Assembly (NCBI RefSeq): GCF_026210795.1
Contig: NC_089457.1
Location: forward strand, 1,550,001 to 1,614,000
From: Rhizophagus irregularis
Lineage: Eukaryota > Glomeromycota > Glomeromycetes > Glomerales > Glomeraceae
DNA length: 64,000 nucleotides
Direction of reading: 5' to 3'
This document shows, one piece after another, positions 1 to 64,000 of this stretch (the stretch's first letter is position 1; the number at the start of each line of letters is the position of its first letter). A program made the position numbers and the translations under genes. The notes beneath the pieces were generated by a model. It made no database searches, was not told the origin of the DNA, and saw nothing but the letters and a program-made list of their open reading frames with translations.

Positions 1-2563
1 AAATTCCGATATTTTTATTATTTGAAATTATATGTCATTTCATCAAAATAAAGTTTGAAAAAGATACTAATTTCAGCGAATATGAAATTTTCTATTGACT
101 GGATTTACCGCTAAATAGACGTTTGAACTTCTCCTGCCTGAAATTCAGTATTTTGTTGGTATAAATCGGCCAAGAATATGATGAACTGGAATAATACAGT
201 CACGGGATTCTGGGTAAAACTCAGTACCTCATAATTCAACATTGCATATTTCGTCATCTCTAACTCTGAAATGATACCGAATATTTGATGATTCTGCAGG
301 TTTATACCAGCGAATAAATGCTAGATTATGTTCAGATAACCCATCTGGCAAATTAACGGCATGTGTAAAAAAGTATTGGACTTGTCCAGGATAGCAATCG
401 ATATCACCACTTTCTGTCATAAATTTTGCTAAGATAAATAAGCTTTTTACATGACGTGATGATATCGAAGAGCCAAATATTTCAGAACCAATTCGGCACC
501 TTCCAAATTGATTCATTTTAACTTGAACTATTATCGAATCTTCTGCACCCTCTCCAAACGGTTTCCGAAATTCCATCATTTCGTAGCTCGCTATGTAGTA
601 TTCAACTATTAAGTCAAGCATATTACTTGACATTACAATATCGTTAAATACTGGTCTGAGCATTTTGCCCAGAAATGCTTCTTTTCCTGTGATGGTTGAT
701 TTATGAATGTTTCTTGAAGTCAACCAAAATCGCCTCATTTCATCAGCAGAAAATTGGTCGGCTTCTGATAGAGAGCCAACAGATGGTCTATTACTAATCA
801 AATCTAGGCCCTTTCGATTCCACGGAATTAATGATATTACTGATTTGATTATCAAACATCAGGCGGTGCATAATTTCTGGTTCAATTTTCCTTCTGCTAT
901 TCAGAAAAGAGCCTAAATTTATTTTAAACAAAAGTTGATAAAAATGCATTATTTTAGAAAGTAACAAGAATATTTAAAATATTATACCTAGCATGCCATT
1001 CATGCGCTCAAAGGAAAAATACCAGAATGTATATAAAGGTCCATAGTCGAGTGAGCATTCACATAAGTGAAGTGATAAATGTAAATTCGGTGTGATTTTA
1101 TCACGACCGTAATTTTCTTCTATCAACTTCACTAGGTTAATTAGCCTCTGATGCGCCTCTTTCATGAAATCGACTTCTACAATTCGACTTACTGAAATTG
1201 AACAAATTCTCACAAAATTCACGAGAATCTTCTGGTCATTCTCAGAAAGATGTTTCCAGAGAGAGACCGTTGCATATATTGTAAAAAATATTCGCCATTG
1301 ATCCGCAGTAAAATTTGAAAATACATCTCCACAATCGACTTTTCCCGGGATTCGACCCAAGTCAGCTGGAACTTTAAATTCATCCATTTTTTTCTGAACT
1401 GTTTTCAAAATATGTGTTGTTAATACGCCATTTTCGATCCAAAGTCTTCTTACAATCCATTTTGCGATGCCCAGAAACAAGCAGTGCATTGGGTCGATTG
1501 TAATGAACCGAATTGGATCGAAATATGGTAGACGCAATAATTCAGACCATCTAACTCCAGTTTGCTTTACAAATCGTTTTCTTGCTGCGTCTGAATTACA
1601 GCGTCTCCATCCTATAGCATCTTGACGATGTTGAGCTGAATCACGGCAAGTAAACCATTCGTCCATTTCATTTATCCCAGCGAAATTATGCTGCCAATTT
1701 TCATAATTCGCCTTCTTTTCGCATCTATGACACGACACCAAAGCGGAAATATGTCCGCAAATTTTTCTTGCAGCCGGTATGTCACATGAAACAAGAATCA
1801 GAGCTGCGCGAATTCTTTTCCCTTCGACATTCATACGTTTGATTTAATGTCACTCCTTCCCAAAGTAACTTCAACTCATCAATGATTGGCGCCAGTATAG
1901 TGATTAATCTTATGTAAACTTACTTCATCTGGGCTGGGTAATAAGCCAAGAATCAAGATATTATTGCGTCGAATCTGACATCCCTCGGAAGGTTACCGAT
2001 TGCAGCGTATATTACTCCGGTGCTGTGGATTGTGCCGTCGAAGGGTTGAAACCAATCCAAATTCAAAATCAATCTGAGGTGCAAATCAGCAACATCAGAT
2101 CGGAAAAAATTATTCGAACTTTCATTTGTCGTTTCTTTAAAAGTTTTCCAAACTTCACCATCGTATATATCAGTTAGGATATTATCGAAAGTTGGACAAT
2201 TTATCCAATGCCTTAGAGAATTTTCAAAGTTAGGTTGACGATACATTGCTTCCAATTGCTGCTTAATACTCACAAACGGAAATAATAATTCAGGTTTGAT
2301 TGAAATTTAGTTATTTAACAATGTTGTTTTCTGTGCCAAAGGTGTTTGGCACAACCTTAATCTTCTAGTTGTCGAATTAGAAAATTCGACATGGCAACAC
2401 TTCATGATGGCAGGTTGCTCATTTTGGAGAAAACTTTTTATTTCCTGTTTGTTGTATAATTTGTGGCATTTGGAACACGCCACAAAACTATGAAACCGAT
2501 CTTCAAGATTAAGGGCTTTTCTTGCTAGATATAAAGTGTCAGGAAATGTGTCAAAATCAGGAC

Positions 2564-2785
2564 TAAGGTTGCTTGCCGAAACCTTCTTAATAACTGCCGA
2601 AACCTATACGGAAAATGCCGAAACTATATTAAATCATATTAAAAATCCTGCCGAAACTTTGCCGAAATGCCAAAACCCCCATTTGCCGAAACTGCCGAAA
2701 CCCTGCCGAAACTATAGTAAACATATAGTAAAATCTTGCCAAAATTTATCGCAGGATTTTGGAGAGGTTTTGGCAAGCAACCTTA
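2564..2785. mobile_element. 222-bp hAT-type MITE inside transposase A
   Basis: Terminal inverted repeats begin TAAGGTTGCTTGCC and match over about 20 bp with one mismatch. The 8-bp target duplication ATCAGGAC lies at 2556-2563 and 2786-2793. The interior is made of repeated TGCCGAAAC motifs. An 8-bp duplication and TA-rich inverted ends suggest hAT. The transposase reading frame resumes on the far side, which confirms an insertion. Confidence 0.85.
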
Positions 2786-3155
2786 ATCAGGACTACCAAT
2801 TTCTGTTAGAATAAGCTTCAAGAATTTTATCAATGATTCTGTAGCTGTTTCTGGTAAGTTAAACCTGGTTCAGAAGCTCATGATCCATAATAATATCCAT
2901 AAGAACTGATTATTTATTGATTGTTTAGTATCAGAATCTTGAAATAGTTCGAAAGGTGGACATGAATAATCTTCAAAAATTTCGTGGTATTCGTCATCAT
3001 TGGATGGTTCATTATCGGATGATTCATTTCTATCATCGATATTTGCATCTTCCTTCGTAGTATATTCAGAAGATTCAGAAGATTTATTATCTACTATATC
3101 TCCTAATTCAGCAATTATAACCGGTCGAACATATTTTCTTGATCGTTGTCTACTA

Positions 3156-3460
3156 GGCAATTCAGCTTCTGATTCTCTCATTCGTGGTTCATCTGATATT
3201 GAGGCACTTTCGTATGGTTCGTCACTAGGCAATTCAGCTTCCGATTTTCTCATTCGTGGTTCATCTGATATTGAGGCACTTTCGTATGGTTCGTCACTAG
3301 GCAATTCAGCTTCCGATTCTCTCATTCGTGGTTCATCTGATATTGAGACACTTTCGTATGGTTCGTCACTAGGCAATTCAGCTTCCTATTCTCTCATTCG
3401 TGGTTCATCTGATATTGAGGCACTTTCGTATGGTTCGTCACTAGGCAATTCAGCTTCATC
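3156..3460 (-). repeat. 72-bp coding tandem repeat in transposase A
   Basis: Units start at 3156, 3228, 3300, 3372 and 3444 with exact 72-bp spacing. Each encodes 24 acidic residues built on DEPYESASISDEPRMRE. The period keeps the reading frame. One unit carries a TCG to TAG change that makes an in-frame stop. Its role is unknown; it is a disordered, charged linker between the N-terminal Cys motif and the core. Confidence 0.9.
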
Positions 3461-3745
3461 AGTTAGATGTACTTCTGTTCTTTCTGAATCATCATCCTTT
3501 GAATCTTGGTTAATTTCATGGATAGTTTTCGTACGAGGATCTACTAATCGTCCATTACATTCAGAACAATTACATGCAACTAATTTTCCAATACGTGATG
3601 ATGTAGGATAAGATTGATTTGAAGATTCTTCGTCAATTATATTTGACACTGATCTGGTTTTTTGTATATGTGATGAAGGTATGGCATGAGGTCTAGAATC
3701 TGATTCTTCATTGAGTATACTTGATAATGATCTTTTTCTCGTCAT

Positions 3746-4318
3746 TTTTGTGAACGTTTTTCGAAATAAAGTTAATTGTTAATAATATATCAATAATATC
3801 AATATAATTCGTTTAAAATACTTAAATTAGAATAAAATCATCAACTGCGTCGATGTAATACTAAATTTATTAAAATCATCAATCTACACTTAAATTATAA
3901 ATATAAATCATTCGATTAATAATATTGATAATAAAATAGACTATTCGATCGATCAGTATGATGGCGAAAGTTTCTTAAAGTTTAATTTTTTAAACAACTT
4001 CATTTTTTTTCACCAACCTTTTTCTTTTTAGAGTTTAATCTTTTTAGAGTTTAATTGTCGATATAATACTTAAATTATATTAAATTTATTAAAATCATCA
4101 ACTATCACTTAAATTATAAATATTACATGATGTCGATTTGCGTTCAAATCGTTCGATTAATAATATTAATAATAAAATAGACTATTCGATCAGTATGATG
4201 GCGAAAGTTTCTTAAAGTTTAATTTTTTAAATAAAACTTCATTTTTTCTCACCAACCTTTTCTTTTTAGAGTTTTAACGTTTAATACTCTTCGCAACCAA
4301 AAAAAAAATAAAAAAATA
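3746..4318. promoter_or_regulatory. Divergent intergenic region of element A
   Basis: This 573-bp AT-rich region lies between the two divergent start codons. It contains a directly duplicated module (about 3900-4050 and 4140-4275) with the string CAGTATGATGGCGAAAG followed by a T-rich stretch ending TTTTTAGAGTTTAA. Element Y keeps the same duplicated module at 44760-45080, so it is an ancestral part of the element. A bidirectional promoter is inferred from position only. Confidence 0.5.
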
Positions 4319-6316
4319 ATGAGCCAAAATTCGCAACCAAAAAAAATAATGATCCAAAATAGAAAAAATAAAAATACTGAAAAATGTTTGGCTAGTGATA
4401 ATCGAAATAAAACGATTACTAACATCAATAAAAGTTCATCCAATATCCAACAAGCTGTTGAAAGGACTGCCACCCCAATTCATGAGTGAGCTCAAACTAC
4501 TAACATCAATAAAAGTTCGTCCAATATCCAACAAGCTGTTGAAGGAACTGCCACCCCAATTTATGAGCGAGCTCAAACTACTAACATCAATAAAAATTCG
4601 TCCAATACTCAACAACCATCTGCTGCGCCAAGTCATGAACGAGCTCAAAGTGTAAAAGAGAGATATAAAAATCTTCGGCTTCCGGATTCGTCTAATACTC
4701 AACCACCATCTACTGCGCCAAGTCATGAACGAGTCCAAAGTGCAAAAGAGAGATATAAAATCTTCGGCTTCCGGTCAGATATCAAACTAATGAACCTACC
4801 CGCGATGATGATGATGCATTAACAGGTCTGTATCGTGTATATATCATCAGTTAGATTTAGTATTTTTTTTTTTGTTGATTTTACATTTTTATACAGAGAA
4901 TCAGAGGTTATCTCAAGAAGTATCTGATTTGCGTGCGAAGTGTTTACAGTTAGAACGACGAAATAATGAATTAACCAAACATACAGCTGTCGTTGCCACT
5001 GAAATAGCTCGCTTACGAGAAGATAACGAATTTCTTGCTGGTGTTAACGCAGAATTCAGTTCTGAAAATGACGACTTGAAAGAAGAGGTTAACGAATTAA
5101 AAACAAAACTCGAACAATACCAGATACGATCATCATCTGAAAGCCTTGATGTTATTGATGTTCCAGAAGAACGGTTAGCAAAACGGTTCAAATCAGATGG
5201 GTCAAAAAAAGTAAAGAAGATGGTACACTACGCCGAAAATCAACCAAAAGAAGAACAAGAAGAACAACATGAAAAGGAGGCGAGGGTTTGTAATTTTATA
5301 ATTTTAGGCAGAATTGTACAGTCTTTATACTTTTATACTAATTGTTCCGATTTAAAGATTGAAATGAAAATGATCTTCAAAACTATTAAACCTAATGACA
5401 ATTTGGATGATAACGAAACGTTTAATAGTTCAAAAAATGTTGAAATTCGCAGTAGATTAATTCCCGAACTTCAAAGGGCGATGTTTCCGAATTATAAACC
5501 TTCAGTAGCACAATTGACGAACTGGTTGAGCATCCTCCATAAGTCACGAAGATCACAAACACAACTGAAAAAAAGTGGAAAAAGTGACGAGAACAGTCGC
5601 AGAGTTCACAATAACAGTCGCGTACAAAATGTAAAATTGTCGAATTTTTTCCTTTATCATCATGTTAATGATTTATGCTAATTTTCTTATATATTTATCA
5701 TTTAAGAAAAAATTGCGTCGAATTAAGGCTGCAAAGGATCTTTATAGGAAAAGTGACGAAAGAATAATTGGTTATGAAAAACGCCAATTATTAAAAATGT
5801 TGGCAAATCGATCTTACCACTCACCGGAAATCAGTGAGTTAAATGAAGAGAATCCAGATAAGATGATCGTATGCGTCTATGATTATTCTTGGCGATCACA
5901 AGAGGTTTATACTTCGATATTTATTATACTTCGATATTTATACTTTGATATTTATATTTCAATATTTATACTTCGATATATCACTCGTTCCTTTCTTTAT
6001 TTTGTATTTATTTTATTTATATTGTCTTTTTTAGCTAAAAAATTTACTTCGAAACGTCATCGACTCACATTCGGCAGATATTCAAACGGCAAAATTACAA
6101 CGACCTCGCCAGTATAATGATGAAGTTCAACACTTCGACCGAATGCACCCTGAAGATGCTCCACAATGGTCATATGTCGAGTAAGAGGATTTTATATATG
6201 ATACGGAAATCGATAGTAGAAGTGGTTTCGATGAAGATGAAGACTATGGTGAAGAAACGGAAGAGGTGTTAATCGATAGTCAAAAAAGTGCAGCCGGTGA
6301 TGATTTAGCTGAATGA
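4319..6316 (+). pseudogene. Accessory coiled-coil gene of element A
   Basis: Five exons can be placed: 4319-4825, 4897-5285, 5358-5630, 5707-5904 and 6035-6316, with introns of 71, 72, 76 and 130 bp (donors GTCTGT, GTTTGT, GTAAAA, GTTTAT; acceptors ending AG). They sum to 1649 nt, one short of 550 codons. A single lost A near 4757, seen against the Y copy, explains this. Exon 1 encodes tandem TNINKSSSNIQQ-type repeats. Exon 2 is a long leucine-rich coiled coil. Exons 3-4 hold a conserved domain with PNYKPSVAQLTNWL and RSYHSPE motifs. Exon 5 is acidic. Stops occur at 4487 (CGA to TGA) and 6182 (CAA to TAA). It is probably a DNA-binding or oligomerising transposition partner, by analogy with TnpA; the function is inferred. 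Confidence 0.75.
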
Positions 6317-6691
6317 AGTGGGACTATCGATTACATTTATTTTAAATTTTTTTTTTTCATGTATTATTCGTAAATATTTCTGATAATTAATATATAACGA
6401 TAATAAATTTAAATCGAATTTTCTATATATAATAATTTTCCGAATTTAGTATGATTTAGTTCTGATTTATGTCCGATTTAAATTTCGAAGTACATCTGAT
6501 TGACTGTCCGAATTTAGTATGATTTAGTTCTGATTTATGTCCGATTTAAGTTCTGAAGTACATCTGATTGGCAGTCAATCGGATAACAATCGGAATATAT
6601 TTTTTTTGTAAAAATCAGACATATTTCAGTCGTAATTTGACCTAAAATCGGATATCTGATTTTTAGCCGATTTGCCTTATTTCGACTAGTG
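6317..6691. mobile_element. Subterminal region and right terminus of CACTA element A
   Basis: The element ends in CGACTAGTG at 6683-6691, that is CACTAGTCG read inward. The same end, inverted, starts element Y at 29553. A block around ATGATTTAGTTCTGATTTAT occurs twice here (about 6450 and 6510) but once in Y. The matching left end of A lies outside the window, so its target duplication cannot be checked. Confidence 0.75.
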
Positions 6692-6769
6692 ACCTACATC
6701 AGCAAATTTAATCAGGTATAATAATATTACATAATAAGTTTACGATATCTATAAATTTACAGAGTATTA

Positions 6770-9250
6770 CAACGTACAGTAAATAATATACGTTAAACTT
6801 CTGGAATATTATAGCATATACTTTTGCAAGTTTTACATACCATAATCATTATTAGCATATACTTTTGCAAGTTTTACATATCGTAATCATTATGAAATAT
6901 TACACTTGAAATCTTTTACAAGTTTTATGTACTATGTACCATAATTGTTATAAAATATTACACTCAAAATCCTTTAAAAATTTATTGACCATAATCATTA
7001 TGAAATATTATGCTTAAAATTTTTTACAAGTTTTATGTACCATAATCATTATGAAGTATTACGCTTAAAATCCTTCACAAGTTTTACATACTATAATCAT
7101 TACAAAATATTATGCTTGAAATTCTTCACAAGTTTTATGTACTATAATCATTATAAAGTATTATACTCAAAATCCTTTACAAATTTTACATACCGTAATC
7201 ATTATGAAATATTATGCTTAAAATTCTTTACAAGTTTTATGTATAGTATTCTGAACGGATCAAATCAGATCAGATTTAAGATGAATCCGATCCGATCCGA
7301 ATTCGGATCAAAAAAAATTGGATTTGATCCGATCTGAATTCGGATCAAAAATAATTGGATCTGATCCGATCCGAATCCGAAATGAACTTGATTCGATTCG
7401 GTCTGAATCCAATTCAGATAAAACTGATCCGATCTGAATCTGATCTGAATCAGAAATTAAAAAAACGTTTTGCAACGTTTTTTTAAAGATTTATTTAATA
7501 AAAACCGTTGTGAAATGGTTTATATAACTAAAGAAAACCATTTCACAACGGTTTTTTAACGATTTTAATAAAAACAGTTGCGAAATGGTTTATTTAACTA
7601 AAAAACCATTTCGCAACAGTTTTTAAGTTGTTTTATTATAAACCGTTGCAAAACGGTTTATTTAACCAAAAAAACCATTTCGCAACGGTTTTTTAAGTTG
7701 TTTTGTTATAAACCGTTGTGAAATGGTTTATTTAACCAAAAAAAACTGTTTCGCAACAGTTTTTTAAGTTGTTTTGTTATAAACCGTTGCGAAACGGTTT
7801 ATTTAACCAAAAAAAACCGTTTTGCAACAGTTTTTTAAGTTGGTTTGTTATAAACCGTTGCGAAACGGTTTATTTAACCAAAAAAACCGTTTTGCAACAG
7901 TTTTTTAAGTTGTTTTATTATAAACTGTTGCGAAATAGTTTATTTAACCAAAAAAAACCGTTTCGCAACAGTTTTCTAAGTTGTTTTATTAAAAACCATT
8001 GCAAAACGGTTTATTTGACCAAAAAAACCGTTTCGCAACAGTTTTTTAAGTTGTTTTATTATAAACCGTCGCGAAATGGTTTATTTAACCAAAAACAAAC
8101 CATTTCGCAACGGTTTTCTAAATTCTTTTATTATAAACCGTTGCGAAACGGTTTATTTAACCAAAAAAACCATTTCACAACAGTTTTTTAAGTTATTTTG
8201 TTATAAACCGTTGCGAAACGGTTTATTTAACCAAAAAAACCATTTCGCAACAGTTTTTTAAGTTGTTTTATTAAAAACCGTTGCAAAACGGTTTATTTAA
8301 CCAAAAAACCATTTCGCAACAGTTTTCTAAATTCTTTTATTATAAACCGTTGCGAAACGGTTTATTTAACCAAAAACAAACCGTTTCGCAACGGTTTTCT
8401 AAATTCTTTTATTATAAACCGTTGTGAAATGGTTTATTTAACCAAAAAAAACCGTTTCGCAATAGTTTTCTAAATTCTTTTATTATAAACCATTGCGAAA
8501 TGGTTTATTTAACTAAAAAAACTGTTTTGCAACAGTTTTTTAAGTTGTTTAATTATAAACTATTGCGAAACGGTTTATTTAACTAAAAAAAACTGTTTCG
8601 CAACAGTTTTTTAAATTGTTTTATTATAAACCGTTGCAAAACGGTTTATTTTAGCTAAAAAAAACCGTTTCGCAACAGTTTTTAATTGTCTTAATAAAAA
8701 ATGTTGTGCGAAACATTTTTATTTTCTAAGATTCGGATCCGATCCAGATCTGATCCAAATCCATTTGAATCTAATTCGATCTGATCCGATTTGAGTGAAT
8801 AGCTGATCCGATCCGATTCGATCCGAAACAGATCAAATTTTTTTGATTCGGATCGGATCACAGATCATAAAAAATCTGATCTGATCTGATCCGTTTCGGA
8901 TCAGATCCGCGAATACGAATCAGATCAGATTTTTTTCGGAACACTATTTATGTACCATAATTATTATAAAATATTATACTTGAAATCCTTTGCAAGTTTT
9001 ACATACTGTAATCGTTATGAAGTATTACATTTAAAATCCTTTACAAGTTTTATATACTATAATAGTTATGAAATATTATGCTTAAAATTCTTCACAAGTT
9101 TTACGTATCATAATCATTATGAAGTATTACACTTGAAATCCTTCACAAGTTTTACATACCATAATTATTACAAAGTATTACACTCACAAGTTTTATGTAT
9201 CGTAATCATTATGAAGTATTATGCTTAAAATCTTTCGCAAGTTTTACATA
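6770..9250. repeat. About 50-bp minisatellite, split by a hAT-type element
   Basis: Tandem units with the core CATAATCATTATGAAATAT, followed by ACTTAAAATC and ending CAAGTTTTATGTA, run from about 6770 to 7243 and resume from 8947 to 9250. The break is the insertion at 7244-8946. The reading frames through this array come from the repeat and are not a gene. Confidence 0.8.
7244..8946. mobile_element. 1.7-kb non-autonomous hAT-type element with palindromic repeats
   Basis: Ends are TAGTATTCTGAAC and GTTCCGAA...CACTA inverted (shared core TAGTnTTCnGAA). The 8-bp target duplication TTTATGTA lies at 7236-7243 and 8947-8954. Flanking arms carry many GATCCGATC/GATCAGATC motifs. The centre (about 7450-8700) is an array of roughly 75-bp units, each holding the palindrome AACCGTTGCGAAACGGTT and a near-inverse. 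There is no transposase gene. Confidence 0.8.
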
Positions 9251-9254
9251 AATG

Positions 9255-9553
9255 CTACGAATGAGTCAAATCGAGTCAAGTTATATGTAAATTTGATTCA
9301 ACTCATATTAAATCGAGTTGAGTCACGATTCAAGTTAAGTTAGCCAGTCAAATTGAATTAAGCCAAATTGAGTTAAATTACGTGATTTACTTTTGATTGG
9401 TTATGCCAATCATTTTCTTTTTTGATGATAGCATTTCATAAAATTCCATTTTTGTAAATTTCAAAAAAAAAATTCTGCCTCAAATTTTATGTAACATAAC
9501 TTTCAAAAAAGGAAATTTCATAATTTTGACTGAAATTATAAGTTAATTTGACT
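9255..9553. other. No gene seen; AT-rich spacer
   Basis: The first 140 bp repeat the motif GAGTCAAATCGAGTCAAG in degenerate form. The rest is simple AT-rich sequence. No open frame or structured repeat is supported. Confidence 0.4.
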
Positions 9554-9854
9554 AAGATCCCGGATATCTAATATAAAGGTCATAATGGACTTTTCCAAAA
9601 ACAAAAAACATTTTCTTTGCTGAAACTCAAAAAATCGTTTTTTGTAAATATCTCAGCATCCAGTAATTCAATTTTAATGAACTTTTTTTATTTTGTAGCC
9701 CTCATTTAGCTCTACAATTTAAAAAAAAGTTCATCAAAATTGGACCACTGGATGTCGAGATATTTACAAAAAATGATTTTTTGAGCCCCCTGAAAAATGG
9801 GTCAATCTGCCGAAAGTGTGACTTATGACCTGTTTTGGAGATATCCGGGGTCCT
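9554..9854. mobile_element. 300-bp MITE, family 'ACCCCGG', copy 1
   Basis: Inverted ends read AAGATCCCGGATATCT and AGATATCCGGGGTCCT. The target duplication ATTTGACT (8 bp) flanks at 9546-9553 and 9855-9862. Two other copies (17490-23024, interrupted; 45104-45400) share the whole interior, including the strings TTTGTAAATATCTC and TGAGGGCTACAAAATAAA. Confidence 0.9.
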
Positions 9855-9984
9855 ATTTGACTTAATTCGATTTGACTTGATTTTATTAAATTATTATTAA
9901 TCCTAGTAGAAATGTGTATACTTATTTTATACTTATTTTACACTTATTTTATATTAAAATTTCTATATATTATAAGATTAATTT

Positions 9985-10790
9985 AATACAGTCAACTTTC
10001 TTTATAATCACACATTTGGGATAGTCCATATCTAGTGATTATTTTACAAGTGTTTTGTAAGTTTAGTGGCCACTACTTTCCGCACCCTCTATTGAAAGCT
10101 ATGGAGGTAGGTTGTTCATTGCATCATCCTCACTAAGCCATGATGTAACCATCCCCGCCACCTTTTAACAGGGACAATTCAACACCACAACCGAAACGCA
10201 AGGACTTATTCCAGGGACCCGAAGGCCTTCGAATCTGCTGAACACCACCCTACTCGTCCTTTAATCCGTTGCATGATACTTGTAATGGTTACTATTATAA
10301 ACCCCTCACCACTACTACTGTCACGGAGGACTTTCGTCAGATAACCTTCAAACATCTAGACCCCTTTCATACCACCATATTAGGTACCAGGTCTCACTCA
10401 AAGACCACTACAGCCCACGATTACCTACCACCGATAGTACAGTTGTAATCCCCAAGTGGTATACTTTGTAGTGACCACCTGGACAGTAAGCTTGTCAGCA
10501 AAGCACCTGAGATCATCCCCATGGTATCAACCACCAGGAATCACCAACCAGGGCCCATCAGAGAAGGGAATCGAACCCAATCACCAAGCTATCTGTCTGT
10601 GCACGAACACCTTGGGTGGTCTGTGACCTAACAGAAGGTCAAACTACCACTAAGACATTGCACCCTCAGCTTTACCATCTAGGACGACCATCTAGCCATT
10701 ACTGACCCCAAGTGGTATCGTAGAGTGACCAATATCTAGTGATTATAAAAAGATGTAATTATATAAAAAATTTCTTATATTTGTATATCA
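9985..10790. other. Remnant of an older inverted-end element hosting the SINE candidate
   Basis: The sequence starting CAGTCAACTTTCTTTATAATC at 9985 resembles the ends of the small element at 33192-33389 (CAGTCAGATCTTTATATAG). The sequence continues after the SINE candidate as GATTATAAAAAGATGTAATT. The opposite end was not found. Confidence 0.3.
10043..10731 (-). mobile_element. Candidate tRNA-derived SINE
   Basis: This 689-bp block is flanked by a perfect 15-bp direct repeat (ATATCTAGTGATTAT at 10028-10042 and 10732-10746) and is clearly more GC-rich than its surroundings. On the minus strand it has a good RNA polymerase III B box (GGTTCGATTCC, 10567-10577). About 80 bp upstream is an A-box-like TGTCTTAGTGG (10647-10657). 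The long direct repeat suggests target-primed insertion. The A-B spacing is wider than in a normal tRNA and there is no A-tail, so the SINE call is a hypothesis. Confidence 0.5.
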
Positions 10791-10858
10791 TAATTCTGGC
10801 CAAAAATTAACATAATTTTGGTTAAAATTATACTTAAAACTTTATTGTATCATAACTC

Positions 10859-11225
10859 CACCAATATTAATCATAAAGAGATAATCTTACTGCCATTCAA
10901 TTCGTCTTAATGAGATAGTTCTAATGGTATAAAATACATCAAAATCCAATCACTAGATTAATTTCCAAAATTAAAAAATATTAATGGTTTTTGTATAATA
11001 ACTCTGCCAATATTGATCCTAAGAAGACGATCTTACTACTATTCAATTCGTCTTGATGAGATAAATCTAATTGTATAAGATACATCAAAATCCAATCACT
11101 AGATCAATTTCCAAAATTAAAAAATATTAAATAGTTTTTAAGCAATAATTCCGTCAATATTGATCACAGAGAGATAAGCTTATAACCATTCGATTCGCCT
11201 TGATGAGGCGATTCTAATGAGCTAT
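10859..11225. repeat. Three tandem units of about 140-147 bp
   Basis: Units begin near 10859, 11006 and 11145 and share the strings CAATATTGATC, GATGAGAT and ATCAAAATCCAATCACTAG. They are diverged from each other. No coding potential is seen. Confidence 0.65.
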
Positions 11226-11229
11226 TAAT

Positions 11230-11400
11230 CTGATATTTAAAAAACACTGCAATCACATGGGCGTTATGTTTAGATACCCACATAAATAACTATTTACAAA
11301 TTGTGTAACCGCAGTGTGTGACACACATAACGCAATAACATCGATCTTAATAGTAATAATAAAGGCAGTTACGCGGTTTTAAATTAACTTTATTACCTTT
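11230..11400. repeat. Inverted relative of 29440-29552
   Basis: The stretch with ACTGCAATCAC, then CACATAAATAAC, then CGCAGTGT matches, in inverse orientation, the stretch at about 29455-29550. Both lie next to T-rich arrays, so they are probably edges of two copies of one unnamed repeat family. Confidence 0.5.
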
Positions 11401-11439
11401 CCCTTTCTTCAACAACGAAAAAAAAGAAGTAAAAAAAAG

Positions 11440-12010
11440 AACCCACCACGCATACCTAAATGGAAAGAGAGTAGAGGTTAAAACGAACGAAAAACAAATA
11501 AAACAAACAAAATAAACAAAAAATGAAAATAAGTTGCACCTTAGAGCTGAAGAGCCGAGATCTAAATGGAGAGAATAAAGGTAAGAACGAGTAAAAAGTG
11601 AAACAAAACAAATAACACAAATAAAACTAAATAAAAAATGTACCTTAGGGTCGAAGAGCTGAAAGAACCGGGACCTAAATGGAAAGGGTAAAGGTTAGAA
11701 TGAATGAAAAATGAAATAAAGCAAACAAAAAATGAAAACAAGTCGCACCTTAGAGCCAAAGAGCCAGGACCTAAATGGAGAGAGTAAAGGTAAGAACGAG
11801 CGAAAAGCGAAACAAAACAAACAATACAAACAAAGCTAAACAAAAAATGTACCTTAGGGTCGAAGAGCTGAAAGAACCAGAACCTAAATGGAGAGGGTAA
11901 AGGTTAGAACGAATGAAAAATGAAACAAAACAAAGCAGAACAAGCAAAAACAAAGAAAGACTTACCTGGAATTTTGCATTAAAAAGAGGACTGACCTAAA
12001 GAAAAAAAAT
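11440..12010 (-). repeat. Exon/intron-like tandem array, minus strand
   Basis: Read on the minus strand, four or five units have a T/C-rich tract ending CCATTTAG, a 22-31-nt segment ending CCTAAG or TCTAAG, then GTGCRA or GTACAT. Two units have TTCTAACC about 20 nt before CCATTTAG. Those are the positions of branch point, acceptor, exon and donor. The segments are related (GCTCTTCGACCCTAAG). No protein product is recognised and no start codon is evident. The sequence at 28880-28945 is a further relative. Confidence 0.5.
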
Positions 12011-12019
12011 GAAAAAGGT

Positions 12020-12530
12020 TAGCAACCTTTAATTAAAGGAAAATGAAAGAAAGAGGGCTCTACCTACCTGGAATCCGATGCTGAAAAGAGGACCGACCTA
12101 AAGAAAAAAAAATGAAAGAGGTTAGAAACTTCTAACTTCTAACGAAAGAGAAATTGAAAGAAAGAGAAAATATGAACCTGATAGAAGAATACCAAATACC
12201 GACCTACAAAAAAGAAAAGAATTCTGAAGGCGTCATCCTACAAGAAAGAGAATACCGAACTGACCTACAAAAAAGAAAAGAACTCTATAGAAGAATGCTG
12301 AATACCGACCTACAAAAAAAGAAAGAATCTCAAAAAAAGCTTGCGCCGCGTCGTGATTTTGCATGGCACAACTTTTGTTTTTTTTTTCTTTAGAGACTGA
12401 GCACTGCTAGGTTTGCCTGCTTTTCAGGATTTTACCCCTTTCACGCATTCTTTTGTCTTTCTTGCAACTTAACTTTCCAAGTCTAGCTTTTACAAAAGCA
12501 AGCTGTTTTGATTTCGAACCTGGACTTCAG
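12020..12530. other. Purine-rich degenerate repeats, then spacer
   Basis: Short repeats with GAAAAAGGTTAG and GACCTACAAAAAAGAAAAGAA run to about 12350. Open frames here follow the repeat and have no family features. From 12360 to 12530 I see nothing definite. Confidence 0.4.
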
Positions 12531-13025
12531 CTTTCGGCTTTAAAGTAAGTATTCACGTTATTTTTTATTTTTATTTTTTTTGATTTGGGAACGCTACTAA
12601 TGTTCCTTTTCCTTTCTTTTTCTTTAGGAATAAACTTGGATATTACCGGACACTAGATTTTGGCTTTGAGGCAAGTATTTGCAATTGTTTTTTTGTTTGT
12701 TTTTGTTTTTTTTTTTTGATTTAGGAACGCTACTAACATTCCTTTTCCTTTCTTTTTCTTTAGGAATAAACTCGGATATTACTGGACTCAAGATTTCAGT
12801 TTTGGAGTGAGTTTTGTGTTGTTTGTTGTTTCTTTTTTTTTGATTTGGAACACTACTAATGTTTCTTTTCTTTCTTTTTCTTTAGGGACGGACTTGAACT
12901 CCAGATTTTGGCTTTGAAGTGAGTATTTGCATTTGTTTTTTTGTTTCTTTTTTGGTTTTTTTTTAATTTGAGAACACTACTAACATTTCTGATCTGATCT
13001 TTGATTTTTGCATTTTTATTGATCT
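12530..13025 (+). repeat. Exon/intron-like tandem array, plus strand
   Basis: Four units of about 120-130 bp. Each has a donor-like site (GTAAGTA, GCAAGTA, GTGAGTT, GTGAGTA), a T-rich stretch, a TACTAA motif bracketed by short inverse arms (GAACGCTACTAATGTTC), a T/C tract, TTCTTTAG, then an exon-like 33-43-nt segment (GAATAAACTTGGATATTAC). The donor position varies only among sequences that still work as donors. No protein is recognised. Confidence 0.55.
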
Positions 13026-13028
13026 TTA

Positions 13029-13330
13029 CACAGGTCGAATGATGTCAAATCGGCTATCAATAAGCCATCAATCGGATATCTGATTGATACCTGATTTATT
13101 CAATCAGATGGCTGATTGATAGTTGATTTCCGCCAAAATCTGTCACAAGTCAGATATCCAATTGATATACGATTGGTGCCCGATTTGATAACATGATTGA
13201 TAGTTGATTGGTCAATGATTAATGACAGGTTGTAATTTGATTTATAACCTAATCACACTATTTTATTAGGCCGATTGATAACCTATTGATGACTGATTTT
13301 TTACAATGGCTCAATGGCTCGGTACTATTA
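13029..13330. other. Possible CACTA-type terminus with subterminal repeats
   Basis: CACAGGTCGAA at 13029 resembles the element ends CACTGGTCGAA found elsewhere in the window. It is followed by many ATTGATA/GATTGATAG/CAATCGGATATC motifs, as in subterminal regions of CACTA elements. No partner end or target duplication was found. Confidence 0.35.
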
Positions 13331-13725
13331 ATTACAATTTTACTAAAAACAATAGTTTTTTATACTACACTTAATCACTAATAATCAGCCTATATGTTAT
13401 TGTATTAATTTATAATAATAATATAATCAAAAATCTAAATTGTACAGCCGATATTTTTTAAATAAAATTTATTATTTCAAAAATTTCAAAACAAGATCAA
13501 TATCAATGTCATAATAGACATAAATTATATTGCTATCAATTGAAGGGTGTATTAGAAGTGAAACATATTCGTTTCTGATTGCTGGAGAGTTTAAAATAAA
13601 GATTTGACAATGTTAAATTATCTTTAAACAAACAAGTTGTTAGAAATAAATCGGAATGAAAATTCTTGCTCTAACAAAAGTTCGTGTCAGTTTCTGATGC
13701 TGAAAGCAGAAATAAAACTTATGTC

Positions 13726-15555
13726 GGTAGGAGTGAAAGTCAGTACGCATTCGTTTCTGACTTTGAAAATCTTGTGCAATACGCTGCGAATACTATAGCC
13801 AATTCTACAAAATTTGAATAAAGGCGTATATTAATCAATAAATCAACGCAACAGCTCAAAACTTGCTAAAGACTACATTTTCAGGTTTGTCATAAGTCGA
13901 AATTCCGATTGTTGAAAGCAGGTGAAAGCAGGTGCTAATTTGTTTGAAGACCATGTTTTAATTAAAATGAAGATCAGGTTGAAAATTTACTTACTGCAAT
14001 CAAATTTATGTCTGTAGAATTGTAATAAGTCAGTACGTGTTCATTTCTGAATTTGAGAAAACTTGTGCAATTCGTTATAAATTAGCAATTCTACAAAATT
14101 TAATAAGGCGTACGTTAATCAATAAATCAACGTAACAGCTCAAAACTTGCTAAAGACTACATTTTCAGGTTTGTCATAAGTCGAAATTCCGATTGTTGAA
14201 AGCAGGTGAAAGCAGGTGCTAATTTGTTTGAATACAATGTTTTAATTAAAATGAAGATCAAGTTGAAAATTTACTTACCGCAATCAAATTTATGTCTGTA
14301 GAATTGTAATAAGTCAGTATGCGTTCATTTCTGAATTTGAGAAAACTTGTGCAATTCGTTACAAATTAGCAATTCTACAAAATTTAATAAGGTGTACGTT
14401 AATCAATAAATTAACGCAACAGCTCAAAACTTGCTAAAGACTACATTTTCAGGTTCATCATAAGTCGAAATTCCGATTGTTGAAAGCAGGTGAAAGCAGG
14501 TGCTAATTTGTTTGAAGACCATGTTTTAATTAAAATGAAGATCAGGTTGAAAATTTACTTACTGCAATCAAATTTATGTCTGTAGGATTGTAATAAGTCA
14601 GTACGCGTTCATTTCTGAATTTGAGAAAACTTGTGCAATTCGTTACAAATTAGCAATTCTACAAAATTTAATAAGGCATACGTTAATCAATAAATTAACA
14701 CAACAGCTCAAAACTTGCTAAAGACTACATTTTCAGGTTCATCATAAGTTGAAATTCCGATTGTTGAAAGCTGTTTGAAGACCATATTTTAATTAAAATG
14801 AAGATCAGGTTGAAAATTTACTTACCGCAATCAAATTTATGTCTGTAGAATTGTAATAAGTCGGTATGCGTTCGTTCCTGACTTTGAGAATCTTGTGCAA
14901 TACGCTGCAAATGCTATAGCCAATTCTACAAAATTTTAATAAAGGCGTATGTTAATCAATAAATCAACGCAACAGCTCAAAACTTGCTAAAAACTACATT
15001 TTCAGGTTCGTCATAAGTCGAAATTCCGATTGTTGAAAGCAGGTGAAAGCAGGTGCTAATTTGTTTGAAGACCATGTTTTAATTAAAATGAAGATCAGGT
15101 TGAAAATTTACTTACCGCAATCAAATTTATGTCTGTAGGATTGTAATAAGTCAGTACGCGTTCATTTCTGACTTTGAGAAAACTTGCGCAATTCGTTACA
15201 AATTAGCAATTCTACAAAATTTAATAAGGTGTACGTTAATCAATAAATCAACGCAACAGCTCAAAACTTGCTAAAGACTACATTTTCAGGTTCATCATAA
15301 GTCGAAATTCCGATTGTTGAAAGCAGGTGAAAGCAGGTGCTAATTTGTTTGAAGACCATGTTTTAATTAAAATGAAGATCAGGTTGAAAATTTACTTACC
15401 GCAATCAAATTTATGTCTGTAGGATTGTAATAAGTCGGTATGCGTTTGTTTCTGAATTTGAGAAAACTTGTGCAATTCGTTACAAATTAGCAATTCTACA
15501 AAATTTAATAAGGCGTACGTTAATCAATAATTAATGCAACCACTCAAATGGCCAA
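13726..15555 (-). repeat. About 285-bp tandem repeats with degenerate exon-like segments
   Basis: Successive copies of the marker GTCAGTACGCGTTCATT lie at about 13739, 14030, 14313, 14598, 14861, 15151 and 15436, a period near 285 bp (one unit is 263). On the minus strand each unit has TTTTGTAG, about 100 nt, then GCGGTAAGTAAATTTTC, which looks like acceptor-exon-donor. Traces of the reading ELANLQ...AQ resemble the open frame at 15616-15849. Units are mostly interrupted by stops, so these look like decayed duplicated exons. Confidence 0.6.
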
Positions 15556-15615
15556 AATTCGAAAATTTACTTGCTGCTAATGAAGTTTCGTCATCAAAAT
15601 CAGTAGATACACAAT

Positions 15616-15849
15616 TCATTTCTGATCACAAAATATGCTGGTAGTGAAAATCGATTGCGTTTGTTTCTGATTTTTGAGAAATTTCGTATATTGCCATTGC
15701 AAATTAGCCAACTCTACCAAATATAAATATGGCGTAGGACTACTTGATAAAACTACATTTTCACCACTAATAAAGGCGATAATTGCTCCTTTTGTCTTTG
15801 AAATTTCTGTTACTAGATAATAACTATCGACCACAGTAACAAGTTTCAC
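15616..15849 (-). pseudogene. Unknown ORF fragment, least decayed unit of the 285-bp family
   Basis: The open frame contains GENVVLSSSPTPYLYLVELANLQ. The decayed units to its left align with it (GAAAATGTAGT, then CAAGT, then TTGGCTAATTTG), so it is the same repeat in a better state. It lacks an ATG and ends within the repeat. I do not recognise the family. It may be an exon of a host or transposon gene. Confidence 0.35.
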
Positions 15850-16027
15850 AGTACTTCAACGTGTGATTTTACAAAGATATCCGTGATGTGAAAGTACTTA
15901 GGAATCATCTTGTCTCCCGATTAATGAGACCTTAGGTCAGAGGAGGCTAGCCTATCGGGCAGGAGTACCCTACAACTTCATCCCTAGGTAGTCAAAAACT
16001 TCAGGTGTTTCAGACCACAGCGTACTA

Positions 16028-16530
16028 CACAGTGAAATTCGATAAACCGGATCTTCGATAAACCAGATTTGGGCCTAAACCGGACTTTTTTGCTGGAACC
16101 AAATCACGTATATTAAAATAGTTTCGATATACCGGAGTTTACTAGTAAAAGCTCAATATTCACTATAACGGATCAATTTTCTAATCAACTATAGTAAAAA
16201 TGATTCGATAAACCAGATCACATGATCATTAACCAATAAAATTTAAGTAACATGATGCGGTAAATCTTAATTTTGGCCAGAATTATAAAGTCTTAATTCC
16301 GGTGGTAGTTATGTATTACTTATATCTTCAATTAAAAATATTTTATATTCATTTTCATGAACTCTATGACTTAAAACTAAGATAAAAAAATTAAATTACT
16401 AGTTTTATTAGCATGAAAATTTTTGAAAATTCGTATAATAGATTTTCAGTTTTTTCGATATACCAGATATCCCGATAAACCGGATATTTTTAGTGGAACC
16501 GATAGATCCGGTTTATCGAATTTCACTGTG
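16028..16530. mobile_element. 503-bp pogo/mariner-type MITE
   Basis: Inverted ends CACAGTGAAATTCGATAAAC match over about 26 bp and are flanked by TA on both sides (16026-16027 and 16531-16532). The interior repeats motifs like ATTCGATAAACCAGAT. TA duplication and a CAGT-type end fit the Tc1/mariner/pogo group. There is no transposase. Confidence 0.8.
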
Positions 16531-16532
16531 TA

Positions 16533-17120
16533 TATGAAAAAACAGAGATATTCCACCCTTCAGTTCAACTCATTAAAAAATAGTCAGCTACTCATATCAT
16601 CTAGGAGCAATTTAAAGATACCATCATGTCATTATCTTAGACGAATTGTGCTAGGAATAAAGATCAGGCTGAAAGCCTCTAAGTTCATCAAAATCGGTAT
16701 ATTCAAATATTCGCTTACTATTTTTAAATTAACTGACAAAATTTTATTAAAGAAGCTATTTTTTTGTGAAATGAAAGTCACGCTTATTAAATTAAAAAAT
16801 CGGTACAAATGTTCAAATACATGAACGAAAATATGCATTGTCATTTCTATATTCTTAATGTATGAAAATATAAAAGTTCCGCTTCGATCAAGTGTCAAAA
16901 GAAGCATTAAATTCATTAAAAATTGGCATATTAAGCTCCCTACAAAAAAAAATATTGAAGGTTAGTGAATGAATAACAGATTCTATGTCTGTCTCCATAA
17001 TGCTGTAAAAAAGACCGAGTATATAACAATAGGTCCATCAAATCAAAATATTTCGTTCCCAATTGCTAAACTGTGAAAGTAAAAATTGGGAAGAAGTCGC
17101 TTACCTTTGAATGAAAATAA
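16533..17120. other. No gene seen
   Basis: AT-rich sequence with short open frames on both strands that lack family features or splice structure. I cannot assign a function. Confidence 0.4.
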
Positions 17121-17123
17121 TTA

Positions 17124-17372
17124 AATAGTTATAAATTCGTATAGCTGAGTAACTGATAAGGCTGTTGGCAGTGTACTGTGATATTCAGCTTTATTAGTGA
17201 ATAGTGACGAGATTTGTGCAATACCTTGGTTTACTACCTTTACAATGACCTTCCTCACGTCAAATAATAAAAAATAAGCAATAAAATTGTCCTTCACGTC
17301 ACAAAGAAATTCTGAATTATATCTTTTGACATGGTCTGTTGCGAAATTTTGCACGAATATTTGCCCCTTGTT
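17124..17372 (-). CDS. Unknown ORF fragment, possible exon
   Basis: About 83 codons are open, containing NKGQIFVQNFATDHVKRYNSE and ending in LSVTQLYEFITI. An acceptor-like TTTATAATCTCAG precedes the segment. Its GGTATTGCACAA stretch resembles a stretch of the 285-bp repeat units to its left, so it may be an upstream exon of the same decayed gene. The family is not recognised. Confidence 0.3.
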
Positions 17373-18073
17373 ATCTGAGATTATAAACAAAAAATGTGTA
17401 TTTTAGGATCAGGCAAAGCACGTGATTTGATATAATATGTAAAGATGTTAGCTGTAACTGTAATATTAAGACACAGTGTCGTATGTAATAGGACCCCGGA
17501 TATCTAATATAAAGGTCATAATGGACTTTTGGCCAAAAACACCCCTTTTTGCTGAAACTCAAAAAATCGTTTTTTGTAAATATATCAGCATCCAGTAATT
17601 CAATTTTAATGAACTTTTTTTTATTTTGTAGCCCTCATTTAGCTCTACAATTTAAAAAAATGTTCATCAAAATTGGACCACTGGATGCCGAGATATTTAC
17701 AAAAAACGATTTTTTGAGCCCCTGAAAAATGGGCCAATCTGCCGAAAGTGTGACTTAAGTGATTATCGTACTTTCTCTCCCGTTGGGCTCTGCCCATTTT
17801 TTCCCATGAAGTTATAGATGAAAAATATGAGGATTTTTTGCCTTCATCAGCAAGTTTGAAAAGTGTTGATTCACACCAGTATACGCGTTGATCAACACCA
17901 GCTAGTTGTTCAACGCGTTTTACAATATTAATCAACACCCGTATACTAGAGTATATTAACGCATAATGCTAATATACGCGTTGTTCAACTCTAATGTGTA
18001 GTTCAACACATTATGCATTGTTGTTCAACGCGCTGTATATTAACACTTAATTAAATTAAATTATATTTATTTT

Positions 18074-18155
18074 TACTCACCTTAGGAATTGAACCAAACA
18101 CCTCAACTTATACTATTAATTATCTCACGATCTAACCACTGTACTATTTAATTTA
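18074..18155 (-). ncRNA. tRNA-like RNA polymerase III promoter (SINE head or decayed tRNA)
   Basis: On the minus strand an A box (TAGTACAGTGG, 18136-18146) is followed 51 bp later by a perfect B box (GGTTCAATTCC, 18085-18095), close to the spacing of a real tRNA. I cannot fold a convincing acceptor and anticodon stem, so it is more likely a tRNA-derived head than a working tRNA. Confidence 0.45.
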
Positions 18156-18719
18156 AGTATATATTATATATATTAAAATTAATATTTAAAAAAAAATTAT
18201 TTCGGCATTGCATAATGTACTCTATATCATGTGTATCACGTGATAATGGATTATTAATAATTACCGCTGCGGACTGCGGTATGGCGAAAAAAAAATTAAG
18301 CTTTTTTTAGCAAGCTTAATTTTTTTTTTCGCTTCTCTTTCACTTTCGTTCTATTTCTCCTTTCACTTTCGTCCCATTTTCCCCCTTTCACTTTCACTTT
18401 CACTTTCTTCCCATTTTCCCCTTTTACTTTCCCCTTTCACTTTCGTCCTGTTTCTCCTTCCACTTCGTCCCGTTTTCCCTTCATTTTCTTCCCGTTTTCT
18501 CCTTTCTCTCTCGTTTCATTTAGTTCCCTTCACTTTTCTTTCCATTCTTCCTTCGTTTTCCCCTTTTCCCTTTTCGTTCCTCCTTTTCTCTTTCGTTCTG
18601 CCCTTCCAACTCCCGTAAAATGAGCTCCATTCAACGGAAATGTAGATAATTTGATAAATTCCGTAATATAAGGTTATTAATTCCAGAGATATAAGCCTTT
18701 TACGGAAAAACTTTTGGTG

Positions 18720-19680
18720 AGTTTCGCAACGAAACGTTGCGAAACTATTTTTCATTTTCTAACGAAACGTTGTTTAACGTTTCGAAATAATTTTTTAAAT
18801 TTATTTAATCGAACGCTTATCTAACGTTCCGATTATTTATTTTCTTTTATTTTTTTAATCGGAACGTTCGAAAACGTTCCGAAATATAATTTTTTTTAAT
18901 TTTTAATTGGAACGTTGGCTAACGTTCCGATTATTTTTTTATTTTATTTTTTTAACAAAACGTTGAAAACGCTTCATTTATTCTTTTTTTAACTTCTTTT
19001 TAATCGAACGCTTGTTAACGCTCCGATTTACATTTTTTTCTTGTTTTAACGAAATGTTTTTAACGCTTCGCTATTAACTTTTTTTTCATTCCTTTTAATT
19101 GGAACGCTTGAAAAACGTCTGAAATTTACATTTTTTTCTTTTTTAACTAAACGCTTTTAACGCTTCGCTAATAACTTTTTTTCTTTTTTTAATCGAACGC
19201 TAATAACGCTCTGATTTTTTATTTTTTATTCTTTTTTTAAATCTAAACGCTTTTAACGCCTGCTTAATAACTTTTTTCATTTTCTTTTTAAATTCGAACG
19301 CTATTAACGTCTTCGATTATTTTTTTTTATTCATTTTTTTAATCGGAACGCTGGAAAAACGCTCCGAATTATTATTTTTTTTATTTTTTCTTTAATCGGA
19401 ACGTTGGCTAACGTTCCGATTAATTTTTTTATTTCATTTTTTTAACGAAACGCGTGAAAAACGCTTTCAAATATTCTTTTTTTAAATTTTTTTAATCGGA
19501 ACGCTTGGCTAACGCTCCGATTTTTTTTATTTCATTTTTTAACGAAACGCTTTATTAACGTTTCGTAATATAATTTTTTTTAATTTTTTTCAATCGAACG
19601 TCGGCTAACGCTCCGATTTTTTTTATTACATTTTTTAACGAAACGCTTATTAACGCTTTCGTAATTTTTTTTTCATTTTT
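18720..19680. repeat. Array of short palindromes built on AACG...CGTT
   Basis: More than fifteen units alternate AT-rich spacers with short inverted repeats such as AATCGGAACGTTGGCTAACG, continued by TTCCGATT. The core flips between GGAACGTT/AACGTTCC and GAAACGCTT/AACGCTTCG. Unit spacing is about 60 bp. No coding function is seen. Confidence 0.65.
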
Positions 19681-19689
19681 TTTTCCTTT

Positions 19690-20870
19690 CTTCTTTTAGG
19701 TCAGCGGGTGGGCTTCCGAGTTCCGAAGAACGGAAAACCAAGATTCGTAAGATAAGTACGAATCTTGGTTTAATTTTTTTTTCTTTTTTTTTTAATATTA
19801 TTAATGAACGGTTACTAATAACCGTTTTTTTCTTTTTTTAGGTTTCGGGCTTCCAAAGATCGGAAAAACCCAAAGATTTATAAGTAAGAATCTTTATATA
19901 TATATTTTTTTGTTTTTTTGATTAATGAACGGTTACTAATAACCGATCTTCTTTTTATTTTTTTAGGTTCGGTGGGCTTCCAAAGAACGAAAACCCAAAG
20001 ATTCGTAAGTACGAATCTATATTTTTTTTTGTTTTTTTAATTTTATTAATGAACGGTTACTAATAACCGTTCTTTTCATTTTTTTAGGTTCAGGTAGCTT
20101 ATGGTCTTTGGAAAAGTGGAACCAAGTTTCGTATTACGAATCTTGGTTTTATTTATTTTTTTTTTAATATTATTATAAACGGTTACTAATAACCGTTCTT
20201 TTTTTTTGTTTAGGTTCGGGTGGTTTTCCAAAAATCAGAGGAACCAAGATTCGTAAGTATTCCGAATCTTGGTTTTAATCTTTTTCTTTTTTTAAAAAAA
20301 ATACTATGAACGGTTACTAATAACCGTTCTTTTCTTTGATTTTTATAGGTTCGGGTGATTTCCGACGAATGGATGAACCAAGATTCGTAAGGTATGAATA
20401 CGAATCTTGGTTTTATTATTTATTTTTTATTATTATTTTGGAACGGTTTACTAACCGTTCTTGTATTTTTTTTTATAGGTTCGGGTGGGCTTCCGAAGAA
20501 CGGAAAACCTAAAGATTCGTAAGGAATCTTTACTTTTTTTTTATTTTTTTAATTTTTTTATTATTATGAACGGTTTACTAACCGTTCTTGTATTTTTTTT
20601 TTAGAAGTTCGGGTGGGTTTCGGACAAACGAAGGAACCAAGATTCGTAAGTACGAGTACGAATCTTGGTTTTTGTTTTTTTATTATTATTTTGGAACGGT
20701 TTACTAACCGTTCTTTCTTTTTTTTATAGGTTCGGGTGGGCTTCCGAGTTCCGAATAATGGAAAAAAAAACCAAAGATTCGTATTATGATACGAATCTTG
20801 GGTTTTTTTTTAATTTGTTTTTTTTATCTCTTTTTTATAGGTATCCGGTTCCTTCAGCGTTGGACTTTTA
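19690..20870 (+). repeat. Exon/intron-like tandem array, copy 1
   Basis: About ten units, each with TTTTTTAG, a segment beginning GTTCGGGTGGGCTTCCGAAG and ending AAGATTC, then GTAAG(TA), an inverse of the segment end (CGAATCTTGG), and the palindrome AACGGTTACTAATAACCGTT. Segment lengths vary (38-48 nt). It is the same family as the array at 58505-60930 but more diverged. Confidence 0.65.
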
Positions 20871-20879
20871 ATTAGATTT

Positions 20880-22080
20880 CTCAACGTTAGACGCGGCGTT
20901 GCTGTAGATTAGCATTTTGGAATGAATTGGTAAGTTTCGAATAAAACTTACATTTTTTTATTTTATTTTTTTTATTTTTTTTTTAAATTTCTCTTTTCTT
21001 TTTGTAGTCCTCGGTCAGATTTTTAGAATAAGATTGTGTAAGTTTCGTTAACGAAACTTAATTTTTGTGTTTTTTTTATTTGAAACCTTATCTTGTTATG
21101 GTTGTGTCACCAGGGGCGCTTTGTCAACGGAAATTTAGTACGTTGATCGCTTAAAAATCCGCGGCAATCCAATTATAACAAGAGGAATTGATTTTTCATT
21201 AGATAATTTGATAATTTAATGTAATTTGTATTGTAACTGTATTTATAAATAAATTTACAATTAATGAAATGTTAATAATATACAATAATATATATATTAA
21301 TAAATTAATACTATTAAATTAACTACATTGCTATACGCGTTTTTAATATCAATATACGCGTTTTTATACATTATATACACGTTATTAAACTAGTGTTATT
21401 TTACTGTATGTTGTTTTACACATAAAACACTGTTGCACTACGCGGTTTTCAACATTTTTAAGTGGTGTTGATTGACAAAGGGTTCGTATCTCTACACTTT
21501 TTGGTGTTGAGCAACACATGGCATTTTTCAACACTTTATACGCCTGTTTAAAACTTGCTGATGTTGAGTGATAGTAAAAGGACTTTTCGACGTTATATGA
21601 AGTTATTACCGAGGTCTTTAGTTTCGCCCGAACTCCTTATGGCTTATATTGAGTTAGGACCGTTATCATGAGTCTTGGAGTTACCAATAATACTGTAAGA
21701 TGGCAGTTCCATACGAACGTTCCCCTGGGCTTTCTGAAAGGTTGAAAAGTAGTGCGTCTTGGTTCCTACGCCTTTAAAGTCTAACTGGCCAAGTGGTTCG
21801 CAGGCCAGACCGGTATTTCCTGGAAGGTGCTCCTGACCAACGTATTTCTTGCTAATTGATGTTGTTAACTGGGGAGTTAGTCTTCTAAAATAAGGAGACG
21901 GAGTTGAGGTGTATGTTTGGTGAATTTTACTCAGGTTTTTCTCATTGCACTTCGAGTTTTCCTGAGGTTTATGTCTTTATTTTTTGCTTTTTGTTTTTCT
22001 TGGTCGCTTTTTTCGGTGTAACCTTATTTTCTTTGGGGGGTGGGGGGATAAGGTAAGACGAAAAGTAGTAGAATAGGGCC
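20880..22080. other. No gene seen; interior of the 5.2-kb insertion
   Basis: Contains two more donor/acceptor-like motifs (GGTAAGTTTCG, CTTTTTGTAG), then AT-rich DNA, then a stretch of more mixed composition from 21600. No open frame of note was seen. Confidence 0.4.
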
Positions 22081-22086
22081 GGTGTG

Positions 22087-22246
22087 TTGAGTAGAGTATT
22101 GTGATGTTTAGCGGTGTGTAACATAAAGGGTGTGAACTATACTCAAGTGATGAATAGACACCCGGCCAAAACGCCGGGGCTGAGCTTAGGCCGAGGTGTT
22201 TATTTATCACTTGAGTATAATGTCACATCCACGTTATACTCTACTC
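22087..22246. repeat. Long imperfect hairpin
   Basis: GTTGAGTAGAGTAT at the left pairs with ATACTCTACTCAAC at the right. Further in, TATACTCAAGTGAT pairs with ATCACTTGAGTATA, and GACACC with GGTGTT. The loop carries GC-rich GGCCAAAACGCCGGGG. It may be a structured 3' region of the 5.2-kb insertion. Confidence 0.65.
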
Positions 22247-22249
22247 AAC

Positions 22250-22979
22250 ACCTCCACCATACTCTACTACTATTCGTATCACTCAGGGGGATACTGGAAA
22301 ATTTGATCGTCATGGTGGCTTGGTGTTACAATTTTCAAAATCGATCATCACTGGGGTGATAAGGGGGGTGACAGGTTGGGTACCGCAGTTTTTGTAGTAT
22401 GCCGATCAAGGTGGTCACATGATAGACTATCATTGGATTGACTTATCTAGGTAGATTTTAGGTCGATGGATTGTTCGCAATGAGGTGGGTGTCCTCCGTT
22501 TGGGATTGTTCGAAATGAGGTGGGTGTCCCTTCGGGGATTGCACGACACTAAAAAGTTCCCCATCGGCTGGACTACACGACACTAAAAAGTTCCCAGAGG
22601 TCTTTGTGAAATAGGTTTGTTATTCATAGTATGTAGTCAAATAGGGGAAATTGAATTTTGTGTATTTTTGATAGTGCTAATGGTATTTGGCAATGGGATT
22701 CTTTGATCTTTAAATGTATGCATGGTCTTCGCAGGTACGTATAGCATAGTCGATTCTACCGGGTTTGAGATATAATTCGGGGGGGTAGCCATAGTTATTT
22801 ATATAGAGAGGGTGTTGGGTTTATAATCTTGCATTTCTTTTTATGTATTTTTCTAGGAAGATTATTGTTCTTGTATTAGATTAGTTCTGCACTTTGTTGC
22901 AGTTCCTTTTTGAATACCTGGTATTCTCTAAAGTAACTTGTGGCAAAAATTAATAAAATTCAAGCGCAGCTTTGTTAAA
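22250..22979. other. Right part of the 5.2-kb insertion, no gene
   Basis: Short direct repeats GAGGTGGGTGTCC (twice near 22480-22530) and CACGACACTAAAAAGTTCCC (twice near 22545-22595). The end resembles a 3' untranslated tail but lacks poly-A. Confidence 0.4.
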
Positions 22980-23039
22980 CCGAAAGTGTGACTTATGACC
23001 TGTTTTGGAGATATCCGGGGTCCTTATGTAATAGGTTGC

Positions 23040-23940
23040 AACCTATCTACATTAAAAAGCAAAAGTTGTAATGCTGTAATTAGGTTGTAATGCCATAATT
23101 AGGTCGTAATACTGTAATTAGGTCTTAATGCCGTAACTAATCCGTAATGCCGTAATTCCGAAATTACGTATGTAATTTCGGCCAGAATTATGCACTTAAT
23201 TTTAGCAGAAATTAACAAATATCCTAAAAAGGAAAGTGTTGTTACACAAAATTCCAGTGTCGTTCCCACTAAAATCAATTTTTGTGGAACGGCTATCGCC
23301 AAAAAAGGAAAGATCTGCATTCCCGTTTTGGCTGAATTATGATTTTCGGCTGAAATTACATGTTTAAGTGAAATTACGTTAATTTCGGCCGGAATTATAT
23401 TTCGGATTTCGGATTTCGGATTTTAGGAAATATGTGACCGTGTAATTTCAATTTTAAGGGGTAAATAATATCAAAAATAATAATAATAATAATTTTTTTT
23501 TTGTAAAAAAGTTTATATGTAAATTATGCATAAAATCATCTAATTATTAAAGATATTATGCTAATTTAATATAAATTTTTTGAAAAAAACTTAATATTTC
23601 CCACCCCTAGGGATTTTAGTTCATTATATAATTTTTTTCTTTACACAAACGCGTATACAAAATACAAAAAAAAACACGACGCGTCTTATGTACCCCCTAA
23701 AAATTAAAATTACACGACATATAAACTATTGTAATTTACTTTTATAATTCATTACTTTTATTTTAAATTTTTATGCCATTAAAAATTATGACATTACAGC
23801 CTAATTATAGCATTGCGATCTAATTACAGCATTACGACCCAATTACAGCATTACGGCCTAATTACAGTATTACAAAAAGTGTCATAACTGTAATGCTGTA
23901 TGCTGTAATATTACGGCATCGGCCAATCAATTACGGCTAA
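23040..23940. repeat. Element with inverted minisatellite ends
   Basis: The left arm repeats GTAATGCTGTAATTAGG and the right arm repeats its inverse (CCTAATTACAGCATTAC). About 550 bp of AT-rich sequence lies between. It looks like a foldback-type element. Exact ends and a target duplication could not be set. Confidence 0.5.
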
Positions 23941-24684
23941 CATCTTTAATAATATGTACTATTTTTTTATAAATAAATAAATAAAACCTAAAAATCATAA
24001 AATAAGCATATCTTAGCCTGCTCTACAAGTTTACTTAAGAAAAAAAAGTAGATTTTGAATACTGTTATTGACTTTACATATGAGCAAAAGATTTTTGCCA
24101 TTCAGTGCCACTCGGAAACTAAAATTTTGCATTCAAATTCAGTATATTTAACTAATATTCGGTATATAAATTCATATATAATTCAAATACAATTCAGACA
24201 AAATTCGGTAAAAATTATTTTATGATATAATAATTTCTCTAATAATAAGCAATAATATAATTAAATTCAGTGAATTTGTATTTTTTTGTTTCAAATTTAT
24301 TAATAAAATTTAAGCATGTGAATAATTAGTTTATACTACTATTAGCAGAGTATATTCTTTAATAGATTCACAATAATCAACATAATAAAAAACAAACAAT
24401 TCCTTGTTGATGTTTGTAAAATTAGAATGAAAAATAAAAAGTGATTCATTATATAATGCTGATAATAAAAAAAAAAGAAAAAATTCGGACTATAATAATA
24501 ACTATCTATATTGAGGATAAATCGATCCGCTTTGTATTATCAGCTGATTTGAGTTCAGCAAAGTTAATTTTTCAAAAAAAACCCCCAAAAAAACTAAAAT
24601 AGAATTATAGAAAATGTCTGTAAATATTATGTCCATAACAATAATTGTGTTTATGCATCCATTATTAAAAAAAAGAGTCAGCTA
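23941..24684. other. No gene seen; 3' flank of element B
   Basis: Very AT-rich, with scattered AATTCGGTATA/AATTCAGTATA motifs (24110-24210) that may be subterminal repeats of element B. No CACTA terminus was found. Confidence 0.35.
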
Positions 24685-26731
24685 TCAATAGTCCATTGTA
24701 AGATTACCACCAGCTAATAGCACTTCTTCTATTTCTACTACTGTTTCCTCTAATTCTTCATTGATTTCACTCCGATACTCTTTGGTAGATTTTTCATGTT
24801 CCGTTGTATCGAAAATCATATCGTGCTGGTCGATGAAAGCCCATCAAAGAGTATTTGATAGGTGTAGATAGTCAAAATATTGTACTTCATCATCATAGTA
24901 TCTACTTCTTTGCAGTTGTGCAGATTGAATTGTTAACGAATACGCATCGAGTACATTCTGTAATAAATTTTTTAGCTAAAAATAAAATCAACTTATTATC
25001 GAAATAATTAAAAAAATTAATGTAACGCAAAAATGTCAAACCTCGTCAGAACGCCATGAATAGTCGTAAACATTTATTACAGAACCGTCATCGCCATCCT
25101 CACTTATTTCTGGAAAGTGATAATAACGATCGGATAACATTTTTAGCAACGATCGTTCATCGTAATTTTCAATTCGTTTGTCATGTTTTTTGAAGAGGTC
25201 TTTTGCGACCTTAATTCTTCTAAACTTTTTCTGTAGACAAATTTAGATAATTATAATGAGAAACATGCTTTACAAATTTTAATGAATTAATTACATACAT
25301 CATTTAATCGGCTGTTGCAATATACACGACGATGGTCTCCCTCGATCTTTCCAGTCAACTTCAATTTCGCTTGGAACCTTCTGGATTTGTGTATGGAATC
25401 TAACCATTTTGTTAATTGATTTACTGATGGATGGTACTTCGGCGCCATATTTTCTCTCAATTCTTTAATAAGTCGACCGCGAACCTTTAGATTTCCCAGG
25501 CTATTGAACGTCTCTTTGTAATTAAGGCCATTCTCTTCGTTAACACCCTTCAATATGGTTTTCATTTCAATCTAATTAGTGATTTTTAAAGGGAAAAAAA
25601 ATAGAGCATTGGTATAAAGCGTTAAAACAAATAATTAGACAAAGTTACGAACCCTCACGTTTACTTCATCCATTTCTTCTTTATCAGAAGTTTCAGAAAT
25701 ATTTTCCAAACTGCTTTCTGGTGAATATTCTTCGGCATCATAACGATTCATTCGTTTCATTTTTGATCCTTTAGCTTTTTTCGAAATAGATTTTTTCGAT
25801 TTTGTAATTTTTCTACATTTTGACGAATCTCCGCTTGACTCATAGTTGATGCCTCTAGGCAACCTATATTTATCAAAAATTTTAAGTTTACTCTGAAGTT
25901 CATCATTCTTGTTACCTAACTCTTCATTAACAGTAGCGAGAATTTCGACTTGTTCTTGCAAATGCTTCATTTCACCGGAAGAAGCTTTCGCTTCTTCAAT
26001 TTTCTTCTCTAATTGGCTGTTTTAATTACGCAACTCTTTCAATTCTCTTCTTAATTTGTTATTTTCTGTCATAATAAAAAAATAAAACCAATATTTACAT
26101 AAATAGACAAAATTTACATTGAAATTGTCAAAATGAATCATTTACCTGTTAACAGTTCTTTATAAGTAGCAGTTGGTAATCGTGTAGTTGCCTCTTGTTC
26201 GGTTACATTTCTAAGTGACCTAAGTGACTCTGGAAGCCAGAGCCTTTCCTGAAGTGATTCTGGGAGCTGGATATTTTCAAGCCTTTTTTGGATACCTGCA
26301 ACTGTTGAAATATTTGGTTCTAATTGAAGAGGTCTATTCAGATCAGAGGTAGAAGAAGCCGCAGCATCTCGTTGAGATTCATACGATGGTAGTTGAGATT
26401 GAGAGACCCTATATGGATCAATTAGAGAGGTAGAAGAAGCCGCTGTATCTCGTTGAGAAGTTTTATTTTTACTTTTATTAGACGATGGTAGTTGAGATTG
26501 AGAGGTCCTCTTCAAGTCAATTAGAGAGGTAGAAGAGGTTGCAACGTCTCGTTGAGAAGTTTTATTCTTATTAGAAGATGGTTGAAATTGAGTGACTGTA
26601 TTCGAATCAATCGGATCAATTAGAGAATTATCAGAAGCAATAGCGTCTTGTTGAGAAGTTTTATTCTTGTTAGAAGGCGGCTGATATTGAAAGATATAAG
26701 GGCTTTGTTTATTTTTTTGGCGGTTATTCAT
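24685..26731 (-). pseudogene. Accessory coiled-coil gene of element B
   Basis: Exons on the minus strand: 26146-26731, 25653-26065, 25299-25571, 25042-25230 and 24685-24975. They sum to 1752 nt (584 codons) and use the same five boundaries as element A. Exon 1 has Q/S-rich repeats (PSSNKNKTSQRDAAASS). Exon 2 is a coiled coil followed by a Lys-rich part. Exon 3 has the conserved KYHPSVNQLTKWLDSIHKSR block. Exon 5 has YYDDEVQYFD and an acidic tail. In-frame stops lie in exon 2 (CGTAATTAA) and exon 5 (before WAFIDQHD). A divergent transposase remnant starts 300 bp away. The role as a transposition partner is inferred. Confidence 0.75.
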
Positions 26732-27030
26732 AATTTTAAAATTTTCATTAAGATGTAAATTGTTGGTAAAAAGTTGAAATAGAAAGAAATGATTGATACT
26801 TTTTTGTACCTTTTTAAGCTTTTTTTTAAACTTTCTAAGTCCACTTACGACAATACAAATCAATTTTTATATTATCAATGATTAATTAACATAAAATTCA
26901 GAAAATAATATAACCGATTCTATATTTACTATTGATTAATTTGAATAAATTTATCAGTTCAATAAAGTAAATCAATTTATTACTAATAAATAATCTTATT
27001 TGGAAATCACTTACAAGCTCTCAATGCAAA
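26732..27030. promoter_or_regulatory. Divergent intergenic region of element B
   Basis: An AT-rich 299-bp spacer between the two divergent starts. It lacks the duplicated module of A and Y. A bidirectional promoter is inferred from position. Confidence 0.4.
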
Positions 27031-27725
27031 ATGGTACGAAAAAGGTCAATTTCTCGACTTATCGCTACGCCTTTAAGTAGAAGAAATAGATCAATTCCAA
27101 TATACTTAACACAGATTCAACATCATCACGTAATAGAATAATTTAGTTGCATATAATTGTTCTGAATGTAACGAAAAATTGGGTGATCCTCGTACAAAAA
27201 AAACTATGGAGTAACAAGTGATATAGATGATTCAGAAGATGTTGCTTTACCAACAATATATCTGCCTAATGAACCATCTCAATTTTCCCAACACATTTCT
27301 AATTTAAATATTGAAAACGATTATGACGAATATGGAAAGGCTTCGAAATCAAGATCTGATGAAATTCGTTTACAAATTGAGGATCAAGAAGAAAAAGATC
27401 AACAACAAGATGACGATTTAACCTTTTTACCTCGAAATCGTATTAAAAGATACACAAATCGCCAAAGACGAAAATAATTTTGAACAAGATTGGCAGTCAA
27501 ATCTACTGAAGATACAAGTACTGATGATTCTCAAAATGAAGATGAAGCGGTTAATAATGATAATGAATATTCTGAAGAATTTGAAGATTATTCAATCCCT
27601 CACTATGAATCATGCCCAATTGCCTCAGAATCAACATATAGTAACCAAATTTTGTGGATTTTACTATGGATTATGAAATTTCGAACGTCAATTGCTTTTG
27701 GTTCATCAATTTCAGTTCCTAGAAA
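27031..27725 (+). pseudogene. Transposase N-terminus of element B, truncated
   Basis: Starts MVRKRSISRLI, parallel to MTRKRSLSSIL of A. In another frame it has the CNCSECN-type motif (YNCSECNEKLGDPRT), then an acidic region and LWILLWIMKFRTS. Several frameshifts and a TGA/TAA-rich start break it. Homology stops near 27725, where a simple GCGA/GTGACTGCGA repeat begins. The catalytic core is missing. Confidence 0.75.
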
Positions 27726-27943
27726 CTGGATTTTACTAACAAATGAGATTGCGAGGTTTGTGACTGCGACTGTGACTGTGACTGCGAAGTTTGTGACTGC
27801 GAGATTTGCAATTGCGACTGCGAGGTTTGCCAGAAACAGGAACAGAGTCGTTTATAAAAATAACTAGGTTTCACCTGTTAACTGCATTAACAGTTAATAT
27901 TTAAAACTTAAAAACATATATACAAAGTAAAATTTTAATTATA

Positions 27944-28766
27944 TGGTGCCGGAACTCACTGGTAAAAAAATGATTTATCCTACACATATCTTACACATAT
28001 TGGGTACTCAAAATGTAAAAAATCATACACAAATAATACACATATCATACACATATCGGGTACTAATATATATATCATACATATATCAGGTACCTGATAG
28101 GTATACTATATATATAAATACCCGATATGTGTATGATATGTGTATTATTTGTGTATGATTTTCTACATTTTGAGTACCTGATATATGTAAGATATATGTA
28201 GGATATGTGTAGGATAGACCATTTTTTTACCAGTGACTCTATACTCAAAAATGTTTCAAATTTTTAATTTATCACGTGAGAAGCACAATAGCCAATAAAA
28301 ACTCACAATTTTAGACAAAAAATAGAAAAAACAGATACGAGCATGTACAAAAAAGGAAAAAAAAGGAAATGGGCTAAAGAATAAAGCAGAAAGTAGTATT
28401 TATTTAAGAACAATCAAGCTAAAATAGGGTTGAATTTAGACTTTTAAGTAAATTAAGGACATTTTAAGCCATTTTAAGTCTTAAAATAATTAAATGTCAA
28501 TAGGATTTATGTAAATTCTCATAAAATAAATGCATTTATGTGACTTTTTGTTTCAAATTTGGGCCAATCATATAAAAATAACCAAATTTCAAATGCTTAT
28601 AACTTTTTATGTAGATATTTTTTTGAAAATCTGACTGGTAATTTAATAGTACTTGTCTTGTAGAACAAAGTTACCAGTTTATTTTTTTGAAATTCTATTT
28701 TATTAAAGTGTTGAAAGATTTATAATTTATCACAATTTTATTTTTGAGTATAGAGTTCCAGCACCA
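27944..28766. mobile_element. TA-type MITE, split by a nested CACTA-type foldback
   Basis: Ends TGGTGCCGGAACTCTATACT and its inverse (...GAGTTCCAGCACCA) are flanked by TA at 27942-27943 and 28767-28768. Its left end is interrupted within the inverted repeat by the element at 27957-28235. The TGGTG start resembles the MITE at 31852-32281. Confidence 0.75.
27957..28235. mobile_element. 279-bp palindromic CACTA-type MITE
   Basis: Starts CACTGGTAAAAAAATG and ends with the exact inverse. The 3-bp duplication ACT flanks at 27954-27956 and 28236-28238. Nearly the whole element is one palindrome of ATACACATATC-like motifs around a short centre at about 28090. CACTG ends plus a 3-bp duplication place it with the CACTA group. 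Confidence 0.85.
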
Positions 28767-29440
28767 TATATATATAATATCTGCGCCTGGCCATTTCGGT
28801 TTCACATACAGGTGTGTGCTTCTTTTTGCGCTCCTTTGTTCTCTTTTTTTGTTTTTTATCTTCGTTTTAACTTTTTTTCTCTTAGATCCCAGCTCTTCGG
28901 CATTTCGGCTCTTCAGTTTTCGGCTTTGGTTCTAAGGTGCGTTTTTTTTTCATTTTTTTTTCTCTTGTTTCTTTTTTTCCGTTCATTCTGACTATTCTTT
29001 CCTCTCAGACATGATGCATTTCAATAACAGATGGTTCAAATGCAGGTACATAAGGATAACGGGAAGCTATAATGGAAAAAATTTCCAATTAATATAAACT
29101 CACATTTAACATCTCAAAAAATCAAGAAAAGAAAAAATAATATAATTTACCAAGGGCTTTTATTTTTGTTTTTTTATGTTTTATTCAATAAGTCCCGGCT
29201 TTTTGGCAACTTCAGCGCTTTAACATTACGGTTCCATTCTTTTTTTGTTCCTTCTCTTTTTTCGTTCTTTAACTTTGTTCTAACTTCTTTTTTTTTGCTT
29301 TTTTCTTTTTGCTTTTTTTATATTTTCTTCCTTTTATATATTTTCTTCTTTTCCTTTCTTCTTCTTTCTCTTTCTTCTTTTTCTTTGAAAAATAAAAAAT
29401 ATATATAATTACGGTAATACAGTAATTTTTGTATATATCT
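28767..29440. repeat. T-rich array related (inverted) to 11440-12010
   Basis: Contains CTCTTAG, an exon-like segment with CAGCTCTTCGG and GGTTCTAAG, then GTGCGTTTT. This matches the inverse of the array at 11440-12010. The rest is T/C-rich. Open frames are low-complexity and not genes. Confidence 0.5.
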
Positions 29441-29552
29441 TGCGTGTTGCGTCATTTGCGTTATACACTGCAGTTCATACAATTGTAAATTGTTATTTAT
29501 GTGGTTAATCTAAACGTAACACCTACGTGATTGCAGTATTTTTTAAAGATTG

Positions 29553-30369
29553 CACTAGTCGAAATAAAGTAAATCAGCTAAAAATCAGATATCCGATTTA
29601 GGTCAAATTACGGCTTAAATATGTCCGATTTTTGCAAAAAATATATTCCGATTGTTATCCGATTAACTGCCAATCAGATGTACTTCGGAACTTAAATCGG
29701 ACATAAACCAGAACTAAATCATACTAAATTCGGAAAATTATTATATATAGAAAATTCGATTTAAATTTATTATTGTTATATATTAATTATCAGAAATATT
29801 TACGAATAATACATGAAAAAATAAAATTTTAAAATAAATGTAATCGATAGTCCCGCTTCATTCAGCTAAATCATCACCGGCTGCACTTTTTTGACTATCG
29901 ATTAACACCTCTTCCGTTTCTTTACCATAGTCTTCATCTTTGTCGAAACCATTTCTACTATCGATTTCCGTATCATATATAAAATCCTCTTGCTCGATAT
30001 ATGACCATTGTGGAGCTTCTTGAGGGTGCATTTGGTCAAAGTATTGAACTTCATCATCATACTGGTGAGGTCGTTGTAATTTTGCCGTTTGAATTTCTGC
30101 TGAATGTGAATCGATGACGTTTCGAAGTAAATTTTTTAGCTAAAAAAGACAATATAAATAAAATAAATACAAAATAAAGAAAGGAACGAGAGTGATATAT
30201 CGAAGTATAAATATCGAAGTATAAATATCGAAGTACAATAAATATCAAAGTATAATAAATATCAAAGTATAATAAATATCAAAGTATAATAAATATCAAA
30301 GTATAATAAATATCAAAGTATAAACCTTTTGTGATCACCAAGAATAATTATAGATGCATACAATCGTCT
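29553..30369 (-). pseudogene. Element Y: left terminus and 3' end of its accessory gene
   Basis: CACTAGTCG at 29553 is the element end. Exon 5 (29858-30139) encodes DEVQYFDQMHPQEAPQWSYI and an acidic tail, and keeps CAA where A has TAA. The intron (30140-30325) contains a 17-bp tandem repeat, GTATAATAAATATCAAA. Exon 4 (30326-30369) stops exactly at ...AAGACGATTG, the point at which the segment at 31480 breaks off. Confidence 0.85.
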
Positions 30370-31480
30370 TAATTTCTTATTATTGACTGCTTTTTAGTAA
30401 ATTTAATAAATTTTATTAAAATAAATATATAATTAATTGTTTTGATTTATTATTGAATAAAATCAGTTATTATTATTATTATGAATAAACTAAATCCGGC
30501 ATTTCAAAAGAAATAAATTGGTAATCTTTCGTAAATGTGTTTTGAGATCGATTTGTGTATATTTTATAACTAAAAGTTTGACGAATAGTTTTATTTCTGA
30601 ATTTTGCCGATAATAACGAATTTTTGCCGATTTGTGATTGCCAAGTGGCAGGCGAACTGTGCAAATCGTCCATAATAATTTTGACGATTTTTTGGCAATG
30701 ATCGGCTAAAGTTAGATCAACTTTCGTCTAACATTCGTCAATTTGAAATTTGGACGAAATGGACTATTCTGACCAGTGTTCCAGAAGAACGGTTAGCAAA
30801 ACGGTTCAAATCAGATGGGTCAAAACAAGGAAAGAAGACGGTACATTACGCTGAAATTCAACCAAAAGAAGAACAAGAAGAACAACATGAAAAGGAGGCG
30901 AGGGTTTGTAATTTTGTAATTTTAGGCAGAATTGTACAGTCTTTATACTTTTATACTAATTGTTCCCGATTTAAAGATTGAAATGAAAATGATCCTTAAA
31001 ACTATTAAACCTAATGATAATTTAGACGATAACTAAACGTTTAATAGTCCAAAAAATGTTAAAATTTGCAGTAGATTAATTTCCGAACTTCGAAAGGCGA
31101 TGTTTCTGAATTATAAACCTTCAGTAGCACAATTAACAAACTGGTTGAGCGCCCTCCATAAGTCGCAAATATCACAAATACAACTGAAAAAAAGTGGAAA
31201 AAGCGACGAGAACAGTCGCAGAGTTCACAACAACAGTCGCGTACAAAATGTAAAATCGTCGAATTTTTTCCTTTATCATCATGTTAATGATTTATGCTAA
31301 TTTTCTTATATATTTATCATTTAAGAAAAAATTGCGTCAAATTAAGGCTGCAAAGGATCTTTATAGGAAGGGTGACGAAAGAATAATTGGTTATGAAAAA
31401 CGCCAATTATTAAAAATGTTGGCAAATCGATCTTACCACTTGCCAGAAATCAGTGAGTTAGATGAAGAGAATCCAGATAA
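30369..31480. other. Inverted segment spanning the X/Y junction
   Basis: Right of 30778 the sequence is Y's accessory gene in plus orientation, while its continuation at 29553-30369 is in minus orientation. Turning 30369-31480 around restores both the Y gene (AATCCAGATAAGACGATTG, as in A) and a CACTGG terminus facing into element X. Breakpoints share a 2-bp AA/TT overlap. Confidence 0.85.
30779..31480 (+). pseudogene. Element Y: middle exons of accessory gene (inverted)
   Basis: Partial exon 2 (30779-30903), exon 3 (30977-31249) and partial exon 4 (31326-31480), closely matching A (for example NYKPSVAQLTNWLSALHKSQ). One GAA to TAA stop lies near 31033. The 5' part of the same gene lies at 43945-44697, on the far side of element X. 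Confidence 0.85.
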
Positions 31481-31851
31481 TATTTCGCAATAAATCTATC
31501 ATAAAATGATAAAATGAATCAATCATTATGTTCGGTTTAGGTATTATCATCAGTTTGTGACTGCGATTCACAATTTTCATCCAGAGTTTCAGGACCAAAA
31601 AAATCCGTATCGACAGGTGTATTTTAAGTTTTGTATGCCCATTCTAGAGCATTTTTAGGGTGTCATGAGGTGATACAATAGCTTTCGTCATCATAGTTTC
31701 TCCCCCTCATTAATTGCGCCGTCTGTAGAGAAAATACGTGAGTATCCAAGACGTTTCGGAGAAAATTGATAAGCTGTAAAGTCATAAAGTCATTAAAACA
31801 AATAAAATTAGTTGATGTTTTTAATAAAATATGATAAAAAAAATTATTATA

Positions 31852-32281
31852 TGGTGGCTATCACCTATAAACAACAATAGTCCGAAATTTTGAAATTTAT
31901 TTATTTATATTGTGTAACTTATATTTTAAAGTATTTTGTTAAAATATTAATTGCCACGTGAGCGGCAAAATTTTTTTTTGCCATATTACATGGAATTCTT
32001 GTGGATTTCCATGGAATTTTTGTAAAATCCATAAAAATTACATGAAAACTAGTCCGAAATTTTATATTTTTATTATTGCTACTTATTAAAATTATCCAAC
32101 TTTAATCCATAATATTAATTAAAATTTTTATTAAATTCTATAAAATAATCCGATAGAAATGTTCAGTACATGTTGCTATATCATTTTATCAGTTTAGTTT
32201 TTTCTTTTTACTATTCAATTTACAATTTATAAAAATTTGAAGTTACTTAATATTAGTGTGGTTTATAGGTGACAGCCACCA
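31852..32281. mobile_element. 430-bp TA-type MITE at a donor site of gene X
   Basis: Inverted ends TGGTGGCTATCACCTATAAA and TTTATAGGTGACAGCCACCA with one mismatch over about 22 bp. TA at 31850-31851 and 32282-32283. It landed in the TA of the GTA donor of intron 4, so the donor changed from GTAATA to GTATGG. Confidence 0.8.
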
Positions 32282-32849
32282 TACCTCATCGGAACGCCAA
32301 CTAAGATTATAAACAATAATTTTTCTTTTACCATCTGGTTATTCTTTATCCGTTTCTAAGTCTTCAGGTGAATGGTAGCGAATATCTTTCAGAATGTTTA
32401 GGACTTCTGTCTTATCATAATCCTTTACTCGATCGTCATTACGTTTAAAAAGGGAAATAGCACCCTTGATTCTACGCGATTTTTTCTGAAATATAACAAA
32501 TGTTTAGTATCAATTTTGAAATGACAGTAAAAAGACAGATTCTATCTCGCTCAATCTGTTGTTTTTATGCAGTCTTCTGTTATCTTTATCAATTACACTT
32601 CACTCAACATATAAAAGTCGTGCTCTACGATGCTTGTGTAAGGCAGCTAACCAATCGTTTATCTGTTGTTACGAAGGACTAAATTGAGGCTTCATGGAAG
32701 CAATCAATCGTGGTATTAATTGTCATAAAATGTCTGTGTTCGTCTCGTTTATAAATTTTTCATCGTATCTTAACGTTAATTCGGGAAGGCATCGTTTTTA
32801 ATATTACCTTCATTTCAGTCTATAATAATTTATAAAAGATTCGTAAGAA

Positions 32850-33619
32850 TAAGGTTGCTGGGCGAAACTAAGTAGTTTAGACAATTGTTGAAATCGAAAC
32901 TAGTTGAAACATTTTATTAAAAAATTAAAAATTTGCGAAACTGCGAAACTGATGAAACTGGTAAAACTGTGAAAGGTTTAGACATATTTTTACATAGTAG
33001 TAATTAATAAAGTTTACCATTTATTATAATAAATTATATGATTTAATATAAATTTAACTAGTTTTGCAATTATAAAATTTAATATACATTATATTAATTA
33101 TTTAAATCATTATATATAAATATTAAAATATATAGTAAGTTTAATTAATAATTAGTTTTATAATTTTACTTTTTATATATTATTATTAGTACAGTCAGAT
33201 CTTTATATAGTTATCTAATCGATTCTGCAAAAATTAGTAACTATATAGAGGCTTTTACTATGATGTAATTATATAAAGATTTTTTTTATATAATAAGTAT
33301 ATAAATTAGTTTTTCCCAAAGGTATGATTATATAAAGAAAATTTATATGATATAACTATATGGAATGTTACTATATAGAAGTCTAACTATATTTATTAAT
33401 AATTATTAATTAATATATAATATTTATTTATAAAAAATTTATTTAAATATATATAATAATGTATTAATGATTATTTATTTTAAATTTTATTAATTAGAAA
33501 GTTTAGACATAGTTTAGACATTTAACTATTGTCGAAACCTTTTGTCATAGTTTAAACTATTACTAATTAAAGTTTAGACTTTTGTTAAAAGTTAAAATGA
33601 GTTTAGCCAAGCAACCTTA
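32850..33619. mobile_element. 770-bp hAT-type MITE in intron 2 of gene X
   Basis: Ends TAAGGTTGCTGGGCGAAAC and the inverse of TAAGGTTGCTTGGCTAAAC. The duplication CGTAAGAA (8 bp) lies at 32842-32849 and 33620-33627. Ends are close to the MITE at 2564, and the GGGCGAAACTA stretch is shared with the intact hAT at 33902, a possible helper. Confidence 0.8.
33192..33389. mobile_element. Small TA-type MITE nested in the 770-bp MITE
   Basis: Starts CAGTCAGATCTTTATATAG and ends with an approximate inverse (CTATATAGAAGTCTAACTA), flanked by TA. Several mismatches. A partial relative lies at 9985. Confidence 0.5.
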
Positions 33620-33901
33620 CGTAAGAAGAATATTCAAATCGTGTAAAATGCAAAATCTGTCGATCTCTAACAAACTCTAGCATTTTCTTCGTCAGTTTCA
33701 GAATCGTCGTCTGATTGATCAATTTGACGTCTCGCGACTTTTCTTTTTTTGCCAGGTCTATTATCATTATCGTTACTTTCACTTTCTGATGATTCGACAT
33801 CGGCATTATCTTGGCTCAATATTTGTGATTTGAGATTATTAATCTCGGCTTGAAGAACTACATTTTCGTGATTGATATACTTATTATGGGAATGTAATTT
33901 G

Positions 33902-36900
33902 TAGTGATACCGGGCGAAACTATTTTTTTCAATCCGAAATATTTCGTCTTTTTTTTTTGAAGGATAAATTAATTCCGAAACCTAAACTTATTCCGAAACT
34001 TAAATGTATATCCGAAATGACGAAATATATTTATAGTACAACATAGTATTTAAGGTTTAGTAAACTAGCCAATTATAATATAATTATTTTATTTTACGTT
34101 TAGTATATGTATAATTTTAATAAATTTCAAAGAAAATGTAACACAATTTTCAACATATTATTATCAAAAAAGTTATAAGCATGTGAAAAAAATACGATTT
34201 CTAATATAAAATTGATTATAAAGTGTCTCCTTCTAATTCATTATCAATTGAATATTGTTGAATTAATTCTTCAACATCATAATTACTTTCCATTTCTACA
34301 TTTTCATCACTATCGTCTAGTTCATCTTCACCATCAGTTTCATTAACATCATCATTAATATCACTGTCATCCGAATTTTCACCATCATTATTCAAACATT
34401 TTACTGCATTTTTTAAATTAAACATTTCTTCAATAATCAAAACCCGTACTTCATGATTAGGAATTTCTGAAATAGGAATATTTCTTCTATTATCAATTTC
34501 ATCTTCCTCCTCTTCAAATTGTAAAAATGTTGAATCATTAATCATTTCATGCACTTCATCCTCTGTATATTGTTGACTAACATAAGCAAGCTCATTTTTA
34601 ATATTAGATACATAAAACGACCGAATTTTTGCCATAGCCTCAACCTTTAAAAGTCCTAATCGTTGCCGTCGTGTACCATATAACCAGCCAAGAGTGGAAA
34701 AAATTCTTTCGCATCCTGCACTATGTGGAGTGATAGAAAACACCATTATAGCCAATGCAGGAAGATAATCATACTTGTCTTTGATTGTAAGCCACCAACT
34801 CATTGGTGTTTCAAGATGGCTATCAAACTCTTGATTATATGGACTCTTTCGCAATTCATAATTACGCATTTGTGCCAAAAGACGATTACATGACCTCCTG
34901 TCACCACCATTATTTTGCCAAATCTGAGCCGCGGTAGTAGTGATAGTTTTCCAATATACTGCTTTTAACCCACGTGCTATTAAATATTTATAAAAAAATC
35001 AATTTATTTTCTTTTAATAAATAATTTCATTAAAAAATTAGGATTTTACTAACCGCGATAGGCAGGATGTAAAAAATATGCCAAAATATAGATTTTTGGA
35101 TCAAACTTGTCCCAATATTTGTTAAATGATTCGATACAATGTTGATGAAATTCTACCATTCCTCGAGAAGGTAATTTTTTAATAGTATTTGCTATTAAAA
35201 TCAATTGAAGAAAGCAATCAGCAAGGTTTGCATTAGCACTTTCAAGTAAGGTAATTGCAGTTTTAATCGGCTTTAGAACTTTGGTTAATTTATCAACGTT
35301 TGAGAAAAATTCCGAGCTTCGAATATTTCGTCTAACACTTTTATTTGTGATTTCATTAGGATTATTCTTCAAAACCTATAAATATTTTACAAAATATTAT
35401 TAATAATCAGTAATATTACAATAACAAAATAAGAATTTATAGATATTGAAATAAACTCACATGTTCTAGTGCCATTCGTAAACGAGATACGGAACTTACA
35501 GCTTCATACATGGAAGTCCATCTTGTTTCACAGTATGTTTTAAGCCCTCCTCCTACGATTTGTAATGTAGTAGTAGCATCGGTCAACAATTTTCCTACTA
35601 TATGAGAACGTTTAAAGAATGATGTAATCTGATTACAGCCACTGATCGTTATTTTAGCCAAATCATGTTCTAAAATTAAAAAAAAAGGTTAAAAAGATGA
35701 ATTTTTAACAATAATTCATAATTATTTTATAGAATTTGAAACATACCCATAATCTGTTTGGTTACTAAATTGACGAAATGAGCAATGCACCGAAGATCAA
35801 TAATGTTTGGAAATTGGTTCGTAACAATTTCCCTTGCTTTAACGCAATTCGCGGCATTATCAGTAACTAATGCAGAAACTTTTTCAGGGCCAATTTTTTT
35901 GATAATATCCGTAATTTGGCCTGCAAGAAAATCTCCTGTATGATGATCGCCTGAGTAGTCATGAAGAGCATAAAGGTATTGTTCTCGATCAGGAGTTAGG
36001 ATTACATAGTTATAAACAGAAACACCATTCGGATTTGTCCAGCCATCAAGTGCTTAAAGAGTTAAAGAGTTAAACAGTTAGAATTTAAAATTTTAAAAAT
36101 TTTTGTAAATTCATTTGATAACAAAACTTACCAAGTGTTAAATTCTCAGAATTTTTAATGATCTCCTTAATCTTGTCATTAATTCTTGCTGTTTCTTGAT
36201 TTAAAAGCCTACCACTTAGCAATTCGCTTGTTGGAGGCTCATATCCTGGTCTCATTTCGTGAAGAAATTCAATAAAAAATGGATTCTCAATAATTGAGAA
36301 CGGAATACCACAACATATAAATGCGCGCACAAGAGCACGAGTAATAGAAGCCTTTTTTTGAGAATTTATGTTAGTTGACTCAAACCAATCAGTCAACTCC
36401 CGCTGGTCCACCTGAGTTTTTCTTTTTTTACTATTTTCTGGCGAAGAAAAGGTATCTTCCCTTCCAAAATCCCGCGCAGAAACTACACCTAAGTAGAACG
36501 AATGAACAAGTTCTGGAACTTCTCTACAGTTGTTTGCTAGGTGATCTTCTAGCTCATTTGGATGACCACGAGGCCAATATGTCCTACAATAATTACATTT
36601 GGCCGAAAAATGACCAGCAGACTTGAGCGGTTTCTTCTCATAATGTCTCCATACTTCACTTTGAGGACGACCACCTTTCTTCTTTTGTTGTTCAGTTGGA
36701 GTGTCCATTTTTTATAGAATATTGAACGTTTATGAATATAGCAAAACAGCGAAAGTAATACATTGACGTGACTTTTGGCAATATATAAAGTCATTTGGTA
36801 TCTCGTGCGGTCGTGCCTCGTGGGTTTTTTTCTATTTTAACAGTTATTGATTATCGTTGATTTGATCATAACGATAATTAAAGTTTCACAGTCCGTAATC

Positions 36901-37635
36901 AAAACTGTGCTACATGATAATCCAATATAATATTGATCAGATGATCAATTTTTTTCAACTCAAAATTCGTCTTCGTCTAATCTAACTTGGAAGTTAGAGT
37001 AATCTGACAATTTCGCAGATATAGTAGTAGTCGGTTACTAAACAACAGTTTAACTTTAGGACGTTCAAAGTATGCTGAAGGCAGAAATTGTGACTCGGGA
37101 AGGTTTTGTAGTTAGAGTAATTATAGATTTAGTTACGAGGACATTAAAGTACGCCGAGGGCCGAAATTGTGACTTGTAAAGATTATAGTTAGATTTGATG
37201 GATTAGTTGATTTATGAGGGATGGTAAGTTTGGTAAGTTAGATATAGAATGCATCGTGTTGGTATATAGAAATCTATAAAAGGATTGGTACAATTTTATT
37301 CATATGGGATGAAAGATTATGGTATCGTCACTATCGTGAGAGGGATTATTTTATGGTGTATAATATAATAATATTGTTATAAAGCTGTGTTTATTTGTTA
37401 ATATTTTAGCATATTGTATGTATAATATTTAATAAATTTTACTAAATTGTGTTTGAAAACGTGTCGATATATTTGTAAAATAAAAAAAAACTAAAAATAT
37501 ATTTTTCAGTTTAGTCATAATTTCGGTTTAGTCATGTGACGAAATATTTCGGAATTTCGTAATTTGAAATGCATTGACGAAACAATTTCGGTTTCGTCAC
37601 ATGACTAAATATTTCGGTTTCGCCCGGGATCACTA
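33902..37635. mobile_element. Complete hAT element
   Basis: Ends TAGTGATACCGGGCGAAAC and TAGTGATCCCGGGCGAAAC (inverted). Perfect 8-bp duplication GTAATTTG at 33894-33901 and 37636-37643. Length 3734 bp, with one intact five-exon transposase gene on the minus strand. Subterminal CCGAAA/ATTTCGT motifs lie at both sides. Inserted in exon 2 of the accessory gene of X, whose frame continues across the target duplication. Perfect duplication and an open gene indicate a recent insertion. Confidence 0.93.
34216..36708 (-). CDS. hAT transposase, intact
   Basis: Exons 36132-36708, 35747-36052, 35461-35669, 35054-35375 and 34216-34976 join to 2175 nt (724 residues) with no stop. Donors are GTAAGT, GTATGT, GTGAGT and GTTAGT, and all acceptors end in AG. 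Residues about 38-61 form a BED-type zinc finger (CNYC ... HLANNC). LDGWTNPNG (about 195) and VTDNAANC (about 256) belong to the RNase-H-like catalytic part. SAGCERIFSTLGWL (about 550) is the hallmark of the C-terminal hAT dimerisation domain. The C-terminus is acidic. It cuts and rejoins the element ends in the nucleus. ATG at 36708 is chosen because the zinc finger follows directly. Confidence 0.93.
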
Positions 37636-38987
37636 GTAATTTGATATAATCTTGCCGAAGTTCATTTAATTCGCCTTTAATTTCTTTTAACTCTCTATAG
37701 ACCTCGCACATTCTGCCTTGTAAATAAGTATGCTCGTCACGGAGCCGACTATGTTCTAAATAACGTAAAATATTTGATAAAAATTCGTTAAGTACATTAA
37801 AATGTGTCACAGTTCATTACCTCTCTTCAACTTTTCATAATTACTATTATTGTATCTATACGCTAATGATTCTGATAGTTCAACGGGACTCGAAGAAAAA
37901 TCATATGGTAAAAACTCTCGTGATAAAAAATTCCTGTGCGGCATTCGAGATAAAGACAATTCTCGTGGTTTAATAGTTCTGGTATGTTCAAAAGAACTTT
38001 TCGGAAAATGCGCACTGGCCATTTCTTTATCAGTATGGGATTCTTCTAGATCTCGACTTGTTTTTGACTTTTGATGAGATTCCATTAGAACTTGACTTAT
38101 ATCAAGGACAAACGGATCTCGATATTTTTTTTGGTAAACTTGGCCGGTAGCAGGAGTAGTTGACGTTTGTCTACGAGCCACTTCGACGATTTCTACTTCA
38201 TCAAACAGTTTGTCTTTACTCGCTGCAGATTTTTCGTATTGATTCGTTTCTGTATTAATAAATTTTTTTGATATAATAAGTACACCTTTGAATAACGGAA
38301 TGGAATAACGCAAAACAATCAATATATCAACTTTTTTTGGGGGTAGAAGTTTGTTCGATATTAGGAGTAGTTGAAGTTTGTCCACGATCCACTTCGACGA
38401 TTTCTTTATTGGATGGTTTATTTTTTGCTGCGGATTTTACGTATTGATTTGTTTCTGTATTAATTAATTTTTTTTATATAGTAAGTATAAATGATACACC
38501 TTTGAATAACGGAACGGAATAACGTAAAACAATCAATATATCGACTTTTTTGGGGGTAGAAGTTTGTCCGGTATTAGGAGTAGTTGAAGTTTGTCCACAA
38601 TCCACTTCGACGATTTCTTCATCAGGTGTTTTATTTTTTGCTGCGGATTTTTCATATTGATTTGTTTCTGTATTAATTAATTTTTTTGGTATAGTAAATA
38701 TAAATGATACATCTTTGAATAACGGAACAGAATAACGCAAAACAATCAATATATCAACTTTTTTGGAGGGTAGAAGTTTGTCCGGTATTAGGAGTAGTTG
38801 AAGTTTGTCTGGTATTAGGAGTAGTTGAAGTTTGTCCGGTACTAAAAGTAATTGAAATTTGTCTGGTATTAGGAGTAGTTGAAGTTTATCTGGTATTAGG
38901 AGTAGTTGAAGTTCAGTCCCAGTTCACTTTCTTAGATGCTTTGTGAAGTTTTCTTTTATTTGACAATTTTTTCTTGTTTTGGCTCAT

Positions 38988-40298
38988 TTCTATATATCAA
39001 TAAATTTTCTTACAGTTAAAATAGGAAATTGCAAATCAAAAGTAATTATATATCATATGGTCGAAAGTTACAAATTACCAGTTATTATGAAAATGAAATA
39101 AAATTATCTTAAATTTTAATGAGATGAGAAGAAAAGAGAAAGAGAACGTACGAGTTAATGATCAGACGAGTTTTCATAGAATTTATAAGTTTATTATTAA
39201 GCTTTTGACAAACTTTCACAAGCTGATTTGATAAATAAAAGTTTATTTATCGTGTCTTCTGAACTGAAATTATCATCGATTTTAATTTTTCAACAAAAAT
39301 GATTTATCGAGTACAATATACTTTTGCAAATTTTAGCCGATTTAATTTATCGAATTGATATCAAAATATTCGATTTAGTATGACCGCAGTTAAATCAATT
39401 AATTAATTAAAAATGATTTATCGAGTACAATATACTTTTGCAAATTTTAACTGATTTAATTTATCGAATTGATATCAAAATATTCGATTTAGTACGACCG
39501 CAGTTAAGTTAATTAATTAATTAAAAATGATTTATCGAGTACAATATACTTTTGCAAATTTTAACCGATTTAATTTATCGATTTGATATCAAAATATTCG
39601 ATTTAGTATGACCGCAGTTAAATCAATTAATTAATTAAAAATGATTTATCGAGTACAATATACTTTTGCAAATTTTAACCGATTTAATTTATTGAATTGA
39701 TATCAAAATATTCAATTTAGTATGACCGCAGTTAAGTTAATTAATTAATTAAAAATGATTTATCGAGTACAATATACTTTTGCAAATTTTAACTGATTTA
39801 ATTTATCGAATTGATATCAAAATATTCGATTTAGTACGACCGCAGTTAAATCAATTAATTAATTAAAAATGATTTATCGAGTACAATATACTTTTGCAAA
39901 TTTTAACTGATTTAATTTATCGAATTGATATCAAAATATTCGATTTAGTACGACCGCAGTTAAGTTAATTAATTAATTAAAAATGATTTATCGAGTACAA
40001 TATACTTTTGCAAATTTTAACCGATTTAATTTATCGAATTGATATCAAAATATTCGATTTAGTACGACTGCAGTTAAATCAATTAATTAATTAAAAATGA
40101 TTTATCGAGTACAATATACTTTTGCAAATTTTAACCGATTTAATTTATCGAATTGATATCAAAATATTCGATTTAGTACGACCGCAGTTAAGTTAATTAA
40201 TTAATCGAATTGACGTTAAATTTTTACAAATTGTAGTAAAGTTTTAGACGATTATTTAATTTATTGAAGCGATTAACTTCAAAACTCGTCAATTGAAA
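38988..40298. promoter_or_regulatory. Divergent intergenic region of element X with 114-bp satellite
   Basis: This 1.3-kb spacer between divergent starts is mostly filled by a tandem array (39294-40205). The unique parts are AT-rich. Promoter function is inferred from position. Confidence 0.5.
39294..40205. repeat. Eight 114-bp repeats with two-unit higher order
   Basis: Units begin AAAAATGATTTATCGAGTAC and end at the CCGCAGTTAA...TTAATT junction. The junction alternates GTTAAATCAATT and GTTAAGTTAATT in all eight copies, so the repeating unit is a 228-bp dimer present four times. Each unit holds GATATCAAAATATTCGATTT. Confidence 0.92.
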
Positions 40299-43200
40299 AT
40301 GACAAGAAGGAGATCGGTTTCAAGCATTCTTGGCAATCAAAAAAAAATGAACGTAGACGTTCATTTCAAAAACCTCGCAAAAGGAAGAAAGTTCCTTGTT
40401 ATTGCAATAATTGTAATGGAAATTGGTATTGGAACGAACAAAGCTTCTACACGAGACAGGAGGTGAAACAAATGATTCGAATGAAGACGAATCAAGTGAG
40501 GATGAAGCTCTTTCGATAATTCAAGAAACTAGTGAACAAGACATTACCAAAAATATTGAATTACCCAAGTAAATATTGACGTTCATCAGACTTCGACATC
40601 AGGGTCAGATTTTGGGGGATACACCGAAAGTCAAAGGTTACAAATACCCGGGAACATAGATGTTAATTGTTCTTTTTTACCTTGGAGGCGCGTAAGATAT
40701 ACAAGCCATCCTATGCCTCAATCAACAAGTTTGAATATCGAATCGGACGTATATAATACTAGTGAACAAAACACTGAAATGTCTTTGGGTAGCGAATCAA
40801 ATAATGAATCTTACAACGAAATTTTTGAAGATTATTCACCTCCTCCGTATCAAGCCAATATGGATGCTGAAGAAAATCCGATTGATGATAATTTTTCATG
40901 GATTTTATTGTGGATAATGAACTACCGTATAACATACAATATCCCAGAAACGGCAACCGAATCTTTAATAAAGTTCATGAAAATAGTTCTAAACGAAATC
41001 GGTGGTGAAAATTTTAGAACTTTTCCAGATTCTCTTTACCTAGCGAAAAAAGTACTTGACCTAAAAGACTGATTTCAGAGATTTGTTCCATGTACAAAAT
41101 GCCACAAACTTTATAATAAACAGGATGTAGAAAACTTTCATCAAAACGAGAGTTTATCGGTTATAAAATGCCACCATATCGAGTTCCCAAACTCATCTCG
41201 CCGAGGTACACGCACTTGCGACACACCTTTATCATGACAAATCGATGTTTCAAGAGTTCAAGCCGAATCAATATACCCATTTGCTGGATTTCGACAACAA
41301 CTTTCTGATATGTTTTGTTGACCTGAATTTGAGAAATCCCTCCGACATTGGGCAAATCGATCAAATTTAGATAATATTTTATCCGATATTTATGATGAAC
41401 GAATATGGAAAGAATTCAAAGATACAAACAACGATGATTCGTTAAATTTTTTCTGAAATGAGGTTGCCGACTCGCATCTTGGCCTCATGTTGAATGTTGA
41501 CTGGTTTCAGCCATTCAATGGAACTAATCATAGTACCGGAGCCATTTATGCAGTTATCTGTAATTTGCCGCATAACATACGATTTAAGCGAGAAAACTTG
41601 CTGCTCCTTAGAATGTTACCAGGTCCAAACGAAGTGAGTCTACATAAAATTAATCATCACCTTGCACCAATCGTTAATGAGCTGACATCACTCTGGGAAG
41701 GGATTATTCTAAATCGAACATACGAGCATCAGTTAGGAAAAAAAATTCGTGCAGCGTTGATAATAGTATCGTGCGATATACCCGCTGCAAGAAAAATTTG
41801 TAGGCACGTTTCTGCATTGGTTTCTTGCCACCGATGCCAGAAAAAGGCAAATTATGAAAATCATCAGTATAATTTTGCTGGAATGGGAGATATGGAGGAT
41901 TGGTTTGTTGCCAGGGATTCAAACGAACATCTCCAAAACGCACTTGGCTGGCGATGGTTTAATTCGGACGTATTAAGAAAGAGATTCGTTAAACAGACTG
42001 GAGTAAGATGGTCAGAATTACTTCGCTTGCCTTATTTTGACCCAATTCGTTTCACTATCATTGATCCAATGCATTGTCTATTTTTAGGCATTGCAAAATG
42101 GATTGTGAAGCGAATTTGGGTTGATCAGGGAATCTTAACTTCAAGTATGCTCAATGAAGTTCAAAAACAAATGAATCGATTTCAAGTTCCGGTCAATTTG
42201 GGTCGAATTCCTGGCAAAATCGACTGCAGGGAAGGCTTTTCTAACTTCACAGCTGACCAGTGGCGAAATTTTTTCACAATTTATGCCACAGTATCGCTTT
42301 AGGAACATCTCTCAGCTGAAGATAGAAAAATTCTGACTCATTTTGTCAGAATTTGTTCGATATTGGTAAGTCAGATTATACAATCTGACATGTTGCAGGA
42401 AGCCCATAAACGACTTGTTAAAATAATAAAGCTCATTGAGGTACAATACGACAGGAATAAAATTATGCCGAATCTACATCTCTCGCTTCATTTGTCTGAA
42501 TGTTGTCATGATTTCGGCCCATTGTATGCGTTCTGGTGTTTTTCATTTGAACGCATAAATGGAATACTCAGTAAGATACACTGGCCTTTATTATTATTAT
42601 TATTATTATTATTGGTTTATATTTTCTTTTAAATACAACCCTTAGGATCATTACCGAACAGTAACAGAAAAATTGAACCAGAACTAATGCGTCGATTAAT
42701 GAATGATAACTGAATCAGAAATATCATTACTTCTAGCACTCAGATGAAAGGTCTTGAATTACTCGAAAATCATCCTACCGTTGGATCACTATCAGAAAAT
42801 GACCAATTCGCTTCAGATGAAATGGAAAGGTTTTGGCTAAATTCAAAAAATATCCAGAAATCTACTGTTACTAGATGCGAAGCGTTTTCTGGTGAAATGT
42901 TAAGACTTACTTCCGAAAATGTAGTATTATCACAATCGATGCTCGATTTAATGATCAATTATTATATTGCTACATATAAAATATATAATTTCTGAAAACC
43001 ATTTGATGCTATAGAGCAAGATGCGATAACTATTCGTGTAAAAATGGATAAATTTGGAAGATGTCGTATTGGATCTGAGGTGTTTAGCTCCGCATTGTCA
43101 TTTCGACACATAAAAAGTTCATATGTATTAGCTAAATTCATAACAACTGATGGAAAAGTCAATTGTTATCCTGGACAAGTCCAGTATTATTTCAAGCATG

Positions 43201-43495
43201 AAATTGACTTGCCAAATGGACCTACTGAGCATTATTTGCTTTTATTAGGTGGTACCGACCAGCAGACACAGCAAATATTCGGTATCATTTTAGTATTGAT
43301 GATACCGAAGAAACGGAAACATGCAATGTTGAATTATGGAAAACAGATTTTTTTCCTGAAAGTAGGGATTGTGTTATTCCAGTACACAACATTCTTTTCT
43401 GATTTGTGCCTGCTAAATATAAAATTTCTTCTAACCGCAATGCAACTGAATATTTAGCGATAAATCCATTAAATCGCAAGTTTCACATTCGGTAA
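40299..43495 (+). pseudogene. CACTA/Plavaka-like transposase of element X
   Basis: Starts MTRRRSVSSIL; a frameshift in a run of A (about 40342) precedes the CYCNNCNG motif. Then come WILLWIMNYRITYNIPETA, a Cys motif (CTKCHKLY ... KCHHIEFP), and a long open core 41487-42302 with LNVDWFQPFNG, SCHRCQKKANYENH and IIDPMHCLFLGIAKW. A TAG at 42301 stands where other copies have Trp. FERINGIL lies near 42555, an intron runs about 42571-42646, and the C-terminus reaches RKFHIR at 43495. In-frame stops also lie near 41070, 41320, 41454, 42710 and 42995. Most are one C-to-T or G-to-A step from the residue in the sister copies. Same family as A. Confidence 0.85.
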
Positions 43496-43944
43496 TTTAC
43501 TAAAAGCTACAGAATTTTTCTTTACAATAATTGTTTAACGAATTTTATGGAATTGGTTATTTAATAATAAATAATACGAATAAATTGATTTACAATAAAA
43601 TTTGACGAATCTTTAACTTCAGTGTTTTCTTATTTTACTTATATGTCATTATTATTTATTGATATTAATTAAAATTAATTAAAAAATTGGTTAAAAATCG
43701 TCAAAAAAGTTTTAAGTCGATCGTTGTTATTAATAAAAATTGATAAAAAAGAAGTATTGGTCGATTTATGGTTTTTTTTTTATGTTACAGCTCAACCAAA
43801 AATTGACCAAAAATCGACCAGTTGATTTATGCTGAAATTTTTCTGAATTTTGTAATTAGCCGAATGTGTGACGAATCACATGATAACGATGACGAACTTT
43901 TGACGAAAGGTATTAATGCTGAAAGAAATGATTTCGACCAGTGT
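43496..43944. mobile_element. Right subterminal region and terminus of element X
   Basis: Short motifs such as AAAATTGACC, AAAAATCGACCAG and GGTCGATTTATG in both orientations, ending CGACCAGTGT at 43944. This fits CACTA subterminal binding repeats. No gene. Confidence 0.7.
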
Positions 43945-44697
43945 AACATCAAGGCTTTCAGATGATGATCGTATCTAGTATTATTCGAGTTTCGTTTTTA
44001 ATTCGTTAACCTTTTCTTTCAAGTCATTATTTTCAGAACCAAATTCTGCATTAACACCAGCAAAAAATTCGTTATCTTCTCGTAAGCGAGCTATTTCAGT
44101 GGCAACGACAGCTGTATGTTTGGTTAATTCATTATTTCATCGTTCTAACTGTAAACACTTTACACGCAAATTGGATACTTCTTGAGATAACCTCCGATTC
44201 TCTGTATAAAAATGTAAAATCAACAAAAAAAAATACTAAATCTAACTGACGATATATACACGATACAGACCTGTTGATGCATCATCATAATCGCGAGTAT
44301 GTTTATTAGTTTGATATCTGACCGGAAACCGAAGATTTTTATATCTCTCTTTTATACTTTGAACTCGTTTATGATTTGGCGCAGCAGATGGTTGTTGAGT
44401 ATTGGATGAATCCGGAAGCCGAAGATTTATATATCTCTCTTTTACACTTTGGACTCGTTCATGACTTGGCGCAGCAGATGGTTGTTGAGTATTGGACGAA
44501 TTTTTATTGATGTTAGTAGTTTGAGCTCACTTATGAATTGGCGTGGCAGTTCCTTCAACAGCTTGTTGGATATTAGATGAACTTTTATTGATGTTAGTAA
44601 TCGTTTTATTTCGATCATCACTAGCCAAACCTTTTTCAGTATTTTTATTTTTTCTATTTTGGCTCATTATTTTTTTTGGTTGCGAATTTTGGCTCAT
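43945..44697 (-). pseudogene. Element Y: 5' part of accessory gene
   Basis: Exon 1 (44271-44697) starts MSQNSQP and carries the TNINKSS repeat unit. It shares the TGA after ATPIHK with gene A. Exon 2 starts at 44201 with ENRRLSQEVSNLR and continues the coiled coil until element X interrupts at 43944. The rest of the gene is at 30779-31480 and 29553-30369. Confidence 0.85.
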
Positions 44698-45559
44698 TAT
44701 TTTTTTATTTTTTTTGGTTGCGAAGAGTATTAGACGTTAAAACTCTAAAAGAAAAGGTTGGTAAGAAAAAATGAAAGTTTTATTTAAAAAATTAAACTTT
44801 CGCCATTATACTGATCAATCGAATAGTCTATTTTATTATTAATATTATTAATCGAACGATTTGAACGCAAATTGACATCATGTAATATTTATAATTTAAG
44901 TGATAGTTGATGATTTTAATAAATTTAATATAATTTAAGTATTATATCGACAATTAAACTCTAAAAAGAAAAAGGTTGGTGAGAAAAATGAAGTTGTTTT
45001 AAAAATCAAACTTTAAGAAACTTTCGTCATCATACTGATCGATTGAATAGTCTATTTTATCATTAATATTATTAATCGAATGATTTATATTTATAATTTA
45101 AGTAGGACCCCGGATATCTCCAAAACAGGTCATAAGTCACACTTTCGGCAGATTGGCCCATTTTTCAGGGGCTCAAAAAATCATTTTTTGTAAATATCTC
45201 GGCATCCAGTAGTCCAATTTTGATGAACTTTTTTTTAAATTGTAGAGCTAAATGAGGGCTACAAAATAAAAAAGAGTTCATTAAAATTGAATTACTGGAT
45301 GCTGATATATTTACAAAAAACGATTTTTTGAGTTTTAGCAAAAAGAGGTGTTTTTGGCCAAAAGTCCATTATGACCTTTATATTAGATATCCAGGGTCCT
45401 ATTTAAGTGTAGATTGATGATTTTAATAAATTTAGTATTACATCGACGCAGTTGATGATTTTAATAAAATTTATTCTAATTTAAGTATTTTAAACGAATT
45501 ATATTGATATTATTGATATATTATTAACAATTAACTTTATTTCGAAAACGTTCACAAAA
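44698..45559. promoter_or_regulatory. Divergent intergenic region of element Y
   Basis: Carries the same duplicated module as element A (CGAAAGTTT/AAACTTTCG with the TTTTTAGAGTTTAA tract). MITE copy 3 (45104-45400) is inserted in it. Bidirectional promoter inferred. Confidence 0.5.
45104..45400. mobile_element. 300-bp MITE, family 'ACCCCGG', copy 3
   Basis: Ends AGGACCCCGGATATCT and AGATATCCAGGGTCCT. The 8-bp duplication ATTTAAGT lies at 45096-45103 and 45401-45408. It is in opposite orientation to copies 1 and 2 and the interior is intact. Confidence 0.9.
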
Positions 45560-45645
45560 ATAACGAGAAAAAGATCATTATCAAGTATACTTAATGAAGA
45601 ATCAGCTTTTAGACCTCATGCCATACCCTCATCACTTTCTAACTT
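45560..45645 (+). pseudogene. Transposase N-terminus of element Y, start codon lost
   Basis: Reads TRKRSLSSILNEES as in A, but the start ATG is ATA (a G-to-A change). Homology to A ends near 45645, where sequence of element F begins. Only about 28 codons remain. Confidence 0.75.
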
Positions 45646-45789
45646 TTCAAAAAGATTTACTTTTCAATTTCGCATATTTAGTACGCCAATCGCATATTTT
45701 CACGCGTAATTTTTTATATTTAATAAGAATTAACATCAAATTCAGAAAAAGCAAGAAAAGCAAACTTCCCATAAAACAGCAACCAATCA

Positions 45790-47015
45790 AAAATCATACC
45801 GGCTGCTAAGGTCGTATTTAAAGCTCCGAACGGGTCGGTTCGGTTTGGCTTTTTTGCGGTTCAGGTAGAACCGAAAACCAAAATGGAACCGAACCGGAAC
45901 CGTCCAGTTCGGTTCAGTTCTATCCGAAATTAAGAAAAATGCGAAAAAAGGAATACACGACCATCCAGTGATCGTACAAGGACGAGCCATAGCTCGTTGG
46001 AATCCTCTCATCGAGACGCGTCGAATGGTGGTAAAATTAAGTCTCTAGCATCGATAGATCGTGAGATAGCCCATGGTGAGTGTTTCTTAAACAATTCGCA
46101 TTAGAAAACGATCTATCTATGCTAGTGACATCATTTTACCACCATTCGACTCGTCTCAGTGAGACGAATCCAATGAGCTAAAATTAGTCTTTGTGTAATC
46201 AATAGATGGCGTTTAATCGCTTGTATCGGAATTTTAATTTTTGACGTTCGAAAATTTAAAAAAAATGCGAAAAAACGAATACACGACCATCCAGTGATTG
46301 TAAAAAGACGAATTATAGCTCATTAGATTCGTCTCGTCGAGATGCGTCGAATGGTGGTAAATTCATGTCTCTAGCATACATGGATCGTTTTCTAATGCAA
46401 ATTTTTTAAGAAATACTCACCATGTGCTATCTCGTGATCTATCGATGCTAGAGACTTGATTTTACCACCATTCGACGCGTCTCGATGAGAGGATTCCAAC
46501 GAGCTATGGCTCGTCCTTGTACGATCACTGGATAGTCGTATATTCGTTTTTTTCGCATTTTTTCTTAATTTTGGATAGAACCGAACCGAACCGGACGGTT
46601 CCAAGTCCAAAACCGAACCGAGAACCGAACCGAATTTTTTGCCGATTCTGGATCGGTTCCCAGTTCAAACCGAAACCATTCGGAGCTTTAGTCGTATTAT
46701 CATAAAGATCAAAATCTTGTTCCCGGGATATGACTTTTTGTTCTTGTCCCAAGTAAAAATCCAGAACTCGGATATTTTCGTATTGTTTTTTTAAAGTATC
46801 AATTTTTGACGATTTTGTTCCAGGAGTACTACTAGAAACTGGCGTACATGTAGAAGCCGACTTGCTATAGCAGGTGATTTACTGGTAGAAGCCGACTTGC
46901 TGGTGACAGGAGAATCGCTAGTAGAAGTGGCAAGTGATTTACTGGTAAAAGCTGGCTTGCTAGTAACAGGCGATTTGCTGGTAGTATAGTAGTTTGGTTT
47001 TCCCTTTTGAGACAT
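45790..47015 (-). pseudogene. Accessory gene of element F, exon 1
   Basis: Starts MSQKGKPNYYTTSKSP at 47015 with TSKSPVTSKSA repeats, then after a frameshift reads KKQYENIRVLDFYLGQEQ and DFDLYDNT. It is cut by the foldback element 45819-46690, whose duplication GTCGTATT repeats the last codons. It then seems to reach a GTATGA donor near 45800. Later exons are not found. Confidence 0.65.
45819..46690. mobile_element. 872-bp foldback hAT-type element
   Basis: Ends TAAAGCTCCGAACGG and CCATTCGGAGCTTTA. The 8-bp duplication GTCGTATT lies at 45811-45818 and 46691-46698. Next to the ends are GGTTCGGTT-type repeats. Internally, about 200-bp arms (about 45930-46140 and 46360-46570) are inverse copies carrying CGAATGGTGGTAAAAT and ATCACTGGAT. 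No transposase. Confidence 0.88.
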
Positions 47016-47312
47016 GTTAAGAAAATTTATTTTCTAATGATACTTAGAGAAAGTTGAGAAGAAACATGAGAAAAAGAGGAGAGGAGGAAATCGAATTTAA
47101 CAGACTTTTATAGCTTAAATCATCAACAGTTGTATTTGAAATTAAGCTTTGTTAAACTTCAAACAAGTTAATAATTCTTAACGAATAATTTATTATGATA
47201 TCAATTTTACTTAAAAATTCTTTTTATTACAATACTTAACCTTCGATTTTCTAATGATTTAATCATAATAAATACTTAACGAATAGTTTATTATGATATC
47301 AATTTTACTTAA
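47016..47312. promoter_or_regulatory. Upstream region of element F with direct repeat
   Basis: TTATGATATCAATTTTACTT occurs at about 47192 and 47291, each preceded by CTTAACGAATA. The TTAA target of the next element lies at the end of the second copy. Probably the former divergent promoter of F. Confidence 0.4.
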
Positions 47313-47548
47313 GGGTAGAGTATTCGTTATAATTAATTTTTATTATAATAAATGTCCATTTGTTTTTGGTTCCAAAAACCCGGATTTGTTTATCTCCTTA
47401 AACACGAGGTGCAGATAAAAATATCGGCTAAATAAATTACCGCGTCTTGTACTAAAAATAGCTGGCTATACAAAATTAGAAATACCGGCTATATTAATTA
47501 ACCGTGTCTTGTAACTCTTTTCTTGCGAAATAAAGTTTCTTAGTCACA

Positions 47549-50500
47549 ATGACAACGTCAACTAAGGGTAAAAAGCAAGAAAAGTAATATTTATTATTAA
47601 GAAATTGAGAAATTCTTTAATGTTTTTCTATAGTTATTCAATTATTAAAACATTTTAGACTTCCTAACTGGGTACAGCATATGCAAACTTATAATCCTGC
47701 ACTGAAAATATTCAGAAGAGCAAACGGTGGATATATGTTTCGTGATACATCCAGAACACTAGAAGTTCTTTCTATCCATGCTGAACTACAAACAAGTAAA
47801 GAGTATTGCTCTAATCCATATTACCGTGCCATTACTAAAAAAGAAAATATACCAACTCCTCCATGGGTTCCTCTACTCCCTGGTTATTGTGTAATTGGAA
47901 AACTTTGTGGTCAATATATACGTTTAGAAATTCAAAGTAATAATGAAGAACACCTTATATATAGTTGGGAAATTTATGAAAATGTGGAAATGTCTGAACT
48001 TATATATTCGGGAGCAAATTCTGATTTTTTTGTAAGCATGAAAAAATACATAAAACTATCAGGAGAAATCTCTATTCCTGACGTTCTTGGTTTGCGTGAT
48101 CCTAATATAATTTATGATTTACAATTAAAAGTAAACTCAATTTATCCACATCTTTTTAACATTACTGCAACTAAATCTCAAAATAAAATTGCTAAGTTAA
48201 CTACTACTATGCAAAAGAAAGGAGAAAAACTACTAAAAAAAGTATCAGTAATCTCCCAACCGCCAATAATTTGTCATGGAATTGAAATCAAAGAACCAGG
48301 AATGCAATTAACTCCAGAAGCAACTTTAGCACTTGCAGTTGAATATGAAGCTTTGAAAAAATTAGAAGATACATCACGTAAACGGATCAAGCGAGCTAAG
48401 ACCAATAATGAATATATGAAAAACTTGAAATATAAGCTACATGAAGAAAAAGATCAAGAATTATTAAATAATTGGATACAAAAAACATTGGAGGAAACGA
48501 ATATTGGATCTACTATATTTGTTAGTACAGATCAGTATCTTACCAGCATATATACACAACCTTGTTTAACGTGCCACAACCTTGATTTGTCTAAAAAAAA
48601 ACTGGATGTTCATAGAATCGGTCATAATCTTCAAATTAAAATTAAGTGTAAGATCTGTCAAGGAATTACGGAATATAGTAATGAATCACCTAATGCACAA
48701 TTCTCTTCTCTTGCAGCAGGTGCAGGACTTGTTGGTGGTGTTAATAGGCAACAACTTCAAACTATATTTTCTATAATAAGTATAACAGCACAATCATCAA
48801 AAGGTCATTATCATAATAAACAAAATGAATATTTGGAAAAAATAAATGATGAAGCGGAGATAAGTGCACAAATTGCATTAACTAAAGCTATTGCACATAT
48901 TAAAGCAAAAGGAGAAAGAATATTACCCACTAGTTTTGATTGCTCTTGGTCTCACTGTCGGAATGCAAACCAGGCTAGTGGAGAACTAATATATCAAGGA
49001 AATCTTGATGGTAAAAGAAAAAAGACTTTGTCAATATTTAATAAAATAAAAACAAATTCAATTTTTTTATAATAGGATATGACCACAAACCTGTTATTGC
49101 TTTTGCTACTGCTGAAAAACCACGTAAATTAAAAAAAAGAAATGGCCAAGAATATGAGGTTTTTCATGGCAATCATGAAAAGACATCACGGCAAATGGAA
49201 CATGCAATATTATTACGAATTATTGAAAAAATTGTTCCAGTATTAGAAGCAGCTGAAGTACTTTTAGATATTGGAGTAGATGGTGATCTAAATTCAAATA
49301 AGACTTTAAATAATATTCCATGTGTGAGCAAAGTATATGCGGATTTAAAACATATTGGCAAAAATATTAGAGCAAAGATTGGTAAGTTATTGAAGGTAAT
49401 TTAAGTATTTTTACCAATAACATAATAACATAATATTAACGTAACAGTTTAACGTAATAAACAATCTTAAGTACTAATGATTTTAGATTATCTTTTTGTC
49501 ATTAGTATGCAGCTAGCTGATCATTTAAGCTTTATTTTATTATAATTTTTTTTGATAGAAAATTTTTATTTTTTTTTGCAAATATTTTTTACTCATAATT
49601 GTAAATATTTTACATTAGTTATGTAATAGAATAGATGTAAAAAGTTGTAATTATTTTCATTTTAATTACAAATAATTAATAAACTGCTAAATGTTTTATT
49701 TATTCTGATTCTCAATTATTAATTTTTCTATGTTGCAGCAAAAAGTTCTATGTGGAAAGAATATGAAAATACAATAATGACCTATTACAATTCATGTGTC
49801 TATGCAGCAAGTGGACGAAAACTTGATGAAAATAAAATTACTGTATCCGATGCTGAATTAGAAAAAGTACAAATTGATGGTCTTGTTGCTCACCTTTCAG
49901 ATGATCATAGTCTTTGTTGGGATGAAGTATGTTGGAGAAAAGAAAATCCTGATATTCAATTAAAAGCACCACATTTAAAAGAACATACATCTAGTCAAAG
50001 AGAGAAGTTTCGTCAATTTCTCAAAGAATGCTTTTATATACCAACAAAACAGAGCTTAATTACTCACATTAGAACATCATATAATGAAGCATTCAACCGA
50101 GTTAAATTATGCTTTCAAGATAAAAAAATTGATTATTGGAAAACCTATAGTACTCGACATGCTCTAGCTGTTCTTCAATATAACAATGGTCTGTTAAATA
50201 TGCTGAAAATTGCCCGATCAGCATGTAATATTCCATATTTTTCTGAAACTGATGAGAAAAATATTAGTAAAATAGCTGAAGAACGAAAAAAACAAAACCA
50301 AAGAAATTCTAATGATATTGCTAAACGAAATGAAGAACGAGGCAAAAAAATCCAAGAACAAAAAACTAACTTGGAAACATTTGATTGGGATAAGGTACAG
50401 TGAGCATCATATGCTAATTCAAAATTGAATAAATAAAATAAATAAATAACATAAAAAATATTTTCTTTAGGATTTTGTACCTTATGGACGTAATGTTCAA

Positions 50501-52672
50501 GAAAAAATCAAAGCTAAAGAATTTGAACCTACATTTGCCAAACATATACTTGATTTTGAAAAAATTCAGAAATGTTTGGCTTGTAAAGCATTTCCAAAGT
50601 ATTCTCCATTAGGCTTATGTCGATACCATGAATTTTGTTTCAAATATGGATGGTATCAGGAATTTCCAAATAAACAATATATACCACCACAACAAAATTT
50701 AATAGCTAATCCACCTACATCATATGATATACTTGTAAAAATGTTTGGATATCAAGAGTTTCAAGATATGCAGGAAATAGCAATATCATCATATGTAAAT
50801 GGAAAACATACCTTTATCTCAATGCGTACAGGTGCAGGAAAAACAATGTGTTATTGGATTTCTGCAATTTTACGTGGAGGTTTGACTGTTGTAATAAGTC
50901 CATTAGTATCTTTAATTGATGATCAAGTGGTAAGTTAAACTGATTATTTACTACAATTAATGAAAGAAAGATTATAATTTAATTTTTCTATAGATCGAAA
51001 CAATTGCTGCTGGAATTGGATGTGCTAGCATCTATACCGGAAAGCATCAACCTCCACAATATTTTGAAAAAGTCTTTTCTGAGATCGCTATTGGGTTGAT
51101 TAAAATCTTATATATAACTGCAGAAAGCTTTATCAACAATAGTTCATTTACCAGAATGCTTTTAAATTTCGCAAAATATGCACCTGTATCATTTGTAATA
51201 GATGAAGTGCATTGCATTATAGAATGCAAGCATTTTAGGTGAGATATAATTCAAATATTAATTTAAAAATTTTATTTGATATATTAAACTTAACTTATAT
51301 AGAGAATCCTGGAGTAAATTAAGAAAAATTTCAACATTCTTTCCAAGTAGTCCAATTATGATGCTTACGGGAACTTGCAAGGAATCTGATGCTTATCTAA
51401 TTTTGGAGAATCTTGGACTTGCTTCAAATGATGTGGCTTTTATTCGAGGGTTATCTTTTTCACGTCCAGAACTTACAATGAAAATGCATCCTAAAAGTAC
51501 TAAGGAAAAAACCATTGGAGAAATTATTACCCTATTAAAAGAATTAAATGAAGGGAAATGCATTATTTACTGTCCAACAGTACGAATATGTGATGATGTT
51601 TATGAGCAACTTCAGGAAAAATCTGGCCTTGGATTACCAATAGCTGTGTATTATAGTTCCTTAGACAGTGAAGAAAAAAAAAAAATTGAAATCATGGAAA
51701 GAGAATACAATCCAACTTATGATTGCAACTAATGCTTTTGGTATGGGTCTTAATGATAAAAAAGTTCGTTTGGTAATACATTATTCCTTTCCATTGAGTA
51801 TAGGTAAGACACTACTATTATATCAAAGAAATAAATATAATAGCATTATTAATAAAACTAATCTTACCCTTTAAAATAGGCAATCTTGTACAAGAAACTG
51901 GAAGAGCGGGAAGAGACCATAATCCTGCGAAGTGTATAATTTTTTATACCCGCCATGATATTTGCACTAATTATACAATTATAACACAAAGTAGAGAATC
52001 GTAAGTATTAATTGTGTAAAGAAATATAATTAATATTATGATTTAATTAAAAATATATTTTGTAGTATAACTGAAGATATAAATGATAGTTTTGAGGCAA
52101 ATAAAAGAAAAGAATACCTTGCCAAAGCATGTGAAAAAATATTTGAAGTTGTTCATTTTTGTGAAGATCAATATATCTGTAGAGAGCAAATGCTTGCCGA
52201 ATATTTTGCATGGAATGGTGATAATTTAAGTCCTCCATGTGCACATTGTGACAACTGCTTACGCGTACAAGCTGAGCTAGTACATGAAGTTGATGTAAAA
52301 ACTGATGCTATCAAAATGGTAGAGGTGGTTGAAGAAATAATAAATAAGCTGCATGAAAGTGGAAAATTAATTTCACCAAAAGATATCATACAGGTTTATT
52401 GTCAACTCAAGTGTGATAATGAAGAGCTTACCTCATTGAATATTTATCGTAAAACACGAAAAAAAATTGTCCGTACAAAAGCAGACGCTCAGCACTTGCT
52501 AGACTGGCTTATAATACGTGGAATGGTAAAAATATTGATAAACTTGTACCGGCCAAATCCAAATGGAAATACGTTGCAAACAAATATTCACATAGTTGGT
52601 GTTATTGAAGGTGTAACTGCAATAGTAATGGAAAAGAATTGGAAAATGTGGCTTCGCCATTCTCGAAGATAA
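47549..52672 (+). CDS. DDE-type transposase fused to RecQ helicase, nine exons
   Basis: Exons 47549-47583, 47659-49010, 49076-49381, 49739-50394, 50471-50929, 50994-51238, 51303-51803, 51880-52000 and 52066-52672. They give about 1426 residues if one A is ignored in the A12 run near 51670. Residues about 312-343 have a CxxC...CxxC zinc ribbon. FDCSWSH (about 439), GVDGDLNSN (about 529) and DHSLCWDEVCW (about 620) sit as in Mutator/Kolobok-like DDE transposases. Then come the helicase motifs: RTGAGKT (about 902), DEVHC with HFRESW (about 1005), ATNAFGMG and QETGRAGRD (about 1189), and a RecQ zinc cluster (C...CAHCDNC, about 1281). ATG at 47549 is the first in frame, with a GT-AG intron. The helicase call is firm; the DDE call is by motif. 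It probably excises and unwinds its own element. Confidence 0.85.
51670..51681 (+). other. Poly-A frameshift in the RecQ part
   Basis: A run of 12 A shifts the frame. With 11, the reading passes from SSLDSEEKK into SWKENTIQLMIATNAFGMG and all later exon phases fit. It may be a real mutation, an assembly error or a slippage site. Confidence 0.8.
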
Positions 52673-53214
52673 ATATATGTATATTTTATAAAATAATGTA
52701 TAAAATAATGTAATAAAATTTGTTTCTAAAATTAGAAAAGACTTATATGACGCGTCAACTCAAAAATGAACCAAAAATGTGGAACCCAATAATTTTCTTT
52801 ATTTCACATTCGCCAAAAACATATATACATTCGTGACCATTTTAAAACTTCATACGAAAGTTTTTCAAAAAAGTTTTTTAAACGAATATATCTTTTTAAG
52901 ATAAAAAATAGTGGTTCAGACCCGTGGCTTTCTAACCATGTAAATTTTATCCTTTTTTGTTAAGTATTACAAAAGTTGGTATTGCAATGAAAATCGTATT
53001 ACAGAATTTTTTTTTTTTGGACATTTTACTATAATAAAAATTAATTATAGCGATTTCTCTACCCTTAACTTGTTACAAATACTATTTGGATTTAAATCGA
53101 AGGTTCTAAAAAATTTCAAGTAAAATTGATTAAGAATTTACGTAAATTATTATAATCAAATTATTAGAAAATATACATTAAGAAATTATGAAAATCAAAT
53201 GATTAAATATAATT

Positions 53215-53311
53215 GATTTTCATCATAAAGCTGTTATTGACAGAAATCGGTGGTTCTAATTTTGAAGAATTTCCTGGCTCTTTATACTTAGCAAGAAAAC
53301 TCTTGGGCTAA
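53215..53311 (+). pseudogene. Transposase scrap of element F
   Basis: Encodes LLTEIGGSNFEEFPGSLYLARKLLG, matching LNEIGGENFRTFPDSLYLAKKVLD of X. Nothing before or after aligns clearly, so most of the gene is deleted. Confidence 0.7.
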
Positions 53312-53785
53312 AAGAATAATTCCCTATTCGACATCTAGAAGTTCAAATCAATGTCAGATACCTTTATCATCACAATGACAATTAGCCAATCATTATTCGT
53401 GTCACTAGCACAACTTAAGTTGGCCTGCACTATTTTTGATAATCAATTACATTTACTGTTATAGATTAAATTGATTACCGCAGTTATTTGTAAACGCGTT
53501 AACGCATAAGTCAATTATCTTTACGTATTTATCTTTAAACAAGTGCCTGCTAGAATTATCAAATGTTTCTTCTATAATTGGTAATTTTTCATCAGAATAA
53601 AATCGGAAATCTCAGTTTTTAAAAATTTTAAAGCTTAAAATATTAAATAGGTTTTAGCTTCCTATTATGTTATTTATTATGAAATTTACTTTGTACTGAA
53701 AATTAGCATTACGTTATTTTATCATTTGCCATGCTTAGTAACAATAATAAAATATATATGTGCTACTGAATTAAACCAATTAAAC
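53312..53785. other. No gene seen
   Basis: AT-rich sequence between the F remnant and the left end of G. No structure recognised. Confidence 0.4.
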
Positions 53786-53874
53786 CACTGGTACATTATG
53801 ACACGACAAATAATAAATTTATTGATTTATCAATTCATACTTTATGTTTAAATGTATTGTAATGATACTAATGT

Positions 53875-55071
53875 TCATTGCGTAATATATTTACTGACCA
53901 CCTTTGCGACCGGTCTTTTCAACGGACCATCATAACCTGATTTAGCCCAACCAGGCGCATCTGATGGCGCTATTTCATCAACAGATTCGCTGGGTTTATA
54001 CACCTGTTCTCGCTTTTTGATACCTTTTTTTGTATTTTTGTCTACATAATACAAAAATCGGCGCAACTTTTTGTTTTTTTTAAAAAAATAAATTAGCAAT
54101 ATGCTACCTTATAAACCATTTCAATAAATTCACTTACCGTGCTCGATCGCCATCGCAGATTACGTACAACTATTATATTTTGCCCGTCATCATCTTCTGA
54201 AAACTCAGGGCTGTGATAGCCGTTATCTGAGACGATTGGCAATAATTCTTCATCCTTGAACTTTTCGATCAGTGGATCTTTGAGTTCCTTTAAATTAACA
54301 ATTGTCTTTGACCTGTTTCTCCTTTTCTATTTTATAAAAACTCGTAAGTAAATAACAATTACCAGTAAAATATAACATTTAACATTTATATTTACCTCCA
54401 ATCATCGTGAATTTGCATGCTTCTGTCACGCCACCCTCTTCTTTTCATCTTCTGGCTTATTTTTATTGCAGAGATTCTCTCTCTGATGACGGTGTCTTTG
54501 ATGTATCATCTCGTATACGACACCTTCCCCTATGGGGTAGGTGTTGAGATCGAGAGTTTTTATTAAGTTCAGTATAATCTTTTTTATTACAAGGTCTTTC
54601 TGTGATTTGAATGTTTTCTCTATATCGAGTTGATCTTCCTGTGGCAACCTTTCTAAGTTCCAAAATAAATCTCGCTAAAATAGTATTATTATCAGTAAAC
54701 TTATAAAGTAAAAATACAGTGAGAGCTATATATATACTTGCAATGCTTCTCTCATATTTTTGCGCAATTCAGACATAAGTTGGTATCTTTTAGAAGTAGT
54801 AGGATTTGGCTGTTGATTTTTTGACTTTTTTCTTTTCCTGTCACCTTTTGGTCTAGAATCAGAACCAGAATCAGAATCAGAACCATCAAAGGCACGAGTG
54901 CCCCTTTGGTTTAATTTTATCAATTGTGTAGTTAATCAATTGACCCATACAGTGAATCAGAATGTGCAGAATACAATAAGCAGAATTACACGATATACGC
55001 TATAATGTACCTGATTCCGATTCCGAAATAGATTTAGTTTTCGATTCATATGAATTCATTTCTGATTCCAT
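53875..55071 (-). pseudogene. Accessory gene of element G (divergent, no long coiled coil)
   Basis: Starts MESEMNSYESKTKSISESES, then an SD-rich, Lys-rich exon with SDSDSGSDSRPKGDRKRKK and MSELRKNMREALQ. Next comes an exon with LERLPQEDQLDIEKTF, an exon reading SDNGYHSPEFSEDDDGQNII and ending LRWRSS, and a last exon with SVDEIAPSDAPGWAKSGYDG. These align with RSYHSPE...SWRSQE and HPEDAPQWSY of gene A, so it is the same family. The coiled-coil exon is replaced by a short Lys/Ser-rich part. Exon phases are not all certain. It may still be functional, since I see no clear in-frame stop in the conserved exons. Confidence 0.6.
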
Positions 55072-55985
55072 GCTACATTTTGTATAAAATTTACAAATAT
55101 ATTTTTTAATAACTAAACTGATATGAAGGTTACACACACAGTTTTTTATTTATGTTGAAAAAATGAAAGTTAATGAAGAGAAAGTTATGTATCGGTGGCT
55201 TCCGAACCATAAATTTTGGATAAAAAGGTTCGGGTTACATATTTATCTGTTAGGAAGCCTTGTTGGTAGACACTCCAACAGGCCTGGAAGCTCCCGAACT
55301 TTTGACGTCGGAGGTATACTTCTCAGTAGAATTAAAAAGTCAATGTCAAAATATTACGGCATAGCCAAAAACAATTACGTCAGTACAAATATTTACTAAT
55401 AAAACATATAATTACGGCAAATTACGGCATTTTAATTACGTCTGTCATAATTCAAAAATTCAATTCTGCTGATAAGTATAGTCGGAGGCTTCGGCCGTTG
55501 CAGTCCTCCCAGAGCTTCAAAACATATAACTTCCAAACAACAAAATTTGTTTTACTTACTCGAAAGAGGACTGAAAATTTCGACTAAAAAAAGAGACAAA
55601 TAACTTAAGTTTAAAAAACACGTCATTTCTCACGCTGCAAGACTATTAAATCATCTGAGCAATTTTGAACAGACCGTGTGGTCATTTTCTAGTTTTACCA
55701 TAGTACAATCCAATTGATATTAATTTTCCACTAATACCCCGTAAAACTTCCTACCTTCACATGCCATTTAGCAACAATAGTCTATTCCAATGATATTAAT
55801 ATACAATTAAATAAATCAAATGACCGATTGGTTTTATCAAACCGGAATTGTACATGTTAAAAGTTTTTTATTACCGAATTCAAGCTAAACGCGATTATCT
55901 AAAGCACGTCTATCTAGAAATTTATAAATAGATTAAAAGATTTTAAAGATTGCACTTATATATTTTTATTAAACGCTTTTAAACT
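55072..55985. promoter_or_regulatory. Divergent intergenic region of element G
   Basis: This 0.9-kb spacer between divergent genes contains more mixed composition at 55160-55520 (GGAGGCTTCGGCCG, CCTGGAAGCTCCCGAAC). A short ATG-started frame at 55163-55399 has no family features. Promoter role inferred. Confidence 0.35.
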
Positions 55986-58159
55986 AAAGAATAAAGATAC
56001 ACGTAATCATATCTACAAAAATTAGAAATAAAGTACTCTGTGATTGTAAAAAATGTAATGGCAAGTTTGTTGAAGAACGAACCAGAAAAAGTCACATGGA
56101 ACTAGAGCAACATCTAGCATATAATGTTTCTGGCTTTGTCCCTTTTTTACCCAGAAATAAATACGATAAGCAAGCATATATCACTCCAGAAATCGAACAT
56201 GGTCTGGTTGCAGAAAGATCATCAAGCTCAAAAAAAAAAACAGAAGAAGAGCCAATTTCATTTGATTTTGCCGTTTTAGTCCCCATAAAAGGTGGGAACA
56301 AGACCAGTTTTGAGAACCGAAAGTCAATCAGCAAGAAAATTCAGGTAATGATAAAAGAAATAGACCGATTGACCCGGTTGACGAATATGAACATGAATAC
56401 GAAGGTGACACACTTTCAAAAGATGATGATATAGTTTTGAACGATCATGAAACTCCAGTTGAGCAATTTATTGTGCCTGAAAATGATTTAAAATTTGAAT
56501 ATCCCGACACAAATGTCAATTTTGTGGATTCTTGGATATTAATATGGATATTCAAGTATCAAGCAAGATTTCGCTTGCCAGACGTTGCAATAGATTCTTT
56601 GGTCAAGTTTTTTCAACAATTATTAATGGATGCTGATAAGACGAGATTCAAAGATTTCCTGACTTCTTTATATACTGCGAGTAAGTTGTTACAAATCGGC
56701 AAGCAATCAAAAACTTACACAGTATGTCCAAGCTGTAATACATTATATAATACAGCTGAAGTTGTGGCGGAAGAAAGATTCAATTGCACACATGTGGAAT
56801 TTCCAATGCAACCAAAAAGAAAACCTTGTGGAATGGAATTAACCGAACAAGTTCTGCTTGGTGATGGACATAAAAGACAACCGAAATTGTTATTTCCCTT
56901 GCCGAGTTTGAAAATGCAAATAAACAGTTTATATCAACGATTAGGATTCCAGCAGCAATTACGAAAATGGACCAACCGGTATATCGATAATGGTATGCTA
57001 GCAGATGTTTATGATGGTAAAATCTGGAAAAATTTTCTTGACGTTTCGAATGTACCATATTTCACACCAGAAACTGCAGATTCCCACTTGGGAATTATGA
57101 TCAATCTCGATTGGTTCCAACCCTTTGAATCATCTGTATACAGTTGTAGGGCGATTTATGGAGTTATTTGTAACCTACTACGTGAAGTTAGATTTAAAAA
57201 AGAAAATATGTTAATACTTGGTCTATTACCAGGACCAAATGAGGTTAAGTTACACAAAATTAACTATTATCTCTTCCCGATTGTTAATGAGTTATTAGAG
57301 TTCTGGAATGGGATTAAGATTCCCGCCGCTGGAAAAAATATCCGATTAGCATTAATATGCTGTTCAAATGACATTCCTGCAGCGAGAAAGCTCTGTGGTC
57401 ATGTATCAGCATTAGTGAGCTGTCATAGGTGTTATAAAACATCAAATTCAAATGGAAATGGAAATAAGTCAAATTTTGGTGGATTTGATAATATGGACGA
57501 CTGGTTTGTAAAGAAAGACTTAGAGGAACATCGGCAGAATGCCGAGGACTGGAGGCTATGTAAATCTGAAGAGAAAAGAAAACGTCATGTAAGTTCGACC
57601 CATGTTAGATGGTCCGAACTACTTCGATTGCCATACTTTAATCCAATAAGGCACCTTATCGTAGATTCGATGCACTGTTTGTTCCTCGGAATAGCCCATT
57701 GGATTATCAAAAAGTTATGGATTGATGGTGGTAAAATCATGAAATATGACCTAGAAAAAATGGAAAAGCGAGCAAAAACAATATAAATACCCGCGGATTT
57801 GGGATGCATTCCTAATAAAATCGCAACTGGAGAAGGATTTTCCAGGTTTACGGCCGACCAATGGAAAACATTTGTTCTAATTTATGCTCCCATTGATGTG
57901 GGATTTGCTCGCTGAACCAGATCGAAAAATCTTGGGCAATTTCGTTGAGTCATTACTCTGCTTGTCGAATTATTGACCATAATATATTGAACGAAGCGCA
58001 CAAACGGTTGCTCAAAGTTGCAACATTAATTGAAGAAAATTATGGTCCAGAAAGGATCACCCCAAATCTTCACTTATGTCTTCATATTGCCGATTGTTGC
58101 TGTAACTATGGACTATTATATTCTTTCTGGTGTTTTTCTTTTAAAAGAATGAACGGAAT

Positions 58160-61100
58160 ACACTGGTCGAAATAAAAACTTTCAGTCATGTGACAAATCG
58201 GCTGATCTGTCACACATTTTGGCCAAATTTTAGAAATTATTAAAAATCGGCCAAATTTCGACATATATGATTTATGGTCGATTTATTGAATTATTTAATC
58301 AAACGTTACGCATTACGCGTTACGCATATTAAAAGTTTAAAAAAGGATCATCCTTTTTTAAACTTTTTTTAATTTTTTTCTTTCCCTCCCCTTTCCTTTC
58401 CTTCATTCCCCTTCCCTGTTTCCCCTTCTTCCTCTTTCCTTTCCTTCGTTCTCCTTTCCCTTCCTTCTCTTTTTCTTCCTTCCCCTTCCTCCTTTCACTT
58501 TTTTTACTTTTTTTATAGGTTCGGCTTTCGGGTGGGCTTCCGAAGTACAGAAACTCCAAAGATTCGTAAGTACGAATACTTTGGAGTTTATTTTATTTTT
58601 TTTTAATACGAACGGTTACTAACTGTTCTTTTTTCTTTCTTTTTTTAGGTTCGGCCGTTCAGGTGGGCTTCGAAGTACAGAAACTCCAAAGATTTGTAAG
58701 TACGAATACTTTGGAGTTTATTTTATTTTTTTTTTAATATGAACAGTTATTAACTGTTCTTTTTTCTTTCTTTTTTTTAGGTTCGGCCGTTCGGGTGACT
58801 TCTGAAGAATAGAAAAAACCAAAGTTTTGTAAGTTCGGAACTTGGTTTATTTTTTTTTAATATTATGAACGGTTATTAACCGTTTTTTTTCTTTTATTTT
58901 TTATAGGTTCGGCGTCTCAGGTAGGGCTTCCGAGTTCCGAAGAACGAAAAAAACCAAAATTCGTAAGTATATACGAATCTTGGTTTTAATTTTTTTTATT
59001 TTTTTTTAATTTTTTTAATTTTATTAATGAACGGTTACTAATAACCGTTCCTTTCTTTATTTTTTAGGTTCGGGTAGGCTTCTGAAGAACGAAAACCCAA
59101 AGATAAAGATTCGTAAGTACGAATCTTTTCTTTATAATTTTTTTTTTTATTTTTTCTTTATTACGAACGGTTACTAATAACCATTTTTTTCTTTATTTTT
59201 TAGGTTCGGGTGGGCTTCCGAAAAACGAAAATCCAAAGGTAAAGATTCGTAAGTACGAATCTTTACTTTATAATTTTTTTTTTTGTTTTTCTTTATTACG
59301 AACGGTTACTAAAACCGTTTTTTCTTTATTTTTTAGGTTCGGGTGGGCTTCCGAAAAATGAAAACCCAAAGGTAAAGATTTGTAAGTATGAATCTTTACT
59401 TTATAATTTTTTTTTTGTTTTTTCTTTATTACGAACAGTTACTAAAACCGTTTTTTTCTTTATTTTTTAGGTTCGGGTGGGCTTCCGAAAAATGAAAACC
59501 CAAAGGTAAAGATTCGTAAGTACAAATCTTTACTTTTTTTTCTTTTTTTTGTTTTTTTCTTTATTACGAACGGTTACTAATAACTGTTCTTTTCTTTATT
59601 TTTTAGGTTCGGGTGGGCTTCTGAAAAACGAAAACCCAAAGGTAAAGATTCGTAAGTACAAATCTTTACTTTATAATTTTTTTTGTTTTTTTTTTTATTA
59701 CGAACGGTTACTAAAACCATTTTTTTCTTTATTTTTTAAGTTCGGATGGGCTTCCGAAAAATGAAAACCCAAAGGTAAAGATTCGTAAGTATGAATCTTT
59801 ACTTTTTTTTCTTTTTTTTGTTTTTTTCTTTATTACGAACAGTTACTAATAACCGTTCTTTTCTTTATTTTTTAGGTGCGGTGGGCTTCCGAAAAACGAA
59901 ACCCCAAAGATAAAGATTCGTAAGTACGAATCTTTACTTTATAATTTTTTTTTTGTTTTTTCTTTATTACGAACGGTTACTAATAACCGTTTTTTTCTTT
60001 ATTTTTTTAGATTCGGGTGGGCTTCTGAAGAACGAAAACCCAAAGGTAAAGATTCGTAAGTACGAATCTTTACTTTATAATTTTTTTTTTAATTTTATTA
60101 ATGAACGGTTACTAATAACCGTTCTTTTCTTTTTATAGGTTCGGGTGGACTTCCGAAGAACGGAAAAAGGAGAACCTTTAATATTCGTAAGTAATATACT
60201 TACGAATCTTTTTTTTAATGTTATGGAACGGTTACTAACCGTTCCTTTGATTTTTTTTATAGGTTCGGGTGGATTTCTGTCTTTCAAGGAACGGAAAAAA
60301 CTAAAGATTCAGTATAAATCTTTATTTTTTTATTTTTGTTTATTATTACGAACGGTTTCTAACCATTCTTTTTCTTTTTTTTTTAGGTCAGTGTCTTCTG
60401 AAGAATAGAAAAAACCAAGATTCGTAAGTACGAATCTTGGTTTTATTTTTATTTTTTTATAATATTAACGAACGGTTACTGATAACCGTTCTTATTTTAT
60501 TTTTTTAGTTCAGTGGACTTCTGAAGAATAACGGAAAACCAAGATTCGTAAGTAAGTACGAATCTTGGTTCTTTTTTTTATTTTTTATTTTTATTTTTTA
60601 TTACTACGAACGGTTTACTAATAACCGTTCTTTTCTTTTTATAGGTTTCGGGATCTTTAGAAAAAGTGGAACCAAGATTCGTAAGTACGAATCTTAGTTT
60701 ATTTTTTATTTTTTTTAATATTATTATGAACGGTTATTAATAACCGCTCTTTTTTCTTTTTTATAGGTTTGGTGTCTCGAGTGGATTCCGATAAACAGAA
60801 AAAACCAAAGATTCGTAAGTAGAATCTTGGGGTTTTTTGCTTTTTTTAATATTATGGAACGGTTACTAACCGTTCTTTTCTTTTTTTTATAGTTTTGGTG
60901 GGTTTCCAAAAGATCAAGATTCGTAAGTATATACGAATACATGAATTATGTGATTGTGGAATTGTAGATTAGCAATACTTATTTGTAATATGCATTTATA
61001 AATAAAGTTGTGATTTTATTGCGAATATCAAATAAAATGAATTGTGGCTGAATATTAGTAAATAAATTTAGTACAAATTTGCAATATAAATTAAGTAACA

Positions 61101-61305
61101 TTCGGAAAACTATTCACCAAAATTTGCTATCTGAAATTGTTCCGAATGTTAACTGAATTTTGGCTGAAATTTCAAGCCGAACTTTAGGCGAGTGGCAGCG
61201 AATTGCAGCCAAAAAATCTGCTAAAGTTCGACCAGCATTAGACCATAAATCAGCCTAAAATCGGCTGGCTGAATTTTGGCCGATTTGGACTATTTTGACC
61301 AGTGT
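58160..61305. mobile_element. 3.1-kb non-autonomous CACTA-type element
   Basis: Ends ACACTGGTCGAAAT and ATTTTGACCAGTGT. The 3-bp duplication AAT lies at 58157-58159 and 61306-61308. Both subterminal regions carry CGGCC/GGCCGATTT motifs. The interior is mostly the array at 58505-60930. Removing it restores the transposase exon end (NGI then CTCGGTAGG). X or a relative could supply transposase. Confidence 0.9.
58505..60930 (+). repeat. Exon/intron-like tandem array, copy 2
   Basis: About 19 units. In the best part (59067-60046) the period is 134-135 bp. Each unit: TTTATTTTTTAG, a 45-nt segment starting GTTCGGGTGGGCTTCCGAAA and ending AAGATTC, GTAAGTACG, an inverse of the segment end, a T-rich stretch, and GAACGGTTACTAATAACCGT. 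The 45-nt segment is open in one frame and, if joined, would read SGGLPKNENPKVKIR in repeats. TACTAA lies about 30 nt before the AG. Transcription or splicing is not shown. Confidence 0.7.
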
Positions 61306-62241
61306 AATCCTCGGTAGGCTATTTTGTAAACTGTTTAATTATTAAGCTTGTACTAATAATTTATTAAACAAAATAACAAAATATCAATAGGTTCTTTTCC
61401 CAATAGTCATCATCAAATTGAACCTGAACTTTTACGAATTACCATGCAGCATTTGAGAATTGATGAGCTTGTGTCCACTCAATCAAATAATGATAAGCTT
61501 GTTGAAGCTTTAAAATTAATACAGTCACAGCCAACTTCCGGAAGTTTAGCAGCTTACGACAATTTTAATTATGCTGAACTGTATCAATTTAGAAAAGCTT
61601 TCTTCCAAGAAGTTGATGATACAATTGTCGGTAGCGAACCATTTCCTGGTGAAATGCATACGCCATGTAGAAATCAGGTTGCTTTACCTGACAATATTTA
61701 CCAAATCTTAACTGATTATTATAATGATGCTTACGAATTACAATTTGCAACAATCGCCAAAATATCAGCCAGTCCAAGCGATACAATTGTTGTGCCGAAT
61801 GTAGTTAATCAATTTGGCCATGTTAGGATTTCAGCAGAAATTTTTGGATCAGCAACGGCATCCCGATACTTGAAAAATGCTAATGTATTGGCAAATTTTA
61901 TACAGGACAATGAAACGACTGATTTATTTTCCGGTCAGGCGTAATATTATTTTGAGCATACAATGAGGATTTCTGGTAAGCTTAAAACTCATCAATTAGC
62001 ATTTGTCAAATGGTATAAACCAGCACCAAACCAGCAAACTCGATTTTATACAAAAATTGATAATGAAAAAAGCTCAAATATTGAACTTTGGCGGAATGAA
62101 TTTTATGATATAGCACGGAATTGTATAATTCCAATTCATTACTTATATAGCCGATTTGTATCTACTAAATTTTTAATTGGTAAAAAGAATCCCATCGCAT
62201 ATAATGCTGTAATCCCAATAAATAGACAATTTCACTTATAA

Positions 62242-62691
62242 AATTATTTCTATTTTTAAATTTTAAATTTTTATAATTTATTTTGCAGCAATTCCAAATT
62301 TTACAGTATTTACTGGATGATTAAACAATTTAATACTGAAGACTCTTTTTTTCAACATTAATTGCCAAACCAATTTATTAATATTTATCAAAATATATCG
62401 AATAATAGAAAATTGGACATGCAAATATGAAATTTTACGTATGTTTTCATTATAGCAAATTTCATAAGTTGCGTAACATCTTTTTTACCCTTGCTGTGCC
62501 CAAACAAATCTAACGATATAGTTTTTACCTTATTTTGAGCTTTACCGAGTTTTACAAAGCGTGTTAAAATAATTGAAAATTGTCAAAAGTTTAAAATTAA
62601 TGAAAATAATCGATTTAAAAAACATAAAAGACTGACTTCTATTATTGTATTATATTTTTTTTATACTTTGGTTTTTTCGTTTTTTAAACGT
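62242..62691. other. No gene seen; 3' flank of element G
   Basis: AT-rich. No CACTA terminus with a matching duplication is visible. Confidence 0.4.
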
Positions 62692-62889
62692 ATGAATATG
62701 AACAAGGATAAAGAGAATATTGAATTATTAGATAAGTTGATCGGCAAACGGCAGATGTTTAACTTCAATCCAATTAATCGGATAATAAATCATCGAGTTT
62801 CTGGTTTTGCATTATGTATGATATGTAAGAACGAATCTACCAGTGAAAATCTGATGTCCCCTCGCAATTATTCGGATGAAGAAATTTAA
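62692..62889 (+). CDS. Unknown small ORF
   Basis: ATG at 62692, 65 codons, with MNMNKDKENIELLDKLIGKR and CMICKNESTSENL. It carries one CxxC pair and an acidic C-terminus. It stands opposite the accessory exon at 63617-63984 in the divergent layout, so it might be a decayed transposase N-terminus (the CMIC motif could be the CxCxxC relic). Not recognised; could be spurious. Confidence 0.3.
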   Translation: MNMNKDKENIELLDKLIGKRQMFNFNPINRIINHRVSGFALCMICKNESTSENLMSPRNYSDEEI

Positions 62890-63616
62890 TTCCCTATTGT
62901 AATTAAATTAGAAAGTTTAAAATTTAGCTTGTATTGATTGGCGTTAAATTTAAAATAAATAAAAATTGTAGAAAATTTTTCTCGAATTCAATTTATTAAT
63001 AATAATATTTCAATTGGGAATGGTGCATCACTTGATTTACTAATAAATATTTGAATATCAGTAACTTGATTGAAAAACGGTTCAAATTGTGCCAGTTAGA
63101 AAATGCCATTAATTACATTACAGCTGATTTCATAATGTACGGGACACTTAGCAAATTCTAAAGAACGGAAGTATTCAGTAAAGCTCAAAATAAGATAAAA
63201 TTATAACACCACTCTCGGAACAATATTTCAAAATTAGCGTATAATTAGTCTAAAGTGTGTAATGAAGGACTATATATTATTAATCGTATCAGTTTCACAA
63301 ATGTCCCGTTTTACTAATAATATCCTATTTTCGCCTACAATATATTTTTTCAGCCTACATTATAATATATCATCTTCAGTACCCATTAAATTTTAAACAA
63401 AATAAGCGTTTTAATTTAATAAAATTATATCGAAATAAACCAAGTATATAACCTATTGTAGTGTATTTTTTGGAGGTTCGACGTCAAGATGCTGTAATGT
63501 ATAATTATAAGACCTTGCTCTTGTCAGCTTTGCATTTTGGATCGCAAGTGAATGATCTAAATTACCGATAAATATTAGTACAAAACCACTAAAAAAAATA
63601 TATATATATTACTGAC
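62890..63616. other. No gene seen
   Basis: AT-rich spacer without repeats or open frames that I can support; it may hold later exons of gene H in decayed form. Confidence 0.35.
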
Positions 63617-63984
63617 CCTTGCGGCTTTTCGTTCATTTATTATCTGACATTTTTTCTTCATATTCTCTTTTATATTCATCTGACCTAACATCGGTAAATA
63701 AGGGTAATTATGCAAATGTTTTTTAAAACTAATAAAATTCATATGATGATACCTCGCATGTTTACGGGTGCTTTTTCCTTTCTCCACAATACTTGGTTTG
63801 CGAAGGTTTTTGTATATTTCTAACTTTTTATAGAGATCATCATTTTTTTTTCTGAATTCTTCGTTGATCGCTATTAATGTTTCGTTTAGATCTTGGGTTT
63901 CCTTTAATTCTAGGAAAATTTTATTTAATTTCGTTTCTAACTCTTCAACATGAGCCTTTAATTTTTCGTTTTCGACCTTTAAAT
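63617..63984 (-). pseudogene. Accessory coiled-coil gene fragment, element H
   Basis: One exon-2-like segment enters from the window edge: acceptor TTAACTTTCAG, then DLKVENEKLKAHVEELETKL and LNETLIAINEEFRKKNDDL (a clear heptad coiled coil). It ends AAR followed by GTCAGT, the same exon boundary as EAR/NVR/NAR in A, B and X. The second half seems to have shifted frame, since an acidic reading (RSDEYKREYEEKMSDN) lies in another frame. Upstream exon 1 is outside the window. Confidence 0.6.
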
Positions 63985-64000
63985 CTGAAAGTTAATATAA

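Follow-up and report, generated by a model that had tools for sequence, protein, structure and literature searches.

Within the window, a stretch of 64,000 nucleotides of Rhizophagus irregularis DNA (contig NC_089457.1), we describe an element of 5,752 bp which is very probably a non-functional copy of an autonomous-type KolobokH DNA transposon (Kolobok superfamily), encoding a DDD/E transposase followed by a RecQ-type helicase. Elements of this kind are already known and named, and no difference in kind was found. The first-pass annotation had held that it could put no name to the combination; the name is given in the available text of Kojima and Bao 2022 (PMC9587614), where KolobokH is the Kolobok lineage, described from fungi only, whose elements encode RecQ downstream of their transposase. 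The available text of PMC10989895, which cites Kojima and Bao 2022, describes the KolobokH-type structure as primarily found in R. irregularis; since Rhizophagus occurs nowhere in the main text of PMC9587614, the link to the species comes from the citing paper. As far as the published description goes, the element resembles KolobokH in its TTAA target, RR..YY ends, DDD/E core with DxxH and zinc finger, downstream RecQ and fungal host, and differs in that the window copy is frameshifted.

Ends and gene of the window element

The element occupies positions 47313-53064 with TTAA on either side, and its inverted ends (47309-47352 and 53025-53068, TTAA included) are complementary at 40/44 bases, which bears out the initial claim of inverted ends between TTAA copies. 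In a scan of all TTAA pairs 3-8 kb apart within the window (n = 47,881) these ends were the best, matching at 36/40 bases against 25/40 for the runner-up. A degenerate 28-base end pattern was found without mismatch at eight places genome-wide, which form four facing pairs (reversed control, 0). The genome search for further copies suggested at first pass yielded four complete copies, that of the window included, each flanked by TTAA (4/4) within differing flanks. The ends are shared with other copies, contrary to the condition of unrelated ends that had been named at first pass as a refutation. A search with the joined flanks of the window insertion for an empty site, which would show the TTAA duplication directly, turned up none, the three matches all falling on the locus itself.

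TTAA flanks at both ends would also suit a piggyBac element that had acquired a RecQ helicase and owed its target to piggyBac chemistry. However, the termini of the window family (5'-GGG..CCC-3') are of the RR..YY type, which distinguishes Kolobok from piggyBac in the available text of PMC9587614, and the 11 Pfam families listed for seven members include PF20700, listed for three, and no piggyBac model; we regard a piggyBac origin as highly improbable.

The nine predicted exons and their GT..AG borders are present as first described (Table 1), but exon 7 changes frame. No stop interrupts the reading frame up to the end of exon 6, nor between the later part of exon 7 and the stop codon of exon 9; the change falls in 12 consecutive A (51674-51685) and separates 1,144 codons from a further 281 in a different frame. 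The expectation that the phases close to about 1426 codons was therefore not upheld, as the protein of the window copy as it stands ends at codon 1161. One A fewer is present at this run in 2/3 of the other complete copies, while the copy on C15 has the same count as the window. A programmed or transcriptional frameshift was set aside, the extra A being absent from those two copies; for the same reason an ordinary indel or a homopolymer assembly error, either of which is possible, is the simpler account. Judged by its frameshift, the window copy is a decayed and apparently non-functional one.

Table 1. Features of the window element, with positions counted from the first base of the window.
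Feature	Position	Strand	Basis
Left TTAA target-site copy	47309..47312	.	Sequence; TTAA flanks in 4/4 complete copies
Left terminal inverted repeat	47313..47352	+	Starts 5'-GGGTAGAG
Exon 1, start codon, 35 bp	47549..47583	+	GT donor next
Exon 2: N-terminal part with zinc ribbon (CxxC..CxxC) and putative first catalytic D	47659..49010	+	PF20700 match
Zinc ribbon C314/C317/C342/C345	48563..48658	+	Invariant wherever relatives have a residue at these positions
FDCSW, with D439 the probable first catalytic D	48935..48949	+	Invariant among relatives
Exon 3: second D and DxxH	49076..49381	+	Gene model
VDGDLNSN, with D531 or D533 the probable second catalytic D	49276..49299	+	D531, G532 and D533 invariant
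DLKH, C/DxxH signature (552-555)	49342..49353	+	Of 12 rows, L008 (C2 copy) alone has N for D
Exon 4: zinc finger, putative last catalytic E, C-terminal end of transposase half	49739..50394	+	Gene model
Zinc finger H616..H621..C624..C629 between DxxH and E	49891..49932	+	All four invariant
NEAFN, probable catalytic E (E681)	50083..50097	+	NE[AST]FN in 12/12 rows
Exon 5: CxxC..Cxx[CH] cluster and RecQ Walker A	50471..50929	+	Gene model, alignment
RTGAGKT, Walker A	50825..50845	+	GKT retained in 12/12 relatives
Exon 6: DEVHC (Walker B)	50994..51238	+	Gene model, alignment
Exon 7: MLTGT to IATNAFGMG, frame change within	51303..51803	+	Gene model
12-A run, frame lost in window copy	51674..51685	+	Comparison of copies
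Exon 8: QETGRAGRD (motif VI)	51880..52000	+	Gene model, alignment
Exon 9: zinc-binding domain of RecQ, C-terminus, stop codon (52670-52672)	52066..52672	+	PF16124 RecQ_Zn_bind 2.2e-8
Right terminal inverted repeat	53025..53064	-	Inverted-end match
Right TTAA target-site copy	53065..53068	.	TTAA flanks in complete copies

The transposase half

A translated search of the whole genome with PF20700 ('Mutator-like transposase') returned seven matches, all above the cut-off and all at loci of this kind, the window among them, and was positive in 0/14 control genomes. The window match (C29:1598566-1598997, 29.3 bits) covers part of the profile (23-178 of 357) and comes from the translated-genome search of the locus, the window's own protein giving no PF20700 match in hmmscan; by hmmscan the family was detected in 3/7 aligned members (best 3.8e-16) and gave no match in the other four. 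A PDB search with the seven-sequence profile returned no DDE structure, and the four weak rows it did return, three of them chains of ribosomal L14 (best E 0.057) and one the caspase Dronc (0.54), were judged to be chance matches.

Conservation was read from 12 alignment rows, which include near-identical copies (L009/L010/L012 and L013/L014) and so represent fewer than 12 independent families; residues are called invariant over the rows having a residue at that position (at least 10/12), gaps and stops excluded. Alignment A1 comprised 7 of the 13 sequences (the window, L009, L011, L013, L015, L018 and L019), its rows stitched from tblastn pieces with short insertions only kept, L018 cut at its first stop and one stop of L019 entered as X. 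Over the longest transposase piece some relatives are only 30-36% identical.

The transposase core is spread over three exons, and in the relatives D, D, DxxH, an HHCC zinc finger and E follow one another in the published Kolobok order, with D531, G532 and D533 invariant. We infer that D439, D531 or D533, and E681 are the catalytic residues. The Mutator/Kolobok-like DDE transposase proposed at first pass is supported by PF20700 and by these conserved positions, which make the assignment probable. Of the three motifs on which that proposal had drawn, FDCSW and DGDLNSN fit the positions of catalytic D residues, whereas DHSLC belongs to the zinc finger that comes after DxxH and before the last E, and the catalytic E likely lies in NEAFN instead. 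The element thus combines TTAA flanks and RR..YY ends with a C/DxxH between the second D and E and a zinc finger (H616/H621/C624/C629); the available text of PMC9587614 describes a finger between DxxH and E, its third C very conserved, in almost all Kolobok but the Kolobok1 lineage.

These features also bear on whether the element might be of the AcademH type, in which an Academ transposase is accompanied by a helicase. AcademH elements, as far as they are described in the available text, are likewise helicase-encoding DNA transposons, with animals and fungi among their hosts, but they are Academ rather than Kolobok and are set apart by that description, and the PF20700 match, the RR..YY ends with TTAA, and the DxxH and zinc finger of the window element are those of published Kolobok. 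We consider an AcademH assignment exceedingly improbable.

The helicase half and its union with the transposase

The RecQ motifs named at first pass were confirmed. Pfam models match the helicase part (DEAD 1.3e-22, Helicase_C 1.3e-10, RecQ_Zn_bind 2.2e-8), as do TIGR00614 (7.2e-53) and E. coli RecQ 1oyw (6.4e-35). Its two pieces score 180 and 102 bits, each under the curated TIGR00614 cut-off of 219.8, a shortfall that is expected of half-domains and may be due, at least in part, to their being such.

RecQ follows the transposase on one strand in 12/12 fetched relatives, and in L009, a member of the sister family, NESFN and Walker A lie within one uninterrupted 382-aa ORF that crosses the junction; both observations support the earlier view that the two parts would form one polypeptide. 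The same tree of families was obtained from the transposase half and from the helicase half. Both halves are under purifying selection: with stop codons left out, dN/dS in 4/5 pairs, three of which have members in common, was 0.22-0.27 for the transposase and 0.17-0.24 for the helicase, the fifth pair (L013/L014, nearly identical and with few changes) giving 1.97 and 0.67.

Host genes can be carried by transposons, and in the available text of PMC10799480 no TE-derived domain is commoner than the helicase in host-TE fusions of fungi; the RecQ part could be a host gene captured by chance and kept as a passenger rather than a working part. Against such a capture, the helicase stands at the same place in 12/12 relatives, some of them with the low transposase identity given above, the two halves share one tree, helicase dN/dS is low in all pairs but one, and a single ORF in L009 covers both parts; we consider it very unlikely.

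Among the nearest described systems, so far as the available text covers them, KolobokE, KolobokD and KolobokP likewise join a Kolobok transposase to a second DNA-processing domain, but theirs is in each case a nuclease (lambda-exonuclease-like, DEDDh or His-Me finger) whereas that of the window element is a helicase, and the CCHC finger that follows the first D in them has no counterpart in the alignment. Kolobok-1_CCri, from a red alga, is also a Kolobok with a RecQ helicase, but carries it on the complementary strand, in contrast to the same-strand fusion of the window element.

The sister family and a possible role of the helicase

Three copies of the sister family, each of 5.19 kb, lie at three separate sites, with 2-5 substitutions and 2 gap columns between any two of them; all three as fetched are flanked by TTAA (3/3) within differing flanks, and their termini are GGGG..CCCC. 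The copy on C23 has 1,426 codons open under the predicted splice model. Such near-identity across separate sites, together with the one open gene, strongly suggests that this family moved recently.

A strict search for inverted ends gave nothing in 8/12 relatives, and a relaxed search at nine loci gave TTAA-anchored candidates starting with a purine at L011, L013, L014, L015, L016, L017 and L019, and none for L008 and L018. Five of these seven match at only 11/16 bases, most of them beside chance-like rivals, and candidates other than those at L011 and L015 are weak. Pattern searches for relatives in viral contigs (29 matches) and in bacterial and archaeal genomes (45 matches) yielded none that could be confirmed.

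In transposition, the transposase part would bind the ends of the element and cut at TTAA, and joining of the element into a new TTAA would produce the 4-bp TTAA duplication. The fusion would bring the RecQ part to the ends, where it would most likely unwind DNA at or beside the cuts; alternatively, it may aid the host in gap processing. We tentatively raise the possibility, which we hold to be somewhat less probable than its opposite, that RecQ is an obligate working part of transposition, in which it would unwind the ends or power a step of replication or gap copying, and that a single fusion in the ancestor of these families has been maintained by selection since then.

The question of why a cut-and-paste transposase carries its own RecQ helicase was not addressed by any experiment in the available text of the literature. 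New here are the shared tree and the purifying selection of both halves, together with a sister family that appears recently mobile and retains an open gene. That open gene and the nearly identical copies at different sites offer a concrete system in which the part played by the helicase in transposition may be approached.

A TTAA-bordered mobile element and its insertion site

The window element is a mobile element. Its inverted ends, as described in the first-pass annotation, are complementary at 40 of 44 bases with the flanking TTAA included; after the TTAA, 36 of 40 bases pair, against 25 for the runner-up among 47,881 TTAA pairs spaced 3-8 kb apart across the whole window. The genome search for further copies proposed there was borne out, in that a degenerate end pattern with zero mismatches occurs genome-wide at eight places forming four facing pairs, and its reversed control at none. 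These four complete copies, on contigs C8, C15, C28 and C29 (the window copy), are 97.5-99.1% identical over aligned bases, with two extra insertions of 963 and 744 alignment columns in the C15 copy. TTAA borders every copy, and the 60 bases compared on each side differ between them. A chance inverted repeat was rejected on the strength of these four TTAA-bordered copies with different flanks.

Allowing one to three mismatches added nine places, among them the right end of an incomplete fifth copy located on C2. An end variant, TTAAGGGTAGAGTACACACTATAATTAA, shared by one place on C23 and one on C31, perhaps represents the ends of another related family.

Around the window element lies AT-rich repeated DNA, with a 42-bp direct repeat (95% alike) on the left, and parts of the left flank match the right flank in inverted orientation; because of this repeat and these matches, the target of insertion may be an older inverted-repeat element. 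The joined flanks matched nothing elsewhere among the genome candidates scored.

Coordinates of the element and of associated features (C-numbers are contigs of the same genome)
Feature	Position	Remark
Window element	window 47313-53064	TTAA on either side
Repeated DNA around element	window 47173-47312 and 53108-53172	AT-rich
Ser/Thr/Lys-rich reading frame	window 46791-47033, minus strand	just left of element; imperfect tandem repeats (SKSPVTSKPA..)
12-A run	window 51674-51685	exon 7
C15 complete copy (L002)	C15:2420513-2428973	
End variant	C23:1116705-1116732	two mismatches off pattern
End variant	C31:1205623-1205650	two mismatches off pattern
RecQ match	C29:3236097-3236252	no nearby transposase match
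RecQ match	C21:1071486-1071638	no nearby transposase match
RecQ match	C15:3629883-3630233	no nearby transposase match; close to end-like site C15:3631597

Decay of the copies and a sister family

The proposed nine-exon gene closing at about 1,426 codons stood only in part: nine joinable exons with GT..AG borders are present, but the frame changes at the A run of exon 7 (1,144 codons before, 281 after) and the protein read unchanged ends at codon 1161. The run is one A shorter in two of the three other complete copies and as long in the C15 copy as in the window. Under this splice model all four complete copies have an interrupted reading frame; besides the shift in the window copy, there are three internal stops and no net shift in the C28 copy, two extra bases in exon 2 of the C8 copy, and a stop at codon 18 followed by a later frame shift in the C15 copy. 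C>T or G>A changes account for 82 of the 93 single-copy differences of the C15 copy, with 42 at CpA and 15 at CpG, and 9 of 16 such changes in the window copy are at CpG. These changes look like cytosine deamination, and CpG is hit more often than its share of sequence.

A sister family of 5.19 kb, with left end GGGGAGTGTGTAGTCACGTG, was compared through three copies (C22, C23 and C18; a fourth, on C20, was left out). Pairwise, these differ by 2-5 substitutions and two gap columns in 5,191 columns and occupy three distinct TTAA sites, and the family has probably moved recently. The C23 copy has a predicted open protein of 1,426 codons, under a splice model with two unusual donors (GTCAGT, GTTAGG); the frame is broken in each of two other fetched sister copies, L009 and L012.

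Joining of transposase and RecQ helicase

In all 12 fetched relatives the transposase is followed by RecQ on one strand, and in the C22 relative an unbroken ORF of 382 aa runs from the transposase motif NESFN to the RecQ Walker A; since this single ORF crosses both parts, the fusion there is independent of the splice model. FastTree trees of each half gave identical branching of families (support 0.85-1.00 on family splits), disagreeing only in the resolution of three near-identical copies. In four pairs, three of them with members in common, dN/dS ranged over 0.22-0.27 in the transposase and 0.17-0.24 in the helicase; for a fifth pair, of nearly identical copies with few changes, the values were 1.97 and 0.67. 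Given the same-strand order, spanning ORF, matching trees and similar dN/dS, a single joining event followed by joint selection explains the data best.

A transposase search of the genome returned at least 81 matches at some 30 loci, as read from the matches listed, and 76 of 79 RecQ matches lie at transposase loci. Among the other three, that on C15 may be a truncated element copy, and that on C29 or C21 could be part of a host RecQ gene, a gene not otherwise seen among the 79 matches.

The RecQ identity of the helicase half was upheld in profile and structure-database searches: Pfam DEAD (1.3e-22), Helicase_C (1.3e-10) and RecQ_Zn_bind (2.2e-8); TIGR00614, in two pieces (7.2e-53 and 3.4e-29) that both fall under the curated whole-protein cut-off; and E. 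coli RecQ (1oyw, 6.4e-35) as best solved relative. Walker A GKT and DE[VA]HC are present in 12 of 12 relatives and motif VI GRAGR in 10, the letters of L013 and L014 misfitting at that place. An additional CxxC..Cxx[CH] cluster lies between the halves.

For the transposase half, the profile check gave a divided answer: a Pfam search of the window protein itself returned nothing meaningful, whereas PF20700 (Mutator-like transposase) was reported at seven places in the whole-genome search, all above cut-off and on loci of the element's own type, including the window locus (29.3 bits, profile 23-178 of 357), and in none of 14 control genomes. Three of seven aligned members matched PF20700 (best 3.8e-16). 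Counted over 12 related loci, some near-identical to each other, D439 (FDxSW), D531 and D533 (DGD), H616-H621-C624-C629 and E681 within NE[AST]FN are invariant, and the D of DxxH (552-555) is replaced only in the C2 copy; from this conservation we infer the putative catalytic residues.

Lineage and proposed mechanism

The combination of TTAA and RecQ, which the first-pass annotation could not name, is already described: the element is an example of KolobokH, a fungal Kolobok lineage with RecQ downstream of the transposase (PMC9587614). A passage of a Cladobotryum genome paper (PMC10989895) names Rhizophagus irregularis as the organism in which a similar structure was primarily found, and refers to Kojima and Bao for this; the word Rhizophagus is absent from the main text of that cited paper. 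By analogy with Kolobok, the transposase would cut at TTAA and insert into TTAA. The RecQ part may unwind the ends or aid gap processing.
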